64,000 nucleotides of DNA from Clostridium pasteurianum DSM 525 = ATCC 6013 (GTDB lineage Bacteria > Bacillota > Clostridia > Clostridiales > Clostridiaceae). Below the pieces are notes generated by a model. That model made no database searches, was not told the origin of the DNA, and worked only from the letters and a program-made list of their open reading frames with translations. Numbering within the stretch: the first letter of the stretch is position 1; each line of letters begins with the position of its first letter. A program made the position numbers and the translations under genes. Of the stretch, positions 1 to 64,000 are shown in pieces. The stretch lies in NCBI RefSeq assembly GCF_000807255.1, contig NZ_CP009268.1, positions 310,001 to 374,000 of the forward strand, in the 5' to 3' direction.

Positions 1-2
1 AA

Positions 3-581
3 TATATTAAGAGAAGTATTATGCTTTGTATTGTATGGTTTTTAGGTATGTTTGGTTATTACGGACTATTCTCCTGGTTGCCATCACTTTTTGTAGCAGC
101 AGGACACACTATGGTTAAGTCTTTCTTCTATGTTTTAGTTATGCAAATAGCTTTTGTACCTAATCAATTTATATGTGCTTATCTTATGGATAAAATAGGA
201 CGTAAAGTTTTACTTGTTCCCAATTTAATATTATCTGGGATAACTACTATAGCTTACGGTTGGGCTTTAGGACATGGTGTTAGTAGTACAATCGTAATGA
301 TATTAGGTATATTTACTTCTTTCTTTGTTTCTGCAACTTGGGCTGTTTTGTTTACATATACTCCAGAATCATATCCTACCAGAATTCGTGCTACAGGAGT
401 TGCATTTGCATCAGCTTGTTCACGTATAGGATCTATGCTAGCACCTATAGTTATTGGTGGTGGACTTGCTTCTTTAGGTATAACAGGAGTATTTGGTATT
501 GTAGCAGGAACCTTTGTAATAGCTGCTTTAATGGTAGGAATCTTTGGTGATGAAACTAAAGGTATGATCTTAAAGGATTAA
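3..581 (+). CDS. MFS transporter, C-terminal part (5' end outside window)
   Basis: The frame is open from the window edge, so this is the C-terminal part of a longer protein; the Met at base 21 is internal, not a start. Seen: about six hydrophobic helices, the MFS loop signature LMDKIGRKV and, near the end, PESYPTRIRATGVAFASACS, typical of metabolite:H+ symporters of the major facilitator superfamily. It would import a small organic substrate across the cytoplasmic membrane. A terminator follows at about 604-648, so it ends its own transcript. The next genes encode heterocycle-type hydrolysis enzymes, which suggests, as inference only, uptake of a cyclic carboxylate or amide. Confidence 0.85.
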   Translation, partial: YIKRSIMLCIVWFLGMFGYYGLFSWLPSLFVAAGHTMVKSFFYVLVMQIAFVPNQFICAYLMDKIGRKVLLVPNLILSGITTIAYGWALGHGVSSTIVMILGIFTSFFVSATWAVLFTYTPESYPTRIRATGVAFASACSRIGSMLAPIVIGGGLASLGITGVFGIVAGTFVIAALMVGIFGDETKGMILKD

Positions 582-603
582 AATTAAAAATATAATAATT
601 AAA

Positions 604-650
604 AGAGCAAGTAGTCTGTGGCATAAGGTGAGATTACTTGCTTTTTTCTA
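604..650 (+). terminator. Rho-independent terminator after the MFS gene
   Basis: Arms AGCAAGTAGTCT and AGATTACTTGCT pair with one G-T type mismatch and are followed directly by a T-run. It lies 23 bases past the transporter stop codon. Confidence 0.75.
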
Positions 651-660
651 TAAATTTAAT

Positions 661-731
661 ATATCCATATGTTTTGAATATGGATTAATACATATAAAAT
701 ATTTTAAATATGGATATGTTTCTGTTATAAT
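661..731 (+). promoter_or_regulatory. Operator-like inverted repeats with -10 box upstream of the PF06684 gene
   Basis: ATATCCATAT at 661-670, its partial reverse complement ATATGGAT at 678-685 and full reverse complement ATATGGATAT at 708-717 lie just upstream of a good -10 box, TATAAT at 726-731; the -35 region is poor. The last arm falls in the -35/-10 spacer, the position of a repressor or activator site. The rest of this 372-base gap (732-953) is an AT-rich leader of about 215 bases in which I see no gene; the ribosome binding site is the AGAGGGGG before 954. Confidence 0.45.
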
Positions 732-953
732 AAAATTAATTTATTAATAAAGATACAGCATTTTTGTTAATAATATAATATTAAAGGAATTATTATGATG
801 ATTCAATATTAAATAGCTTATTTTCTACTAAGTGGTAAAAATACAATTTCTAGATCTGTTGAGAGTATTTATTCACAGTAAATTTTAGAAGTGTCTATTT
901 AATAAGACGTTTAGATTTTAAATTATTATCTATATATAGAGGGGGATTTATTT

Positions 954-1541
954 ATGGAAATCAAGATAAGAAAATTTTATACATTCGTTGAAGAAATCAA
1001 TTCAGATGGAGGGAAAGAGATAACTGACAAAACTCATATAAGAGCAGCTTCAGCAGTTGTAATTGAAAATCCTTTTGCAGGAAAGTACGTAGAAGATTTA
1101 TCAGCACTTACAGATTGGAGCGTAGAAATAGCACCAGTACTTGTAGAAAAAGCGCTAAAAACAGCTGGGATAGATAAATCAGAGGTTGAAAGCTATGGTA
1201 AAGGTGCTATTGTAGGTGGTAATGGAGAATTAGAACATGCTGCAGCAATACTTCATCCAAAGCTAGGGAAACCTTTTAGAGATGCAGTGGACGGTGGAAA
1301 AGCAATAATTCCTTCAGCAAAGAAAATGGGATATCCAGGTTGTACCTTAGATGTTCCTCTTCACTATAAAGATGCAGCTTTTGTAAGAACACACTTTGAT
1401 GCAATGGAAGTAAGAATACCGGATGGTCCAAGAGATAATGAAATAGCTGTAATATTGGTAGTTACAAATTGCGGAAGACCTCATCCAAGAGTAGGTGGAT
1501 TAAAGGTTGAAGATGCAAAATGCGAAGATGGATTAAGATAA
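954..1541 (+). CDS. Amino acid synthesis family protein (PF06684/DUF1185)
   Basis: 195 residues, which is the full length of the family. The Gly-rich segment KGAIVGGNGELEHAAAILHP (about residues 82-101), the GKAIIPSAKKMGYPG stretch and the end NCGRPHPRVGG are family hallmarks as I recognise them. The family has a YjgF/chorismate-mutase-like fold and no settled reaction; its members often sit beside amidohydrolases of heterocycle breakdown. A strong AGAGGGGG ribosome binding site fixes the ATG start. The enamidase-like gene follows 67 bases later with its own binding site, so the two are probably one operon. Assignment of the family is firm; the role is inferred from context. Confidence 0.75.
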   Translation: MEIKIRKFYTFVEEINSDGGKEITDKTHIRAASAVVIENPFAGKYVEDLSALTDWSVEIAPVLVEKALKTAGIDKSEVESYGKGAIVGGNGELEHAAAILHPKLGKPFRDAVDGGKAIIPSAKKMGYPGCTLDVPLHYKDAAFVRTHFDAMEVRIPDGPRDNEIAVILVVTNCGRPHPRVGGLKVEDAKCEDGLR

Positions 1542-1608
1542 TTGAATTTTAAATTTATATGGAATACCACATTATAATAATGTAGAAATAAGTAAAGGAG
1601 GAATTATA

Positions 1609-2769
1609 ATGTCAACATTAGCTATAAAAAACATTGGTATATTAGTTTCAGGAGATATTAAAGATCCTATATTAAAATACAATGCGATATTAGTGGAAAA
1701 TGGAATTATAAAAAAAATTGGAAATGAAGAAATTTTAGATGAAGTACAATGTGATAATATAATTGATGCGAAAGGAACAACAGTAGCTCCAGGACTTATT
1801 GATTCACATACTCATCCAGTACTTGGAGATTTTACTCCAAGACAAAATACTTTAGGTTATATATCTGGTTCACTTCATGGAGGAGTAACTACAATGATAT
1901 CTGCAGGAGAATGCCATACACCTGGAAGACCAAAGGATGTGGAAGGTGCAAAAGCATTAGCTGTACTTGCTCACAAGAGTTCAGAGAATTCAAGACCTGG
2001 TGGAGTTAAACTTCATGGAGGTGCATTAATTTTAGAAAAAGGAATGCAGGAAAAAGATTTTGAAGAACTTCATAAGCATGGTGTGTGGCTGGTAGGAGAA
2101 ATAGGTCTTGGTTCAGCTAATACGTCAGAAGTAGCAGCCCCTATGGTAAAATGGGCAAGAAAATATGGATTTAAAGTTATGATGCATACTGGAGGAACAT
2201 CTATACCGGGAAGCAGTACTATTACTGCACAAAATGTAATGGATACTGACCCTGATATAGTATCTCATCTAAATGGAGGTCCAACATCAATTTCTGTAGA
2301 GGAAGTTGATAAATTGATAAATGATACAAAATATACGCTGGAGCTTGTTCAATGTGGTAATTTTAAGATAATGAAATATGTAGCTAATGAAGTTTATAAA
2401 AAGGAAGAATTAGAAAGAATAATACTTGGAAATGATTCACCTTCTGGTACAGGAATTATTCCACTGGGAATATTGCGTTCAATATCTTATATTGCTTCGG
2501 AATCAGAAGTATCAGCAGCACAGGCTCTGTGTTTTGCTACAGGAAATACAGCAAAAGCCTTTGGATTAAATGTAGGAATAATTGAAGAAGGAAAAGAAGC
2601 TGATTTTGTCATAATGGATACACCTATGGGTTCTGTAGGTGAAAATAGTTTAGAAGCTCTGGAAGCTGGAGATTTGCCTGGAGTTTCAATGGTAGTTGTT
2701 GATGGAGAAATCTTAGTTAATAAAAGCAAAAATACTCCACCAGCCGCTTCAAAAGCTATTATCCTATAA
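1609..2769 (+). CDS. Enamidase-like cyclic amidohydrolase
   Basis: 386 residues, the length of enamidase from Eubacterium barkeri, which hydrolyses 6-oxo-1,4,5,6-tetrahydronicotinate to 2-formylglutarate and ammonia. Seen: amidohydrolase metal ligands His67 and His69 (DSHTHP), Glu164 (VGEIGLG) as bridging carboxylate, His193 (MMHTGG), His220 (SHLNGG) and catalytic Asp276 (GNDSPSG). As far as I recall the positions equal the E. barkeri numbering. AGGAGG precedes the ATG. The other nicotinate-pathway genes (6-hydroxynicotinate reductase, hydroxymethylglutarate dehydrogenase, methyleneglutarate mutase) are not in the window, so the substrate may be nicotinate-derived or another cyclic enamide. 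Binuclear-metal amidohydrolase is near certain; enamidase itself is likely. Confidence 0.8.
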   Translation: MSTLAIKNIGILVSGDIKDPILKYNAILVENGIIKKIGNEEILDEVQCDNIIDAKGTTVAPGLIDSHTHPVLGDFTPRQNTLGYISGSLHGGVTTMISAGECHTPGRPKDVEGAKALAVLAHKSSENSRPGGVKLHGGALILEKGMQEKDFEELHKHGVWLVGEIGLGSANTSEVAAPMVKWARKYGFKVMMHTGGTSIPGSSTITAQNVMDTDPDIVSHLNGGPTSISVEEVDKLINDTKYTLELVQCGNFKIMKYVANEVYKKEELERIILGNDSPSGTGIIPLGILRSISYIASESEVSAAQALCFATGNTAKAFGLNVGIIEEGKEADFVIMDTPMGSVGENSLEALEAGDLPGVSMVVVDGEILVNKSKNTPPAASKAIIL

Positions 2770-2792
2770 TTATTCTATTAAAATTAAACTGT

Positions 2793-2838
2793 ACCCTGTA
2801 AGTCTGACGCAGAGGATAGGCTGTGTAACTTACAGGGT
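2793..2838 (+). terminator. Terminator-like hairpin after the enamidase gene
   Basis: ACCCTGTAAGT and ACTTACAGGGT form an 11-bp stem with a loop of about 24 bases, starting 24 bases after the stop codon. The following T-tract is weak (GCTTTATATATT), so it may be a processing or attenuation hairpin instead. Confidence 0.55.
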
Positions 2839-2967
2839 GCTTTATATATTAGTGGAAAATGAATTATTTCTTAGTACTATAAAAACTTTATAATAAATGT
2901 TTGCTATTATTAAATTATTAATTAAATCTATAAAAATTATGAATTTGATTATAAATATGAAAAAATA

Positions 2968-3100
2968 TTGACTTTTGATAAAAAATTAAATATAATTTTG
3001 AATATATAGAATATAATTATAAGTCTAGTACATGGCATTAAAGAAGATTTTATGACAAATTTTTGAAATAAGATATTAATATCTTATTTTTTATTTTTTA
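2968..3100 (+). promoter_or_regulatory. Promoter with early terminator/attenuator in the leader of the DUF2325 gene
   Basis: TTGACT at 2968-2973, a 17-base spacer and TATAAT at 2991-2996 make a near-ideal sigma-A promoter. About 65 bases downstream the perfect palindrome of AATAAGATATT and AATATCTTATT (3067-3088) runs into a T-rich tract, so most transcripts could stop near 3100, about 90 bases before the gene. It may be attenuation, a small RNA or, less likely, a protein-binding palindrome. The rest of the gap 2839-3190 is plain AT-rich sequence. Confidence 0.5.
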
Positions 3101-3190
3101 ATAATTTATATACTATAGAATATTTTATTATAAAAGTCATTTTAAGAAGCTTTTAGTATTGATTTTTTATAATTAAAGGATGTGTAAACA

Positions 3191-4738
3191 ATGTATACGA
3201 ATGTAGAATGCTTCTATGATGATATTGAAGATAAATGGGATTTGCATTCGAATATTCTTAAAGATTATATATTAGTAAATATAAGTGTGGGACTTACAAG
3301 AAGTAAAGAGATGATAAAAGATGTGGAGGACTTATACAATACAGATAAATTAAAATACTATGATGCCTATAGATCTTCCTCATGTATTAATCATGACATA
3401 ATGTGTCAGGGATCTTTAACTCAGGAAATCCATGCTAGAAAAATGCTAGGAATACTTTTAATTGCAGAGAAAGATAAAACTTTAAGAAATAAAGTCATAA
3501 AATTACTTCGTAAGTACTACTATTTAATTTATCGTGCTGTAAAAAAATGCAGTAATAAAGAGATTATAAAAAGATATCTTGATATGGATGTAGTTGAGAT
3601 ATCTACAGAAAAAAGATTGGATGGTGCAGTATATCTATATTTTGTTATGTACTGTTATACAAAAAAAGTAGATTATAATCATATATCCTTTATTGTAAAT
3701 GATATAAAAAACTATTGTCTATACAGTCCTATGACAACGGATATACATAAAGAGATAGATAATAATTATAAAGAAATACAGGATATTAAGTCCCTGGTAA
3801 AAGAACACTATGGTGAATTTTCTAATTATAAAGATATTTTGTACTGTGAAAATGATGAGGTTATGGATGTAGATGGTATAATAGAAAATATCTTTATGAT
3901 AAATAAAATTGACATTACTCAATTTTTTGATGAATCTGAAGAAATAAATATTGATAATATAATTTTAGCCTGCATAAAATGCGGCAATAAAGATTTAAAA
4001 ACTAAAGATATAATGCAAGGTTTAGTTAATGGAATTTATATTCAGTCTTTTATCAATGAATATAAAAAAGCCAGAGGGACATATTACAAAAATAGCCAGG
4101 AAACGTTATACTTTAAATTAGATACTCTAGAAAAAAAAGTTAATGCTCTTGAAAGTGAACATAAAGAGATGAAGGCCAAAATTGATTCTCTTAGAAGTGA
4201 AAAGGAAGCATTTGACAAAACTTTAAGCAATGAGATAAATAAATTAAATAAAGTTCATAATTCAGAGATATTTGATGTAAAAAAAGATATGAGAATTCTT
4301 GAGCATGAATTAGATAGAGAAAAAGAGTATAGAGCTGAATTAAATAGTTTAAGGGAATATATGTTTCAGGTAAAGAATGAATATGTGCCTATTAAATCAG
4401 ACAAGGACTTAGATTATTATATTAAGGACAAAAATATTCTAATAATAGGTGGTAGTAAATATTGGAGAATGAAGTTTAAAGAAAAGTATGAGCAGATACG
4501 TACTCTAAATGGATTTAATGAAAATTTTGATACAAGCATTTTAAAAAATGTAGATTATGTATTTTTTTATACTGGACTTATGAGTCATTCTACCTATAAT
4601 AAAGCTATGAAAATTATTAGAATCAATCAAATTAAATTTGGATACATTGGAAAGACCAATATGGATCTTGTGGAAGAGGAAATTATTGAAGAGTTGAAAA
4701 AATGTGACATAGGGAGGAAAGCAAATTCATCAGATTAA
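3191..4738 (+). CDS. Coiled-coil protein with C-terminal DUF2325 domain
   Basis: 515 residues. The N-terminal half is helical and has no motif I recognise. A coiled coil rich in Glu and Lys spans about 315-395. The last ~90 residues (KNILIIGGSKYWRMKFKEKY ... VDYVFFYTGLMSHSTYNKAM) match DUF2325, a small Rossmann-like domain of unknown function found in many anaerobes. There is no signal peptide or membrane segment, so it should be cytoplasmic. It starts 27 bases upstream of anfO on the same strand, so co-transcription is likely, which links it by context to the nitrogenase-like genes. The function is unknown. Confidence 0.7.
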   Translation: MYTNVECFYDDIEDKWDLHSNILKDYILVNISVGLTRSKEMIKDVEDLYNTDKLKYYDAYRSSSCINHDIMCQGSLTQEIHARKMLGILLIAEKDKTLRNKVIKLLRKYYYLIYRAVKKCSNKEIIKRYLDMDVVEISTEKRLDGAVYLYFVMYCYTKKVDYNHISFIVNDIKNYCLYSPMTTDIHKEIDNNYKEIQDIKSLVKEHYGEFSNYKDILYCENDEVMDVDGIIENIFMINKIDITQFFDESEEINIDNIILACIKCGNKDLKTKDIMQGLVNGIYIQSFINEYKKARGTYYKNSQETLYFKLDTLEKKVNALESEHKEMKAKIDSLRSEKEAFDKTLSNEINKLNKVHNSEIFDVKKDMRILEHELDREKEYRAELNSLREYMFQVKNEYVPIKSDKDLDYYIKDKNILIIGGSKYWRMKFKEKYEQIRTLNGFNENFDTSILKNVDYVFFYTGLMSHSTYNKAMKIIRINQIKFGYIGKTNMDLVEEEIIEELKKCDIGRKANSSD

Positions 4739-4765
4739 AATGATTTTTGATGAATATAGATAGTT

Positions 4766-5374
4766 ATGGAGATAGCTGTATTTCTAAATGATAAGGGTAA
4801 AACAATATCTTTTAATGAAAGTGGTATATTGAATATATATTCAAATAAAGAAGGAAAATGGGAGGTAATAGGGAAAAAATCCTTTGATATTACTAATATA
4901 GAAGATGAGGATGCACGTTGTGAAAAGATAAAAAATATGGCGGAATCTTTAGGACAATGTAAAGTTATTATAGCTGCAGAGGTTAAAGATGTTTTCTATA
5001 CAATTTTGGATTGTATGGACTTCGATATTTGGACAATCGATGGAGTGCCAGAAGAATTTTTGGAATATGTGTTTAGAATGGAACAAGAAGAGAAAATTGA
5101 AAAAATAAGCAGAGAAAATGCACCTAAACCTGTACAAAAAGGACAAACTTCTAATTATTATATAGATCTTAGAAGTGTTATGGAGGGTAATGAAAAAGTT
5201 AGTTCCAAACAAGTACTTTTACCATTTTTTCAAAGTGTAAAGTTTAAAGAATTAGAGATTTACTGTACTCACGTGCCACGTTGGTTTGAAGATAAATTTA
5301 AAAAATTAAATTTAAGGTTTTATGCTGAGTTTATAAGTGAAGGTCTAGTTAAGATAAAAGTTTATCCTAAGTAA
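4766..5374 (+). CDS. anfO: AnfO-like nitrogenase accessory protein
   Basis: 202 residues. The opening MEIAVFLNDKGKTISFNESG, the central CKVIIAAEVKDVFYTILDC and the end FYAEFISEGLVKIKVYPK fit the AnfO family (PF09582), accessory proteins of iron-only nitrogenase whose exact role is not settled. The ribosome binding site is weak, and translation may depend on the DUF2325 gene just upstream. The stop codon is followed at once by a copy of the hairpin repeat. The nitrogenase-like subunit genes begin 875 bases downstream, so this accessory gene and its presumed targets may be separate transcripts. The family call is by sequence feel; function rests on context. Confidence 0.7.
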   Translation: MEIAVFLNDKGKTISFNESGILNIYSNKEGKWEVIGKKSFDITNIEDEDARCEKIKNMAESLGQCKVIIAAEVKDVFYTILDCMDFDIWTIDGVPEEFLEYVFRMEQEEKIEKISRENAPKPVQKGQTSNYYIDLRSVMEGNEKVSSKQVLLPFFQSVKFKELEIYCTHVPRWFEDKFKKLNLRFYAEFISEGLVKIKVYPK

Positions 5375-5375
5375 A

Positions 5376-5624
5376 ATTTCACCTGACTAACTTGGCGTAA
5401 GTCTCCCACGCACTCTGTACAGCCTTCACACAAAATCAAAAAGAAGATTTTGGTTCTCTACTTGCACTCTGTACAGCGATTCATACCAAATACAAAATAA
5501 ATTTTGTTTTGTCTGCTTGCACGCTGTGAAAGTGGGAGTTCGACGCCAAGTAAGCCATGCATTTGCAGTTCTAAAATTCAGATGGGGTAAAAGAATCCCC
5601 ACCTGAATTAAGAACTTGCTTCAA
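5376..5624 (+). repeat. Modular hairpin repeat, copy 1
   Basis: About 249 bp, starting next to the anfO stop. Outer arms ACTTGGCGT and ACGCCAAGT, and CTCCCAC and GTGGGAG, enclose two small hairpin modules (one around AAAATC/GATTTT, one around ACAAAATAAATTTTGT), each preceded by GCACTCTGTACAGC. A second hairpin follows (ATTCAGATGGGG with CCCCACCTGAAT). Five further copies are at 5943, 14246, 15147, 24434 (reverse) and 44498 (reverse, partial). Confidence 0.85.
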
Positions 5625-5631
5625 AAAAACA

Positions 5632-5808
5632 TTGACAATAGATAGTCAATAAGATAAACTGAAAATCATATAAAACATATATGCAAACGGGGATATAAAT
5701 TAATAGTTTACTAAATAGTATTGTTAATTGCAAAATATGGAAATGATTATTTTCTAACTGGAAAACCGGAGGACAAATATTCTTTATTGAATTTTGTCCT
5801 CCTTTTTT
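5632..5808 (+). ncRNA. Candidate small RNA or attenuated leader between two repeats
   Basis: TTGACA at 5632-5637 and TAAACT at 5655-5660, 17 bases apart, form a plausible promoter. About 100 bases on, GGAGGACAAA (5768-5777) and TTTGTCCTCC (5793-5802) make a strong stem followed by six Ts. No convincing reading frame lies between. It is either a free RNA of about 140 nt or an attenuated leader for the nitrogenase-like operon. I could not match it to a known riboswitch. After it (5809-5942) I see only AT-rich sequence. Confidence 0.45.
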
Positions 5809-5942
5809 AGTTGTAATTTAAATTTTAATCATTATACATAGTTATTTTATACTATTTAAAAACCTGCAATAACATTAGAAAAAAGGATGTGTTGATTATG
5901 AGATTATATTCTACTTTGTGAGATATCATAAAATTACAGTTG

Positions 5943-6186
5943 ATTTCACCTGACTAACTTGGCGTAAGTCTCCCACGCACTCTGTACAGCCCTCACACAA
6001 AATCAAAAAGAAGATTTTGGTTCTCTGCTTGCACTCTGTACAGCGATTCATACCAAATACAAAATAAATTTTGTTTTGTCTGCTTTTCTTCAAGTGGGAG
6101 TTCGATGCCAAGTAAGCCATGCATTTGCAGTTCTAAGATTCAGATGGAGTAAAAGAATCCCCACCTGAATTAAGAACTTGTTTCAA
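5943..6186 (+). repeat. Modular hairpin repeat, copy 2
   Basis: About 244 bp, nearly identical to copy 1 in the same orientation, but the third GCAC-type unit is replaced by TTTTCTTCAA before GTGGGAG. It ends 63 bases before the nitrogenase-like alpha gene, so the promoter of that operon must be in or just after the repeat, or upstream. Confidence 0.85.
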
Positions 6187-6249
6187 TGTAAATATTTGAA
6201 TTAGAGGGTTATAACAGGGTATTAATAGAAAAATGAAGAGGTGATTTAA

Positions 6250-7722
6250 ATGGCAATAAATCTAAATTTACCAGAACTAGATATAAGAGATAAGAGATTA
6301 GGAGCAATCATATCCTATAAGGGCTCTGCACAAGATATTTATGAAAAATCTCTAGATCGTAGTATAAAACCACAGGAAAGAAGTTTTAGCCAGTGTGGAG
6401 CTTGCTCATCTTCCTGTGCTTTTGGAATTGTATCAAATATCATTGGGTCCGTAGTTATAAATCATGCACCAATTGGCTGTGCATCAGATTTCGCTACAGC
6501 GCAGAATAACATTAGAAGAGGATCTGCATTGAGGGGAATAGATGTTGGTAATTTTAAAGCTATAAGTACAAATCTTGAAGAAAAAGATACCATATATGGT
6601 GGATCAGGTAAATTAAGAGAAGCTGTGCTGCTTGCAAAAGAAAGATTTAATCCAAAGGTAATATTTGTAACTGCATCCTGTGCTTCAGGAATTATCGGGG
6701 AAGATTTAGAAAGTTTAACAGATAATTTAAGTAAAGAAACGGGAATTAATGTTGTACCTGTTTATTGTGAAGGATTTAAATCTAAAGTTTGGACAACTGG
6801 TTTTGATGCATCTGGGCATGCAATATTAAGAAAGATAGTTAAAAAGTCTGATAAAAAGACTAATTATATAAATATTATTAATTTCCAGGGAGCTCATGTT
6901 TTTGATGATTTATTGGGAAAACTTGATTTAAAACCAAGATATTTATTCCCATTTTCAACTATTGAAGAAATTGAGAATATATCAGATGCAGTGGCAACAG
7001 CAAATATATGTGAAACTCTAGCTTCATATGTAGCAGCAGCTTTAGAAAGTGAATTTGATGTACCTGAAGTTAGGGCACCTGTTCCAACAGGAATAAAGTG
7101 GACTGACGAATGGTTAAGAGAAATAGGGAGAATGACAAATAAGGAAGAAAGAGTTGAAGAAGTAATAAAGGAAGAACATGAGAAAATTAAGCCCAAATTG
7201 GACTATCTTAGAACAAAACTAAAGGGAAAGAAAATATATATTATGGCTGGAGATGCAATTGTTCAAAGCTATGTAAGTGTTGCTGATTCCCTAGGACTTG
7301 AAGTAATAGGAGCGGTAGCTTTTCACCATGATCAAGCTTATGATAATGATTATCAAGAGCTTAATACAGTAGGGAACATGTTAAAGCATATTGGAGATGT
7401 TGAAAATTATTGTGTAACTAATAAGCAGCCTTATCAATTTACAAATATACTAAAGGAATTTAAACCTGATTTTGTACTTGTAAGGCATCCGGGCATTGCA
7501 GTAGTAATTAATAAATTAGGCATCCCAGCTTTTCATTTAGCTGATCCAAACATGATAATAGGCTATGATGGAGTAATTGCTTTAGGAGAAAAGGTTTATG
7601 AGGCAATAAGAACTCAGAAATATGTTCAGACATTAGCTAAACATTTTGAATCACCATATACGGACTGGTGGTCAAAGCAAGACTCATTTACATTTGCAAA
7701 AGGAGGAAAGCAACTTGGGTAA
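6250..7722 (+). CDS. Nitrogenase-like component 1, alpha-type subunit
   Basis: 490 residues, the size and pattern of NifD/VnfD/NifE-type proteins. Cysteines that could hold a P-cluster-like centre: Cys49/52/56 (SQCGACSSSC), Cys77 (APIGCASD) and Cys144 (TASCASGIIGEDL). Cys254 (NICETLASY) falls where NifD Cys275 binds FeMo-co. The NifD His442 region, GPYHGYDG, reads NMIIGYDG, with Ile437 at the histidine position. So a metal cluster is probable but a classic FeMo-co site is not; NifE-like scaffold proteins and nitrogenase-like reductases also lack this His. GAGGTGATTTAA precedes the ATG. It overlaps the beta-type gene by 8 bases. No nifH is in the window. Confidence 0.8.
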   Translation: MAINLNLPELDIRDKRLGAIISYKGSAQDIYEKSLDRSIKPQERSFSQCGACSSSCAFGIVSNIIGSVVINHAPIGCASDFATAQNNIRRGSALRGIDVGNFKAISTNLEEKDTIYGGSGKLREAVLLAKERFNPKVIFVTASCASGIIGEDLESLTDNLSKETGINVVPVYCEGFKSKVWTTGFDASGHAILRKIVKKSDKKTNYINIINFQGAHVFDDLLGKLDLKPRYLFPFSTIEEIENISDAVATANICETLASYVAAALESEFDVPEVRAPVPTGIKWTDEWLREIGRMTNKEERVEEVIKEEHEKIKPKLDYLRTKLKGKKIYIMAGDAIVQSYVSVADSLGLEVIGAVAFHHDQAYDNDYQELNTVGNMLKHIGDVENYCVTNKQPYQFTNILKEFKPDFVLVRHPGIAVVINKLGIPAFHLADPNMIIGYDGVIALGEKVYEAIRTQKYVQTLAKHFESPYTDWWSKQDSFTFAKGGKQLG

Positions 7723-9073
7723 CGTAATTGAACAACCAAGATATACCTGTGCAATAGGAGCACAACACACAGTTCTTGCAATAAAAGGAGCAGTGCCGGT
7801 TTTACACTGTGGACCTGGCTGCAGTAATAAAGTTTCATTGTATTTAACTACCTCAGCAGGTTATCAAGGGGAAAGTGATTTTGGAGGAACTCACATACCT
7901 TGTACAAATTCATCAGAAAAGGATATAGTTTTTGGTGGGGAGAAGAAACTTGATGAAACAATTGATGGTGCATTAAAGGTAATTAAGGGTAATTTATTTG
8001 TGGTTTTGACAGGATGTACAGCAGATATAGTTGGAGATGATGTTATATCTATAGCTAGTAAATATCAAAGAGAAGGAAAACCGGTTATTAATGCAGAAAC
8101 AGCAGGTTTCAAAGGAAGTAACTACGTAGGTCATGAGCTTGTCATAAAAAGCATAATTGAACAATATATAGGAGACGATAAGCCAAAGGTTAGAAAGGGC
8201 TTAGTAAATGTATTTTCAGTTGTTCCAAATCAAGATCCATTTTGGAGAGGTGACTTAAAGGAAATAAAAAGAATTTTAACTGCCATAGGCTTAGAAGTAA
8301 ATATACTTTTTGGGTATGAGAGTAAGGGTGTTGAAGAGTGGAAGGATATTCCCAATGCGGAATTTAATTTAGTTCTAAACCCATGGGTTGGATTAAAGGC
8401 AGCAAAACTTCTTGAAAGAAAATTTGGAACTAAATTTCTTCATTATCAAGAGTTACCTGTTGGTGCTTCTGCAACTAGTAAATTTTTAAGAACTGTTGGA
8501 GAGTTTGCAAATCTTGATAGAGATAAGGTTGAACAAGTAATAAAGGAAGAGGAATTTTCATTTTATAAATATTTTTTAGATATTGGTGATTTTATAGCTG
8601 AATCAAGAGCGGGATTACCTTTTGAATTGTATACTATTGCTGATTCTGCTTATGCAATAGGTACTAGTAATTTTCTCATTAATGAATTAGGATATGTTCC
8701 TAAGGGCGCTTTTCTAATAGATAATGTTCCACAAAAATATAAAGATAATGTTACTAATATATTTGAAGGAATTCATGAGGAATACAAAGGAAAAGTATTT
8801 TTTGAAACTGACGGTGGATCTATAGAAAAAATAATAAGAAATGACGTAAATATTCCTAGAAAAACCCTCATTTTAGGAAGTACCTGGGAAGATAAGTTAT
8901 CTGAAGATTTAAATGCACCAGTAGTTTATATAAGTAATCCAATTTTAGATAGACTAATTGTAAATAAAACTTACATTGGTTATACTGGGGGATTAAATCT
9001 TATTGAAGAAATTTACTCTTCTATTTTAAGTAATAAGAATTTCAATCAAAGAGTTAACGCTATATCTATATAG
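7715..9073 (+). CDS. Nitrogenase-like component 1, beta-type subunit
   Basis: 452 residues from the TTG at 7715. I chose this start because AGGAGG at 7701-7706 is well spaced from it, and an earlier ATG at 7646 would overlap the alpha gene by 77 bases. Seen: Cys12 (RYTCAIGAQ), Cys32 and Cys36 (HCGPGCSN), Cys63 and Cys101 (LTGCTADIVGDD), the NifK-like pattern for a P-cluster or 4Fe-4S centre shared with the alpha partner. The 8-base overlap implies translational coupling and a heteromeric complex. Substrate unknown; it could be a cofactor-assembly scaffold (NifEN-like) or a nitrogenase-like reductase. Confidence 0.8.
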   Translation: MGNVIEQPRYTCAIGAQHTVLAIKGAVPVLHCGPGCSNKVSLYLTTSAGYQGESDFGGTHIPCTNSSEKDIVFGGEKKLDETIDGALKVIKGNLFVVLTGCTADIVGDDVISIASKYQREGKPVINAETAGFKGSNYVGHELVIKSIIEQYIGDDKPKVRKGLVNVFSVVPNQDPFWRGDLKEIKRILTAIGLEVNILFGYESKGVEEWKDIPNAEFNLVLNPWVGLKAAKLLERKFGTKFLHYQELPVGASATSKFLRTVGEFANLDRDKVEQVIKEEEFSFYKYFLDIGDFIAESRAGLPFELYTIADSAYAIGTSNFLINELGYVPKGAFLIDNVPQKYKDNVTNIFEGIHEEYKGKVFFETDGGSIEKIIRNDVNIPRKTLILGSTWEDKLSEDLNAPVVYISNPILDRLIVNKTYIGYTGGLNLIEEIYSSILSNKNFNQRVNAISI

Positions 9074-9092
9074 ACTAAAGGAGGAATTATTT

Positions 9093-9581
9093 ATGTCTAT
9101 TAAAATTGCTGTAGGAAGCAGTGATGGAAAGATTATTGATCAACATTTTGGCAGTGGAAATAAGTTTTATATATTTGAAGTTTTTGAAGATGGTACTAAT
9201 CAATACCTTGAAAACTTTGATATTAAGGAAGAAGATATAATCAATGCAAGTAAAAAATATAATTCAAAAAAGGTACGTAGTTTAGATGGAGCCCGCAGTG
9301 GAAGTTTTGTTGGAGGATGTGGCAGCAGTTCACAAAGCAGCTGTGGCAGTTCTCAAAGTAGCTGTGGTGGTGGTTCATGCTCTGGAGGACAGGATGATTC
9401 TCAATTAATCGGAAAGATAAGCCTGCTTTCAAAATATGATGCCGTTTTAGTAAATAAAATTGGAAATAGAGCTGAAAAGTTATTAGTGTTCAGTGGCTTA
9501 CATGCTTTTGAAAATGATGGCACAATCGAAGAAGCTTTACCCAAATTATATACTTATTTAAAAAGAACGAAGGCAATATAA
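9093..9581 (+). CDS. NifX/NafY-like Fe-Mo cofactor binding protein with Cys/Ser/Gly/Gln insert
   Basis: 162 residues. The beginning KIAVGSSDGKIIDQHFGSGN and the end DAVLVNKIGNRAEKLLVFSG ... IEEALPKLYTYL are the two halves of the dinitrogenase iron-molybdenum cofactor domain (PF02579), which carries cofactor precursors. Between them (about residues 73-98) is a low-complexity stretch with repeated SSQSSCG and five cysteines, not usual in this family. AAAGGAGG precedes the ATG, 19 bases after the beta gene, so it is the last gene of the operon. Its presence argues that a metal cofactor is moved to or from the alpha/beta complex. Confidence 0.78.
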   Translation: MSIKIAVGSSDGKIIDQHFGSGNKFYIFEVFEDGTNQYLENFDIKEEDIINASKKYNSKKVRSLDGARSGSFVGGCGSSSQSSCGSSQSSCGGGSCSGGQDDSQLIGKISLLSKYDAVLVNKIGNRAEKLLVFSGLHAFENDGTIEEALPKLYTYLKRTKAI

Positions 9582-9620
9582 TAATCATTAATTTTTAATT
9601 CCAATTATCTTGAATAAAAT

Positions 9621-9670
9621 AAAGTACTGTATTTCAAATGTATATAAATAATTTGAAATACAGTACTTTA
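9621..9670. terminator. Bidirectional terminator between nifX-like and lysR
   Basis: AAAGTACTGTATTTCAAAT and ATTTGAAATACAGTACTTT form a perfect 19-bp stem with an 11-base loop. The genes on both sides run towards it. Confidence 0.85.
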
Positions 9671-9755
9671 TTAATATTTATTTTTATGATTCAATTCGAA
9701 ATCTATACAATAATTTGGAAATTTTTAATTAATCTTATTTGAATAATTTGCACAG

Positions 9756-10631
9756 TTAGTTATCATAAAAAGTATCTAAAAAATTTTTTGCAGCAGGGGA
9801 AAGATACCCCTCTTTCAGCCAGATAGCAGCTATTTGAGTTCTGAGAGATTTGTTGTCAATTTCTTTGTAAATTAAGTTTGAAGAACCTATGAGTTTAAGA
9901 GAAGATTTTGGAACTAAAGCTATTCCAAGCCCTGCATTAGCCCATAATAGAGAAGTTCTTGCATCTTCATTTTTACAAAATGTATTTGGCTGAAATCCAG
10001 AATTCTCACAGGCATCGCATATGATCTTTTCAAAACGCCTATAAAAAATCAAGGGTTTATCTTTTAACTCATCTATTTTAATAATCACTTCATCATTCCA
10101 ATTGAAATTTTCAGTCATAGCAGCTATCATAGGCTCTTTTGGAAGATAAATATAATTTATACCAGCCGTACTGAAAGGTGTTCTTACAATTGCAATTTCA
10201 ATTATACCTCTGCTTAATATTTCAAGAAGCTTATAAGTATTGCCCTCATGAATTTCAAAACTTACAGAGGGATATTTATCATGAAATCTGTTTAATCTAT
10301 CTGTAAGCAGGGAAGATCCAGAGGATGAAACTGTGCCTATGGATAGCGTTCCATTAAGTCCATTATTGAAGTCTTTAAGTTCATCTATAGTGGTTTTGGT
10401 TAAAGTGAGTATTTGTTTTGCCCGGTTATAGAGCATAAGTCCTGCTGCTGTCAATTTAATATTTCGACTTCCTCTTTCAAGAAGCTTCACACCTAATTCA
10501 TCTTCGAGATTTTTTAATTGATAACTTAAAGGCGGCTGTGCCATATGGAGCTTCTTGGCAGCATTGGTTATTTGCCCTTCTTCCACTATTGTGTAAAAAT
10601 ATTTTAATTGTTTGATATCTATGATAACCAC
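9756..10631 (-). CDS. LysR-family transcriptional regulator
   Basis: 291 residues from the GTG at 10631. The N-terminal winged helix-turn-helix (IDIKQLKYFYTIVEEGQITN, then AAKKLHMAQPPLSYQLK) and a periplasmic-binding-protein-like effector domain are clear. It is divergent from the ABC exporter genes, 136 bases away, so it probably controls them. The start is uncertain: GAGGTGG lies inside the coding sequence and is well placed for an ATA at 10622, where relatives have the Met of MDIKQL; the GTG has only a poor site. The effector is unknown. Confidence 0.85.
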   Translation of the reverse strand: MVIIDIKQLKYFYTIVEEGQITNAAKKLHMAQPPLSYQLKNLEDELGVKLLERGSRNIKLTAAGLMLYNRAKQILTLTKTTIDELKDFNNGLNGTLSIGTVSSSGSSLLTDRLNRFHDKYPSVSFEIHEGNTYKLLEILSRGIIEIAIVRTPFSTAGINYIYLPKEPMIAAMTENFNWNDEVIIKIDELKDKPLIFYRRFEKIICDACENSGFQPNTFCKNEDARTSLLWANAGLGIALVPKSSLKLIGSSNLIYKEIDNKSLRTQIAAIWLKEGYLSPAAKNFLDTFYDN

Positions 10632-10696
10632 CTCATATACAAAATTTATATATAACAGATATATATTATGTATTTTTTATATATATTTATCTTTGA

Positions 10697-10702
10697 TATA
10701 AT
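10697..10702 (+). promoter_or_regulatory. Probable -10 box for the ABC exporter
   Basis: TATAAT at 10697-10702, 65 bases before the TTG start. Upstream are alternating TATATA tracts (10650-10690) that overlap the lysR start region, where the LysR protein would be expected to bind. Confidence 0.4.
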
Positions 10703-10767
10703 TATAAAAGAAATAATAAAAATAAGCGATGAAGATTTAATATTTATTAGAAAGAGGAGGTTATATT

Positions 10768-12510
10768 TTGCTTGAATTACTAAAATTTGCTAAGCCCTAT
10801 AAAAAGCAGATTATTTTAGGACCCATATTTAAGCTACTAGAAGCTATACTTGAAATATTATTGCCAACTATAATGGTTTTAATTGTAGATAAAGGCATAA
10901 GAATAAGAAGTATAACTTACATATTTCAAATAGGGGGATTAATGCTTTTGACAGCTACACTAGGAGTTATATTTGCATTTACCTGTCAATATTTTGCTTC
11001 TATAGCATCTCAGGGCTTTGGAACCATTTTGAGAAAAGAATTATTTAAAAGGATAGGTACTCTATCTTATAGTGAGATTGATAAATTTGGTACTTCTTCT
11101 CTCATTAATCGTGTGACAAATGATATAAATCAGATTCAATTGGCCTTAGCTATGTTTATGAGACTTGCTATAAGAGTGCCTTTTTTATGCATTGGCGGAA
11201 TTGTAATGGCAATGATTCTTGACATAAAACTTTCCAGTATTATGTATTTATCCATGCCTATAATTGCATTTGCCATATATATGATAATGAGCAGGTCCCT
11301 TCCTATTTATAAAACAGTGCAGAGAAAACTGGATAAACTGGCATTAATATTAAGGGAAAATTTATCAGGAATAAGAGTTATAAGAGCTTTTTCAAAGGTG
11401 GAGTACGAAAAAGAAAGATTTCAAAAATCCAATATAGATCAGACAAACACATCTATAAAAGTGGGAAAAATATCAGCTTTAATGAATCCTGTTACCAGTT
11501 TAATAATGAATTTTTCTGTTATTTTCATATTATGGTTTGGTGGGATAAGGGTAAATAATGGATTTGTAAGCGCTGGAAAAATTATTGCATACATAAATTA
11601 TATTACATTGGTTTTGTCAGCACTTATCATTGTTGCCAACCTTATTGTACTCTTTACCAAAGCGGCAGCTAGTGCTGAAAGAATAAATGAAGTTTTTAAT
11701 ATAGATCCAAGTATAAAGTATGAAGATAAATTATCAATAAATAAATTTAAGGATGAAAAGGAAGCCATAATAAAATTTGAAGATGTATATTTTGCCTATA
11801 AAGGATCTAAAAAGTATTCTCTTAGGAATATATCTTTTGAAATAAAGAGAGGAGAAATGGTTGGAATAATAGGTGGTACTGGAGCGGGGAAAACTACACT
11901 TATAAATTTAATTTCAAGGCTTTATGATGTTACTGAGGGAAGTATTTTTATTCATGGAATTAATGTAAAAGAATATCCAAAAGAAGAACTTATAGATAAA
12001 GTAAGTTTAGTACCTCAAAAGGCAGTTCTGTTTTCTGGAACTATTATAGAAAATATAAGGTGGGGAAAAGAAGATGCCAGTATGGATGAGATAAAAAAAG
12101 CTGCAGAAATCAGTAAGGCAGAAGAATTTATTGAGAAGCTTCCTTTGAAATATGAAACAAATGTATCTCAGGGAGGGGTAAATCTCTCCGGTGGACAAAA
12201 ACAGAGACTTACCATAGCAAGGGCTATTGTGCATAAATCAGAAATACTAATTATGGATGACAGTTTAAGTGCATTGGATTATGCTACAGATGCGGCTCTT
12301 AGAAGGGATCTTAAGAAAAATACAGGGGAAAGGACAGTTATTATGGTAAGCCAGAGAATAAGTACTATAAAAGACGCATATAAAATAATTGTTTTAGATG
12401 ACGGACATGTTTCTGGAATTGGAAAACATGAGGATTTAATTGAAAACTGCAGTGTATATAGAGAAATATGTAATTCTCAGCTTTCAAAGGAGGCCGGCAG
12501 AAATGAATAG
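10768..12510 (+). CDS. ABC exporter half-transporter with degenerate ATPase site
   Basis: 580 residues from a TTG with GAGGAGG upstream. An N-terminal membrane domain of about six helices (to ~310) is followed by an ATPase domain: Walker A GGTGAGKTT (369-377), Gln417 in the Q-loop, canonical signature LSGGQ (473-477), Walker B ILIMDD. The catalytic Glu is Asp498 and the H-loop His is Gln529 (VSQRIST). This is the pattern of the inactive-site partner in heterodimeric exporters (TmrAB, BmrCD, TM287/288). It overlaps the next gene by 8 bases, which encodes the matching half. Likely exports a drug, lipid or peptide; substrate unknown. Confidence 0.88.
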   Translation: MLELLKFAKPYKKQIILGPIFKLLEAILEILLPTIMVLIVDKGIRIRSITYIFQIGGLMLLTATLGVIFAFTCQYFASIASQGFGTILRKELFKRIGTLSYSEIDKFGTSSLINRVTNDINQIQLALAMFMRLAIRVPFLCIGGIVMAMILDIKLSSIMYLSMPIIAFAIYMIMSRSLPIYKTVQRKLDKLALILRENLSGIRVIRAFSKVEYEKERFQKSNIDQTNTSIKVGKISALMNPVTSLIMNFSVIFILWFGGIRVNNGFVSAGKIIAYINYITLVLSALIIVANLIVLFTKAAASAERINEVFNIDPSIKYEDKLSINKFKDEKEAIIKFEDVYFAYKGSKKYSLRNISFEIKRGEMVGIIGGTGAGKTTLINLISRLYDVTEGSIFIHGINVKEYPKEELIDKVSLVPQKAVLFSGTIIENIRWGKEDASMDEIKKAAEISKAEEFIEKLPLKYETNVSQGGVNLSGGQKQRLTIARAIVHKSEILIMDDSLSALDYATDAALRRDLKKNTGERTVIMVSQRISTIKDAYKIIVLDDGHVSGIGKHEDLIENCSVYREICNSQLSKEAGRNE

Positions 12511-14248
12511 TAGTTTAATGAGATTATTTAAATATGTTGGAAAGTATAAAGTATATATGTTTATGGCACTTTTATGTGCTCTTATAAGTAATGTCCTTAT
12601 AGCTTCTATACCTTTTGCAGTGGGAAAGGGCATAGATAAAATTATTGGCAAAGGCAAAGTTGATTTTAATAATCTTTTAAAGGTAATAATCATTTTGGCA
12701 GTGATATATTTAACCAGTGCTCTGTTTACTTGGGTATTTACAGTTATAGCAAATATTGCAGCTTTTAAAACTATAAGAGATATAAGAGAAGAGGCTTTTA
12801 ATAAGATAAGTAGTCTGCCTCTTAAATATTTTGACAGGAATTCTCATGGAGATATAATTAGCAGACTTACAAATGACATAGATGCCATTTCAGATGGACT
12901 TTTTCAGGGGATAACTCAATTTTATCCTGGAATTATAACTATAGTTAGTTCACTGGTTTTAATGCTCACTCTAAGTGTAAGGATAACTGTGGTGATTCTT
13001 GTTATGACACCTCTTTGTTTTTTGATAGCTTCTTTTATTACGAAAAGAACTAATAATATGTTCAAAAAGCAGCAGAAAACTGTTGGTGAATTAAATGGTT
13101 ATATAGAAGAGATTATTGGAAATCAGAAGATAGTTAAAATTTTTGGATATGAAAAGAGGTCTCAGGACAAGTTTGATGAAATAAACAACAGATTATATAA
13201 ATATGGTCAGAAGGCACAATTTTATTCTTCTCTAACAAATCCAGGTACAAGATATATAAACAATGTTACCTATGCTTTCGTAGGAATAGTTGGAGGATTA
13301 CTTTCGATTTTAAGTGGCCTCAGTGTGGGAACAATCTCAAGTTTTTTAACTTACTCTACTCAATTTTCACAGCCTATAAATAATGTAACAAGTGTAGCCA
13401 CTCAGCTTCAGGCAGCTCTTGTGTCCTGCGAGAGGGTGTTTTCTATAATTGATGAGGTGCCAGAGGTATCCGATAAACATAATACTGAAAACATTGTAAA
13501 TTGCAAGGGAAATATAGGATTTGAAAATGTATGTTTTTCCTATACAAAAGATGTACCATTAATTAATAATTTTAGTGATAATGTAAAAGCAGGAAGCACT
13601 ATTGCTATAGTAGGGCCTACCGGGGCAGGTAAAACTACTCTTGTAAATTTACTTATGAGATTTTATGATATTACTGAAGGGAAAATACTAATTGATGGAA
13701 CTGATATTTATAAGGTTAAAAGGAATAATCTAAGAAGCTTATTCGGGATGGTACTGCAGGATACCTGGCTTTTTGAAGGTACTATTAGAGATAATATTGC
13801 CTATGGAAAAGAAAATGCAACAGATAGTGAAGTTGAGGCGGCGGCAAAAAGAGCATATATAGACAGTTTTATAGAAAAGCTTCCAGAAGGATATAATACT
13901 ATAATTACAGAAGCTGGTTCCAATCTTTCAGAAGGTCAAAAACAACTTTTAACTATAGCAAGGGTTATGCTTATAGACCCTCCAATGCTTATTTTAGATG
14001 AGGCCACCAGTAGTGTTGATACTAGAACGGAAATTAAAATACAGGATGCATTTCTCTCCATGATGAGAGGAAGAACAAGTTTTGTCATAGCACACAGGCT
14101 CTCTACTATTCGTAATGCAGATGTAATTTTGGTAATGAATAATGGAGAAATTGTTGAAAGAGGAAATCATGAAGAATTGCTTAAAAAAGAAGGAGTTTAT
14201 GCTAAGCTCTATGAAAGTCAGTTTAAAAATTCTGGAGAAGCAGTTTAA
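12503..14248 (+). CDS. ABC exporter half-transporter, partner subunit
   Basis: 581 residues from the ATG at 12503, chosen because AAAGGAGG lies 8 bases upstream and it overlaps the previous stop. Membrane domain to about 320, then Walker A GPTGAGKTT, Walker B LILDEAT with the catalytic Glu, H-loop IAHRLST with His, but a signature of LSEGQ instead of LSGGQ. So the two subunits together form one full and one degenerate ATP site: an asymmetric heterodimer. A copy of the hairpin repeat begins at the stop codon and may act as terminator. Confidence 0.88.
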   Translation: MNSSLMRLFKYVGKYKVYMFMALLCALISNVLIASIPFAVGKGIDKIIGKGKVDFNNLLKVIIILAVIYLTSALFTWVFTVIANIAAFKTIRDIREEAFNKISSLPLKYFDRNSHGDIISRLTNDIDAISDGLFQGITQFYPGIITIVSSLVLMLTLSVRITVVILVMTPLCFLIASFITKRTNNMFKKQQKTVGELNGYIEEIIGNQKIVKIFGYEKRSQDKFDEINNRLYKYGQKAQFYSSLTNPGTRYINNVTYAFVGIVGGLLSILSGLSVGTISSFLTYSTQFSQPINNVTSVATQLQAALVSCERVFSIIDEVPEVSDKHNTENIVNCKGNIGFENVCFSYTKDVPLINNFSDNVKAGSTIAIVGPTGAGKTTLVNLLMRFYDITEGKILIDGTDIYKVKRNNLRSLFGMVLQDTWLFEGTIRDNIAYGKENATDSEVEAAAKRAYIDSFIEKLPEGYNTIITEAGSNLSEGQKQLLTIARVMLIDPPMLILDEATSSVDTRTEIKIQDAFLSMMRGRTSFVIAHRLSTIRNADVILVMNNGEIVERGNHEELLKKEGVYAKLYESQFKNSGEAV

Positions 14249-14475
14249 CTTGACTAACTTGGCGTAAGTCTCCCACGCACTCTGTACAGTCCTCGTACCA
14301 AATTAAAATTTGGGCTCTCTACTTGCACTCTGTGAAAGCGACCAAATACAAAATAAATTTTGTTTTGTCTGCTTTTCTTCAAGTGGGAGCCCAACGCCAA
14401 GTAAGCCATACATTTGCAGTTCTAAAATTCAGATGGAGTAAAAGAATTCCCACCTGAATTAAGAACTTGCTTCAA
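14246..14475 (+). repeat. Modular hairpin repeat, copy 3
   Basis: About 230 bp, same orientation as copies 1 and 2. It begins at the stop codon of the ABC gene. The first inner module differs: ACCAAATTAAAATTTGGG replaces the AAAATC/GATTTT hairpin, with the same flanking units. The outer arm reads GTGGGAGCCCAACGCCAAGT. It ends 31 bases before moaC. Confidence 0.85.
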
Positions 14476-14506
14476 GTAAAGTTGTAGATATTAGGAGGAG
14501 AATAAC

Positions 14507-14977
14507 ATGGAATTTACACACATAAATGATGAAGGAAGAGCTAAAATGGTGGATGTAGGAGAAAAAGCAGAAACAGAAAGGGAAGCTGTTGTAAAGGGAA
14601 GCATATGTATGGAAAGAGAAACCCTTGAAAAAATAAAAGAAGGTACTATAAAAAAAGGAGATGTACTTGCAGTAGCTCAGGTAGCGGGAATAATGGCTGC
14701 CAAGTCCACATCGAGTATTATACCTATGTGTCATCCTATATTTATAACGGGATGTGATATAAATTTCAATTTGGATTTTGAAAACAATAAAGTAGATATT
14801 ATCTGTGTAGTTAGAACTGTGGGTAAAACAGGGGTGGAGATGGAAGCATTCACAGCGGTATCTGCAGCGGCCCTTACCATATATGACATGTGTAAAGCTA
14901 TAGATCGTGGAATGGTAATTAAGGATATAATGCTTATGGAGAAGAGTGGTGGAAAATCCGGAGTTTATAAGAGATAA
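14507..14977 (+). CDS. moaC: Cyclic pyranopterin monophosphate synthase accessory protein
   Basis: 156 residues, normal for MoaC. The motifs [20 protein letters not shown] at the start, [14 protein letters not shown] and [20 protein letters not shown] in the centre, and the final [11 protein letters not shown] are diagnostic. MoaC makes cyclic pyranopterin monophosphate, the first stable Mo-cofactor intermediate, in the cytoplasm. TAGGAGGAG precedes the ATG. It is alone, without moaA or other cofactor genes nearby, but heads the molybdenum-hydroxylase region, which needs Mo cofactor. Confidence 0.95.
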
Positions 14978-14987
14978 CTACAGAATA

Positions 14988-15023
14988 TTTATCATAACAA
15001 TAATTATTTATCATTATGATAAA
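14988..15023. promoter_or_regulatory. TTTATCA/TGATAAA palindromes between moaC and dpaL
   Basis: TTTATCATTATGATAAA (15007-15023) is a perfect inverted repeat with a 3-base centre; TTTATCATAA at 14988-14997 pairs with the same right arm. It could be an operator or a weak terminator (no long T-run). Related sequences occur at 41140-41173. The rest of the 507-base gap 14978-15484 holds repeat copy 4 and about 200 bases of AT-rich leader before dpaL. Confidence 0.4.
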
Positions 15024-15146
15024 TAAAATTGCTAATATCAGTGCTAATATATTGCACATCTATTCAATAAAAATGTTTACTGATTATAATAATAAAACCC
15101 TATAAAGGATAACAAATGTTTAATAAAATCCTTAGTAAAATTTTAT

Positions 15147-15286
15147 TTTAACCTGACTAACTTGGCATAAGTTTCCAATGCACTCTGTACAGCCCTCACA
15201 CAAAATCAAAAAGAAGATTTTGGTTCTCTGCTTTTCTTCAAGTGGGAGTTCGACGCCAAGTAAGCCATGCTCGCAGTTCTAAAATT
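15147..15286 (+). repeat. Modular hairpin repeat, copy 4 (truncated)
   Basis: About 140 bp. It has outer arms ACTTGGCATAAG and GACGCCAAGT, one inner module (AAAATC ... GATTTT) and lacks the second large hairpin: similarity stops after GCAGTTCTAAAATT. Confidence 0.8.
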
Positions 15287-15484
15287 GGCATGAACCTTGC
15301 TATATAAATTATTGTAAGTCTCATTAAACTTATTTTTCTAAGAATAGTTTTTGATTTAAGTTTAAATCTATTAATGGAATAAAATAGATCATTAAAGTGA
15401 TTAGTCATGGAATAAATTTTCTGTGAATAAGATGAAATATGTGATTTGTAGTTATTTATATATTGAAAAGGGGTATAGAATATC

Positions 15485-16711
15485 ATGTCAAATAAAGATC
15501 AAATAAAATGTATATGCAATAAGTCAGCAAGAGGGATACAGGAAAATAAATTTTCAACAGATTTTTTATCTAAAAGTGTGGTGGATGGAGTAAGAAAATT
15601 TCATAAGACTTTACCGAATTATGAGATAACTCCCCTGCATAGTCTTAAAAATTTGGCATCCTATTTGGGAGTAGATGAAATAATGGTTAAAGATGAGTCC
15701 TATAGATTTGGACTTAATGCCTTTAAAGTTTTAGGGGGATCTTACGCTTTAGCTAATTATATATGTAAAAAAATAGGCAAAAGAATAGATCAGGTATCCT
15801 TTCAGGAACTTGTATCAGAAGAAGTTAAGCAAAAGATAGGAGATATAACTTTTGTTACTGCTACTGATGGTAATCACGGCAGAGGGGTTGCATGGATGGC
15901 AAAGAAGCTTGGACAAAAATCTGTTGTATTTATGCCTAAGGGATCATCAAATATAAGACTTGAAAATATAAGAGCAGAAGGAGCAGAAGCAAGCATAACG
16001 GATTTAAACTATGATGATGCTGTAAGACTTGCAAATAAATATGCTGAGGAACATAATGGTGTTATGATTCAAGATACAGCTTGGAAAGGCTATGAAGAGA
16101 TACCAAACTGGATTATGCAGGGTTATACTACAATGATGGATGAAATACTTGAACAGATAAGTGAAATGGGAAAAGAAATGCCAACTCATGTATTTTTACA
16201 GGCAGGTGTAGGTTCCTTTGCAGGTGGAATGCAGGGATATCTTGCAGAAAAGTTCAAAGGGGAAAGACCTATAACAGCTATAGTAGAACCAAATGAAGCA
16301 GCTTGTATATATAAATCAGCTCTTGCTAATGACGGAGAGTCTCATGCTGTAACTGGTGATATGCCTACTATAATGGCAGGACTTGCCTGTGGTGAACCAA
16401 ATATAAATGGATGGAAAATACTAAGAGATTATGGTGATATGTATATTTCCTGTCCTGATTATGTAAGTGCAAGAGGAATGAGAATACTTGGAAATCCACT
16501 AAAGGGAGATCCTAAGGTTGTATCTGGAGAATCAGGAGCAGTGGGACTGGGCATGCTAAGTTTAATACTTGAAGATAAGCATCTAAAGGAAATAGCTGAG
16601 AATTTAAAATTGAATGAAAAATCAAGAGTGCTTGTAATAAGTACTGAAGGAGATACCGATCCTGAAAATTATAGAAGAATAACTTGGGATGGAGTTTGCC
16701 AAAGTAAGTAG
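15485..16711 (+). CDS. dpaL: Diaminopropionate ammonia-lyase (YgeX type)
   Basis: 408 residues, the family length. PLP-dependent fold-type II enzyme: the lysine that binds PLP is Lys81 in RFGLNAFKVLGGSYA; a Gly-rich loop (QAGVGSFAGG) and TATDGNHGRGVAWMA match the family. It splits 2,3-diaminopropionate into pyruvate and two ammonia through 2-aminoacrylate. In E. coli and purinolytic clostridia the gene (ygeX) belongs to the urate/purine breakdown set. AAAGGGG lies upstream of the ATG. The Se-dependent xanthine dehydrogenase follows after 109 bases, and RidA, which clears aminoacrylate/imines, is two genes on. Confidence 0.93.
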   Translation: MSNKDQIKCICNKSARGIQENKFSTDFLSKSVVDGVRKFHKTLPNYEITPLHSLKNLASYLGVDEIMVKDESYRFGLNAFKVLGGSYALANYICKKIGKRIDQVSFQELVSEEVKQKIGDITFVTATDGNHGRGVAWMAKKLGQKSVVFMPKGSSNIRLENIRAEGAEASITDLNYDDAVRLANKYAEEHNGVMIQDTAWKGYEEIPNWIMQGYTTMMDEILEQISEMGKEMPTHVFLQAGVGSFAGGMQGYLAEKFKGERPITAIVEPNEAACIYKSALANDGESHAVTGDMPTIMAGLACGEPNINGWKILRDYGDMYISCPDYVSARGMRILGNPLKGDPKVVSGESGAVGLGMLSLILEDKHLKEIAENLKLNEKSRVLVISTEGDTDPENYRRITWDGVCQSK

Positions 16712-16727
16712 GTAATAGTGGAAAAAT

Positions 16728-16775
16728 CCAAAGTATAAAGTTGAAAGAACAAATATCAAATGGAGAAAAGCTTCG
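16728..16775. repeat. Short dispersed repeat (CAAAGTATAAAG family)
   Basis: CAAAGTATAAAG, then AAAGAAC, AATATCAAAT and GAAAAGC in order; the same string order is found at 57562-57606. It lies between dpaL and the xanthine dehydrogenase gene. Confidence 0.55.
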
Positions 16776-16820
16776 CACTTTTTTCCTAAGCTTAAAATTA
16801 CATAGAAAGGCGGTGATTAA

Positions 16821-19394
16821 GTGTACACATTTATACTCAATAACACAGAGGTTACAGTTAATGAGGATATGAATCTCTTGGAATATCTAAGAGAGCGGGA
16901 AGATTTGATTTCTGTAAAAAATGGCTGCTCTGAGGGTGCCTGTGGAGCATGTATGATAATAGTAGATAACAGGCCCATGAGAGCTTGTATATTGTCCATA
17001 TCAAAGATCCAAAATAAAGAAGTGTTAACAGTTGAGGGATTTTCTCAGAGGGAAAAGGATGTATTTGCCTATTCTTTTGCGGAGGCTGGGGCAGTACAAT
17101 GTGGTTTTTGCATACCGGGAATGGTGGTAAGTGCTAAGGCATTAATAGATAAAAACAATAATCCTACTTCTGAGGAAGTTAAAGCTGCTATTAGAGGAAA
17201 TATATGCAGGTGTACTGGATATGTGAAGATTGAAAAAGCTATACTTATGGCCGCTGAAATTCTAAGAGAAAATAGGGAAATACCCATAGAAGATGAAGAT
17301 GGAAAAGTTGGAGAGAGATTTCACAGGATAGATGCCATTAGAAAAACTCTGGGAAGAGCTAAATATGTTGATGATATTAAAATGCCTGGAATGATTTATG
17401 GATCCGCCCTTAGAACAAAATATCCAAGAGCTTTAGTTAAGAATATAGATGTATCCAGAGCCTTAAAATATCCGGGAGTAGAGGCAGTTTTAACCGCAGA
17501 GGATATACCTGGGAAGAGATATTTAGGGCATATAGTTAAGGATTGGCCAGCACTTGTGGCTGTGGGGGAAGAAACTAGATATATTGGTGATGCTGTAGCC
17601 TTGGTAGCAGCAAAGTCAAAGAAGATATTAGAGGAAGCTTTAGCACTTATTGAAGTAGAATATGAAAAGTTAAAGACAGTTACAACTCCAGAAGAAGGAT
17701 TAAAGAAAGATGCACCTAAGATTCATTCCAAAGGTAATCTATTGGTAAAAGAGGTATTAAGAAGAGGAAATGCTGAGGAAGCTATTAAAAATTCAAAATA
17801 TGTGGTAACATATAAGTATTCTACTCCCTTTACAGAGCATGCATTTTTAGAACCGGAATGTGCTATAGGGGTACCTGATAAGGAAGGTATACTGCTTTAT
17901 ACTGGTGGTCAAAGTGTATATGATGAAAAACGTGAGATAACAGAACTTTTAGGACTTTCAGAAGATAAGATAAGAGTAAAAAGTGCTTACGTAGGTGGAG
18001 GTTTTGGTGGAAAAGAGGATATGAGTGTTCAGCATCACGCAGCTCTTCTTGCCTATAAAACTGGAAAGCCAGTGAAGGTTACCTTGTCCCGTAAAGAAAG
18101 TATAGCTGTTCATCCTAAAAGACATGCCATGGAAATGGAATTTACTACAGCTTGTGATGAAAATGGAGTTCTTACAGGGATGAAAGCTACTCTCATATCT
18201 GATTCAGGAGCCTATGCATCATTAGGAGGACCAGTACTGCAAAGAGCTTGTACTCATGCCGCGGGACCTTATAATTATCAAAATATAGATATAGTTGGGA
18301 AATCTGTTTATACTAATAATCCCCCTGGAGGAGCTTTTAGGGGATTTGGAGTTACACAGTCAGCCTTTGCTACAGAATGTAATCTAAATAAACTGGCTGA
18401 GATGGTAGGAATATCTCCTTGGGAAATCAGGTATATAAATGCTATTGAAGAGGGTCAGGAATTACCTAATGGTCAAATTGCTGACGAAGGTACAGCATTA
18501 AAAGAAACACTTTTGGCAGTAAAAGATGAATACTTTAAGCATAAGGATCAAGAAAAGGAATATGTAGGCATAGCTTGTGCTATGAAAAACAGCGGAATTG
18601 GTGTTGGTCTGCCTGATATAGGAAGATGCAGACTTACTATAATTAATGGGAAAATTCATATTAGAACCAGTGCTGCTTGTATAGGTCAGGGACTTGGTAC
18701 AATTGCAACACAGATCTTCTGTGAAACCACAGGTGTAAGTCCAAAGTTTGTAGTATTAGATGACCCTGATACCTCTATAACACCAGATTCAGGTACTACT
18801 ACGGCTTCAAGACAGACAGTATTTACGGGAGAGGCAGTGAGAGTGGTATCAGAGAAGTTAAAGAAAGTTTTAGAAACTAGAACTTTGCAGGAATTAGAAG
18901 GGGAAGATTTTTATGGAGAGTACTCCTTCGATACAGATCCTATAGGATCAGATAAACCTAATCCAGTGAGCCATGTGGCCTATGGGTATGCTACTCAAAT
19001 GGTAATATTGGACGAAAAGGGATTTATAAAAGAATTTATAGCAGCCCATGATGTGGGGAGAGCTATTAATCCTACCAATGTTGAAGGCCAAATTGAAGGC
19101 GGTGTAGTAATGGGGCTTGGATATGCCCTTACAGAGGATTATCCGTTAAAAAATTCTGTACCAACTGCTAAATTTGGAACACTAGGACTTTTTAGGGCTA
19201 ATACTGTGCCTGAAATAAAACCTATAATAATAGAAAAAAATACAGATAAACTTGCCTATGGAGCTAAGGGTGTAGGAGAAATAGTAGTAGTACCTACAGC
19301 ACCAGCAGTTCAAGGAGCCTACTACAATTTGGATGGAGTATTCAGGACAAAATTGCCTTTAGAAAATACGGCCTATAGAAAGAGCAGAAAATGA
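16821..19394 (+). CDS. Selenium-dependent xanthine dehydrogenase, fused Fe-S and Mo subunits
   Basis: 857 residues from a GTG with AAAGGCGGTG upstream. The N-terminal ~150 residues hold two [2Fe-2S] sites: Cys36, 41, 44 and 56, then Cys94, 97, 129 and 131 (QCGFC ... CRCTGY). Residues ~165-857 are the molybdopterin domain with GGGFGGKED, GAFRGFGVTQ and the catalytic Glu in YGAKGVGEIVV. There is no FAD domain. This fused form matches the Se_dep_XDH family (TIGR03311), which needs a labile selenium at the Mo site. It would hydroxylate a purine such as xanthine or hypoxanthine; electrons must go to another protein. No in-frame TGA: the selenium is not from selenocysteine. Confidence 0.88.
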   Translation: MYTFILNNTEVTVNEDMNLLEYLREREDLISVKNGCSEGACGACMIIVDNRPMRACILSISKIQNKEVLTVEGFSQREKDVFAYSFAEAGAVQCGFCIPGMVVSAKALIDKNNNPTSEEVKAAIRGNICRCTGYVKIEKAILMAAEILRENREIPIEDEDGKVGERFHRIDAIRKTLGRAKYVDDIKMPGMIYGSALRTKYPRALVKNIDVSRALKYPGVEAVLTAEDIPGKRYLGHIVKDWPALVAVGEETRYIGDAVALVAAKSKKILEEALALIEVEYEKLKTVTTPEEGLKKDAPKIHSKGNLLVKEVLRRGNAEEAIKNSKYVVTYKYSTPFTEHAFLEPECAIGVPDKEGILLYTGGQSVYDEKREITELLGLSEDKIRVKSAYVGGGFGGKEDMSVQHHAALLAYKTGKPVKVTLSRKESIAVHPKRHAMEMEFTTACDENGVLTGMKATLISDSGAYASLGGPVLQRACTHAAGPYNYQNIDIVGKSVYTNNPPGGAFRGFGVTQSAFATECNLNKLAEMVGISPWEIRYINAIEEGQELPNGQIADEGTALKETLLAVKDEYFKHKDQEKEYVGIACAMKNSGIGVGLPDIGRCRLTIINGKIHIRTSAACIGQGLGTIATQIFCETTGVSPKFVVLDDPDTSITPDSGTTTASRQTVFTGEAVRVVSEKLKKVLETRTLQELEGEDFYGEYSFDTDPIGSDKPNPVSHVAYGYATQMVILDEKGFIKEFIAAHDVGRAINPTNVEGQIEGGVVMGLGYALTEDYPLKNSVPTAKFGTLGLFRANTVPEIKPIIIEKNTDKLAYGAKGVGEIVVVPTAPAVQGAYYNLDGVFRTKLPLENTAYRKSRK

Positions 19395-19473
19395 TTTGAA
19401 TTATATACTAATTAAGTCTTAAGGATTTTAGTATATTGGTTTATATAGTTGAGATACAATAAATTAGTTTAAA

Positions 19474-19524
19474 ATATACCATTAAAATTAATAATATAAA
19501 ATTTAAACTTTAATGGTATTTACT
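19474..19524 (+). terminator. Hairpin after the xanthine dehydrogenase gene
   Basis: ATACCATTAAA and TTTAATGGTAT pair across about 25 AT-rich bases. No long T-run follows, so it is a weak terminator call. The ridA gene starts about 50 bases later with its own AGGAGG. Confidence 0.4.
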
Positions 19525-19570
19525 ATAATAAAATAAATTAAAGTTAGTACATAAATAGGAGGAATAAAAA

Positions 19571-19951
19571 ATGAGTAAAGAAATAATAGCAACTAAAAAT
19601 GCACCGGGAGCAATCGGACCATATTCACAGGCCAATAAGGTAGGAAACTTAATATTCACTTCAGGCCAAATTCCACTAGATCCTGCTACAGGAAAGTTAG
19701 TAGATGGAGATATAAAGACAGCTGCAGTTAGAGTTTTTGAAAACTTAAAAGCTATTTTAGAAGAAGGTGGTTCTTCTTTAGATAAAGTAGTAAAAACAGT
19801 AGTTTATTTAAAGGATATAAATGACTTTGCAGCAGTAAATGAAGTTTATGCTACTTATTTTACAAGCAATTATCCAGCTAGATCCTGCTTTGAAGTTGGT
19901 AAGTTACCAATGGATGCAAAATTAGAGGTTGAAGCTATTGCTGAAGTATAA
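19571..19951 (+). CDS. ridA: RidA-family enamine/imine deaminase
   Basis: 126 residues, full length. The start IIATKNAPGAIGPYSQA, the Arg of NYPARSCFEVGKLP and the terminal LEVEAIAEV are RidA signatures. RidA hydrolyses 2-aminoacrylate-derived imines to 2-oxo acids and ammonia. Here it follows DpaL by two genes; that enzyme releases aminoacrylate, so the two steps fit chemically. An AGGAGG precedes the ATG and a strong terminator follows, so it may be its own transcript or the end of the dpaL-xdh unit. Confidence 0.93.
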   Translation: MSKEIIATKNAPGAIGPYSQANKVGNLIFTSGQIPLDPATGKLVDGDIKTAAVRVFENLKAILEEGGSSLDKVVKTVVYLKDINDFAAVNEVYATYFTSNYPARSCFEVGKLPMDAKLEVEAIAEV

Positions 19952-20038
19952 TTGATGAATTTCAGGATACATTATATAGACAAAAAATTAGGCTTTTGAT
20001 AGAAATCTGGGCTTATATAGCCAATAAATATTGGAAAT

Positions 20039-20083
20039 TAAACAAATAACTTGTTGATTAATAGTCAGCAAGTTATTTGTTTA
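20039..20083 (+). terminator. Terminator-like hairpin after ridA
   Basis: AAACAAATAACTTG and CAAGTTATTTGTTT pair with a loop of about 15 bases, 90 bases after the stop codon. Confidence 0.7.
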
Positions 20084-20143
20084 AATGATAAGATACGGAT
20101 ATATTTAACTTTACTTTTTTAAAATACCTTATTGGGGGTTGTT

Positions 20144-21295
20144 ATGAATATTAAAAAGGATTTACCAGAAATATATGAAAGTTTTTCCGAAGCTAGAAAA
20201 AATGGATTTATTACAGCAAAGAATTTAAAAGACAAAGGTATAGCATTAATAGGAACCTTTTGTACTTATATGCCTCAGGAAATAGCCATGGCATCAGGGG
20301 CTGTGGTGGTTTCGTTGTGTTCTACTTCAGATGAAACTATAGGAGATGCAGAAAAAGATCTACCAAGAAATCTATGTCCTCTAATAAAAAGCAGCTATGG
20401 TTTTGGAAAGACAGATAAGTGTCCATATTTCTATTTCTCTGATTTGATTGTGGGGGAAACTACCTGTGATGGAAAAAAGAAAATGTATGAGTATTTAGGA
20501 GAATTTAAATCTGTACATGTAATGCAGCTGCCTAATAGTCAAAGTGGAGATAAGAGCTTTGGACTTTGGAAAAGTGAAATTGTAAAATTAAAGGAGACCA
20601 TAGAAGAAAAGTTTGGTATTAAAGTATCTGAAGAGAGAATAAAAGAGGCAATTAAAATTAAAAATAAAGAAAGACAGGCACTGAAGAGATTTTATTCTCT
20701 AGGCAAGTTAGAACCACCAGCACTTACAGGTCATGATATATTCAAGGTTATAAATGGATCTGGATTTAAATTTAATAAGGAAAATTCTATAAAAGAATTA
20801 TCTGAACTAACGGAAACAGTGAGAAGAGGTTATGAAGAAGGTAAAAGGCTGGAGTCTAAACCTAGAATTTTAATAACAGGCTGTCCTATTGGAGGAGCGG
20901 CAGAAAAGGTTATAAAGGCTATAGAAGATAATGGTGCCTATGTAGTTGCCTTTGAGAATTGCAATGTATCTAAGGCGAATGAACTTTTAGTAGATGAGGA
21001 TAAGAATGTTTTTGATGCTTTAGCAGAAAAGTATTTAGCTATAGGTTGTTCTTGTATGTCTCCTAATCCTAATAGGCTGGATTTGCTGGGAAAAATGATA
21101 GAAGAATATAAAGTAGATGGAGTAGTAGATGTGGTGCTGCAGGCTTGTCATACCTATGCTGTAGAAACTCTTTCCGTAAAGAAATTTACCAGCAGTAAGT
21201 TTGATATTCCTTACATGGCTTTGGAAACAGACTATTCTAAGTCTGATATAGGACAGTTAAATACTAGAATGGCAGCTTTTATTGAAATGCTGTAG
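20144..21295 (+). CDS. Double-cubane-cluster reductase, 2-hydroxyacyl-CoA dehydratase family (YjiM type)
   Basis: 383 residues from the ATG at 20144, chosen because GGGGGTT is just upstream. Cys40, 59, 78, 93 and 108 in the first third and GCSCMSPNP and LQACHTY in the second half match the HgdB-like fold. With an activase directly downstream and no second dehydratase subunit, it fits the double-cubane cluster proteins, [Fe8S9]-containing ATP-driven reductases that reach very low potential. The natural substrate is unknown. It lies in the selenium/molybdenum region, next to the desulfurase and SelD, so a role in that system is inferred. Confidence 0.8.
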   Translation: MNIKKDLPEIYESFSEARKNGFITAKNLKDKGIALIGTFCTYMPQEIAMASGAVVVSLCSTSDETIGDAEKDLPRNLCPLIKSSYGFGKTDKCPYFYFSDLIVGETTCDGKKKMYEYLGEFKSVHVMQLPNSQSGDKSFGLWKSEIVKLKETIEEKFGIKVSEERIKEAIKIKNKERQALKRFYSLGKLEPPALTGHDIFKVINGSGFKFNKENSIKELSELTETVRRGYEEGKRLESKPRILITGCPIGGAAEKVIKAIEDNGAYVVAFENCNVSKANELLVDEDKNVFDALAEKYLAIGCSCMSPNPNRLDLLGKMIEEYKVDGVVDVVLQACHTYAVETLSVKKFTSSKFDIPYMALETDYSKSDIGQLNTRMAAFIEML

Positions 21296-21355
21296 CTCAG
21301 CATAGGAATGTTAGCTGATTATGTTAAAGATTATTGAATCAGAGGGGCTGATAAT

Positions 21356-22126
21356 GTGAAGTTTTATTCTATAGGTATAGATTCTGGTTCTACCACCACA
21401 AAGGGAATCTTATATAATGGTGATATAGTAAAAAAGCTTATAAGAAAAACTTCTGTGAAGCCTAGAGAAAGTATACTTAACATATATGAGGAATTGTCTG
21501 AGGGACTGAAAGAAAAGCCTTATATGGTGGTGACGGGATATGGTAGAGAATTAGCAGATTTTGCAGATAAGAAGGTCACAGAAATAACCTGTCATGGAAA
21601 AGGGGCAAAATATCTTAATTCAAATGTAAAAACTGTAATAGATATAGGTGGACAGGATAGCAAAGTTATAAAGTTAGATAGAGATGGTAATATTGTGGAC
21701 TTTTTAATGAATGACAAATGTGCAGCAGGCACGGGAAGATTCTTAGAAGTAATAGTAAATATATTGGATACAGATGTTAAATCCATAGATACTATGATTA
21801 AAGGGATAGAACCCTATTCTATATCCAGTATGTGTACTGTATTTGCTGAATCTGAGGTTATAAGTTTAATTGCAGAGGAAGTTCCAAGGGAAGAAATCCT
21901 ATCTGGAATTTTATCCTCTATAGCTAAAAGAACAGCTAATTTTGTTTCTAAAATCGATGTTGAAAGTACAGTGTTTTTTACAGGTGGACTTAGCGGCAGC
22001 CAGGAATTAAAAATTAGATTAGAAAAATTTTTAGGTGTTCGCATAGAAACATCTTCTTTGTCTCAATATGCTGGAGCTATCGGAGCAGCAGTAATAGGTT
22101 ACAATAAGTTTAAAAAATGCAAATAG
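21356..22126 (+). CDS. ATP-dependent activase of the double-cubane reductase (YjiL type)
   Basis: 256 residues from a GTG with GAGGGG upstream. ASKHA ATPase: phosphate loop GIDSGSTTTKG, IDIGGQDSKVI, and the two cysteines that bridge a [4Fe-4S] cluster in the homodimer, Cys122 (NDKCAAGTGRFLE) and Cys160 (SSMCTVFAESEV). The family uses ATP hydrolysis to push an electron into its partner. It is 60 bases after the partner gene and surely in the same operon. It ends in a hairpin shared with the convergent gene. Confidence 0.9.
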   Translation: MKFYSIGIDSGSTTTKGILYNGDIVKKLIRKTSVKPRESILNIYEELSEGLKEKPYMVVTGYGRELADFADKKVTEITCHGKGAKYLNSNVKTVIDIGGQDSKVIKLDRDGNIVDFLMNDKCAAGTGRFLEVIVNILDTDVKSIDTMIKGIEPYSISSMCTVFAESEVISLIAEEVPREEILSGILSSIAKRTANFVSKIDVESTVFFTGGLSGSQELKIRLEKFLGVRIETSSLSQYAGAIGAAVIGYNKFKKCK

Positions 22127-22150
22127 TTAAATTTTTATTTAACTATCTGC
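22119..22150. terminator. Bidirectional terminator overlapping both stop codons
   Basis: AATAGTTAAAT and ATTTAACTAT pair around a TTTT loop, with GCA and TGC extending the stem. The plus-strand activase and the minus-strand desulfurase both end inside it, so only 12 bases separate the two genes. Confidence 0.7.
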
Positions 22151-23275
22151 TAAGTTTTTTATAGCTTTAATAGCGGTTTTTATTTCTAAAGCAGTGTTAA
22201 AGTAGGAAAAGCTAAATCTGACAGCACCTTGTTTTTCTGTGCCTAAGGCTTTATGCATTAGCGGGGCGCAGTGGGCTCCAGCCCTTGTGGCTATATCATA
22301 GCTATCTGCTAACTCTTGGCTTATATCTTTGGAGTCATAGTCAGCTATGTTAAGGGAGACAATAGGAGCTCTTAGAGTAGTAGAAAAATCACCATAGATT
22401 TTCACCTTTGGAAGATTTTTAACTCCATTATAAAATTGCCACATAAGCTTTAATTCATGACTTAGTATTGTATCTATACCAGTATTTTCTATGAACTGAA
22501 TGCCTGATAAAAGTCCAGCAATACCGTGAGCATTAATTGTGCCTGCTTCCAGTGCATCCGGCATAGCACATGGATGATGTTCTGCAAAAGAAAAACTTCC
22601 GCTGCCACCTGTTTTCAGTGGATTTATGCTTAAGTGATTCTTTAGGCATATTCCACCAGTACCTTGGGGACCATAGAGAGATTTATGTCCTGTAAAACAG
22701 AGAATATCAATATTGTGTCTTTCCATATCAATGGGAAAAACCCCCGCAGTTTGAGAAGCATCTAATATAAACAATAGATTATGGACTTTACATATTTCTC
22801 CTATTTTTTCTATGTCTATTAGATTACCTGTTAAGTTTGAACCATGAGTACAGATTATAGCTTTAGTGTGTTGCTTTATTTCATTTTCAACATGAGTGTA
22901 ATTTAACAATCCTCTTTTATTACATTTTATAATGGAAACTTGAACCCCTTTTTCTTTAAGCTCATAAAGAGGTCTTAATACAGAATTGTGCTCCATTGCT
23001 GTAGTTATTATGTGATCTTCTGGCTTAAATGAGCCTTTTATGGCAATATTGAGGCTTTCCGTAGCGTTGGAGGTAAAGGCCACATTTAATGGATCTTTTA
23101 AGTTAAATAGCATTGCAATCTTTTCTCTTGCGGCATACACTTTTCTTGCAGCATCAAGGGATAGGTTATAGCTGCCTCTGGATGGATTCCCAAAGCTATT
23201 TATAGCTTCAAATACTGACCTTGCAACTTCCGGTGGTTTTGGAAAACTTGTAGCTGCATTATCAAAGTAGATCAT
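22139..23275 (-). CDS. Cysteine desulfurase-like class V aminotransferase
   Basis: 378 residues. PLP lysine in CFTGHKSLYGPQGTGG (~residue 204) and the cysteine of RAGAHCAPLMHK (~337), the position of the persulfide/perselenide residue, are both present. This matches the desulfurase family that travels with selenium-dependent molybdenum hydroxylases (TIGR01977, EF2568 type). It would take sulfur or selenium from cysteine/selenocysteine and pass it to SelD or the hydroxylase maturation proteins. It is divergent from selD (131 bases between starts), so a shared promoter region is likely. Confidence 0.85.
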   Translation of the reverse strand: MIYFDNAATSFPKPPEVARSVFEAINSFGNPSRGSYNLSLDAARKVYAAREKIAMLFNLKDPLNVAFTSNATESLNIAIKGSFKPEDHIITTAMEHNSVLRPLYELKEKGVQVSIIKCNKRGLLNYTHVENEIKQHTKAIICTHGSNLTGNLIDIEKIGEICKVHNLLFILDASQTAGVFPIDMERHNIDILCFTGHKSLYGPQGTGGICLKNHLSINPLKTGGSGSFSFAEHHPCAMPDALEAGTINAHGIAGLLSGIQFIENTGIDTILSHELKLMWQFYNGVKNLPKVKIYGDFSTTLRAPIVSLNIADYDSKDISQELADSYDIATRAGAHCAPLMHKALGTEKQGAVRFSFSYFNTALEIKTAIKAIKNLADS

Positions 23276-23406
23276 TAGTAAGATGCTCCTTTCGCATTGT
23301 AATATATTATAACATGATTTCTAAAGTAGCTGCAGGGTTAATATTGGAAAGTAAAACTGATAAGAGGATTACTTTTTAATATAAAATTTTAATAATTAGA
23401 AATAAG

Positions 23407-24450
23407 GTGAAAAATGTGGAAAAAAAGAATTCAGAATTCTCCTGTGGAGGAGGATGCAGTGCAAAACTGGCACCAGGATTTTTGCAAAAGATACTTAAAA
23501 ATATTCCAAATAGATTTGATGAGAATCTGCTTATAGGTTTTGACAGCTCAGATGATGCAGCAGTTTATAAACTCACTGAGGACATAGCTATAATACAAAC
23601 TTTAGATTTTTTTACACCTATAGTTGAGGATCCCTATACCTTTGGGAAAATAGCTGCTGCCAATGCTCTTAGTGATGTCTATGCCATGGGAGGAGAGGTT
23701 AAAACTGCTCTTAACATAGTATGTTTTCCAGAAAGATTAGAGGGAGAAATACTTGCAGAAATATTGAGAGGTGGTGCCGAAAAGGTTCAGGAAGCAGGGG
23801 GAATAGTATGTGGAGGACATTCCATAAATGATGATAAGCCTAAATATGGATTGTCTGTAACTGGAATAATAAATCCTAAAAAAATACTTCCCAATAATAA
23901 CTGTAGTATAGGAGATAAGATTATACTTACAAAACCACTGGGAGTGGGCATAATAACCACTGCCAATAAGGTAGGAGAAGCCGATGAAACTGCTTATAGA
24001 AAAGCTATAAAGTCTATGGAAACTTTAAATAAATATGCTGCAGAAAAGATTAAAAAATATAAAGTTAATGCTTGTACAGATGTAACGGGTTTTGGATTTT
24101 TGGGACATTTAAATGAAATGGCAAGTACTGAGTATACTATTTCTGTGGATGTAAACAGTGTTCCATATATTGAAGAAGCTTATGACTATGCGAAGGAATT
24201 TTTTATAACCGCCGCAGGGCAAAAGAATAGAAAACATCTTCTTGAAAAAGTTAAACTTGAAAATATTGAATTTGCTATAGAAGAAATACTATTTGATCCA
24301 CAGACTTCCGGCGGACTTTTAGCAAGTGTGGATAAATTTCAGGCAGAAGATCTAATAAAAGATTTAAATGAACTTGAAATAAAGTCTCAAATAGTGGGAG
24401 AAGTAATAGAGAGACAGGATGTAAACATAATAGTTGAAGCAAGTTCTTAA
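23407..24450 (+). CDS. selD: Selenide, water dikinase
   Basis: 347 residues. The N-terminal [13 protein letters not shown] has Cys17 and Lys20 where E. coli SelD has its catalytic pair, and no TGA, so this is the cysteine form. [26 protein letters not shown] and [10 protein letters not shown] are family motifs. It makes selenophosphate from selenide and ATP. The start is GTG (a second GTG lies three codons later); the binding site is weak. Odd: its last codons and stop (EASS*) lie in the end of a reverse copy of the hairpin repeat. Neighbours yedF and DUF3343 point to selenium use for the Mo hydroxylases. Confidence 0.95.
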
Positions 24451-24568
24451 TTCAGGTGGGGATTCTTTTACCCCATCTGAATTTTAGAACTGCAAATGCA
24501 TGCTTACTTGGCGTTGAACTCCCACTTTAAGAAGGGGGAGAGTTATGCCAAGTTAGTCAGGTGAAATG
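24434..24568 (-). repeat. Modular hairpin repeat, copy 5 (reverse, minimal)
   Basis: About 135 bp, reverse orientation. It has both ends of the element and both hairpins, but none of the inner GCACTCTGTACAGC modules: the inner loop is only ACTTTAAGAAG between CTCCC and GGGAG. Its terminal TTGAAGCAAGTTCTTAA encodes the end of selD. Confidence 0.85.
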
Positions 24569-24595
24569 ATAAATTGTACAAAATAAGGAGAGAAA

Positions 24596-25240
24596 GTGAA
24601 TATTATGATAAGAATAGATGCAAAGGGTGATGTGTGCCCAATACCAATTATAAAGACAAAGAAGGAACTTAAAAATATTGAAAAGAACGGAACAGTTTTA
24701 GTTATTGTAGATAATGAAACAGCTAAGGAAAACTTGGAAAAAATGGCTAAGGAGCTTGGGTACAAGTATAGTAGTAAAACTGTAAATAAAGAGCACTATG
24801 AAGTTGAAATTATAAAAGGTGAAGTTTCAGAAGCAGAGGATAAGCTCTCACAAAATCAGATTGATACATTGGAAAATAATGAAGCAATTAAACAGTATAA
24901 AAAAGATAACACTTTAGTAGTTATTTCTTCTATTACCATGGGAGACGGCGATGAAGAACTGGGCAAAATTCTTATTAAAGGATTTATCTATGCTTTAACA
25001 GAAGTAGAGAAACTGCCAGTCAGTATTATTTTTTATAATGGAGGAGCAAAACTTTCTGTGAAGGATTCTCCAGTAATAGAAGATTTGCAGAAATTAGAAC
25101 AGCTTGGAGTAGAGATATTAACCTGTGGAACATGTCTTGATTATTACAATATAAAAGATAATTTAGCCGTAGGTAAAATAACCAATATGTATAGTATTGT
25201 AGAAAAGATGAATGTAGCAGATAAAATAATTAAGCCATAA
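24596..25240 (+). CDS. yedF: Selenium metabolism protein YedF
   Basis: 214 residues from the GTG at 24596, 7 bases after AAGGAG; the ATG at 24605 is possible. The N-terminal TusA/SirA domain has Cys14 in DVCPIPI, which carries sulfur or selenium; the C-terminal half (TLVVISSITMGDGDEELGKI ... LTCGTCLDYYNI) is DsrE-like with the pair Cys-Gly-Thr-Cys. The fused form is the TIGR03527 selenium-linked family. It is probably a selenium carrier between SelD/desulfurase and the hydroxylase. The DUF3343 gene follows after 9 bases. Confidence 0.92.
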   Translation: MNIMIRIDAKGDVCPIPIIKTKKELKNIEKNGTVLVIVDNETAKENLEKMAKELGYKYSSKTVNKEHYEVEIIKGEVSEAEDKLSQNQIDTLENNEAIKQYKKDNTLVVISSITMGDGDEELGKILIKGFIYALTEVEKLPVSIIFYNGGAKLSVKDSPVIEDLQKLEQLGVEILTCGTCLDYYNIKDNLAVGKITNMYSIVEKMNVADKIIKP

Positions 25241-25249
25241 GGGGAGAGT

Positions 25250-25513
25250 ATGAATAGAGAAATATTTAATTTGGTAACCTTTAATTCCACTCATAGTGCC
25301 ATTAGAGCAGAAAGAGAATTGTTGAATGAGGGTATAAAAGTTAAGGTTATACCTGTACCTACAGAGATAACTGCCAGCTGCGGACTCTCTATAAGAATGA
25401 AATTAGAGGATTTAGAGAAAGTTAAAAATATACTAAAGAATAATGATATAGCTACAGCTGGTTATTATCATGTGGAAAAATTAGGACTTAAGAAAAATAT
25501 AAGTGCCAGATAA
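25250..25513 (+). CDS. DUF3343 putative Se/S carrier protein
   Basis: 87 residues. The pattern FNSTHSAIRAERELLNEG ... VIPVPTEITASCGLSIRM is typical of DUF3343, a small family found next to yedF and SelD; the single Cys of TASCGLS is the candidate carrier residue. GGGGAG precedes the ATG, 9 bases after yedF, so the three genes selD-yedF-DUF3343 form a selenium operon. The function is inferred from the neighbours. Confidence 0.85.
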   Translation: MNREIFNLVTFNSTHSAIRAERELLNEGIKVKVIPVPTEITASCGLSIRMKLEDLEKVKNILKNNDIATAGYYHVEKLGLKKNISAR

Positions 25514-25521
25514 ATTAATAA

Positions 25522-25626
25522 TGTTACAGCGGCTATTTGTCAGATAAAATAACTAGAGATGAATATGTTGAAGACCTAAAAAATAGCAGACTAGTTAAGA
25601 ATAAAAGGGTGAGAGCTGGGGGTTAA
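25522..25626 (+). other. Possible small ORF or gene remnant
   Basis: An open stretch begins right after an in-frame stop and reads as Cys-Tyr-Ser-Gly then LSDKITRDEYVEDLKNSR and LVKNKRVRAGG before a stop. A TTG at 25537 could start it, giving 29 residues, but has no good ribosome binding site. The composition looks protein-like; I do not recognise it. It may be the tail of a lost gene. Confidence 0.25.
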
Positions 25627-25774
25627 GCAAGTTGATTTTAATATTCAGCTTTCAATTTTTGCCCAAAAGTACAATCCGTTTGCCCTAAGGTACAATTGTT
25701 TGGATATCATGCTAGCTTTATAATGAAATGTATACAAATGATCTAGTACGTAAATAGATCAAAAGAGGGTATTC

Positions 25775-27955
25775 ATGGCAAAATTATTGTACAGAATAGG
25801 TGATTGGGTTTATAAGAGACCAAAAAGAGTTATTTTAGCATGGCTGTTAATTATAGTAGCATTAGCAGTTGTAACTTTAAGTTCAGGTATGAAATTTAGT
25901 GATAGTTTTTCTATTCCTGGAAGTAAATCTGAAAAAGCTGGCAAACTGCTAGAAAAAGCTACATCTACAAATAAAAATAATGATACATCTACAATAAGGC
26001 TTATTTTCAAAGTTAACAATGGCAAAACTCTTATGGATACATCGATTAAAGATTCAATAGATAAATTAAGAACTAAAATACAAGAAGAAGATAAGAATGT
26101 TTTAGTTGTATCTGATCCATATAAGATGATGACTATAAGCGAAAACAAAAAAATAGCTTATGCAGATATAACATACAATGAAAAGGCAGATAAAGTATCA
26201 GAAGAATCAAAAAATAAAGTGTTGCAAAGTATAGGTATTACAAGAGATGCAGGAATTCAAACTGAATTAGGAGGAGACGTTAGTTTTTCTGAACTTGAAA
26301 TCGTTGGAGCCTCCGATGCAGTTGGGCTTATAGCTGCGTTCGTTGTTCTTTTAATTACTTTTGGACTATTTTTAGCAGCTGGCTTACCAATAATGACAGC
26401 AATTATCGGGTTATTATCAGGATTAATGTGTATATTTATATCTTCAAATTATGTTGATACACCAGTCTTTTCTCTGTCTTTAGCAGCAATGATTGGCTTA
26501 GCGGTAGGAATTGATTATGCATTATTTATAATTTCCAGGTATCGTCAAAATGTAGGAGAAGGCTATAGCTTACAAGAATCAGTATCAAGAGCAATGGCTA
26601 CAGCGGGTAGTGCGGTATTATTCGCAGGTGTAACTGTTATTATAGCACTTAGTGGTCTTTCCCTAGTTGGGGTTCCATTTTTAAAGGTTATGGGATTAGG
26701 TGCAGCCGCAGTGGTACTTTTGGTAGTAGTGGCTTCGCTTATTACAGTTCCAGCAGTAATAAGTCTTGCTGGGGAACGTATAAGTCCAAAGCGAAAAAAT
26801 AAGATTTTCAAATCCATAAAAGTTAAGGATAAGAAACAAAAGCATAGCTTTTGGGGAGGTATTGTAAGTAAATATCCAATTATTATAGTGGTTTCTGTTT
26901 TAATTGTAACTGCTTTATTTAGTTATCAGGCTCTTCATTTAGAATTGGGACTTCCCGACAATGGAGCCAAACCAAAGAATTCCACAGAACGTAAAGGATA
27001 TGATATTATGTCCGAGGGCTTTGGGAAAGGTATTAATGGTCAGCTTATAGTTGTAGCAGATGCTTCTAAAGCTAGCGGAAACTATTTAGTTACGCTTCAA
27101 GAGGTAACTAAAGAAATAGAAAAATTGCCAGATATAAAATTTATATCGCCAGCTATCCCAGTAGGTAATGGAAAATTAGCGATGATAAATATAATACCTA
27201 AAAGTGGACCAAATGATAAAGAAACTAAGGATTTAGTTGAGAAAATTAACAAAGAAGCTGAAACTATTCAGAAGAATAAAAAAGTTGAAATTATGGTAAC
27301 TGGATCAACAGCAGTTAATATAGATACTGAAAATATGCTCAGCAAAGCTATGCCTAAGTTTATACTAGTAATTGTTGGACTCGCCTTGATTTTAATGACT
27401 TTGGTTTTTAGATCTATATTTGTGCCTATTAAAGCTGTTTTGGGTTTTATGATGACTATATTTTCAACTTTAGGATTTGGAGTTATGGTTTTGCAGGATG
27501 GACATTTATCTGGATTATTTAATGTTGCGGCACGTGAACCTGTATTATGTTTCTTACCTATATTGGTTACGGGAATTTTATTTGGATTAGCTATGGATTA
27601 TGAAGTGTTTTTAGTAAGCCGTATGCGAGAGGAATTCACAAAAACAGGTAATGCAAAACAATCAGTCATTTCTGGAATAAAAAATAGTGGTACTGTAGTA
27701 ACTGCAGCAGGACTAATAATGACAGCGGTGTTCTTAGGATTTGCTTTCAATGTTGATGCTAACGTTAAATCTATGGGAATTACACTTGCTTTCGGAGTTT
27801 TATTTGATGCATTTATTGTAAGAATGACATTTGTACCAGCAGTTATGGTACTATTAGGTAAAAAAACTTGGTACATGCCAAAGTGGTTAGACAAAATTCT
27901 TCCTAAAATTGATGTTGAAGGCGAAGATTTGATGAAAGAAGAACAGGTTAGTTAA
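25775..27955 (+). CDS. MMPL/RND-type membrane transporter
   Basis: 726 residues. Two repeats, each with one helix, an extracytoplasmic domain and about five helices. The conserved helices carry GLAVGIDYALFIISRYRQ in the first half and GLAMDYEVFLVSRMREEF in the second, with the Asp-Tyr pair of MMPL proteins. It should export lipids, surface compounds or toxic hydrophobic molecules using the proton gradient. AGAGGG precedes the ATG. A two-component system follows after a terminator and may control it, as often seen for such pumps; no substrate can be read from sequence. Confidence 0.9.
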   Translation: MAKLLYRIGDWVYKRPKRVILAWLLIIVALAVVTLSSGMKFSDSFSIPGSKSEKAGKLLEKATSTNKNNDTSTIRLIFKVNNGKTLMDTSIKDSIDKLRTKIQEEDKNVLVVSDPYKMMTISENKKIAYADITYNEKADKVSEESKNKVLQSIGITRDAGIQTELGGDVSFSELEIVGASDAVGLIAAFVVLLITFGLFLAAGLPIMTAIIGLLSGLMCIFISSNYVDTPVFSLSLAAMIGLAVGIDYALFIISRYRQNVGEGYSLQESVSRAMATAGSAVLFAGVTVIIALSGLSLVGVPFLKVMGLGAAAVVLLVVVASLITVPAVISLAGERISPKRKNKIFKSIKVKDKKQKHSFWGGIVSKYPIIIVVSVLIVTALFSYQALHLELGLPDNGAKPKNSTERKGYDIMSEGFGKGINGQLIVVADASKASGNYLVTLQEVTKEIEKLPDIKFISPAIPVGNGKLAMINIIPKSGPNDKETKDLVEKINKEAETIQKNKKVEIMVTGSTAVNIDTENMLSKAMPKFILVIVGLALILMTLVFRSIFVPIKAVLGFMMTIFSTLGFGVMVLQDGHLSGLFNVAAREPVLCFLPILVTGILFGLAMDYEVFLVSRMREEFTKTGNAKQSVISGIKNSGTVVTAAGLIMTAVFLGFAFNVDANVKSMGITLAFGVLFDAFIVRMTFVPAVMVLLGKKTWYMPKWLDKILPKIDVEGEDLMKEEQVS

Positions 27956-27980
27956 AATATCTAAGGAATAATAAAATGGA

Positions 27981-28022
27981 AGCTATAGTATTTCAAGTTA
28001 CAAAATGAATACTATAGCTTTG
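27981..28022 (+). terminator. Terminator after the MMPL gene
   Basis: AGCTATAGTATT and AATACTATAGCT pair perfectly with a loop of about 15 bases; a short T-run follows. Confidence 0.75.
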
Positions 28023-28073
28023 CGCACTTTGACAAATAAATTAATGTGTGACATAATCTTGGGTAAAAGGTAG

Positions 28074-29288
28074 GTGAGCAAAATATTAAATAAATTTATG
28101 AACAAAATTGAAATAGATGAGAATGATATTTTTAAAATGCCTACAATCGTATGCATTATTTTAATTTATATAGCAACTTTATTTTTGCAAAATATCAGAA
28201 AACCTTCATTATTTGCCAGTATGATTTTTACTGTAGTAATTATAAGCTATTTAATTATATACTTATTTTGTAATACTTTTAAGGCAAGATATTCGGTGTA
28301 TTTTGTGATACAAGGCATAATTATTTTTGGTGCTGCGTTTATAATGCAAAAAGGATATTACGCTTTATTTATGGGAATGATTCCGGTGTTGATTTCTCAA
28401 GGTATTGGATTTTATTATGATAAATTTAAAGTTATTTTTATATTTTTATTTCTATATGCTGTATTTTGTGGCACTGTAGTAATAATAGATGGTGCTAATC
28501 AACTTGCTCAAACTATTCCATTCCTTCTTATAGCTGTTATTGCTGTGGTTGCATATTCATCTATTTTTTTCAAACAAGTAAAATTACGTATTCATACACA
28601 GAAAATTTTAAAAGAATTGGAACTTGCATATGATAGAGTTGAAGAATTAACTTTAACTAATGAGAGACAGAGGATGGCAAGAGATTTACATGATACGCTA
28701 TCCCAAGGTCTTGCTGGTGTAATTATGCAATTAGAGGCGGTAAATGCTAATTTAAATAAGAATAATACGGCTAGAGCTCAGGAAATTGTGAAAAATGCAA
28801 TGGTACATGCAAGAAAAACTCTGGCAGATTCAAGACTTGTTATAGATGATTTGAGAAATGAAGATAATTTAGAGATAGATTTTGTTAATTTAATAGAAGA
28901 TGAAGTTGCTAAATTTAAAAATATTTCAAACATCTTTGTTAACTTAGATATTAATATAAAATCAAAATTATATACAAAAGTTATAGAATACATTTTATAT
29001 ATAGTAAGGGAATGTTTAAACAATATTGCAAGACATGCAAAGGCAAAAAATGTACAAATTGATATAACAGAAAAAGATAGACAAATAAATATAAATGTTA
29101 TAGATGACGGTGTTGGATTTGATGTTAGAAGTTTAGATAAAGTTTATGGTCACTATGGAATACTGGGAATAACTGAACGAGTACGTGCGATTCAGGGGAA
29201 AATTAAAATTAAAAGTGAAAAAAAAGTCGGTACACAAATTAACATTATAATACCGGCTGAGAAAGGAATATTTAACGGAAATGAGTAA
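28074..29288 (+). CDS. Sensor histidine kinase, NarX/DesK-like (HisKA_3)
   Basis: 404 residues from a GTG with TAGGTGAG. About six membrane helices (residues 24-165) without a sizeable external domain, then a dimerisation helix with the phosphorylated His206 in RQRMARDLHDTLSQGLAG and an ATPase domain (ECLNNIARHAKAKN; DDGVGFD; GHYGILGITERV). This type senses signals inside the membrane. It overlaps the response-regulator gene by 8 bases. The upstream MMPL pump is the likely target, as in envelope-stress systems; inference only. Confidence 0.92.
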   Translation: MSKILNKFMNKIEIDENDIFKMPTIVCIILIYIATLFLQNIRKPSLFASMIFTVVIISYLIIYLFCNTFKARYSVYFVIQGIIIFGAAFIMQKGYYALFMGMIPVLISQGIGFYYDKFKVIFIFLFLYAVFCGTVVIIDGANQLAQTIPFLLIAVIAVVAYSSIFFKQVKLRIHTQKILKELELAYDRVEELTLTNERQRMARDLHDTLSQGLAGVIMQLEAVNANLNKNNTARAQEIVKNAMVHARKTLADSRLVIDDLRNEDNLEIDFVNLIEDEVAKFKNISNIFVNLDINIKSKLYTKVIEYILYIVRECLNNIARHAKAKNVQIDITEKDRQININVIDDGVGFDVRSLDKVYGHYGILGITERVRAIQGKIKIKSEKKVGTQINIIIPAEKGIFNGNE

Positions 29289-29934
29289 AATAAAAATACT
29301 GATAGTTGATGATCATTTAGTAGTTAGAGAAGGCCTAAAATTAATTTTTGAAACAGAAGATAATTATGAAGTTGCTGGAGAGGCTGAAAATGGTGAAAAG
29401 GCTTTAATGCTCGTAGAAGATCTAAAACCAGATGTAATATTAATGGATTTATCTATGCCTAAAATGAGTGGATTAGAGGCAATAAAAATATTAAATGAAA
29501 GGAATAATACAATTCCTGTAATTATTTTGACAACTTACAATGAAGATAATTTAATAAAACAAGGACTTTCATTAGGTGCAAAAGGATATTTGCTTAAGGA
29601 CAGTACACGAGAGGAACTTATTAGAACTGTTGAAGCTGCATTTAGAGGAGAAATTCTTCTTCAGTCAGAAGTAACAAAAGCTCTTTTTAATACACAAAAG
29701 AAAGTCAATCAAATAGATCAATCTTTTAATAGTGAAATTACAGAGAGAGAGTTATTTATTCTTCAAGCTATTGTAAGAGGATGCACTAGTAAAGAAATAG
29801 CTTTTGATATGGGAGTATCAGAGAGGACAGTAAAAGCACATTTAACAAATATATATAGTAAGCTTAATGTTGAGTCTAGGTCCGAGGCTGCTGCTGTAGC
29901 AATAGAACGAGGAATTATACATATTAACAGGTAA
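29281..29934 (+). CDS. Response regulator, NarL/LuxR family
   Basis: 217 residues. Receiver domain with Asp10, Asp11 and phospho-acceptor Asp56 (ILMDLSMP) and the LLKD lysine, then a LuxR-type helix-turn-helix (ITERELFILQAIVRGCTSKE, then RTVKAHLTNIYSKL). It partners the kinase encoded by the overlapping upstream gene. Its stop is followed after one base by a tiny Cys-rich frame. Confidence 0.95.
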   Translation: MSKIKILIVDDHLVVREGLKLIFETEDNYEVAGEAENGEKALMLVEDLKPDVILMDLSMPKMSGLEAIKILNERNNTIPVIILTTYNEDNLIKQGLSLGAKGYLLKDSTREELIRTVEAAFRGEILLQSEVTKALFNTQKKVNQIDQSFNSEITERELFILQAIVRGCTSKEIAFDMGVSERTVKAHLTNIYSKLNVESRSEAAAVAIERGIIHINR

Positions 29935-29935
29935 T

Positions 29936-30025
29936 GTGAGAAAAGGTTGTGATACTACTTGCTGTGGACTTTGTACTTTATGTATAGATGAAAAACCAAC
30001 TTTATACTGTTCTTTTTTAGTGTAA
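29936..30025 (+). CDS. Possible 29-residue Cys-rich peptide
   Basis: From a GTG one base after the regulator stop codon: MRKGCDTTCCGLCTLC, then IDEKPTLYCSFLV. Six cysteines in 29 residues is far from random for AT-rich DNA. AGGTAA is a poor ribosome binding site, but coupling to the preceding stop codon is possible. I know no family with this pattern. It may be a real small metal- or stress-linked peptide or chance. The remaining gap 30026-30266 shows no gene; it is AT-rich with a T-run at 30108-30117. Confidence 0.25.
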   Translation: MRKGCDTTCCGLCTLCIDEKPTLYCSFLV

Positions 30026-30266
30026 GGGCTAGAAGAAAAAGATTAATGGGAATGATTCAATTTGCAATGTTAGTTTATTAGTAGAGTTTTTACTTGCAAA
30101 TATATATTTTTTTTTCTAAAATATATTTAGCATACAAATTTAAATTATTATAAAAAATAGTTAATAAGAGTCATGGTAAACATTATCAATGTAGTAGCAG
30201 TATTTATACATAGAGGCATATTTTATTATAAATGAAGTTTTAGTCTTATTAAACGGAGGAAACTAT

Positions 30267-30920
30267 ATGAGTTATTCTGGAGTTATTTTTGATCTTGATG
30301 GAACACTTCTAAATACCCTTGATGATATGGCTGATTCAGTGAATTGCATATTGCAAAATCATGGATATCCTATACATGATTTAGAAAAGTACAAATATTT
30401 TATTGGCAATGGAATGGAAAAGCTTATAAGGAGGGCTTTGCCAGAAAGTAGTGCAAAAGACGAAGAAATGGTAAAGACATGTTTAGATGAATTTATGTTA
30501 GAATATGATAGAAGATGGGATAATTTAACAAGACCCTATGAAGGTATAAACGATTTAATGGAAGCTTTAGATTCTAAGGGAATAGAAATGTCTGTACTTT
30601 CAAATAAACCTAATGAATTTACCAGATTGTTAATAGATAAATTTTTTGGATTAAAACGATTTAAAGTTGTTTTGGGCGCAAGAAGGGATGTACCTAAAAA
30701 ACCTGATCCTACAGCAGCTTTTGAAATATCAAAATTGTCTAAAATACCTGAAAATGAATATCTTTATCTTGGGGATACAGGAGTAGATATGAAAACTGCA
30801 AATGCAGCTGGTATGTACGCTGTAGGAGTTACTTGGGGTTTTAGAAAAGCTGATGAATTACTGGAAAATGGTGCAAAGACAATAATTGATAGTCCTATGG
30901 AACTTATGAAACTTTTATAA
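30267..30920 (+). CDS. HAD-family phosphatase, phosphoglycolate phosphatase-like
   Basis: 217 residues. Motif I FDLDGTLLNT (Asp nucleophile), motif II VLSNKP, the lysine of VPKKPDPTA and motif IV YLGDTGVDMKTANAAG with the cap domain after motif I are all present. Substrate specificity in this family cannot be read from sequence; Gph-like activity on phosphoglycolate or a nucleotide is usual. ACGGAGGA precedes the ATG. Its stop overlaps the start of yqeC by one base, so the two are translationally coupled, which is a hint of a role in the molybdenum/selenium system. Confidence 0.9.
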   Translation: MSYSGVIFDLDGTLLNTLDDMADSVNCILQNHGYPIHDLEKYKYFIGNGMEKLIRRALPESSAKDEEMVKTCLDEFMLEYDRRWDNLTRPYEGINDLMEALDSKGIEMSVLSNKPNEFTRLLIDKFFGLKRFKVVLGARRDVPKKPDPTAAFEISKLSKIPENEYLYLGDTGVDMKTANAAGMYAVGVTWGFRKADELLENGAKTIIDSPMELMKLL

Positions 30921-31630
30921 TGAAACTTAGGAAATTGTTGAATATTCATAAAGGTTCTATTACATCTATTGTTGGAGCAGGTGGAAAAACTACCTTGATG
31001 TTTTCCTTAGCAGAAGAATTAAGGCAGAAAAGTAAAGTTCTTGTAACTACTACTACCAAAATATACGTACCTCAAAAATATCAATATGATTATATTGCAA
31101 AGAGTGAATGTGAATTTGATTATTATAATAAGTTAAGCTGTAAGGGAATTTATGTATATGGAGATAGTGTAAATAGCAATAATAAATTAATCGGATTAGA
31201 TTGCAGACTTTTAGAAGAGCAGTTATCTTATTTTGATTATGTCCTAATAGAATCAGATGGTTCTAAGGGGAAAACTATTAAGGGCTGGGGTGATTATGAG
31301 CCTGTTATAAGTAATAAAACCAATAATACCATAGGGATTTTTAGTATAGAAAATATAGGAAGAAAAATAAATGAAAATAATGTTCACAGAATTAAACAAT
31401 TTATGAATATTACCGATAGTTGTGAGGGGGATACTATAAATATAGATCATATTACAAAGCTGATATTTCATTCTAAAGGATTATTCAAGAACGCTGTTGG
31501 ACATAGAATTTTATTTATAAATAAGGTGGAAAATGAAAGTGATATTGTTTTAACAAGAAAGTTGATAAACAATATTAATAAGAATAATCACGGATATATT
31601 GATAGTATTGTATTTGGACGATTACAATAG
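30920..31630 (+). CDS. yqeC: Selenium-dependent hydroxylase accessory protein YqeC
   Basis: 236 residues. P-loop at residues 19-25 (GAGGKTT), then LVTTTTKIYVP and YDYVLIESDGSKGKTIKGWG, the family hallmarks (TIGR03172). It is a presumed NTPase in maturation of selenium-dependent molybdenum hydroxylases; its reaction is unproven. It starts on the last base of the HAD stop codon. yqeB and mocA, its usual partners, lie 8 kb downstream, so the maturation set is scattered here. A terminator follows. Confidence 0.9.
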   Translation: MKLRKLLNIHKGSITSIVGAGGKTTLMFSLAEELRQKSKVLVTTTTKIYVPQKYQYDYIAKSECEFDYYNKLSCKGIYVYGDSVNSNNKLIGLDCRLLEEQLSYFDYVLIESDGSKGKTIKGWGDYEPVISNKTNNTIGIFSIENIGRKINENNVHRIKQFMNITDSCEGDTINIDHITKLIFHSKGLFKNAVGHRILFINKVENESDIVLTRKLINNINKNNHGYIDSIVFGRLQ

Positions 31631-31675
31631 CAAAGCATTATGAAAATTATATAATATTAAAGAAAAAATGAAGGC

Positions 31676-31702
31676 CGAGGCTCCATAATGGAGTCTTTTT
31701 TT
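31676..31702 (+). terminator. Terminator after yqeC
   Basis: GGCTCC and GGAGTC pair around ATAAT and run into seven Ts. The rest of the 340-base gap 31631-31970 is AT-rich; I see no other gene in it. Confidence 0.75.
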
Positions 31703-31970
31703 ATACATATGATGTTAATTGATATAAATTTATATTTCCATTAAGTGAGGTAAAATGTATATAATCATCGTCAAAAAAATATCTAATTAGGTAAGTTTTT
31801 GAATTATTAGGTAATAACTATTATATTTTATGTTGAATTCTAGACTTTAGTATTTTATAATATATTCAATAAAGTAATTAAAAATGTATTATAATAGAGT
31901 TTTCCTTAATGCTTTCATCTTAATATAAATATATTGAAATAATTTATTAATAAAAAGTTGGTGTGGTAAG

Positions 31971-32837
31971 TTGGATATATGTGAAGAAGTAAAAGAAAGA
32001 TTGTCTATATTTAAAAATTTATATGATGTCATTAGAATTATAGACCCTGTGAATAAAAAAGCTATAATATCTAAAAATGATAACGTTGAAAAAATAGAAA
32101 GCCCTTGCTATAGATTTTGGGGAAGTAATTCTTCATGTAAAAATTGTATTTCTATGAGAGCTTATATAGAACAAGATACTTTCACTAAATTTGAATATAT
32201 TAATGGAAAAATATTTTCCATAATTGCAACACCTATAAAATTTCGTGGGAAAGAATATATCTTAGAAATGATAAAGGAAATGTCTGTAACTGATTTAAAT
32301 ATAGATGGAAAAGGTGATTTAAAAGACCTAATTAGTGCCTTAAATGAAAAAATTATAACTGATTACCTCACTAATGTATATAATCGAAGATATATTAATG
32401 AAAGGTTGCCCATTGATATAGATAATAGTATAAAAATTAAAAAACCAATATCAATAGTTATTGCAGATCTTGACTCTTTTAAGCAGATTAATGATGACTT
32501 TGGTCATGTAATGGGTGATATAGTACTTAAGGATACATGTAAAATTATAAAAGATTTTTTAATTAAAAATGAAGATTGGGTAGGAAGATATGGCGGAGAT
32601 GAGTTTTTGATTGTATTAAATAATATTAATAGAGAAGAAGCTTATAAAATTATAGAATCCATGAGAATAAAAATAGAAAAACATAAATTTAAATATAATG
32701 ATAAAAGCATTAATATTACTGTAAGTTTTGGAATATATACTGTTGATAGTCAAGTAGAGTTTAATGCTGTAATAGAAGAATTGGATAAAAATTTATATAA
32801 GGCCAAAAAACATGGTAAAAACAGAATAGTTGTTTAA
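31971..32837 (+). CDS. Diguanylate cyclase with N-terminal Cys-motif sensor region
   Basis: 288 residues from a TTG (GGTGTGGTAAG upstream). The C-terminal ~125-288 is a GGDEF domain with the intact RYGGDEF at 206-212, so c-di-GMP synthesis is likely. The inhibitory-site Arg of RxxD is Lys199 (KNED), so product feedback may be weak. The N-terminal ~110 residues look PAS-like with Cys46, Cys56 and Cys59 (CYRFWGSNSSCKNC), a possible metal or redox site. No membrane segment. The gene stands alone before IMP dehydrogenase. Confidence 0.88.
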   Translation: MDICEEVKERLSIFKNLYDVIRIIDPVNKKAIISKNDNVEKIESPCYRFWGSNSSCKNCISMRAYIEQDTFTKFEYINGKIFSIIATPIKFRGKEYILEMIKEMSVTDLNIDGKGDLKDLISALNEKIITDYLTNVYNRRYINERLPIDIDNSIKIKKPISIVIADLDSFKQINDDFGHVMGDIVLKDTCKIIKDFLIKNEDWVGRYGGDEFLIVLNNINREEAYKIIESMRIKIEKHKFKYNDKSINITVSFGIYTVDSQVEFNAVIEELDKNLYKAKKHGKNRIVV

Positions 32838-32925
32838 ATGTAATTTATAAATAATTTTCAAATAGAGAATTTATGATGTATAATTGTTAATACTAACTAA
32901 ATTATATTTTAAGGAGTTGATAAAT

Positions 32926-34434
32926 TTGGCTTTTTACTTTGATGAACCCTCACATACTTTTAGTGAATATCTATTAGTGCCTGGGTATTCTTCTGCAGAA
33001 TGCATGCCAGCTAATGTTAGTTTAAAAACGCCAGTAGTAAAATTTAAAAAAGGCGAGACCTCTCAGATAGAAATGAATATACCTTTAGTTTCTGCAATTA
33101 TGCAATCTGTTTCAGGTGATAAAATGGCAATTGCACTGGCTAAAGAAGGTGGTATTTCATTTATTTATGGATCACAATCAATAGAAGATGAGGCTGCTAT
33201 GGTAGCTCGTGTTAAAAATTACAAAGCAGGTTTTGTTGTCAGCGATTCAAATATAAGACCAGATCAAAAATTAAAGGATATTTTAGATTTAAAGGAAAAG
33301 ACAGGTCATTCTACAGTTGCGGTTACAGAGGATGGAACAGCTACAGGAAAACTTTTAGGCATTGTCACCAGCAGAGATTATCGTATAAGCAGAATGTCAC
33401 CAGAGTGCAAAGTTGCTGATTTTATGACGCCTTTTTCAAAATTAATTTCTGCGAAAAAGGGAATTACTCTAAAAGAAGCTAACAATATTATATGGGATTA
33501 TAAATTAAATTCACTGCCAATTGTAGATGAAAATCAGCATCTTGCATATATGGTATTTAGAAAAGATTATGATTCAAATAAAGAAAATAAATTGGAACTT
33601 TTAGACAGTTCTAAGAGATATATTGTAGGTGCAGGAATTAATACTCGTGATTACGAGAAAAGAGTACCAGCGCTAGTAGATGCGGGTGCTGATGTACTAT
33701 GTATAGATTCCTCAGAGGGATTTTCCGAATGGCAGAAATTGACCATTGATTATATCCGTAAAGAATATGGGGATAAGGTAAAAGTAGGTGCAGGAAATGT
33801 AGTGGACAGAGATGGATTCTTGTTTTTAGCAGAAGCTGGGGCTGACTTTGTGAAAATAGGAATAGGCGGAGGTTCTATCTGTATTACAAGAGAACAAAAG
33901 GGTATTGGTAGAGGGCAGGCAACTGCAGTAATAGAAGTGGCTAAGGCCAGAGATGAATATTTTGAAAAAACAGGTGTATACATACCTATATGTTCCGATG
34001 GAGGAATTGTATATGATTATCATATGACTCTTGCTCTTGCTATGGGAGCTGACTTTATTATGCTTGGAAGGTATTTTTCTCGTTTTGATGAAAGTCCTAC
34101 TAATAAAGTTAGTATTAACGGAACTTATATGAAAGAGTACTGGGGAGAGGGTTCTAACCGTGCAAGAAACTGGCAGAGATATGATATGGGCGGTGATAAA
34201 AAATTATCTTTTGAAGAAGGTGTAGATTCCTATGTACCTTATGCAGGAAGCCTTAAAGATAATGTATCATTGACTTTAAGTAAAGTACGTTCAACTATGT
34301 GTAATTGTGGAGCCATGAGTATTCCAGAACTTCAGAAAAATGCAAAAATCACATTGGTATCATCCACTTCTATTGTAGAAGGCGGAGCTCATGATGTAGT
34401 GCTTAAAGATACTAGCAATAATGTTTTAAAGTAA
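32926..34434 (+). CDS. guaB: IMP dehydrogenase (Tritrichomonas-type clade)
   Basis: 502 residues from a TTG at 32926 with AAGGAG; an earlier TTG in frame at 32884 lacks one. TIM-barrel with two CBS domains (~100-220). The catalytic Cys319 lies in [18 protein letters not shown] and the flap Arg418-Tyr419 in NWQRYDMGG; both match the numbering of Tritrichomonas foetus IMPDH as I recall it. It oxidises IMP to XMP with NAD, the first step to GMP. The GRGQ following the Cys loop is unlike the common bacterial GVGVPQ. There is no purine biosynthesis neighbour; it sits inside a catabolic region. Confidence 0.92.
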
Positions 34435-34457
34435 ATTTTTATTGGAGAAGAATTAAT

Positions 34458-35147
34458 TTGAAAAAATTATTATTAATTTTTTGTGCTATTAGTTCATTAT
34501 TTATTTATGGTTGTTCTAATAATGATATAAACAAAAATTCAAATCAAAGCATAAATACTGAAATTAAAAGTTCTGTTGCTAAAAATTCTAATGAGAATAT
34601 TGAAACTATAAATATAAGTGCATCAATGGTTAAAACTTATAATAATATAAATGAATTAGCTTCAGATAGTGTTTTAATAATAGAAGGCAGTATTTTAGCT
34701 AACAACTATATAAATTTTAAAGATACTGTTTTTACAATTTCAACAGTTAAAGTCACGAATGTACTAAAAGATTATGATAATATTAAAGTTGGAGATACTA
34801 TAAATCTTTTACAAACCGGTGGAATAGAAACTATCAAACAAAATGCTAATTTAAGTAAATCCTTTGATAATCCTACTGAAGTTAAAAAAAATATAGGTAA
34901 AAAAGTTGAAGTGGTTTTAGAAAACTCTCCTGTTTTAAAAGAAGGTCAACCTAATATTTTGTTTTTAACTAAATATGATGGTCCAATTACTAAAGATGCA
35001 TATATAGGTACAGGAGACTTTCAAGGTAGATTCTTAAAAAATGGTGATAGAATTCAGCCGCAAAGTGCTGCTTTAAAATCTAAATATAATAATAAAAATA
35101 TACAAGAGTTTACAAATGGTATTAAATCTATAAATTCCAATAAATAA
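34458..35147 (+). CDS. Putative lipoprotein of unknown function
   Basis: 229 residues from a TTG with GGAGAAG. A signal peptide MKKLLLIFCAISSLFIYGC with lipobox Cys19 is followed by an Asn/Ser-rich linker and a soluble domain with ELASDSVLIIEGSI and VGDTINLLQTGG. It should be anchored to the outer face of the membrane. I do not recognise the domain. It lies 24 bases after guaB and ends in a strong terminator at ~35202. Confidence 0.65.
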   Translation: MKKLLLIFCAISSLFIYGCSNNDINKNSNQSINTEIKSSVAKNSNENIETINISASMVKTYNNINELASDSVLIIEGSILANNYINFKDTVFTISTVKVTNVLKDYDNIKVGDTINLLQTGGIETIKQNANLSKSFDNPTEVKKNIGKKVEVVLENSPVLKEGQPNILFLTKYDGPITKDAYIGTGDFQGRFLKNGDRIQPQSAALKSKYNNKNIQEFTNGIKSINSNK

Positions 35148-35201
35148 TATATAATTTTTAAAAATTTTAGATTAAGTAAGAAACATCTAATCTAAAATAG
35201 C

Positions 35202-35232
35202 AAAAAGCACTCTGAATGAAGGGTGCTTTTTT
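35202..35232 (+). terminator. Terminator after the lipoprotein gene
   Basis: AAAAAGCAC and GTGCTTTTTT pair with a 12-base loop. A second hairpin (TTAGATTA with TAATCTAA) is just upstream at 35167-35197. From 35233 to 35410 only AT-rich promoter-type sequence is seen. Confidence 0.8.
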
Positions 35233-35410
35233 ATTGAATATTAGTTTGTAATATTCTTCTAAATTCAATTATAGTTCCATTGGACCATTGGACTTTTATA
35301 GAAAAAATCTCATGCATGGTTACATCATCAAATAAAAATTCTTTTATATATGTCTATTGTTTTGCTTACGGTAGTATAATTAAATTATATTAATATTGGA
35401 GAGGATGAAT

Positions 35411-36286
35411 ATGGAAGAAGATTTTAAAAAAGTTTTAATTACTATGCAGTGCAATGAGATAACTGAAAAAGAAATCTATACTAAAGTTTCACAGATTACA
35501 AAAGATGAAAATAACAGAAATATAATGCTCAAAATTGCTAAGGAAGAAGAGCAGCATTATAATTTGATAAAATCCTATACTAATGAAGAGGTTCCCGTAA
35601 ACAAAAAAAGAGTATGGTTCTATTGTTTAGCAGCTAAGGTATTTGGATTTACATTTGCCGTTAAGCAAATGGAAGGAAGAGAAAATGAGGTGGTTAGAGG
35701 GTATAGCTATGAAAAGCTGTCAGAAAATTTTCCTAAACTTTCAAAAATAGCAGAAGAAGAAGAAAAACATGAGTTGTTGTTAATCGATATGCTGGATGAA
35801 GAGAGACTTAAATATGTGGGAGCCATAGTGCTTGGATTAAATGATGCATTAGTAGAGATAACAGGCAGTTTGGCGGGATTTACCTTGTCTATGGCAAACA
35901 CCAGAGTAATAGCTTTGGCGGGATTGATTACGGGTATATCAGCCACCCTTTCCATGGCAGCTAGTGAGTATATTGCTGAAAAAACAGAAGGTACCAAAAA
36001 TGCTTTAAAATCTAGTTTATATACAGGTATTTCCTATTTAGGAACTGTGGCTTTGTTGATACTTCCATTTATTTTTACACATGAAAATATGTATATACAA
36101 GCTCTTATAATAAGTCTTATTATTGCTGTAGTCATAATATCTTTATTCAATTATTATATATCTGTGGCCAAAGGACTTAATTTTAAAAAAAGGTTTCTTC
36201 AGATGGCAGGTGTAAGTTTAGGGGTGGCGGCTTTTTCTTTCATTGTAGGACTATTAGTAAAAAACATATTAAATATAAATTTATAA
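35411..36286 (+). CDS. Ferritin-like domain fused to VIT1/CCC1 metal transporter
   Basis: 291 residues from the ATG at 35411, six bases after GGAGAGG. Residues ~1-135 form a rubrerythrin/ferritin-like helix bundle with Glu-rich metal-binding sites (EITEKEIY; AKEEEQHY; AEEEEKHE). From ~140 on come about five membrane helices of the VIT1/CCC1 family (GLNDALVEITGSLAGFTLSM; AASEYIAEKTEG). Such fusions (MbfA-like) move Fe2+ or Mn2+ across the membrane using the ferritin domain as a sensor or oxidase. It ends convergent to the sulfite reductase gene. Confidence 0.88.
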   Translation: MEEDFKKVLITMQCNEITEKEIYTKVSQITKDENNRNIMLKIAKEEEQHYNLIKSYTNEEVPVNKKRVWFYCLAAKVFGFTFAVKQMEGRENEVVRGYSYEKLSENFPKLSKIAEEEEKHELLLIDMLDEERLKYVGAIVLGLNDALVEITGSLAGFTLSMANTRVIALAGLITGISATLSMAASEYIAEKTEGTKNALKSSLYTGISYLGTVALLILPFIFTHENMYIQALIISLIIAVVIISLFNYYISVAKGLNFKKRFLQMAGVSLGVAAFSFIVGLLVKNILNINL

Positions 36287-36366
36287 TATAATAGTACGTT
36301 TCGTTTGTATTCCTTGAAATCCATAAATATATGGAATGAAATTCTAAATACAATATATTAAACTGT

Positions 36367-36411
36367 AAAAGGTACATAGATTTTTGCTTAGAAAATCCAT
36401 GTACCTTTTTC
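36367..36411. terminator. Bidirectional terminator between the VIT1 and sulfite reductase genes
   Basis: AAAAGGTACATAGATTTT and AAAATCCATGTACCTTTTT pair with one mismatch around a short loop. Both genes run into it. Confidence 0.85.
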
Positions 36412-36412
36412 T

Positions 36413-37963
36413 TTACACAATATATTTATTGAGAATGTTATTTAAGTTTTCTTTATGATTTTGAATATATTCGGAGAACTCTTCCATAGATTCATCTATG
36501 CTTATAGCCAATTCATACAAAAAATCAGGCACTTTTTCTTGAAGGATATCCCCTTTGTATTCAGCAAGTTTTGTTTTGCCTATACCAAGAGTTCCGTTTA
36601 AATGAAGTTCAAATACATTTTTTAAATCACCATTAATTCTCTTCATCTTTCCACAGAATCCAATTTTACCTATTTCATGTACACCACAGGAATTTGGGCA
36701 TCCAGACAGATGTATTTGTGGCAATATATCTTTAGTAAAATTATTTTTGTGAAAATAGTCTACTATTTCTTTTAAGGTATTCTGAGTATTTAAAATTCCC
36801 ATCTGACAGATTGGAACACCGATACAGGATACAGAATGCTCTAGTTTTGTAGTGCCGCCTATATGTTCTGTACTTTTAAGAAGGCTTTCTGCTTCTTTTC
36901 CGTTTAAATTTCTAATATATATACCTTCAGTCAAGGATAATCTTATTTCAACATCTTCAATATTTTCTGTTTCTTCTAATATTAGTTTTAAGTCTTTTAA
37001 TTGTAATTGTCCTCCTATTGGGTGTATATATACACTATACAATCTAGCTTGTCTTTGAGGAAATAATCTAGGATGTTCTATTGAAGTTTCTAATCCTTTT
37101 TTGCTATAAACTTTGTTTTTAACATTTAGGTCTAAATTTTCATTTACAATTACTTTTTTCAAGTGATTTTTATAGCAGTTTATGAAATTTTCTTTACCCA
37201 TTCTATCCAATATATACCTTACACGAGCCTTACCGCTATTTTTATAATCTCCTTCCGCTATGAAAAATTTTGTCATTGCCTCAATATGATATAATACATC
37301 TTTCGGATATATTAGATCGGGAAATTCTACAGATAATTTAGGATTTCTCCCAAGGCCTCCACCAAAGTATATCTTAAAGTATTCTTTTTCATTTTTTTTC
37401 ACAGCTAAAAAACCAAGATCTACTACTGTTACATGAGATGCATCTTCATAATTACTGGAAAATGAAACTTTAAGTTTTCTTGGAAGTTTATAGCTATATA
37501 TCCTGTCTAAAAAATACTTTCCTACAGCTAGAGCATAGGGAGATACATCAAAGGCCTCATTTTTTTCTACGCCTGATAAAGGGGAAATTGCAACATTTCT
37601 TGGAAAATTTCCACCTGAACCTCTTGAATATAATCCATTTTCTATACCTTCCTTCATTATATGGCAAATACCGTCAATATCAATTCCGTGCAGTTGAACT
37701 GCTTGGCGGGTAGTAAAATGTATTCCTTTTAAATTATACTTATTTGCAAAGTTATAGATTAATTTTAAATCTTTTCTAGAAGCTATTCCAGAAGGTATTC
37801 TGAGCCTTATCATAAAATCTTTTTTATTTCGGTGTGCATACACACCCATACCACCAGAAACTTTTTTAAAATCCATTTTACTTATCTCATTATTTAAAAA
37901 TTTATAGCCTAAATTTCTAAAATCATCAATTTCCTTTAAAAGAATATCATTCAAAGTCTTCAC
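36413..37963 (-). CDS. Siroheme-dependent sulfite/nitrite reductase, hemoprotein
   Basis: 516 residues. Two repeats of the nitrite/sulfite reductase ferredoxin-like half-domain (LRIPSGIASRKDL ... HFTTRQAVQLHGI; the second half from ~300) and the cluster/siroheme motif C-x5-C ... C-x3-C: Cys380, 386, 422 and 426 (SCIGVPIC; LSGCPNSCG). It carries six-electron reduction of sulfite or nitrite in the cytoplasm with electrons from ferredoxin or another donor. No flavoprotein partner is adjacent. It is divergent from a LysR gene with a strong inverted repeat between, so that protein probably controls it. Confidence 0.9.
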   Translation of the reverse strand: MKTLNDILLKEIDDFRNLGYKFLNNEISKMDFKKVSGGMGVYAHRNKKDFMIRLRIPSGIASRKDLKLIYNFANKYNLKGIHFTTRQAVQLHGIDIDGICHIMKEGIENGLYSRGSGGNFPRNVAISPLSGVEKNEAFDVSPYALAVGKYFLDRIYSYKLPRKLKVSFSSNYEDASHVTVVDLGFLAVKKNEKEYFKIYFGGGLGRNPKLSVEFPDLIYPKDVLYHIEAMTKFFIAEGDYKNSGKARVRYILDRMGKENFINCYKNHLKKVIVNENLDLNVKNKVYSKKGLETSIEHPRLFPQRQARLYSVYIHPIGGQLQLKDLKLILEETENIEDVEIRLSLTEGIYIRNLNGKEAESLLKSTEHIGGTTKLEHSVSCIGVPICQMGILNTQNTLKEIVDYFHKNNFTKDILPQIHLSGCPNSCGVHEIGKIGFCGKMKRINGDLKNVFELHLNGTLGIGKTKLAEYKGDILQEKVPDFLYELAISIDESMEEFSEYIQNHKENLNNILNKYIV

Positions 37964-38021
37964 TTAAATCACCTATCTTTGTTGAAATATTAATATATAT
38001 ATAGTATAGTTTCTTTTAATC

Positions 38022-38056
38022 AATAAGTATAATACGTATTTTTTATTATACTTATT
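38022..38056. promoter_or_regulatory. Operator-like inverted repeat between sulfite reductase and lysR
   Basis: AATAAGTATAATA (38022-38034) and TATTATACTTATT (38044-38056) are a perfect 13-bp inverted repeat with a 9-base spacer. It lies between the divergent starts. The position and ATAA-N-TTAT shape fit a LysR-type binding site. Confidence 0.6.
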
Positions 38057-38083
38057 AATATTTTTAATAGACGAGGTGATATT

Positions 38084-38971
38084 GTGATAGAGGAATTAAA
38101 GACCTTTATTGCTGTAGTAGATAAGAAAAGTTTTACTAAAGCTGCTAATTTCATTAATATATCTCAACCAAGTGTTAGTTCGCATATATCCATTTTAGAA
38201 AGATATTTCAATACAAGATTAATAGAAAGATCAAATAAACAGAAGAATATATTAATTACACAAACTGGGAAAATTTTATATAAGCGGGCTAAACAGATGA
38301 TAGGATTCTTAGAGGAGACTAAAGAAGAATTAAACAATTATCATAATTCCATTTCTGGGACTTTAAAGATTGGGGCAAGTATGACTATAGGAGAATTTTT
38401 ACTTCCTTCCATATTGGGTGATTTTATTAAAGAATTTCCTGAAGTAAAGCTGGATGTTACTATAGAAAATACTAAGCATATTTATGATAAATTTAAAAAT
38501 TATGATATAGATATAGCTTTAGTTGAAGGTACGGTGCCAGTAGAAAATTATGTATATAAAAATTTTTACAAAGATACTATGGTTATCGTGGTACCATATT
38601 TATCTTCCCAAAATTTAAATTCTAATTTAAAAGACTATCTGTCAAAACAAACCTGGATACATAGAGAAGAAGGTTCGGGAACAGGAGAAAACCTGAATAT
38701 TTTTCTTAATGATGAAGATATACATCCTAAAAATTTTATTGTATTAGGGAGTAATTATGCAATAAAAGAAGCGGTTAAAAATAATCTGGGAATAAGTTTT
38801 ATTTCATCTTTAGTAATTAATGAAGCAGTTAAAAATAATGAAGTAGAGGTTATTTCTATAAAGGATAATTATAATAGATATTTTTCCTATTTAGTACATG
38901 AAAATAATATTTCTAGATTGGCATCCGTGTTTCTTGAAAAATTAAAATTGTACAGTAATATAGATAATTAA
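38084..38971 (+). CDS. LysR-family regulator, probable regulator of the sulfite reductase
   Basis: 295 residues from a GTG with ACGAGGTGAT. Helix-turn-helix IEELKTFIAVVDKKSFTKAA, then NFINISQPSVSSHI; effector domain after ~90. It starts 121 bases from the divergent sulfite/nitrite reductase gene and would typically act on that promoter and on its own, like CysB/CysL-type regulators. Effector unknown. A terminator follows at 39079-39115. Confidence 0.88.
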   Translation: MIEELKTFIAVVDKKSFTKAANFINISQPSVSSHISILERYFNTRLIERSNKQKNILITQTGKILYKRAKQMIGFLEETKEELNNYHNSISGTLKIGASMTIGEFLLPSILGDFIKEFPEVKLDVTIENTKHIYDKFKNYDIDIALVEGTVPVENYVYKNFYKDTMVIVVPYLSSQNLNSNLKDYLSKQTWIHREEGSGTGENLNIFLNDEDIHPKNFIVLGSNYAIKEAVKNNLGISFISSLVINEAVKNNEVEVISIKDNYNRYFSYLVHENNISRLASVFLEKLKLYSNIDN

Positions 38972-39078
38972 ATTATAAAAAAATTTTATATAAGTGAATA
39001 TATAAAGAAATATTGTCAATAATTAAAAGGTAATGAAAATTATTCATTATATTCCCCTAAATTTTAATATATAAATTT

Positions 39079-39115
39079 TGAAAAGGTACACTAGGTTAGA
39101 GTGTACCTTTTGTTT
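39079..39115 (+). terminator. Terminator after lysR
   Basis: AAAAGGTACACT and AGTGTACCTTTT pair around a short loop and are followed by a T-rich run. Confidence 0.85.
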
Positions 39116-39598
39116 TTTGTATATAATTTACTTGAATAAATTTATTAGTGTACTGAATTATAATTATATTGTAGTTAATAAATTATCTATTAAATAATTA
39201 TAGATAAAAAAAGGAGAACGTAAAAGTATGCTACCCTTATGTTCTCAAAATAAAATGTTATTAAACTGGTTATCTATTATTTAAAGCAAAATGCATAATA
39301 GCAATATTTTAGTGCCTTAAGTTAAATAATTTAAATATTATATAATTATGAAAGTGGCACTTTTATAGTATGATTTACTATGATGTAATTATATAACATG
39401 TACAAGATATAGTCAAATGGAAAATACGAAAAAATATTATCTGTTTAATGTTAATATACATTATATAATATTAAAATGTTATGTTTGGCATGGAGTCAGT
39501 GGTTTGTGGCTTAAGTTATATTATAGTATATGCTAAATATGTGGAATGAAATTTGCTAATATATATTATAGATATCTTGATAGGAAAGGAATTATAAT
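39116..39598. other. Long non-coding gap upstream of mocA
   Basis: Within the 627-base gap after lysR I see no real gene. It holds a small hairpin GAGAAC/GTTCTC (39213-39245), a possible 18-residue frame (ATG at 39228, GGAG 11 bases upstream, stop by 39284) and a second stem AGTGCC/GGCACT (~39310-39363) followed by TTTTATAG. The last could be a terminator. The rest is AT-rich sequence. Confidence 0.4.
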
Positions 39599-40177
39599 AT
39601 GAATATAACAGCTATAATAATGGCCTCTGGATATGGAAGAAGAATGGGGAGAAATAAGTTATTATTAAAATATAAAAATAAAACTTTTATGGAACATATC
39701 TTGGAGAATATTAGAAAATGTGATTTTTATAGTAGAGTAATTGTAGCAAGAGATGAAGGAATTCTTGGATTGGCTGAATCACTAGGATTTAAGGCTATAG
39801 AAAATGAACAGGCGTTTAAGGGTCAGAGTGAGTCTATAAAGCTTGGAATAAATAATTCTCCAAAGAGTGATGGATATATGTTTTTTACTGCAGATCAGCC
39901 TCTTTTAGATATTGAAACCATTGAGATTTTAATGAAGACTTTTAATGAAAATAAATATAGTATAATAATTCCGAAATTTCGAGAGAGAAGAGGAAGTCCA
40001 GTAATATTTGCCTCACGATTTCTTAAAGAATTACAGGAATTACAGGGAGATGTGGGAGGTAAAAAAGTTATAGATAATAATAAAGAAGCTGTAGTTTTTG
40101 CAGAGATTACAAGAGAAGAAGTACTTTTTGATATTGATACCTATGAAGATTATTGTAAATTAATAAATTTAAAATAG
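39599..40177 (+). CDS. mocA: Molybdenum cofactor cytidylyltransferase-like protein (MocA)
   Basis: 192 residues. Nucleotide-binding start MASGYGRRMGRNKLLLKY, metal-binding ADQPLL, RGSPVIF, GDVGGKKVI and FDIDTYEDY are the MocA/YgfJ set (TIGR03310). MocA adds CMP to the Mo cofactor, the form used by xanthine dehydrogenase-type enzymes. AGGAAAGGA precedes the ATG. yqeB follows after 139 bases. A second, more divergent family member is at 48713. Confidence 0.9.
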   Translation: MNITAIIMASGYGRRMGRNKLLLKYKNKTFMEHILENIRKCDFYSRVIVARDEGILGLAESLGFKAIENEQAFKGQSESIKLGINNSPKSDGYMFFTADQPLLDIETIEILMKTFNENKYSIIIPKFRERRGSPVIFASRFLKELQELQGDVGGKKVIDNNKEAVVFAEITREEVLFDIDTYEDYCKLINLK

Positions 40178-40316
40178 CGGCACAATTATTACTTAAATGC
40201 AAGGTATTATAATGCTGAGCGGGGCAGGTTTATTAATGCTGATGCCTATGGTGGAAATGTGGGAAATTTGCTAGAATATATTTATTTAATTAATTGTAGA
40301 AAAGAGATGATAAATT

Positions 40317-41117
40317 TTGTTTAGTGAAGTTGTTATTGTAAGAGGTGGGGGAGATATTGCTTCAGGAGCTATACAAAAGTTATATAGAAGTGGATTTAGA
40401 GTTTTGGTTCTGGAAGTGAATAAGCCTAGTGCTATTAGAAGAAAGGTATGCTTTAGTGAGGCTATATATGATGAAGAGACTAATATAGAGGGCATAAGAG
40501 CTGTCAGAGTAAATTGTGAAGCTGAAATTTTTAAGGCATGGAGAGATAATGTAATCCCTGTAGTTGTAGATCCAAAGGGCAAATATATAGAGCTTCTAAA
40601 ACCTGAAATTGTAGTGGATGCAATACTGGCTAAGAAAAATCTTGGTACAAATATGAATATGGCACCTTATACTATTGCACTGGGGCCTGGATTTGAAGCC
40701 GGAGTTGATGTGAATATAGTGGTAGAAACTAATAGGGGGCACAACTTGGGAAGGTTGATATTTGAAGGGAAAGCAGCAAAGGATACAGGAATTCCTGGAG
40801 TGATAGCAGGATATTCTAAAGAAAGGGTAATATACAGTCCTGCCAGTGGTATTATAAATAATGCAAGAGATATTGGAGATATAGTAAATAAGGGGGATAT
40901 ACTCTCATATATAGGTACTGAAACTGTTAAAGCTACTATAGATGGGGTGCTGAGAGGAACTATAAGAAATAATACGGAAGTTTTTAAAGGATTAAAAATA
41001 GCAGATATTGATCCAAGGCTTTCAGAGACAAAAAATTGTTTCACTATTTCTGATAAAGCTAGGAATATTGGTGGAGCAGTATTGGAGTCCATTTTGTATC
41101 TTATTAGAAACAAATAA
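40317..41117 (+). CDS. yqeB: Selenium-dependent molybdenum hydroxylase maturation protein YqeB
   Basis: 266 residues from a TTG. The opening VIVRGGGDIASGAIQKLYRS, the centre MNMAPYTIALGPGFEAG and GHNLGRLIFEGKA are the EF2563/YqeB family (TIGR03309). Found only where Se-dependent Mo hydroxylases occur; the molecular job is not established. AAAGAGATGA upstream is a fair binding site. It closes the mocA-yqeB unit and is followed by TTATCA palindromes and a terminator. Confidence 0.92.
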   Translation: MFSEVVIVRGGGDIASGAIQKLYRSGFRVLVLEVNKPSAIRRKVCFSEAIYDEETNIEGIRAVRVNCEAEIFKAWRDNVIPVVVDPKGKYIELLKPEIVVDAILAKKNLGTNMNMAPYTIALGPGFEAGVDVNIVVETNRGHNLGRLIFEGKAAKDTGIPGVIAGYSKERVIYSPASGIINNARDIGDIVNKGDILSYIGTETVKATIDGVLRGTIRNNTEVFKGLKIADIDPRLSETKNCFTISDKARNIGGAVLESILYLIRNK

Positions 41118-41139
41118 ATTTATCATATTAGAAATTTGA

Positions 41140-41173
41140 TTATCAAAATGATATAATTTATCATAAAGATAAA
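41140..41173. promoter_or_regulatory. TTATCA/TGATAA palindromes downstream of yqeB
   Basis: TTATCAAAATGATA (41140-41153) and TTTATCATAAAGATAAA (41157-41173) share the design of the palindrome at 15007-15023: TTATCA, three bases, TGATAA. Two sites back to back suggest protein binding. They are about 340 bases upstream of the deacylase start, so a role in that operon would be long range. Confidence 0.35.
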
Positions 41174-41212
41174 CAAAAAAATATCATAATTTTAATAATA
41201 ACTATAGTGTAA

Positions 41213-41258
41213 AACAGGCTTTAATTTGACAAAGTAATAAAAAAAGACCTGTTTTTTT
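41213..41258 (+). terminator. Terminator after yqeB
   Basis: AAAACAGGCTTT and AAAGACCTGTTTT pair with one bulge and end in a T-run. From 41259 to 41513 the gap is an AT-rich leader in which I see no gene. Confidence 0.75.
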
Positions 41259-41513
41259 AATTGGCATAAATTTTGCTACATAATATAAACATACATTAAA
41301 AATATTATAGATATCCAAACTCATAATTTAATGTTGATAATAATGTATAACTTTATTAGATTAATCTAAATTTATACTTCAAGTTGTATATCTATAAAAT
41401 AGGAAAATAAAATTATTACAAAGGGTTTGTATTAATATATAGTAATTTATTAGAAAGATATAAGGATATGGTAAAAATTTTCAAATATAATTGTATAAAG
41501 GGGTGATCATCGG

Positions 41514-43100
41514 ATGGATAAGATACTTATAAAAAATGGGTTTATAATTGATGGTACAGGTAAAGATAGATTTTTAGGAGATATACTAATATTAGATGAA
41601 AATATTTATAAGATAGGTAATATAGATGAAAGAGATGATTGTAAAATAATAGATGCCAAAGGAAGGGTTGTTTGCCCTGGATTTATAGATACACATAGTC
41701 ATTCTGATTTACAGGTGCTGGTGGATGGATATATAGAACCTAAAGTGAGGCAGGGTATAACTACAGAAGTTTTAGGACAGGATGGAATATCTATGGCACC
41801 ACTTCCAAAGGAATATGTAAGTCCTTGGAGAAAAAATCTGGCAGGACTTGATGGCGACAGTGATAAACTTTCTTGGGATTGGAATAACACGGAAGGATAT
41901 CTTAATTTATTAGAAAAATCTGGTATAGGACCTAATATGGCCTATCTAGTACCCCATGGAAATGTGAGAATGGAAGTTTTAGGGCTAGATGATAGACAAC
42001 CCAATAAAGAAGAAATAGAAAAAATGAAGCAGGTGTTGGAAAGAGAACTAAGGGCTGGAGCAGTTGGCTTTTCTTCTGGTCTCATATATATGCCTTGTGC
42101 TTATGGAAACACAGAGGAAATTATTGAACTTTGTAAAGTGGCAGCAAAATGTGACAAGGTTTTTGTAGTTCATCAGAGAAGTGAAGCAGATACTATAGTG
42201 GATTCCATGAAGGAAATAATAAGAATAGGAAGAGAAAGTGGAGTTAAAATTCATTTTTCCCATTTTAAGGTGTGCGGTAAAAAGAATTGGGGTAAGATAG
42301 ATGCTATGATTGCTCTTTTAGATGAAGCTAAAAGGGAGGGTATAAAAGTATCCTTGGATCAGTATCCTTACGTAGCAGGGAGCACCATGCTTGGAGTAAT
42401 ACTCCCACCTTGGGTACATGATGGGGGAACAGACAAGCTTTTGAAAAGACTTAAAGATGAGGATTTGAGAAAAAAGATGATTTATGATATAGAAAAAGGT
42501 ATACCTGGATGGGATAATTTTATAGACTTTGCAGGGGTTGATAATATATATGTCACTAGTGTTAAAACTGATAAAAATAAGGATTGTATAGGTAAAAATT
42601 TAGCTGAGATAGGTAAGCTTAGGGGAAAAGATGCCTATAATGCAGCTTTTGATCTTCTCTATGAAGAGGGAAATGCAGTGGGTATGTATGATTATTATGG
42701 TAAAGAGGAACATGTAATTAAATTTATGAAAAGAGAAGAACAAAATGTGTGTACCGATGGATTACTTGGAGGTAAACCTCATCCGAGAGTATATGGCACT
42801 TTTCCAAGAGTACTTGGCAAATATGTGAGAAGAGAAAAGGCACTTACACTAGAAGAAGCCATATACAAGATGACTTCAAAACCAGCTGCGGTATTTAAGT
42901 TTAAGGACAGAGGAAAAATATCTGAAGGAAAGAAGGCGGATATAGTAATATTCAATCCTGATACAGTTATAGATAAGGCTACTTTTATAGAACCGGATCA
43001 ATATTCAGAAGGTATTGAAACTGTAATCATAAATGGGAAAATAGTTCTTCATGATGGAAATAGATCTAAAGAGTTAACAGGAAAAGTAATAAGGGAATAG
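41514..43100 (+). CDS. N-acyl-D-amino-acid deacylase family amidohydrolase
   Basis: 528 residues, family length. Metal site FIDTHSHSDLQ, then GQDGISMAP, CDKVFVVHQRSEADT, KIHFSHFKVCGKKNWG and, near the end, GKISEGKKADIVIFNPD. Members remove N-acyl groups from D-amino acids or N-carbamoyl/ureido compounds; the D-aminoacylase assignment is by family, not by substrate. AAAGGGGTGATC precedes the ATG. It is the first of a run of plus-strand genes (deacylase, ygeY, hydA, ssnA, flavoprotein, mocA-like, hydroxylase) and would act on an opened-ring product. Confidence 0.85.
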   Translation: MDKILIKNGFIIDGTGKDRFLGDILILDENIYKIGNIDERDDCKIIDAKGRVVCPGFIDTHSHSDLQVLVDGYIEPKVRQGITTEVLGQDGISMAPLPKEYVSPWRKNLAGLDGDSDKLSWDWNNTEGYLNLLEKSGIGPNMAYLVPHGNVRMEVLGLDDRQPNKEEIEKMKQVLERELRAGAVGFSSGLIYMPCAYGNTEEIIELCKVAAKCDKVFVVHQRSEADTIVDSMKEIIRIGRESGVKIHFSHFKVCGKKNWGKIDAMIALLDEAKREGIKVSLDQYPYVAGSTMLGVILPPWVHDGGTDKLLKRLKDEDLRKKMIYDIEKGIPGWDNFIDFAGVDNIYVTSVKTDKNKDCIGKNLAEIGKLRGKDAYNAAFDLLYEEGNAVGMYDYYGKEEHVIKFMKREEQNVCTDGLLGGKPHPRVYGTFPRVLGKYVRREKALTLEEAIYKMTSKPAAVFKFKDRGKISEGKKADIVIFNPDTVIDKATFIEPDQYSEGIETVIINGKIVLHDGNRSKELTGKVIRE

Positions 43101-43149
43101 AGAATGTTAAGTAAATATATATTTTATAAGTAGAATAGTAAATAGAAAT

Positions 43150-43216
43150 TACGCCATTGTAATATGTATAGGATAATATACATAATGATATGATTTTATT
43201 GGATAATAGCAATGGT
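43150..43216. promoter_or_regulatory. Structured leader-like inverted repeat upstream of ygeY
   Basis: GCCATTG near 43152 and CAATGGT near 43210 form outer arms; inside, ATGTAT and ATACAT form a second stem. It may be a transcript secondary structure or a weak terminator. No known aptamer pattern was seen. Confidence 0.25.
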
Positions 43217-43261
43217 TTATTTATAAAATTAAAATAGGAATTATATTTGGAGGTAGTATAA

Positions 43262-44446
43262 ATGATATCTAAGGAAAGAGAAGCAGAAATAATAGAATTG
43301 TGCCAGGATTTACTTCGTATAAGAAGTTACTCCGGTGAAGAGGATGGAGTGGCTGAAAAGGCAAAAAAAGCTTTTACAGCTATGGGATATGATGATTTTT
43401 TTGTAGATGAATATGGAAATATAATAGGGCATATAAAGGGAAATAGAGAAGGTAAAAAGATACTTTTTGATGCACATATAGATACTGTAACAGTTCCTGA
43501 TGAGACAAAATGGAGCCAAAATCCTTTTGGCGGAGATATAGTAGATAACAAAATATATGGAAGAGGAGCTTCTGATATGAAAGGCGCTTTTTGCGCTATG
43601 ATTTGTGCTCTATCATATTTTGCCAAGGATACTAATAAGAATTTTGCAGGAGATATTTACGTGGCAGGAGTTGTTCATGAAGAGTGTTTTGAAGGGGTTG
43701 CAGCCAGAAAGATAAGTGAAAAGGTTAAGCCAGACTACGTGGTCATAGGAGAAGCTTCAAATTGTAATCTTAAAAGAGGCCAAAGGGGAAGAGCAGAGAT
43801 ATTAGTAGAAACCTTTGGAAAGCCAGCTCATTCAGCCAATCCTGAAAAGGGAATAAACGCAGTTTATGAAATGAATAAGTTAATTGAAAAGATAAGACAT
43901 ATAGAAAAGAAAAATGATGATTTTCTTGGAGATGGAATTCTAGAACTTACAGATATAAAATCTTCACCTTATCCTGGGGCTTCTGTAGTACCAGACTACT
44001 GTAAAGTAACTTATGACAGAAGACTTTTAGTAGGTGAGACTAGGGAAAGTGTATTGAAACCTATTTTAGATATAATCAGTGAAGCAGAGAGAGAAGACTC
44101 TAGTTTTAAAGCAAAGGCAAGTTTTGCTTCAGGAACTGAAAAATGTTATACGGGAAATACTATTGAAGGTGAGAGATTCTTTCCAGGATGGGTTCTTGAT
44201 GAAAAGGATGAGTATGTACAAAAATCCTATAAAGGACTTATAGAGGCAGGATTAAAACCAGAAATAACTCACTATTCCTTCTGTACCAATGGCAGTCATT
44301 ATGCAGGAGAAGCTGGTATAAAAACTATAGGGTTTGGACCTTCAAAGGAAAATCTAGCTCATACTATAGATGAATATATTGAAATAGAACAGCTGCTTAA
44401 GGCAGTTAAGGGTTATTATGCTATAGCTAAGGCTAATCTTGTTTAG
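43262..44446 (+). CDS. ygeY: YgeY family selenium-linked hydrolase
   Basis: 394 residues. M20 peptidase fold: metal ligands in LFDAHIDTVTV and GRGASDMKGAFCAM, and the catalytic pair in VVHEECFEG. This is the TIGR03526 form found with Se-dependent hydroxylases and purine breakdown; in E. coli it lies next to ygeX. It is presumed to hydrolyse an amide from opened purine rings, giving diaminopropionate for DpaL. TTGGAGGTAG precedes the ATG. Confidence 0.92.
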   Translation: MISKEREAEIIELCQDLLRIRSYSGEEDGVAEKAKKAFTAMGYDDFFVDEYGNIIGHIKGNREGKKILFDAHIDTVTVPDETKWSQNPFGGDIVDNKIYGRGASDMKGAFCAMICALSYFAKDTNKNFAGDIYVAGVVHEECFEGVAARKISEKVKPDYVVIGEASNCNLKRGQRGRAEILVETFGKPAHSANPEKGINAVYEMNKLIEKIRHIEKKNDDFLGDGILELTDIKSSPYPGASVVPDYCKVTYDRRLLVGETRESVLKPILDIISEAEREDSSFKAKASFASGTEKCYTGNTIEGERFFPGWVLDEKDEYVQKSYKGLIEAGLKPEITHYSFCTNGSHYAGEAGIKTIGFGPSKENLAHTIDEYIEIEQLLKAVKGYYAIAKANLV

Positions 44447-44486
44447 TTGAAAGTTGATAGTGGAAAGTTAAAATCGTTACCAAGAA
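44447..44486. repeat. Short intergenic repeat (AGTTGATAGTGGAAAGTT family)
   Basis: GTTGAAAGTTGATAGTGG, then AAAGTTAAAA. The same words occur, inverted, at 57620-57770. It adjoins the partial hairpin repeat that follows. Confidence 0.45.
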
Positions 44487-44497
44487 CGCATAAGCCA

Positions 44498-44577
44498 TTA
44501 TCCCCCACTTTGATAGAAAAGCAGACAAAACAAAATTTATTTTGTATTTGGTCGCTGTACAGAGTGAAAGTGGAGAG
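44498..44577 (-). repeat. Modular hairpin repeat, copy 6 (reverse, inner module only)
   Basis: Reverse orientation core: CCCCCACTT, GAAAAGCAGACAAAAC, AAAATTTATTTTGTATTTGG, GTCGCTGTACAGAGTG. Outer ACTTGGCG arms and the second hairpin are missing. A decayed copy. Confidence 0.7.
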
Positions 44578-44668
44578 GTAAAATTTCAATTTTGCGTGAA
44601 TAACTATACGGAGTGCTATGGAAGTTATGGTATAAAACAATAACAGGAAATTAGAGGGGGTGAATTAT

Positions 44669-46051
44669 ATGGATACATTAATAAAAAATGGAACTATAGT
44701 TACTGAAGGCAAGGAGTTTTTAGGAGATATTTATATAAGGGATGGAATAATCGTAGAAATAGGGGAAAATATAGATAAGACTGCAGATGAGATTATAGAT
44801 GCCAGGGGAAAGTTTGTGCTTCCCGGTGGAGTTGATGCTCATACCCATCTTAATATTCATATGGGAGACATAGTAGCCAAAGATGATTTTTATACAGGAA
44901 CAGTAGCTGCTGCCTGCGGCGGCACTACTTCTATTATAGACCACATGGGTTTTGGACCAAAAGGCTGCAATCTTCATCATCAATTGAAGGTATATCATAA
45001 ATATGCTGCTGGAAATGCAGTTATAGATTACGGTTTTCATGGAGTGATTCAGCAGGTAGATGACAGTATAATCAATGAAATTGAGTCTATGGTTAGAGAT
45101 GAAGGTATATCCAGCTTTAAGATATATCTCACTTATGACAATAAAGTCAGTGATGAAGAAGCACTAAAGGTACTTATAAAACTAAAAGAACTGGGAGCTG
45201 TTACTACAGTACATTGTGAAAATGATGGTGTTATAAATTATTTTAGAAATCTATTTGTCCGTGAAGGGAAAACGGATCCCATATATCATGCTTTAAGCAG
45301 ACCGGAAGAAAGTGAATCAGAAGCTGTAAATAGGATGATTAGCCTAGCAGATGTTGCTGGGGATGCACCGCTGTATATAGTACATGTATCCTGTGAGAAG
45401 AGTATGGAGCATATAGTAAAAGCTCAAAGGCAAGATAAAAATGTAATGGCAGAAACCTGCCCTCAATATCTGTTTTTAGATGAGACTATGTATAGAGAAA
45501 AAAATCTTCAGGGATTAAAGTATATAATGAGTCCCCCTCTTAGAAAAAAAGAAAATCAAGATTTACTTTGGAAGGATATATCAAATAATAATATACAAGT
45601 GGTGGCAACAGATCATTGTCCTTTTGATTTTAAAGGAGACAAACAAAGGGGAAAAGATGATTTTACAAAATGCCCTAATGGTGGACCGGGTATAGAGACT
45701 AGAATACCTTTGCTCTTTTCTGAGGGAGTTATGAAAGGTAGAATTGATATAAAGAAATTTGTGACTATAGTGAGTACCAATCCAGCAAAAATATTTGGAT
45801 TGTATCCTAAAAAGGGAACAATAGGTGTAGGATCAGATGCAGACATTATAATTATAGATCCAGAGAAAGAAGTTACATTGTCAAAAGCAATGCTTCATGA
45901 AAATGTAGATTATACTCCTTATGAAGGTATAAAATTAAAGGGATATCCTGTTTTGACTATGGTTAGAGGAAAAGTTGTAGCTAGAGATAATGTGTTTGTT
46001 GGAGAAAAGGGCTATGGAGAATATTTATCTAGAAAGTCAAATATCCTTTAG
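44669..46051 (+). CDS. Dihydropyrimidinase/hydantoinase-type cyclic amidohydrolase
   Basis: 460 residues from the ATG at 44669; GAGGGGGTG just upstream rules out the in-frame GTG at 44660, which it overlaps. Metal ligands His58 and His60 (VDAHTHLN), the carbamylated lysine Lys151 (SSFKIYLTYD) and catalytic Asp of VATDHCPFD are present. It opens cyclic ureides; in the purine set (E. coli hyuA) it is thought to act on a hydantoin- or uracil-like ring. The next gene (ssnA) starts 17 bases on, so they are coupled. Confidence 0.92.
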   Translation: MDTLIKNGTIVTEGKEFLGDIYIRDGIIVEIGENIDKTADEIIDARGKFVLPGGVDAHTHLNIHMGDIVAKDDFYTGTVAAACGGTTSIIDHMGFGPKGCNLHHQLKVYHKYAAGNAVIDYGFHGVIQQVDDSIINEIESMVRDEGISSFKIYLTYDNKVSDEEALKVLIKLKELGAVTTVHCENDGVINYFRNLFVREGKTDPIYHALSRPEESESEAVNRMISLADVAGDAPLYIVHVSCEKSMEHIVKAQRQDKNVMAETCPQYLFLDETMYREKNLQGLKYIMSPPLRKKENQDLLWKDISNNNIQVVATDHCPFDFKGDKQRGKDDFTKCPNGGPGIETRIPLLFSEGVMKGRIDIKKFVTIVSTNPAKIFGLYPKKGTIGVGSDADIIIIDPEKEVTLSKAMLHENVDYTPYEGIKLKGYPVLTMVRGKVVARDNVFVGEKGYGEYLSRKSNIL

Positions 46052-46068
46052 AAAGGATGAAATATAAT

Positions 46069-47406
46069 ATGCTTATAAAAAATGGAACAATTATTACCTT
46101 TGATGAGAAGAATACAGTTATAGAAAATGGTGCTGTTTATATAGAAGATAATATAATAAAAGAAGTTGGGAAATCCTCGGATTTGGAGAAAAAGTATAAT
46201 GGAGAAGAAACTTTGGATGCCAATGACAAGATAGTAATGCCTGGACTTATATGTTCACACTATCATGCCTATAGTGCTTTTGCCAGGGGAATGATTTTAG
46301 ATGGGGAACCAGCTTCCAATTTTATAGAGGTTTTAAGAAAAGTCTGGTGGAGATTAGATAAAAAGCTTACTTTGGAAGATGTGTATTACAGCGGATTAGT
46401 GTCTGCTATAGAGGCAGTAAAAAGTGGTACTACTACTTTAGTAGACCACCATGCCAGTCCCTATGCCTGTACAGGTAGTCTTAACGAACTGAGCAGAGCT
46501 TTTTCTAAGGTTGGAGTAAGAGGAAATTACTGCTATGAAGTATCTGAGAGAGATGGCACTGATATAGCAAAAGAAGGATTATATGAAAATTATAATTTTA
46601 TAAAGAAGTGCAATGATGACAGAGATGATTTGATAACAGGATCTTTCGGACTTCATGCCGCTTTTACAGTATCTGATGATATCCTAAAAGAAGCAGCAGC
46701 TATGAGAGATGAACTTCACTGCGGATTTCATGTACATGTATCAGAAGGAAGAATGGATGAGGAATTAAGTCAATATAATTATGGAAAAAGTGTAGTAAAA
46801 AGGCTGGAGGATATGAATATCCTAGGAGAAAAAACTATAGCTGTACATGGCGTAAACATAGGTACAGATGATTTAGATATATTAAAGAAGACCAATACTA
46901 TAGTAGTTCATAATCCTGAATCCAACATGAATAATGCGGTAGGGATACCTCCTGTTTTAGATATGATGAATAAAGATATATTGGTAGGACTTGGGACAGA
47001 TGGTTTTACTGGAAATATGTTTAGAGAAATAGAAAACCTTTATGTGGTGCATAAATTTATAAAGAGTGATCCAAGGGTTATGAGTGTTCCTGAAACTATT
47101 AAGCTGGCTTTTCACAATAATGGTGAAGTAGTGAGACGAATATTTGGAAAGCCTGCAGGGGCTATTAAACCAGGCAGCTTTGCAGATTTGATAGTACTAG
47201 ATTATAATAGTCCAACACCTTTAAATAGTTTAAATGCAGGAGGACATGTTATTTTTGGAATGAACAGCAATAATGTAATCAGCACTATAATAAATGGAAA
47301 AATAGTTATGAAAAATAGACAATTAGTAAATGTAGATGAGGAAGCAATTATGAAAAAGTCAAGAGAAGTTTCTAAGAACTTATGGAGCAGGTTAGCTGAT
47401 AATTGA
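46069..47406 (+). CDS. ssnA: Selenium metabolism-linked aminohydrolase SsnA
   Basis: 445 residues from the ATG at 46069, chosen over the ATG at 46057 because AAAGGA spacing fits and the family starts MLIKNGTI. Metal site ICSHYHAYSAFARGM, then LHAAFTVSDD, GFHVHVSEG, VHGVNI, GLGTDGF. SsnA (TIGR03314) belongs to the amidohydrolase/deaminase group and always accompanies Se-dependent purine-type catabolism; it most likely deaminates a guanine-like or opened-ring intermediate. The hydA-ssnA pair is a tight unit. Confidence 0.93.
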   Translation: MLIKNGTIITFDEKNTVIENGAVYIEDNIIKEVGKSSDLEKKYNGEETLDANDKIVMPGLICSHYHAYSAFARGMILDGEPASNFIEVLRKVWWRLDKKLTLEDVYYSGLVSAIEAVKSGTTTLVDHHASPYACTGSLNELSRAFSKVGVRGNYCYEVSERDGTDIAKEGLYENYNFIKKCNDDRDDLITGSFGLHAAFTVSDDILKEAAAMRDELHCGFHVHVSEGRMDEELSQYNYGKSVVKRLEDMNILGEKTIAVHGVNIGTDDLDILKKTNTIVVHNPESNMNNAVGIPPVLDMMNKDILVGLGTDGFTGNMFREIENLYVVHKFIKSDPRVMSVPETIKLAFHNNGEVVRRIFGKPAGAIKPGSFADLIVLDYNSPTPLNSLNAGGHVIFGMNSNNVISTIINGKIVMKNRQLVNVDEEAIMKKSREVSKNLWSRLADN

Positions 47407-47540
47407 AGGATGAATTTAGATGGTATGTGACAGTTATTGAAATTTCATAGAAAAATTTTTCAGTGGTGAAAATTATACTATCAAAGCGGCCTTTAAACAT
47501 GAAGAACAATATATTAATTGATAAATGGGAGGATACACAG

Positions 47541-48629
47541 ATGGCAAATTTAAAAGTAAAGATAGACGGTATGGAGTTTGAAAATCCTGTTATGGTTGCA
47601 GCAGGACCGCCTTCAAGAAATGCAGAAATGATTATAGATTGTGTAAAAAATGGAGCTGGAGGGGTAGTAAGCAAGACCATATCCACGGAGGCGGCTCATA
47701 TACCTAAGCCTTGTATGGCAGATTATAAGACTAGATTTTTAAATACAGAGCTTTGGTCAGAACTCAGCCCGGAGCATTGGATTGAAAAGGAATATGAAAA
47801 GGCTAAAACCTGCAAAGCACCTTTGATTGTTGGAATGGGATATACCCCGGAGCAAATAACAAATTTAATTCCAAGAGTGGATAAGTTTGCGGATGCCTAC
47901 GAAATATCCAGTCATTATGTGGGAAGAGATATAACTCCTGTAGTAAATACTTTGAAGGCAGCAAAAGCCTGCACTAAAAAACCTGTATTTATGAAGGTAA
48001 GTCCGGGAATTGCAGATATAGGTGAATTTGGAAGAGCTCTTCAGGAAGCTGGAGCAGATGGATTAGTTGCCATTAACTCTGTGGGACCCTGTTTTGCCAT
48101 AGATATAGAAACTGGCCTTCCTAATATGGGAAGCGAAGCAGGTTACGGATGGATGTCTGGAGCTGCAATAAAACCAATAGCCTTAAGGCATGTGTATGAA
48201 CTTTGCAAGTCAGTAAAAATTCCTGTACTGGCAGTAGGAGGAGTTACTAAAGGTGAAGATGTTATTGAAATGTTTATGGCGGGTGCATCAGCAGTTCAAG
48301 TCTGCACTCAGGCTATAGTGGAAGGAAATAAGGCTTTTAGAAGAATAGTAAAAGAGGCGAATAATTGGCTTGATAGTCATGGTTATAAATCTATAGAGGA
48401 TATAAAAGGTATAACTATAGAAAAGATGAAGGCAAGAAAGGCACCTCAGTATGATACTGTATATCCTGAAGTGATTGTAGATAAATGTATTGGATGTGGA
48501 AAGTGTAAGGAAAGCTGTGTATATCAAGCTATAACTGTGGACAATAAAAAAGCAGCTGTGGATAGTTCTAAGTGCTTTGGATGTGGTCTTTGCACAACTC
48601 GATGTCCAGTGGGAGCTATAAAGCTTTAA
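47541..48629 (+). CDS. DHOD-like flavoprotein with C-terminal 2x[4Fe-4S] domain
   Basis: 362 residues from the ATG at 47541 (GGGAGG spacing fits; the 47463 start would put unrelated residues ahead). Residues ~1-290 are the FMN-binding barrel of PreA/dihydropyrimidine dehydrogenase (ENPVMVAAGPPSRNAEMI; PVLAVGGVTKGEDVIEMFMA); ~305-362 hold two ferredoxin clusters (CIGCGKCKESC; CFGCGLCTTRC). The NxSCP catalytic segment reads EISSHYVGRD, without the cysteine. So it probably does not reduce uracil as PreA does. It may handle electrons or an unusual reduction in this pathway; YgfK, the large oxidoreductase usual here, is absent. Confidence 0.85.
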   Translation: MANLKVKIDGMEFENPVMVAAGPPSRNAEMIIDCVKNGAGGVVSKTISTEAAHIPKPCMADYKTRFLNTELWSELSPEHWIEKEYEKAKTCKAPLIVGMGYTPEQITNLIPRVDKFADAYEISSHYVGRDITPVVNTLKAAKACTKKPVFMKVSPGIADIGEFGRALQEAGADGLVAINSVGPCFAIDIETGLPNMGSEAGYGWMSGAAIKPIALRHVYELCKSVKIPVLAVGGVTKGEDVIEMFMAGASAVQVCTQAIVEGNKAFRRIVKEANNWLDSHGYKSIEDIKGITIEKMKARKAPQYDTVYPEVIVDKCIGCGKCKESCVYQAITVDNKKAAVDSSKCFGCGLCTTRCPVGAIKL

Positions 48630-48712
48630 TTATGACAATATAAAATCCTTAAATAGTTTCCAAAGATAAGATTTTGAATATATTTAGTAAGCGAAAGGAT
48701 TGGTGAAAAAAT

Positions 48713-49279
48713 ATGAAAATAGAGGGTATAATTTTGGCGGCGGGTTTTTCATCAAGGGCTAGAACTTTTAAAATGGCTTTGGACTTTAAAGGTAAAACTG
48801 TAATTGAGAGATCTGTTGACAGTATGAAAAGCTGCTGTTCAAAAATCTATGTAATTAGTGGTTATAGAAGAGAGATAATAGAAGAGATACTAAAGGGTTA
48901 TGAGGATGTAGATGTGGTTTTTAATGAAAATTTCAAGGAAGGTATGTTTAGTTCAGTAAAAGCAGGAATTAAAAAGCTTAGGGGAGATAAGTTCTTCTTA
49001 ACTCCAGGAGATTATCCAGCAGTTAAGGAGGATACTTATAAGGCACTTTTAACTTTAAGTAAGGATGTAGTAATTCCTACTTTTAAAGGTAAAAAGGGTC
49101 ATCCCATATTAATGAATACTCCAGTGGCAAGAGAAATTTTAAGTAGTGATAATTACAGTAATTTAAAGGAGTTTACCATAAGTAAGGGATTTAGTACTGT
49201 AGAGGTTCAGGATATGGGGATTTTACGGGATATAGATACCATACAAGACTATGAAGATTTGTTGAACTTAAAATATTAG
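48713..49279 (+). CDS. MocA-like nucleotidyltransferase (second paralogue)
   Basis: 188 residues. Starts IILAAGFSSRARTFKMAL: the usual RMGxxK of MocA is RARTFK. Later motifs are PGDYPAV (metal site), KGKKGHPILM and LRDIDTIQDYEDL. It is a YgfJ-type relative of MocA: probably transfers CMP to the Mo cofactor of the hydroxylase whose genes begin 48 bases downstream, or is a dedicated variant for this enzyme. The altered loop leaves activity uncertain. Confidence 0.8.
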   Translation: MKIEGIILAAGFSSRARTFKMALDFKGKTVIERSVDSMKSCCSKIYVISGYRREIIEEILKGYEDVDVVFNENFKEGMFSSVKAGIKKLRGDKFFLTPGDYPAVKEDTYKALLTLSKDVVIPTFKGKKGHPILMNTPVAREILSSDNYSNLKEFTISKGFSTVEVQDMGILRDIDTIQDYEDLLNLKY

Positions 49280-49326
49280 AATATGCTTAAAATAAAGTAA
49301 AAGATATATCAGAGAGGAGGATTATT

Positions 49327-51465
49327 ATGTTAATTAAAGATATTAGTAAACCTGTAAAGAGAATAGATGTAGATGGAAAAATATGCGGTACCACAAGGTA
49401 TTTAGCTGACATAGAATTTAAAGATGCATTATATGCAAAGACTTTGAGGTCAGAAAAGGCAAGGGCTAAATTGCTCTCTATAGAGTTGCCTGAAATACCA
49501 AAAGGATATTTTATCGTAGATAAAGATGATATACCAGGTAGAAATAAAGTGAGAATAATATTTTATGATCAGCCTTTTTTTGCAGAAGATACTGTAAATT
49601 ATATAGGAGAACCGATTCTCCTAGTAGTAGGACCAGATAAAAGAAAAGTTGAGGAGATAACTTCAAGTATAAAGGTGAATTATGAAGAACTCCCAGGGGT
49701 ATTTACTATGGATCAGGCTGAACAATGTGATGAGCTTATACATGGAGATGACAATTGTTTTGTAGATTATAAATACTCTAAAGGTGACATTGACAGCATA
49801 AAAGATAGAGCAGATCATGTATTTGAGAGAAATTATAAAACAGGATATCAGGAACATATATATCTTGAACCTCAAGGAATGGCAGCTTCCTATGAAAATG
49901 GACGTATTAAGGTTATTGGTTCAATGCAGTGTCCTTACTATGTAAAAGATGCTGTAGTAGAGGCTCTTGGAGTGGAGTATGATGGAGTTCAAATAGTACA
50001 AAGTAATACTGGTGGTGGTTTTGGAGGAAAAGAGGAATATCCTTCGCTTATAGCTGGTCAAGTAGCAGCAGCGGCTTTAAAGACTAAAAAAACTGTTAAA
50101 CTCATATTTGATAGAGACGAGGATATACAATGTACTACTAAGAGGCATCCTTCAGATATAACTTTAAAGACCTATGTAGATAAAGAATATAAAATAATTG
50201 GTGTAGAAGCAGATGTAAAACTTGATGCCGGAGCTTATTCAGGAATATCAAATATAGTGCTCCAAAGGGCAATCTTTGCAGCTATAGGAACTTATAATGT
50301 AGAAAATGTAAAGGTCAGGGGAAGAGCTTTCGCTACTAATAATATAGTCACAGGGGCCTACAGAGGGTTTGGAGCGCCACAATCCTTTCTCGCTTTGGAA
50401 CTTAATATGGAGTATATTGCTGAAAAACTTAATATAGATGTATTGGATTTTAAAAAGAAGAACTTTCTTAAAAAAGGAGATCTGTCTTCTACCGGAGGCT
50501 TATTCAGAGAAGATATATTGCTTCCAGATATTATCGATACCATAGAAAATATGTCTGATTACAGTAAAAAACGTAAAAATTATAAAAATACTCTTAAAGG
50601 GATTGGTATGTCTGTGTTTTTTCATGGGGGCGGTTTTACTGGTGATGGAGAAAGAGATATTATAAAGGCAAAGGTAAAATTAAAGAAATATGCTGATGAT
50701 AAAGTGGAAATACTTATATCTAATGTGGAGATGGGACAAGGGGTTAGCACCAGTCTTAGGAAGATTGCAGCTCATACTTTAGAGATACCGCTGGAAGATG
50801 TTATATTTGTTAATCCTGATACAGATAGAGTTCCAAATTCAGGACCGACAGTGGCTTCAAGAACTACTATGGTAGTTGGAAAAATAATTGAAAATGCTGC
50901 TGCTGAAATGAAGAAAAACTGGGTGCCGCATAAGGAAATGGAAGTTATGAAAAAATATGTACATCCAACAGGCTTCAGCTGGGATGCAGAAAAATTTATT
51001 GGAGATGCCTATAATACTTATTCCTGGGGAGCTAATGTGGTGGAAGTAGAAGTTAATCCGGTGACCTATGAAGTGGATGTAAAAGGTGTATGGACAGTTT
51101 ATGATATTGGGAGAGCTATAGATGAAAGAATAATAGAAGGACAAATAGAGGGTGGAGTAGCCCAGGGGCTTGGATATGCCAGCATGGAAGTTATGAGATC
51201 AAAAGAAGGAAGACTGATTCAAAGAACTAATACGGATTATGTTATACCTACTTCTAAAGATTTTCCTAAAATACACAGTAAATTAGTTAACAGCCCTTAT
51301 AATAATGGACCTTCAGGGGCTAAAAGTGCAGGTGAACTTACATTAATAGGAGCACCCTCAGCTTATGCCATTGCTGTGCAGAACGCCATAGGGAAGCCGC
51401 TTAGTGAAATACCTGTGACACCAGAATTGTTAATGGAGGTGATGTCTCATGAACAAAAAAATTAA
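49327..51465 (+). CDS. Molybdenum hydroxylase, Mo-binding subunit
   Basis: 712 residues. Molybdopterin family with GGGFGGKEEYPSL, GAYRGFGAPQSF, GVAQGLGYAS and the catalytic Glu in SGAKSAGELTL. This is the selenium-linked hydroxylase large subunit (TIGR03313 type, E. coli XdhD relatives), named selenate reductase in some annotations without proof. GAGAGGAGGATTATT precedes the ATG. It is encoded with separate Fe-S and FAD subunits, all overlapping (17 bases with the next gene), so it is a heterotrimer. The substrate, purine or other N-heterocycle, cannot be read. Confidence 0.9.
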   Translation: MLIKDISKPVKRIDVDGKICGTTRYLADIEFKDALYAKTLRSEKARAKLLSIELPEIPKGYFIVDKDDIPGRNKVRIIFYDQPFFAEDTVNYIGEPILLVVGPDKRKVEEITSSIKVNYEELPGVFTMDQAEQCDELIHGDDNCFVDYKYSKGDIDSIKDRADHVFERNYKTGYQEHIYLEPQGMAASYENGRIKVIGSMQCPYYVKDAVVEALGVEYDGVQIVQSNTGGGFGGKEEYPSLIAGQVAAAALKTKKTVKLIFDRDEDIQCTTKRHPSDITLKTYVDKEYKIIGVEADVKLDAGAYSGISNIVLQRAIFAAIGTYNVENVKVRGRAFATNNIVTGAYRGFGAPQSFLALELNMEYIAEKLNIDVLDFKKKNFLKKGDLSSTGGLFREDILLPDIIDTIENMSDYSKKRKNYKNTLKGIGMSVFFHGGGFTGDGERDIIKAKVKLKKYADDKVEILISNVEMGQGVSTSLRKIAAHTLEIPLEDVIFVNPDTDRVPNSGPTVASRTTMVVGKIIENAAAEMKKNWVPHKEMEVMKKYVHPTGFSWDAEKFIGDAYNTYSWGANVVEVEVNPVTYEVDVKGVWTVYDIGRAIDERIIEGQIEGGVAQGLGYASMEVMRSKEGRLIQRTNTDYVIPTSKDFPKIHSKLVNSPYNNGPSGAKSAGELTLIGAPSAYAIAVQNAIGKPLSEIPVTPELLMEVMSHEQKN

Positions 51466-51925
51466 GTTTAATTTAAATGGCGAAGAAACAACATTAGAAG
51501 TAAATCCACTTAGAAGACTTTTGGATTTATTGAGAGAGGATTTAAAGCTTATATCTCCAAAAGAAGGCTGTGGTCAGGGAGAATGCGGGGCATGTTCTGT
51601 TATATTAAATGGTAATCTAGTTAATTCCTGCTGTATTCCTGTAGGTAATATAGAGGGGGCTAAGGTTATAACTATAGAAGGACTTATTGGTACAAAAGAA
51701 TTTAATATTTTGAAAGAATCCTTTGATGAAGCAGGAGCAGTACAATGTGGTTTCTGTACTCCTGGTATGATAATAGCTTCCTATGCACTGCTTACTAAAA
51801 ACAGTAAGCCTAATGAAGATGAAATAAGATCAGCATTATCGGGCAATTTATGTAGATGTACAGGATATGATAAAATAATTGATGCCGTTAAAATAGCAGT
51901 AAAAAAGGGTGAGAATATATGGTAG
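51449..51925 (+). CDS. Molybdenum hydroxylase, 2x[2Fe-2S] subunit
   Basis: 158 residues. Plant-type ferredoxin motif Cys41, 46, 49 and 61 (EGCGQGECGACS) and C-terminal site Cys100, 103, 135 and 137 (QCGFCTPGM; CRCTGYDK). It passes electrons from the Mo centre to the FAD subunit. It overlaps the large subunit by 17 bases and the FAD subunit by 7, with a GGAGGTGATG site inside the first gene. Confidence 0.95.
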   Translation: MNKKIKFNLNGEETTLEVNPLRRLLDLLREDLKLISPKEGCGQGECGACSVILNGNLVNSCCIPVGNIEGAKVITIEGLIGTKEFNILKESFDEAGAVQCGFCTPGMIIASYALLTKNSKPNEDEIRSALSGNLCRCTGYDKIIDAVKIAVKKGENIW

Positions 51926-52782
51926 ATAAGAGTAAAAAAGAAATAATAACTTATATGCCTGAAAATCTGCAGGAAGCGCTTAAAATATTGGATAAAGATG
52001 AAGTTATAATTCTTGCGGGAGGCACTGATCTCATGGTGAGAAGAAAGAGTCCCTCAGGACTTATACCTAGATTTGATAAAAATACTTTATTTATAAATAA
52101 TATAAAAGAGCTTAAAAATATTTATAAAGATGATAATTATTTGAATATAGGAGCAGGATGTACACTTTCTCAGATTAGCAATAATGATATAATACCTGAC
52201 TATATAAAGACTGTGATATCAGATTTTGCATCTCTTGGCATAAGAAATGCAGCAACTATGGTGGGAAATATATGTAATGCATCACCCGCTGGGGATACTT
52301 TGCCTCTTTTATATGCACTTGATGCAAAGGTACTTATAAAGAGCCTAAAGAAAGAAAAATTAGTGAGTATAAAGGACTTTATTACGGGTCCTGGCAGGCA
52401 TATATTGAATAAAAATGAAATGGTAGCAGAAATAAAACTGCCGCTGGAGGAGTTCAATAAATTTTATTATAAAAAGGTGGGAACTAGAAAGGCAACAGCT
52501 ATATCAAAGTTGTCTTTTGTTGGAATTGCAAGAGTTAAGGATAATATTGTGGAAGATATAAGAATAGCCTTTGGTGCCGTAGCTCCTACTGTTGTTAAAT
52601 CAGACATTATAGAGAGGGATATTATAGGAAAAAGTTTTAAGGAAATAGATTCAATTAAAGCTCATATTATAGAAGAATACTGTAAATTTATAAATCCCAT
52701 AGACGATCAAAGATCTAACAAAAAATATAGAAAGAAAGTATCAATAAATCTATTGGTAGATTTTTTTAAACATTTAAGTTAG
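51919..52782 (+). CDS. Molybdenum hydroxylase, FAD subunit
   Basis: 287 residues. The FAD loops ILAGGTDLMVRRKS and ATMVGNICNASPAGDTLPLL and the C-terminal CO-dehydrogenase flavoprotein domain mark the family (TIGR03312 type). It binds FAD and hands electrons to NAD or another acceptor. Start overlaps the Fe-S subunit by 7 bases. It completes the heterotrimer and is the end of the catabolic region; an intergenic gap follows. Confidence 0.92.
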   Translation: MVDKSKKEIITYMPENLQEALKILDKDEVIILAGGTDLMVRRKSPSGLIPRFDKNTLFINNIKELKNIYKDDNYLNIGAGCTLSQISNNDIIPDYIKTVISDFASLGIRNAATMVGNICNASPAGDTLPLLYALDAKVLIKSLKKEKLVSIKDFITGPGRHILNKNEMVAEIKLPLEEFNKFYYKKVGTRKATAISKLSFVGIARVKDNIVEDIRIAFGAVAPTVVKSDIIERDIIGKSFKEIDSIKAHIIEEYCKFINPIDDQRSNKKYRKKVSINLLVDFFKHLS

Positions 52783-53098
52783 TCAGATGAAAGAGATATT
52801 TTGTAAAAAACTAGACTTGATTTATCTAAAATGCTATAATTCTTTATTAGAAATGAAGAGAAATAAAAGAATTGTTTGGCCATTTTGGATAGATTGGTGT
52901 AGTTTTTTTACTTTATGATTTATTCTATTCATAATAATTTTTTATAGATATTTAGAAAAAAATTTTAATGTTTAATAGTTTATTTATTTAATTGAAACTA
53001 AATTGTCACAAAGGAATGTTAAAGTATAAAATGATTGGCTTTAATATATAATTTTTTATATATTAAAAAGTATTGCTGTATTAGAAGGGGTATGTTTT
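52783..53098. other. Intergenic gap, no convincing gene
   Basis: 316 bases. It holds a 43-codon frame from ATG 52787 without a ribosome binding site and a hairpin-like AATTCTTTATT/AATAAAAGAATT (~52840-52873) that may end the hydroxylase transcript. The rest is AT-rich promoter-type sequence ahead of the glycosylation genes. Confidence 0.4.
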
Positions 53099-54553
53099 GT
53101 GGAAGAGTTCAGAAGAGAGAAATATAAAGTTAAATATTTTATAATTTTAATTTATTTATTGGCATTTTTATTTTTTGGGTTCAAGATGTTATTTTATTCG
53201 GAACATGTGGGAAGATTTCCTGATGAAATTACTCATATTTCTTATATTTCTTATCTTGAAAAATCTCATGAAATAATTCCAAATTTTAAAAATATGACTA
53301 TACTACAAGAAGTAAAATCCATTGATAGTACAACTTCCGCCTATACTTTTGGAAGTAATTTAAATTATTTAGGTCATCCGCCTTTGTATTATCAAATCAT
53401 GCGGTTAAGCGGATCCATAAAGATTGACAACAATTCTGTAATTGTTAATCTTGTTAAGCTGCGACATTTTAATATGATTTTTAGTTCATTAGCTATTATA
53501 CTTATTCTATATATTGGATATACTAGAATTAATAAAAATCCATTATTACATTGCCTCTATGCAGTTATAGTAATATCTGTACCAATGCTTGCTTATGATT
53601 CAGCAGGTATTAACAATGACAACCTAGCTCTGCTTGGATTATCTGTTTTTGTATTGGGATTGTTACGGTTTTCCGAGAAAAATAGAAATTTTAGCACTTA
53701 CCTTATAATAAGTTTAGGTGTATTTCTTTCATTTATGTCTAAACTTACAACCGGACTAGTAGTTTTTATTTCATTGCTCTTATATATTGTTTTACTGATA
53801 ATAAAAGAAAAGAATCTATGGTTTTTAATATCCAAAAAGGCATTTTTTACTTTACCAATTTATATTTTGACAGCTATGTATTACATTATAGTATACTTTC
53901 AAACAGGAACTATTATGCCTACATATAAAGCATTAGATCCTCAGGGATATTATGCATCAGATTTTTATGTAGCTGTGGAAAATCGCATGCATATGGATTT
54001 TGTAGAGTATATATCATATTTTAGCAAAAACTTTTTGAGGAGTTGGACTGGTATAGCTTCCCATGTTTCGCTTATAAAGGAAGATAGCCTTCTTTCCATA
54101 AATAACATTGGCTTACTAGCACTTTTAATTGTTCCAGTGATATTAATATTTAAAGTAAAAAAATCTACGAAAAAGCATTCTGATGTACTAGCATTAATTG
54201 CAGTATATTTAGGGATTGTGATATCAATAGTAATACAATGTCTGCGTGCTTACAATGAATTTACTAATGTTTCTGGATATTTAGGAGGGTTTCAATCCAG
54301 ATATTATTTATGCGGAATATCTGTAATAGCTTTAGCAATAGTGAAAATTGTTAGTGATTTTTTGAAAGATGAAGAGAAAAGATCTGAAATCAATTTAAAT
54401 TTAGAAAGTAATCTAGTAATTCAACATTATTCTACAAAAAAGGTTTCAAATACTAGAAGATTCATTATATATAGTATAAGTTTGTTTTTTATTTTCTTAC
54501 TCTTATATGAAGACTTCATATATTTCTTAATTAATTTTAAAGACTATTTATAA
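53099..54553 (+). CDS. Polytopic membrane protein, probable glycosyltransferase
   Basis: 484 residues from a GTG. About ten membrane helices; the motif GRFPDEITHISYISYLEKSH after helix 1 and HPPLYYQIMRL fit polyprenyl-phosphate-dependent glycosyltransferases of the GT39/DUF2142 type, with Asp/Glu in the first external loop as catalytic residues. It would transfer a sugar to a surface acceptor. GAAGGGG precedes the GTG. The next genes, GT2 and flippase-like, make the lipid-linked sugar supply plausible. Confidence 0.7.
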   Translation: MEEFRREKYKVKYFIILIYLLAFLFFGFKMLFYSEHVGRFPDEITHISYISYLEKSHEIIPNFKNMTILQEVKSIDSTTSAYTFGSNLNYLGHPPLYYQIMRLSGSIKIDNNSVIVNLVKLRHFNMIFSSLAIILILYIGYTRINKNPLLHCLYAVIVISVPMLAYDSAGINNDNLALLGLSVFVLGLLRFSEKNRNFSTYLIISLGVFLSFMSKLTTGLVVFISLLLYIVLLIIKEKNLWFLISKKAFFTLPIYILTAMYYIIVYFQTGTIMPTYKALDPQGYYASDFYVAVENRMHMDFVEYISYFSKNFLRSWTGIASHVSLIKEDSLLSINNIGLLALLIVPVILIFKVKKSTKKHSDVLALIAVYLGIVISIVIQCLRAYNEFTNVSGYLGGFQSRYYLCGISVIALAIVKIVSDFLKDEEKRSEINLNLESNLVIQHYSTKKVSNTRRFIIYSISLFFIFLLLYEDFIYFLINFKDYL

Positions 54554-54581
54554 TTTTAATAGAATGGAGATAATTGATTTT

Positions 54582-55565
54582 ATGAAACTTATAGTTCAAA
54601 TACCTTGTTATAATGAAGAAAATACCTTACCACATACTTTTAAAGATTTACCTAATTTTATTGAAGGTATAGATGAAATAGAATACCTTATAATAAATGA
54701 CGGTAGTACTGATAATACCGTTGAAGTAGCCAAGTCACTGGGAATACATCACGTAGTATCCTTTAAACAAAATAAGGGCCTGGCGGCAGGTTTTATGGCG
54801 GGTATAGATGCTTGCCTTAGATTGGGCGCAGACATTATTGTAAATACTGATGCGGATAACCAATACTCTGGATCTGATATTAAAAATATTGTAAAACCAA
54901 TTATAGATGGACAATATGACATAGTCATTGGAAGTCGTCCTATAGATGATACAGAGCATTTTTCTAAAAGGAAAAAAATGCTTCAGCATTTAGGCAGTTG
55001 GGTAGTTCGTAAGGCCTCTAATACAGACATTCCCGATGCACCTAGTGGCTTTAGAGCATATTCACGCAAAGCGGCAATGAAGTTAAACGTTATAAATCAT
55101 TATACATACACCCTTGAAACGATAATACAGGCTGGTCAAGATAAAATAGCCATGACTTCTGTTCCCATAAAGACTAATCCAGAGATTAGAAAATCTCGTC
55201 TCTTTAAAAGTATAGGAAATTACATAAAACGTTCTTCTGTTACTATTATACGAGCATATATGATGTATAAACCTCTTAAGTTTTTCTGCCTTATAGGATT
55301 AACTATATTTATTATAGGTCTTTTAATAGCACTGAGATTTCTAGTATTTTTTGTTCAAGGAAATGGTGCTGGTCATGTGCAGTCTATTTTACTAAGTGTT
55401 CTTCTATTAATACTTGGTTTTCAAACTGTCATTACTGGTCTTCAAGCAGATTTAATTGCCTCCAATCGTAAGCTGTTAGAAGATATTCAATACAGGGTAC
55501 GCAAATTGGATTATGATTCAGAAGTAAAAAATTTAAAGGCAGAAAAAAAATATGAAACAGATTAA
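54582..55565 (+). CDS. GT2 glycosyltransferase, dolichyl-phosphate-mannose synthase-like
   Basis: 327 residues from the ATG at 54582; the ATG at 54564 would overlap the GGAG site. GT2 motifs: CYNEENTLP, INDGSTDNTVE, NTDADNQYSG and SGFRAYSRKA. Two helices lie at the C-terminus (~235-310), so it is membrane-bound. It would make a polyprenyl-phosphate sugar for the GT39-like enzyme upstream. The start of the next gene overlaps its end by 14 bases. Confidence 0.88.
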   Translation: MKLIVQIPCYNEENTLPHTFKDLPNFIEGIDEIEYLIINDGSTDNTVEVAKSLGIHHVVSFKQNKGLAAGFMAGIDACLRLGADIIVNTDADNQYSGSDIKNIVKPIIDGQYDIVIGSRPIDDTEHFSKRKKMLQHLGSWVVRKASNTDIPDAPSGFRAYSRKAAMKLNVINHYTYTLETIIQAGQDKIAMTSVPIKTNPEIRKSRLFKSIGNYIKRSSVTIIRAYMMYKPLKFFCLIGLTIFIIGLLIALRFLVFFVQGNGAGHVQSILLSVLLLILGFQTVITGLQADLIASNRKLLEDIQYRVRKLDYDSEVKNLKAEKKYETD

Positions 55566-56610
55566 TTTTAAAAAGGATCATATTAGTAATGTTATAAAAA
55601 ATAAGAAAGTGTTGTTTATAACTACAAAGAATATTGACTATATTCGTAATTCGCAGGAAATAGAACTGTTAAAAAAATTATCCTCAGAGGTTGAAATAAT
55701 AGGCTATGATGATAAAGGCTATATTTCAAGGCTTATTAAAATATATTGGAAATTAATTACTATATCCATAAAAAATTATGATGAGGTATTTGTGGGCTTT
55801 GCTCCACAATTGATTCTGCCTTTTTTTGGTTTTAAATTTAGAAAAAAAGTTATTATAGAAGATTTCTTTATTTCTCTTTATGATACAATGATAAATGACA
55901 GAAAAAAATTTAAATCCAGTAGTTTAATTGGAAAAATACTCTTATATTTAGATAGAATAACATTGAAAAGGGCAGATGAAATTATTGTAGATACCCATGC
56001 CCACGGAAATTATTTTGTAAGGGAACTTGGAGCAGATAAAAGTAAAATCAATGTAATGTATCTTATGGCGGATTCGTCCATATATTATCCAAGAACCGTT
56101 AAAAAATCAAAAGAACTGAATAATAAGTTTTTAGTTTTATATTTTGGAAGCATTCTGCCACTTCAGGGTATAGAGGTCATTCTTCAGTGCATTGAAAAAA
56201 TGAAAGATATAGAATCTGTAATTTTTCAAATTATAGGACCTGTACCTAAAGAGTACATGGATAAGTATAAAACCTATAAAAATGTAGTGTTTATACCTTG
56301 GCTCTCTCAAAAAGCTTTGGCAGAAAAGATTGCAGCAGCAGATTTATGTCTTGCAGGACATTTTAACAATAGCATTGAAAAGGCATTAAGGACTATTCCC
56401 GGTAAGGCTTATATATATAACGTCATGGAAAAGCCAATGATACTAGGAGATAATCCTGCCAATCATGAATTATTCAAAGAAGACAATGATAATTATTATT
56501 ATGTGGAAATGGGTAGTTCAGATAAATTAAAGGAAAAAATACTCTATGTAATGGAGAATAAGAAATTTCCTGCAGTTAAAAATTATAAATTCCAAATTAG
56601 AAAGAAATGA
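55552..56610 (+). CDS. Glycosyltransferase (GT4-like)
   Basis: 352 residues. Rossmann-type GT-B fold: VLFITTKNIDYIRNSQEIEL, the C-terminal VLYFGSILPLQGIEVILQCI and FIPWLSQKALAEKIAAADLC are typical of group 4 family glycosyltransferases, with Glu of GNFxE-type loops less clear. Cytoplasmic, transferring a sugar from a nucleotide donor. It overlaps the GT2 gene by 14 bases, and the flippase-like gene begins 8 bases after it: one operon for a surface glycan. Confidence 0.8.
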   Translation: MKQINFKKDHISNVIKNKKVLFITTKNIDYIRNSQEIELLKKLSSEVEIIGYDDKGYISRLIKIYWKLITISIKNYDEVFVGFAPQLILPFFGFKFRKKVIIEDFFISLYDTMINDRKKFKSSSLIGKILLYLDRITLKRADEIIVDTHAHGNYFVRELGADKSKINVMYLMADSSIYYPRTVKKSKELNNKFLVLYFGSILPLQGIEVILQCIEKMKDIESVIFQIIGPVPKEYMDKYKTYKNVVFIPWLSQKALAEKIAAADLCLAGHFNNSIEKALRTIPGKAYIYNVMEKPMILGDNPANHELFKEDNDNYYYVEMGSSDKLKEKILYVMENKKFPAVKNYKFQIRKK

Positions 56611-56617
56611 GTTTTAT

Positions 56618-57559
56618 ATGAATAATAAATTTATTAAATATATAGGTTACATAATCACAATTGCAGCATTTATTTTTATAGGAAAGTCTTTAATTTCTAT
56701 GGATTTAGATGTGAGATATATAACAAACCCTTTATCAGCCGTAATATTCATCATATTGATGTCTATAGGATATGCAATAATGGTATATGTATCTTCCTAT
56801 GCCTGGAAAAGTATATTGGAATTTATAAACAAAGATAAAATACCTTTTAATGAGATTACAGGTGTTTATGTAAAATCTAATATTGCAAAATATCTGCCGG
56901 GGAACTTTATGCATTTTGCAGGAAGAAATTTATTGGCTGGAAAACTTGGATTTAAACAACTGGATATTACCTTTTGCAGTATACTGGAAATATTAATGCT
57001 TGTTTTTACTTCTCTTATTTTGTCTTGTATATTTGCAATGAGAAGTTTAAAGAGTTCTATAGAATATGTATTGACTAAAGTAAATATCAGTATTGTGGTA
57101 GCTGTTATTTTAGCTGTGATCTTAGTAATAGCAATATCAATTTGGTTTATATGTAAAAGGACAAAATTTCTAAAAAACTATAGTCATCTATTTACCAAAG
57201 GGTTTTTAAAACTTTTAGTTAAACTGTTCTTTATCTATGGTTTAACTTTGGTGGTTCCAGGAGTATTTCTTCTATTGTGTTTAAAATTAATTTTAAGTGC
57301 ACAAGTATCTGCTGGTGCAATCACTATAATAATATTTTCCTATATACTTTCTTGGGTACTTGGTTTCATAGTACCTGGCGCTCCTGGAGGAGTGGGTATA
57401 AGAGAGGCCCTTTTAATTTTTATACTGACACCATTTTATACTAATAGTATAGTATTGCTGGCAGCGGTTCTGCTTAGAATCATATCAACTTTAGGAGACT
57501 TAATAGCATTTATAACGGAACCGGTGATTATAAAATACTATAACAGGGGTAGGAAATAA
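56618..57559 (+). CDS. Flippase-like integral membrane protein (PF03706, LPG synthase TM type)
   Basis: 313 residues with about eight membrane helices. LPGNFMHFAGRNLLAGKLGF and WVLGFIVPGAPGGVGIREALLIF are the family marks. Members are lipid-linked oligosaccharide flippases or transmembrane parts of lysyl-phosphatidylglycerol synthase; without a catalytic domain, a flippase or lipid transfer role beside the glycosyltransferases is most likely. Confidence 0.85.
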   Translation: MNNKFIKYIGYIITIAAFIFIGKSLISMDLDVRYITNPLSAVIFIILMSIGYAIMVYVSSYAWKSILEFINKDKIPFNEITGVYVKSNIAKYLPGNFMHFAGRNLLAGKLGFKQLDITFCSILEILMLVFTSLILSCIFAMRSLKSSIEYVLTKVNISIVVAVILAVILVIAISIWFICKRTKFLKNYSHLFTKGFLKLLVKLFFIYGLTLVVPGVFLLLCLKLILSAQVSAGAITIIIFSYILSWVLGFIVPGAPGGVGIREALLIFILTPFYTNSIVLLAAVLLRIISTLGDLIAFITEPVIIKYYNRGRK

Positions 57560-57561
57560 AA

Positions 57562-57770
57562 ATCAAAGTATAAAGATCAAAGAACTAATATCAAATCGGG
57601 AAAAGCGATGGTAGCAATTACACCTAATAAGTGGAGAGTTAAAAGTTGAAAGTGATGGATATTTTTCCGCTGTTACACTACAGAAAAAACATCTTTATTT
57701 GTTCTTTGAACTTTGATATCTGAACTTTTTTAACTTTCCACTATCAACTATCCACTGTTAACTAAGAAAG
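57562..57770. repeat. Intergenic inverted-repeat element
   Basis: AATCAAAGTATAAAGATC and AAAGAACTAATATCAAAT (57562-57596) recur inverted at 57697-57725 as GTTCTTTGAACTTTGATATC; AGTGGAGAGTTAAAAGTTG recurs inverted as AACTTTCCACTATCAACT. The first word also occurs at 16728, the second at 44447. It fills the gap before the DUF523 gene. Confidence 0.55.
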
Positions 57771-57781
57771 GAGATAAAATC

Positions 57782-58210
57782 ATGTATTTAATAAGTGCCT
57801 GTTTAGGTGGAGTTAATTGTAGATATGATGGCAAGAATAGCGAAAATAAATTTGTTATGGATTTAATGAAACAGGGTAAAGCTATGTTGGTGTGTCCTGA
57901 GCAATTGGGAGGACTGAAAACTCCAAGAGTAAGCTGTGAGATTACTCTTGGAGATGATGGCATAAAAAAAGTGTTAAGTAAAGATGGAGAGGATTTTACT
58001 GATAACTTCACTAGAGGGGCAGAAGAAGTTTTAAAAATAGCAAAGGCTATGGGAATAGAGAAAGCTATACTTAAGTCAAAAAGTCCTTCCTGTGGCTGTG
58101 GTATTATATATGATGGAACTTTTTCTGGAAAACTTATAGAAGGTGAAGGTCTTACCGCGGAGTTGCTTATGAAAAATGGCATTGAAGTCTGTACGGAAAA
58201 GGATATATAG
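57782..58210 (+). CDS. DUF523 family protein
   Basis: 142 residues. Opening ISACLGGVNCRYDGKNSEN, CPEQLGGLKTPR and SKSPSCGCGIIYDGTFSGKL are the full DUF523 pattern, with conserved Cys residues that may bind a metal or Fe-S cluster. Function unknown. AAAGGAGATAAAATC precedes the ATG. It stands alone between an inverted-repeat element and the membrane protease gene. Confidence 0.9.
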   Translation: MYLISACLGGVNCRYDGKNSENKFVMDLMKQGKAMLVCPEQLGGLKTPRVSCEITLGDDGIKKVLSKDGEDFTDNFTRGAEEVLKIAKAMGIEKAILKSKSPSCGCGIIYDGTFSGKLIEGEGLTAELLMKNGIEVCTEKDI

Positions 58211-58291
58211 ATTTAATCTATTCTAATTGCTTTAGCCAAGTTTGATTTTATAATATGAAAATATTTGGTAAAGCACTCTGGAGGAATTGAG

Positions 58292-59110
58292 ATGGATTTA
58301 TTTATTGTTGTTTTAAAGAGAAGTGCAGCAGAATTATTTTATCTTACAGCATTGATAATAATAATTGGACTGTTGCTTGGAATTTTGGAAAAAGGCACAA
58401 ACAGAAATATGCAAAGGGCTTTTGGCATCAAGGGAATTATGACTTTTGCACTAATTGGTACACCTATTCACGAAATAGGACATGCTGTTATGTGTATTAT
58501 ATTTGGACATAAAATTACTAAGATGAAGCTAATTGATACTAATAGTAAAACAGGAGTACTGGGATATGTAGAGCATTCCTATAATCCCAATAATATATAT
58601 CAAAGAATAGGAAATTTTTTTATAGGTATTGGACCCATTATAAGCGGTATATTTGTTTTATTGATAGGTCTGTATTTTCTTTTACCAGAATCCTTTCATC
58701 TTCTACAAAATAATTTAAGGGTTCAGGGAAATTATAATATTTTAGATAAGAGCTTGATAACTTCTAATGTACTTATATCCATTACTTTGATAAAAAGTAT
58801 ATTTACCTTATCAAATATTACAAAAATAACTTTTTGGATATTTATAATATTGGCTTTTTGTGTTTCATCACATATTGCTTTGAGTACTCCAGACATAAAA
58901 GGAGCTTTAGATGGATTCATATTTTTGTTTTTAGTTATTGTTGTAGTTAATTTTATTGCAATGTATTTTAACATAAACACTTATGAATATATATCAAGGG
59001 TAGGGAAATATAACGCTTATGCAGCAGCACTGCTTATTATGGCATTGGTATTTTCTATAATATCCTATATAATCAGTTATATTCTACGCTTATTGAGAAG
59101 AGGTTTCTAG
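58292..59110 (+). CDS. Putative M50-like membrane metalloprotease
   Basis: 272 residues from the ATG at 58292 (GGAGG 7 bases upstream). About seven membrane helices; the zinc motif HEIGH (residues 60-64) sits at a helix end, PIHEIGHAVMCII. The second M50 motif (xDG) is not clear, so it may be a pseudoenzyme or a distant relative. Terminal IISYIISYILRLLRRGF suggests a cytoplasmic basic tail. It is monocistronic; a long hairpin follows. Confidence 0.65.
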   Translation: MDLFIVVLKRSAAELFYLTALIIIIGLLLGILEKGTNRNMQRAFGIKGIMTFALIGTPIHEIGHAVMCIIFGHKITKMKLIDTNSKTGVLGYVEHSYNPNNIYQRIGNFFIGIGPIISGIFVLLIGLYFLLPESFHLLQNNLRVQGNYNILDKSLITSNVLISITLIKSIFTLSNITKITFWIFIILAFCVSSHIALSTPDIKGALDGFIFLFLVIVVVNFIAMYFNINTYEYISRVGKYNAYAAALLIMALVFSIISYIISYILRLLRRGF

Positions 59111-59120
59111 ATATTTGTTA

Positions 59121-59192
59121 AAGAAATACTATAGCTTGTAAATTAAATTGCTATATAAGATTCAAAGCAATTTAAATCATATAGTATTTCTT
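59121..59192 (+). terminator. Long hairpin after the membrane protease gene
   Basis: AAGAAATACTATA and TATAGTATTTCTT form the outer stem; AAATTGCT and AGCAATTT an inner one. A T-rich run follows. Confidence 0.65.
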
Positions 59193-59314
59193 ATTTTATT
59201 ATACCAAATTAATTATAATATTTTGAAATTAATACCTTATTTTGATTATAATATAAGTAGGATACAAATATTTATACTATTATCGTGAATTATAGTATTA
59301 AAGGGGAGATTTTA

Positions 59315-60040
59315 ATGGAACTTTATGTCTTTGATAATTATGATGAAATAAGCAGATATGCAGCCAAAATGGTTTCTGATTTTATAAATGAAAATTCTAA
59401 TTGTGTTTTGGGTCTTGCAACGGGCTCGACTCCTTTAGGTATGTATAAAAAATTGATAGAATATAACAGAGATAGAATAGTAAATTTTTCAGAAGTAAAA
59501 ACTTTTAATTTAGACGAGTATAGAGGGCTCTCTGGGGAACATCCTCAAAGCTATAGATATTTTATGAATAAAAACTTTTTTGATCATGTTAATATAGATA
59601 AGAATAACACTTTTATTCCTAATGGTACTTGTGAAGATGTAGCAAAGGAATGTAGAGATTATGAAGAGAAGATTAATGAATTAGGTGGCATAGATTTGCA
59701 GATACTTGGGGTTGGAAGTAATGGACATATAGGATTTAATGAACCCTCTTCGGAATTATATGCATATACTCATTTAGCTGATTTGACTGAAGATACAATA
59801 AAGGCAAATTCAAGATTCTTTAAAAATATTGAAGAGGTACCAAGTAAAGCTATTACCATGGGAGTGGGGCAAATAATGAAGTCAAAAAGAATTATACTTT
59901 TAGCATCGGGGGTTAACAAGGCAAAGGTTATAGGTAGAATATTTAATGGAAAAATAAGTACGGAGAATCCTTCCTCCATACTTCAGCTGCATCCATCTGT
60001 AGCTGTAATTGCAGATAAAAAAGCTGCATCTCTTATATAA
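59315..60040 (+). CDS. nagB: Glucosamine-6-phosphate deaminase
   Basis: 241 residues from the ATG at 59315 (AAGGGGAG upstream; the ATG at 59285 lacks a site). LGLATGSTPLGMYKKLI, FNLDEYRGL (active-site Asp), LGVGSNGHIGFNEPSS and ASGVNKAKVIGR define the family. It turns glucosamine-6-phosphate into fructose-6-phosphate and ammonia, for amino-sugar use. No nagA nearby. It stands alone before the interrupted DUF1737 gene. Confidence 0.95.
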   Translation: MELYVFDNYDEISRYAAKMVSDFINENSNCVLGLATGSTPLGMYKKLIEYNRDRIVNFSEVKTFNLDEYRGLSGEHPQSYRYFMNKNFFDHVNIDKNNTFIPNGTCEDVAKECRDYEEKINELGGIDLQILGVGSNGHIGFNEPSSELYAYTHLADLTEDTIKANSRFFKNIEEVPSKAITMGVGQIMKSKRIILLASGVNKAKVIGRIFNGKISTENPSSILQLHPSVAVIADKKAASLI

Positions 60041-60130
60041 TAAAAATTACATTATACTATATAAAATTCTGATATTACTTTATGTAAATTAACTGTGAGC
60101 TTAATAAAATAACTAGTGGAGGTAATTTAT

Positions 60131-60316
60131 ATGGAAAATAAACTTAGATATAAATTAATTACTGGAAAAGATGATTCTAATTTTTGTAAAAGGGTTTCTA
60201 AATTACTTGATGAAGGTTATAAATTATATGGGTCTCCTTCTTGTACATTTAACGGTTAGGATGTAATCGTAGCACAAGCTGTAATTTTTGATGATAATAT
60301 TGAAAAAAGTAAATAA
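60131..60316 (+). pseudogene. DUF1737 small protein interrupted by an in-frame TAG
   Basis: ATG at 60131 with GGAGG nearby. The reading MENKLRYKLITGKDDSNFCK, RVSKLLDEGYKLYGSPSCTF, NG then stop TAG at 60257-60259, then DVIVAQAVIFDDNIEKSK and a second stop at 60314. The full sense, NG-x-DVIVAQA, is a normal DUF1737 (PF08410) protein of about 60 residues, so a single C-to-T change of a Gln codon would explain the stop. A real pseudogene is most likely; sequencing error or stop read-through are possible. Confidence 0.7.
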
Positions 60317-60350
60317 TATTAAAAACTTAATTTTAAGTATGGTGATAGAT

Positions 60351-61031
60351 ATGGGTCAGTATGCCTTAAGTGATGTTCATGGATGTTATGAAAAATTTGT
60401 TGAAATTCTAAAGCTTATAAAATTTTCTGAGTCAGATGAATTATATGTAATAGGAGATATATTTGACAGAGGAGAGAAGCCACTTCATATATTGGATTAT
60501 ATCAGAGGACATGAAAACATATATTTACTAAAAGGTAATCACGAACTTATGTATGAAAGATTTTATAAAGATAAAATTGAAGGTAAGAGTTTAGACATTT
60601 CTTGGTTTATGAATGGCGGTCAAAGAACCTATATGGAAATAATGAAAAGGGGAGAAGAGTTTAATAGTTCATTATATGAGTATATTTCTAAACTTCCCCT
60701 TTATAAAATAGTTGGTAATAATATATTGGTTCATGGGGGAATAAAGCTTCCTGATGAATACGATAAATTATCCTTAAGGGAAATAATGGATGTCCAGGAG
60801 GAAAATACTCTAATGTGGTACAGAGAAAGTATAGGTCATGAGAAAAAAATAAAAGGATATAATATTATCTGTGGTCACACTCCCGTTCAGATTATTAATA
60901 AAAATTATAAAGATGTAAGAATACTGAATGTAAATGATACCTATTATATAGACTGTGGATGTGTTTTTTCACAGGCTAAAGGCAAATTGGCTTGTATTAG
61001 GCTAGAAGATAAAGCAGAATTTTATGTATAA
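60351..61031 (+). CDS. Calcineurin-type metallophosphatase (Ser/Thr phosphatase-like)
   Basis: 226 residues from the ATG at 60351 (GGTGAT upstream; the ATG at 60288 would overlap the DUF1737 frame). Metal motifs Asp8-x-His10 (LSDVHG), GDIFDRG, GNHE and GHTPV are in order as in PPP-family and ApaH-like phosphatases. It could act on phosphoproteins or dinucleoside polyphosphates. It is monocistronic, with no neighbour that fixes the substrate. Confidence 0.9.
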   Translation: MGQYALSDVHGCYEKFVEILKLIKFSESDELYVIGDIFDRGEKPLHILDYIRGHENIYLLKGNHELMYERFYKDKIEGKSLDISWFMNGGQRTYMEIMKRGEEFNSSLYEYISKLPLYKIVGNNILVHGGIKLPDEYDKLSLREIMDVQEENTLMWYRESIGHEKKIKGYNIICGHTPVQIINKNYKDVRILNVNDTYYIDCGCVFSQAKGKLACIRLEDKAEFYV

Positions 61032-61233
61032 GCCTGTGGATATGTGTATAACATGTTAATAATTTTGTTAGTAACTATTTTGTATTCCCACAGAATTTTT
61101 ATGTTCTCAATGATAAGAATTCTGATGGAATAATAATGAGAAGTTCAAATATAGAAAGTGAAACTTATAAAAGGAGTTATGATAGACATAAAAAAATAAT
61201 AGATTTGATGAAAAGTAGGAGGAGGGGGATATT

Positions 61234-62166
61234 TTGACTCTGCAGCAATTAAAATATGCCATTGAGATTTCAAATTGCGGATCAATGAACGAAGCTGCCA
61301 AAAGACTATTTATATCTCAGCCCAGCCTTTCTAATGCCATCAGAGAATTGGAAAATGAACTGGGTATAACTATATTTGACAGAACAAATAGGGGGATAAC
61401 TCTTTCGTCAGAAGGCATTGAATTTTTGGGATATGCAAGGCAGATAATAAAGCAGACAGAACTTATGGAAGCTCATTATAAAGGAATAAAACTGAAGCCC
61501 TTACATTTTTCTATTTCAACTCAGCACTATGCTTTTGTGGTAGAAACCTTTATAAAATTGCTAGGAAAGATAGATAATGACAGATATGAATTTAATCTGA
61601 GAGAGACAAAAACCTATAAAATAATTGAAGATGTGAGAACACTTCATAGTGAAATTGGAATACTCTATATTGATGAGCACAATTCTAAAATTATGAACAA
61701 AATATTTAATGACAGCAATATTAAATTTACACCTTTATTTAATAGCAATCCTCATGTGATTTTAGGTAAAAATCATCCCCTTTCAAAAAGAGAAAGTGTC
61801 CTCATTAAAGATCTAGAATCTTTTACTTATTTAAAATTTGATCAGGGAGAAAATAATTCTCTGTATTTTTCAGAAGAGATGATAAATATTTATGAAACCG
61901 ATAAGATAATAAGAGTGAATGACAGAGCCACCCTTTCCAATCTATTGATAGGTACGGACAGTTATACTATAGGTACGGGAATAGTGGTTTCAGATTTAAA
62001 TGGAGAGGATATCAAGTCCATTCCACTTGAAAATAGCGATATATTTACTGTAGGATGGATTGCTCATAAGGATATTAAACTTAGTAATATAGCAGCAGAA
62101 TTTGTAGATATGCTTAATTCTACTGTTTCAATAAATTATTTTGATCCAAATTATTATTTGTTATAG
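61234..62166 (+). CDS. LysR-family transcriptional regulator
   Basis: 310 residues from a TTG with GGAGGAGGGGG. HTH: LQQLKYAIEISNCGSMNEAA, KRLFISQPSLSNAIRELE. The effector domain starts at ~95. It lies 21 bases before a MetE-like methyltransferase gene in the same direction, so it may be co-transcribed with and regulate it, in the manner of MetR-type control; the effector is not readable. Confidence 0.92.
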   Translation: MTLQQLKYAIEISNCGSMNEAAKRLFISQPSLSNAIRELENELGITIFDRTNRGITLSSEGIEFLGYARQIIKQTELMEAHYKGIKLKPLHFSISTQHYAFVVETFIKLLGKIDNDRYEFNLRETKTYKIIEDVRTLHSEIGILYIDEHNSKIMNKIFNDSNIKFTPLFNSNPHVILGKNHPLSKRESVLIKDLESFTYLKFDQGENNSLYFSEEMINIYETDKIIRVNDRATLSNLLIGTDSYTIGTGIVVSDLNGEDIKSIPLENSDIFTVGWIAHKDIKLSNIAAEFVDMLNSTVSINYFDPNYYLL

Positions 62167-62187
62167 GTATGGGTGAAAGGAGAAAAT

Positions 62188-63306
62188 ATGATTAGAAAGT
62201 TAATGGGCAAAGGAAAAGAAACTCCTCCCTTTAGATATGATATTGTAGGAAGCTTTCTTCGTACGGATGAAATCAAAAAAGCTCATATTCAATTTCGAAA
62301 GGGCGAAATAGATCTTAAACGGCTAACTGATATTGAAAATATGGAAATAAAAAAGCTTGTACGTAAAGAAAGAAAAATGGGACTTAAAGCAGTTACAGAT
62401 GGAGAATTCAGAAGAACCTGGTGGCATCTTGACTTTTTTTTAGGCATAGAGGGAACGGAGAAAATAAATTTAAATCAAGGGAGAAATCTTAATGGATCCA
62501 AAATAAAAGCAGAAAGTTTTCGTATTGTAGATAAAATAAAATTTCAAGATCATCCAATGATAGAACATTTTAAATACCTAAGAAGTATAGCAGAAGACAG
62601 CATTCCTAAATTTACAATTCCATCACCAGCACTTTTCCATTTTGTTCAAAATCATAATGGAAATAATATATATAAAACTAATGAAGAATTACTAAGGGAT
62701 ATTGTTAAAGTTTATAGATTAGCGGTGAAGGCCTTTTATGAAGCAGGATGCAGATATCTTCAGCTGGATGATACTTCCTTTGGAAGCCTTTGCAGCGAAA
62801 TTCATAGGGATCATTTAAGAAATAGAGGAATAGATCCTGATAAGCTTGCAGAAGATTATGTAAGGATTATTAATGAAAGTATTGAAGATCATCCTAGTGA
62901 TATGATTATAACACTTCACATATGCCGTGGAAATTTTCACTCTTCCTGGTTTGCTTCTGGAGGATATGAACCTATTGCCAAAGTTTTATTCCCAAACTGT
63001 AAAGTAGATGGATTTTTTCTAGAATATGATAACGAACGTTCGGGAGATTTCAAGCCTTTAAAGTATATAGGGGATCAATATGTGGTACTGGGACTTGTCA
63101 CTACAAAACATGGAGGACTTGAAAGTAAAGAGGGATTAAAAGCCCGTGTTGCTGAAGCCTGTGAGTACATGGATATAAATAAACTTTGCCTTAGTTCACA
63201 ATGTGGTTTTGCCTCTACGGAAGAAGGCAATATATTAACAGAAGAAGAGCAGTGGGAGAAGATAAAGCTTGTGGTGGAAACTGCTAAGGAGATATGGAAA
63301 GAATAA
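62188..63306 (+). CDS. Cobalamin-independent methionine synthase-like methyltransferase (MetE C-domain type)
   Basis: 372 residues from the ATG at 62188 (AAAGGAG upstream). The protein is of the short YxjG/YxjH type, that is only the C-terminal MetE domain: DIVGSFLRTDEI, VTDGEFRRTWWHLDF, ITLHICRGNFHSSW and LSSQCGFAST give the zinc ligands His, Cys, Glu, Cys. Substrate may be homocysteine or another thiol with an unusual methyl donor. It follows a LysR gene. Confidence 0.88.
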   Translation: MIRKLMGKGKETPPFRYDIVGSFLRTDEIKKAHIQFRKGEIDLKRLTDIENMEIKKLVRKERKMGLKAVTDGEFRRTWWHLDFFLGIEGTEKINLNQGRNLNGSKIKAESFRIVDKIKFQDHPMIEHFKYLRSIAEDSIPKFTIPSPALFHFVQNHNGNNIYKTNEELLRDIVKVYRLAVKAFYEAGCRYLQLDDTSFGSLCSEIHRDHLRNRGIDPDKLAEDYVRIINESIEDHPSDMIITLHICRGNFHSSWFASGGYEPIAKVLFPNCKVDGFFLEYDNERSGDFKPLKYIGDQYVVLGLVTTKHGGLESKEGLKARVAEACEYMDINKLCLSSQCGFASTEEGNILTEEEQWEKIKLVVETAKEIWKE

Positions 63307-63326
63307 TAGGGAGTTGATCAATAGCT

Positions 63327-64000
63327 ATGAAGAAAATATTTGTAATAATTTCAATTTTAATATGTTTCATAGTAGTAACAGCATGTGATAATAAGTCAAT
63401 CAGTAGTATTAATAAATCTGAAAATAGCAATAATCAGATAAATAATATTAATAATGCAGTATCTTCATCAGAAGATAGTTCTTCAAAGGATAAAGATAAC
63501 AGTAGCAATAAAAGCAATTCAACGGAAAAAACTGCTAATCAAAACAGAATTGATACTGGGAATACTGTGAATACTGAATTAGATATAAATTCATTTATTC
63601 CAAAAGGATGGCATATTGTTGAGGTGATGGTTGTTGAAGGCACTAGTAAATCTCAGGGGGAAGCAGCACCTAGATCATTAATGATACTTTTAGGAAACAA
63701 GAATAATTCCTATTCGCTTTCAATAACAGCGCCGAAGGCAGTATTGCTTTCCAATGAAGGGGGAGCTTTTGGAGATCCATTTGAAAGCATAACTATAGAT
63801 AGAGGATCAGTTTTATTAAGCTTTTATGGAGGCAGCAATGATAGATGGTTTAGTTCCTATAGATTCAGATATCAAAATAATGGGTGGTATTTAATAGGTG
63901 CTACATTAGGTTCATATTATAACCCTACAACAACAAGAGATAATGCTGATACGGAGGATTATAATCTACTTACAGGAGATTATGTATTTAAAAAAGCTAA
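63327..64000 (+). CDS. Putative lipoprotein, 3' end outside window
   Basis: At least 224 residues, cut by the window end. Signal peptide MKKIFVIISILICFIVVTAC with lipobox Cys20, then a low-complexity Ser/Asn/Lys linker (~22-75) and a soluble domain beginning FIPKGWHIVEVMV and containing SFYGGSNDRWFSSYRFRYQ. It will be anchored on the outer face of the membrane. The domain is not one I recognise. It starts 20 bases after the MetE-like gene. Confidence 0.75.
   Translation, partial: MKKIFVIISILICFIVVTACDNKSISSINKSENSNNQINNINNAVSSSEDSSSKDKDNSSNKSNSTEKTANQNRIDTGNTVNTELDINSFIPKGWHIVEVMVVEGTSKSQGEAAPRSLMILLGNKNNSYSLSITAPKAVLLSNEGGAFGDPFESITIDRGSVLLSFYGGSNDRWFSSYRFRYQNNGWYLIGATLGSYYNPTTTRDNADTEDYNLLTGDYVFKKA

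Follow-up and report, generated by a model that had tools for sequence, protein, structure and literature searches.

A nitrogenase-like gene pair of Clostridium pasteurianum DSM 525 most likely encodes a reductase of the methylthio-alkane reductase type, on a cassette of variable genome position with a candidate attenuator leader

Methylthio-alkane reductase, MarDK, carries both a P-cluster and an [Fe8S9C] cluster, and the available text of PMC12552129 describes the P-cluster as held by six cysteines and the larger cluster as held by MarD residues Cys270 and His429, the latter on loop I and adjoining Arg428. From the residue numbering used there, we assign PDB entries 9fmg and 9d9u to the Rhodospirillum rubrum enzyme. 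Related to this question is the 'green' clade of nitrogenase-like proteins (Dos Santos et al., 2012; PMC3464626), for which the portion of the article at hand names nine pairs in Syntrophobotulus and a link to O-acetylhomoserine sulfhydrylase and cysteine synthase.

The pair described here lies in a 64,000-nucleotide stretch of the C. pasteurianum chromosome (hereafter, the window), where four forward-strand genes stand in the order given by the preliminary description: an AnfO gene (4766..5374; PF09582, 194 bits), a MarD-like alpha gene (6250..7722; PF00148, 249 bits), a MarK-like beta gene (7715..9073; PF00148, 229 bits; 452 aa) and a NifX-like gene (9093..9581; PF02579, 39 bits) with a Cys/Gly/Ser-rich insert. 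We place the beta start at the TTG at 7715, which is preceded by AGGAGG and overlaps the alpha stop. The AnfO protein scores 119 bits against the NCBIfam anfO model (cut-off 129). The NifX-like protein matches the nifX and nifB models at E about 1e-7, far under their cut-offs, and is 79% identical to its counterpart in a sister species; it is possibly a cluster carrier of the NifB-co type. The reported lack of nifH, anfG and vnfG in the window holds: the genome's 15 PF00142 (NifH) matches all fall outside it, and tblastn with the genome's NifH, AnfG-like and VnfG-like proteins found none at E 1e-3, while recovering the alpha gene as a positive control. The 875-bp gap between AnfO and alpha was considered as a place for a concealed or broken nifH, which was rejected since the gap holds repeats and a leader.

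Among solved proteins, MarD is the best relative of alpha (430 bits; next 119; 40% identity) and MarK that of beta (418 bits; next 78; 44% identity). Against nitrogenase models alpha reaches only 142 bits for nifD (cut-off 654), 109 for VNFD (823) and 68 for ANFD (874). In both alpha and beta trees the pair groups apart from Nif/Vnf/Anf (100/100) and, with the same support, outside the MarD/MarK clade, whose members in this genome are loci L021a and L030; the two trees disagree as to the nearest relatives of true Mar. The larger trees represent NifEN by one NifE and one NifN-B and were drawn without IsrD, without the divergent L029 and without the genome's VnfE/N-like pair, the last two being placed in a further tree; for one larger tree, thinning at 75% identity reduced the relatives from 62 to 20. 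Since the branches of the VnfE/N-like pair are long and lie beside, rather than around, the Mar-like group, the comparison with VnfEN is a weak one. Cys254, a loop-I Arg-His pair and the grouping apart from Nif/Vnf/Anf together place the window pair in the broader Mar-like class, and it is most likely, judging from these sequence relationships, a Mar-type reductase whose clade is separate from that of MarDK, and not a NifEN.

The preliminary description had weighed a scaffold beside AnfO and NifX against a nitrogenase-like reductase using a distant Fe protein, and had allowed that the proteins might fall within a NifEN clade. They lie outside the genome's NifE/NifN branch in both trees with full support, alpha falls short of the nifE cut-off (166 of 505 bits), and AnfO adjoins the pair by accident (see below), all of which disfavours the scaffold; six strong NifH genes elsewhere in the genome, together with MarD and MarK as best solved matches, fit the reductase. 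We therefore regard as unlikely a NifEN-like assembly function in which cofactor is handed on via the NifX-like protein to nitrogenase or to other Mar-like pairs. In its favour, a NifX-like gene adjoins the pair, the genome's 12 further Mar-like pairs (13 counted in all) offer possible clients, and PMC3464626, in the text available, suggests that some linked pairs of the green class act as scaffolds. However, the window pair retains the Mar ligand set, the genome already encodes NifE (curated model) and a 934-aa NifN-B-like protein, and, because MarDK is reported to hold the [Fe8S9C] cluster (PMC12552129, as far as available), a NifEN step may be dispensable.

Specifically, alignment to MarD gives alpha residues Cys52, Cys77 and Cys144 as P-cluster ligands and matches Trp181, Phe185 and His359, two sequence alignments give Cys254 as cofactor ligand and Arg412-His413 on loop I, and alignment to MarK gives beta residues Cys12, Cys36 and Cys101, so that all six P-cluster cysteines of MarDK are kept. 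Cys254 had been recognized before; the six candidate cluster cysteines then proposed for alpha become eight cysteines in all, four of which align with MarD cluster ligands. The motif NMIIGYDG is likewise present, but reading its Ile437 as a substitute for the FeMo-co ligand His442 was a misalignment, as this column holds Ala in the genome's own NifD (letter-identical to solved chain 4wes_A over 533 of 537 residues), Met in VnfD and Lys in AnfD. By comparison with the published MarD structure, the ligand histidine is probably kept on another loop, as His413 of loop I. The Arg-His pair occurs in 72 of 77 Mar-like alphas and is absent from five, while the four alpha cysteines are kept in 76 of the 77, a count made without the 208-aa fragment L088; neither feature varies among 24 selected alphas, a set that leaves out the divergent L025, L026 and L029. 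From a missing His442 it has been argued that nitrogenase-like proteins are unable to bind the great iron-sulfur cluster, and a ligand placed on another loop, conserved in 72 of 77 relatives, would explain that absence.

Would the window pair then be methylthio-alkane reductase itself, salvaging methionine from methylthio-ethanol and the like? MarD and MarK are its closest solved proteins and the ligands are identical, but its position outside the MarD/MarK clade and the replacement of all three of MarD's Cys73, Gln74 and His194 (by Gly, Ile and Val in the alignment) make this improbable. Because the pocket differs from that of MarD, the substrate is probably other than Mar's.

The pair belongs to a cassette of leader, alpha, beta and nifX (5624..9678, forward strand) that stands at another site in the sister species G003. 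There, the cassette DNA is 85-95% identical at locus L122, and the window's flanks are 80-83% identical to locus L146, which lacks the cassette; we take the direction of the move to have been into the present site. Two copies of a dispersed repeat of about 240 bp, scored at 40 places in the genome, lie on the forward strand at 5375..5620 and, between leader and alpha, at 5943..6180; the segment 5935-6130 has no match in the sister-species cassette. The cassette ends in a long, terminator-like inverted repeat (9618..9672) with a near copy at L122. AnfO, which had been listed as part of the same operon, is separated from alpha by 875 bp containing both repeat copies and a conserved leader with promoter and terminator features, and was not seen in any of 56 stretches from relatives, which include short ones. 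In the sister species DUF2325-AnfO-LysR stands with no such pair, the cassette being elsewhere, so that AnfO is an accidental neighbour of the alpha-beta unit. The differing sites, a cassette devoid of NifH and NifB and a repeat inserted ahead of alpha might also suggest a partnerless remnant of a moved cassette with little function left, but neither frame is interrupted, the ligand set is complete and another genus has a pair 91% identical to this one, and we consider this very unlikely.

The genes that accompany relatives point to sulfur metabolism. Among 56 relatives' stretches, NifH was found in 47, a NifB-like radical SAM enzyme in 48, a NifX-like gene in 42 and an O-acetylhomoserine (OAH)-sulfhydrylase-like or cysteine synthase gene in 47, and NifH, the radical SAM enzyme and such a sulfur enzyme occur together in 41; many of the sulfhydrylase matches are only about 32% identical, so that the exact enzyme is unsure. 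Within the stretches examined, no NifH, NifB-like or sulfur gene was recognized alongside the pairs of the window's own subclade (the window, G003, G138, L037 and L038, the last two being short contigs). The genome itself does contain NifH, a NifB-like enzyme and Mar-like pairs next to genes for sulfhydrylase and cysteine synthase; its PF00148 matches number 41, fragments included. Five of the six strong NifH proteins are 91-99% alike, so a partner for the window pair is not to be picked by tree. One of these Mar-like loci, described as a nitrogen-fixing 'NifH4 cluster' (PMC5027557), sits among sulfur genes. That the window pair is a Group IV nitrogenase reducing N2, as has been reported for an Endomicrobium proavitum enzyme of that group (cited in PMC11423573), is scarcely credible given the NifD, VnfD and AnfD already present (curated models), the sulfur genes accompanying its relatives, the inability of Mar to reduce N2 in vitro (PMC12552129, as far as available) and the verdict 'highly unlikely' passed on the green class in the part of PMC3464626 at hand.

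The cassette's leader may provide its regulation. A promoter-like TTGACA-17-TAAACT (5632..5660, forward strand; 10/12 in a consensus scan) lies upstream; since the scan returns 27 sites where shuffles give 26.1, this call is weak alone, yet TTGACA is identical in three aligned orthologous leaders and the -10 in two of them. A small hairpin with a covarying stem, ACUGG-AAAA-CCGGAGG (5757..5772, forward strand; pattern ACTRGAAAACYRGAGG), shares bases with a terminator-like hairpin, GGAGGACAAA...TTTTGTCCTCC-TTTTTT (5768..5808, forward strand), which is not among the three sites of a simple terminator scan with a loop limit of 8. The element has the general form ACYRG-(4-5 base, A-rich loop)-CYRGAGG, its 3' arm being also the foot of the terminator, so that transcription would continue past this point if a factor bound the hairpin. 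The pattern gives 97 matches, spread over 37 of the 206 family genomes, where its reversed control gives 2, and it appears family-bound, as nine of 372 sampled non-family genomes have one match each, against six reversed-control matches in five of them. It recurs upstream of nitrogenase-like and sulfur genes, including 10 of 30 sampled loci where it precedes the former, and a terminator stem starting CYRGAGG is present in 93 of 133 element contexts at the loci examined (10.8% in shuffles). Tandem arrays of the hairpin, about 10 in this genome and four in the sister species, lie upstream of a gene for a methionine-rich protein; one such array belongs to the locus at 845.7-846.2 kb.

Known RNA elements do not explain this leader. 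Rfam 15 gives no match at gathering score, permissive E-values yielding weak matches far below the cut-offs, so that a known riboswitch is rejected, and our literature search on the element found nothing. A SAM riboswitch at locus L031 was considered as a control of a Mar pair; its position fits a downstream gene, which by eye we take to be metK. An ANTAR target was also rejected by eye and by Rfam, the loops having 4-5 bases and reading AAAA or AAAAA in most cases, although one ANTAR protein is encoded in the genome. In bacilli, a sulfonate transporter is preceded by an attenuator that Naville and Gautheret (2010; PMC2965389) mention. We tentatively suggest, as a serious possibility, that an undescribed RNA attenuator of Clostridiaceae switches a nitrogenase-like, sulfur-scavenging regulon to which this operon belongs, with readthrough allowed by a hairpin-binding factor and the tandem arrays perhaps acting as decoys, the window enzyme being a Mar-type reductase with a new substrate.

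Taken as a whole, the explanation we favour, with good though not full confidence, is the following. The alpha and beta proteins would form the catalytic (DK)2 component of a Mar-type reductase, to which a NifH-type Fe protein from elsewhere in the genome would deliver electrons, with ATP, at a P-cluster held by three cysteines per subunit. Electrons would then reach an [Fe8S9C] cluster bound through alpha residues Cys254 and His413; this cluster would be the product of a NifB-type radical SAM enzyme, with the NifX-like protein perhaps serving as its carrier. As substrate, another small organosulfur compound is probable; cleavage of its C-S bond would release the sulfur for assimilation. The operon would have come to this site on a moved cassette, and transcription attenuation in the leader probably switches it. 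If so, a classic nitrogen fixer has about 13 pairs of probable [Fe8S9C] reductases beside its three nitrogenases, a panel of natural pocket variants on which one may ask how proteins steer one and the same cluster from N2 towards C-S chemistry. If it is confirmed, the common leader element would offer a way into the regulon and its substrates.

How, then, does this locus compare with described systems? The leader resembles the ANTAR-target dual hairpin (PMC3369931, as far as available) in that a short hairpin lies beside or overlaps an intrinsic terminator, whereas each of the two hairpins of an ANTAR target has a six-base loop whose first base is A and whose fourth is G, and the leader has one small hairpin with a mostly A-rich loop of 4-5 bases. 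IsrDK of Rhodobacter capsulatus (PMC11423573, in the text available) is likewise a Group IV nitrogenase-like enzyme of sulfur assimilation with a radical SAM partner, but IsrD has one of the three P-cluster cysteines and neither cofactor ligand, whereas the window alpha has all three and Cys254, only NifD's His being missing; an isethionate reductase is rejected on these residues. With the green clade of PMC3464626, matched by the traits described in its available text, the locus shares a Cys275 equivalent, the lack of a NifD-type His442, the P-cluster cysteines, genomes with multiple pairs and the Firmicutes, and it differs in pair number, 13 counted here against nine in Syntrophobotulus. That article reads the absent His442 as absent ligands, while the MarD structure, as presented in the available text of PMC12552129, places the histidine on another loop. 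Finally, unlike MarDK, the window locus stands without marH or marB alongside, and it has in common with the R. rubrum enzyme the six P-cluster cysteines and the equivalents of Cys270, Arg428-His429, Trp195, Phe199 and His375.

The closest solved relatives of the window's nitrogenase-like pair are the subunits of the methylthio-alkane reductase of Rhodospirillum rubrum: alpha (6250-7722) is nearest to MarD (9fmg_A; 430 bits, 40% identity, with NifD as runner-up at 119), while beta, which starts at TTG 7715 with AGGAGG eight bases ahead and runs over the stop codon of alpha, is nearest to MarK (9d9u_C; 418 bits, 44% identity, runner-up 78). PMC12552129 describes a [Fe8S9C] cluster in MarD with ligands Cys270 and His429, the His being on a loop unlike NifD's and adjoining Arg428, which replaces Gly424, and suggests Arg-His as a possible hallmark of Mar. 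Our MarD row reproduces the published residue numbers, and alignment with it shows that alpha carries Arg412-His413. Cys254, placed by the preliminary description at the FeMo-co Cys275 position, is present, and the P-cluster cysteines are complete (alpha Cys52/77/144, beta Cys12/36/101). The same description placed Ile437 at the FeMo-co His442 position, a reading which fails on alignment: in this genome the residue in that column is Ala for NifD (...QLHSYDYNGPYAGF), Met for VnfD and Lys for AnfD, and the column is therefore unfit as a test of cofactor binding. His442 is part of the motif with HS(W/Y)DY.

We surveyed 77 alphas of this Mar-like class: MarD, 14 from this genome and 62 from relatives, many of the latter being redundant Ruminococcus sequences. 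Arg-His is found in 72 of the 77, and all four alpha cysteines in 76. In the window's alpha, MarD Trp195, Phe199 and His375 are conserved, and Cys73, Gln74 and His194 become Gly, Ile and Val, a pocket common, among the 77, only to the window, a sister species' genome (G003), a genome of another genus (G138) and the locus L037. In the Mar-like alpha of L029 in this genome (6839-8233), Ser stands where MarD has Cys270, Lys-His replaces Arg-His, and the Phe199 and His375 positions are altered.

The phylogeny proposed earlier sets the pair apart from Nif, Vnf and Anf proteins, NifE and NifN-B included, in both subunits: it clusters with Mar-like proteins, separated 100/100 from NifD/E, VnfD and AnfD in the alpha tree and from NifK/N-B, VnfK and AnfK in the beta tree (trees built without L029 and the VnfE/N-like pair, which have long branches, and without BchN/B, CfbD, IsrD and the Endomicrobium enzyme). 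The pair's own group (100/99 and 99/98) comprises G003, G138 and L038, with L037 also for alpha, and beside it stand Lachnospiraceae, Treponema and Eggerthellaceae proteins. The true Mar clade (R. rubrum and this genome's L021a and L030) is separate (100/100), adjoining the window's wider group in the alpha tree (93/96) but not in the beta tree.

The genome is a single 4,352,101-bp contig, in which the window occupies 310001-374000, and it has 41 PF00148 matches, counting fragments. We counted 13 Mar-like pairs (two each at L021 and L032, one each at L025, L026, L028, L029, L030, L031, L033 and L035, and the window's), beyond which L031 has an alpha lacking a beta and L027 holds short pieces. 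Two near-identical alphas at L031 (8315-9781 and 14586-16052; total branch about 0.03) share one cluster, where beta adjoins just one. The genome's NifD, NifE, VnfD and AnfD pass curated models, whereas VnfK scores 844 against a cut-off of 874; over its full aligned length, NifD matches solved chain 4wes_A letter for letter. Since 4WES and 1MIO are structures from C. pasteurianum, we assign the genome to Clostridium pasteurianum. A highly divergent VnfE/N-like pair 3' of the Vnf genes (L023, 10845-13702) clears none of the curated models at the threshold applied. As had been noted, NifH is absent from the window: none of the genome-wide matches falls inside it, and the six strong ones are all outside. 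PMC5027557 reports Nif, Anf and Vnf systems in C. pasteurianum, together with six NifH.

The genes anfO (4766-5374), alpha, beta and nifX-like (9093-9581; protein with a CGSSSQSSCGSSQSSCGGGSC insert) do follow in the described order on the + strand, but anfO does not hold up as part of the operon, as G003 has an AnfO region without the pair and the cassette elsewhere. Specifically, the G003 alpha is 98% identical to the window's, and its leader-alpha-beta-nifX cassette occupies the site of the L026 pair in this genome, while the pair is missing from its DUF2325-AnfO-LysR-ABC region, where genes further along also match the window. Over the cassette (window 5624-9678), DNA identity to the G003 copy is 85-95%, and the surroundings are 80-83% identical to G003's empty site; AnfO adjacency thus reflects either insertion here or loss in the sister. 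In G138 the pair occurs at 91% protein identity, adjoined by neither AnfO nor NifX. On these alignments the pair probably travels between genomes. In G003 the NifX-like protein is shorter by 7 residues, with differences at the CGSSSQSSCGSSQSSCGGGSC insert. A 515-aa protein (3191-4738) with a weak DUF2325 match, under the Pfam cut-off, adjoins AnfO here and in G003. A dispersed ~240-bp repeat at 5375-5620 and 5943-6180 was scored at 40 places genome-wide (190 first-look candidates), one copy being directly ahead of an L021 Mar pair.

Downstream of a promoter-like site and ahead of alpha stands a leader element: a small hairpin, ACTGGAAAACCGGAGG (5757-5772), whose 3' end doubles as the base of a terminator-like hairpin at 5768-5808. 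The element (5757-5808) has no Rfam match, and our literature search found no paper on it. It recurs, mostly with different terminator sequences, in front of several Mar-like alphas at distances of about 80-500 bp, and lies within 600 bp of 5 of the 13 pairs in this genome (the window, L028 and L035, plus two where no terminator is evident, L030 and L025, the latter with one loop base changed). The pattern ACTRGAAAACYRGAGG matches 97 times across 37 of the 206 family genomes, including 8 matches in this genome; reversed, it matches only twice. A looser five-base-loop pattern, searched in seven genomes, contributes another 17 in this genome and 19 in G003, and its reversed control has no match in any of the seven. 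Of 372 genomes sampled outside the family, 9 have a single match each (reversed control, 6 matches). The stem covaries, in counts that include related sequences, for which p-values are therefore overstated: G-C 50, A-U 41, G-U 6 and A-C 0 among pattern matches; A-U 73, G-C 50, G-U 10 and A-C 1 in 134 contexts without the pairing filter; and U-A 107, U-G 14, C-G 13 and C-A 0 for the next pair in those contexts. In 93 of 133 contexts a terminator stem 8 bp or longer begins in CYRGAGG (10.8% with shuffled downstream sequence), and in 86 of the 133 such a stem can originate within the small hairpin's own arm.

The pattern alone brought in 30 loci (L154-L183), one each from 30 of the 37 genomes. 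The genes next behind the element there (Mar called by HMM, the others by eye) are Mar-like alpha (5), NifH (4), NifB-like radical SAM (1), cysteine synthase (2), substrate-binding-type lipoproteins (7) and other or unclear kinds (10), with one lacking an ORF in the stretch. At further loci the element precedes a heavy-metal ATPase, a nitroreductase, a ROK regulator and a gene that is TatA-like by eye, so that either the regulon extends beyond sulfur or our reading of the regulon is incomplete. Ten tandem copies, mostly about 42 bp apart, lie at 845.7-846.2 kb of this genome (L184, 2236-2671), an array within which no ORF of 60 aa was found, and four at L209 in G003 (1696-1790). A methionine-rich protein gene follows both arrays; at L184 an opposite-strand gene, transposase-like by eye, intervenes.

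The relatives' neighbourhoods concern sulfur. In 56 stretches (of unequal length, reaching at most 10 kb on either side; many are Ruminococcus) we found NifH in 47, a NifB-like radical SAM gene in 48, and a NifX-like gene, cysteine synthase and an OAH-sulfhydrylase-like gene (many just about 32% identical) in 42 each; NifH, radical SAM and either sulfur gene co-occur in 41, and AnfO in none of these stretches. Transporters near the window's sister group are polar-amino-acid-like or, at L083, similar to an aliphatic-sulfonate SBP, all matches being under curated cut-offs; among the former, cystine-type is top for L039 and L085 and second to lysine/arginine-type for L074. From the residues, clades, positions and covariation observed, we infer that the pair is most likely an organosulfur reductase with leader switching. 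An Fe protein encoded elsewhere would pass electrons through the P-cluster to a [Fe8S9C] cluster on alpha Cys254 and His413, where a small organosulfur compound would be reduced, the released sulfur being handed to the cell's sulfhydrylases; a factor holding the small hairpin would let transcription pass the leader terminator.

MarHDK-like genes close to clusters with MetY and CysK are already noted in PMC10418091. In this genome, Mar-like pairs adjoin sulfhydrylase, cysteine synthase, a NifB-like gene and sulfonate-type ABC genes (by eye). The region at 3612-3638 kb (L031, L032) is the NifH4 cluster, termed nitrogen-fixing in PMC5027557; its neighbours are sulfhydrylase, cysteine synthase, a NifB-like radical SAM gene and sulfonate-type transporters, and judged by its ligands and these neighbours it is a set of Mar-like pairs.
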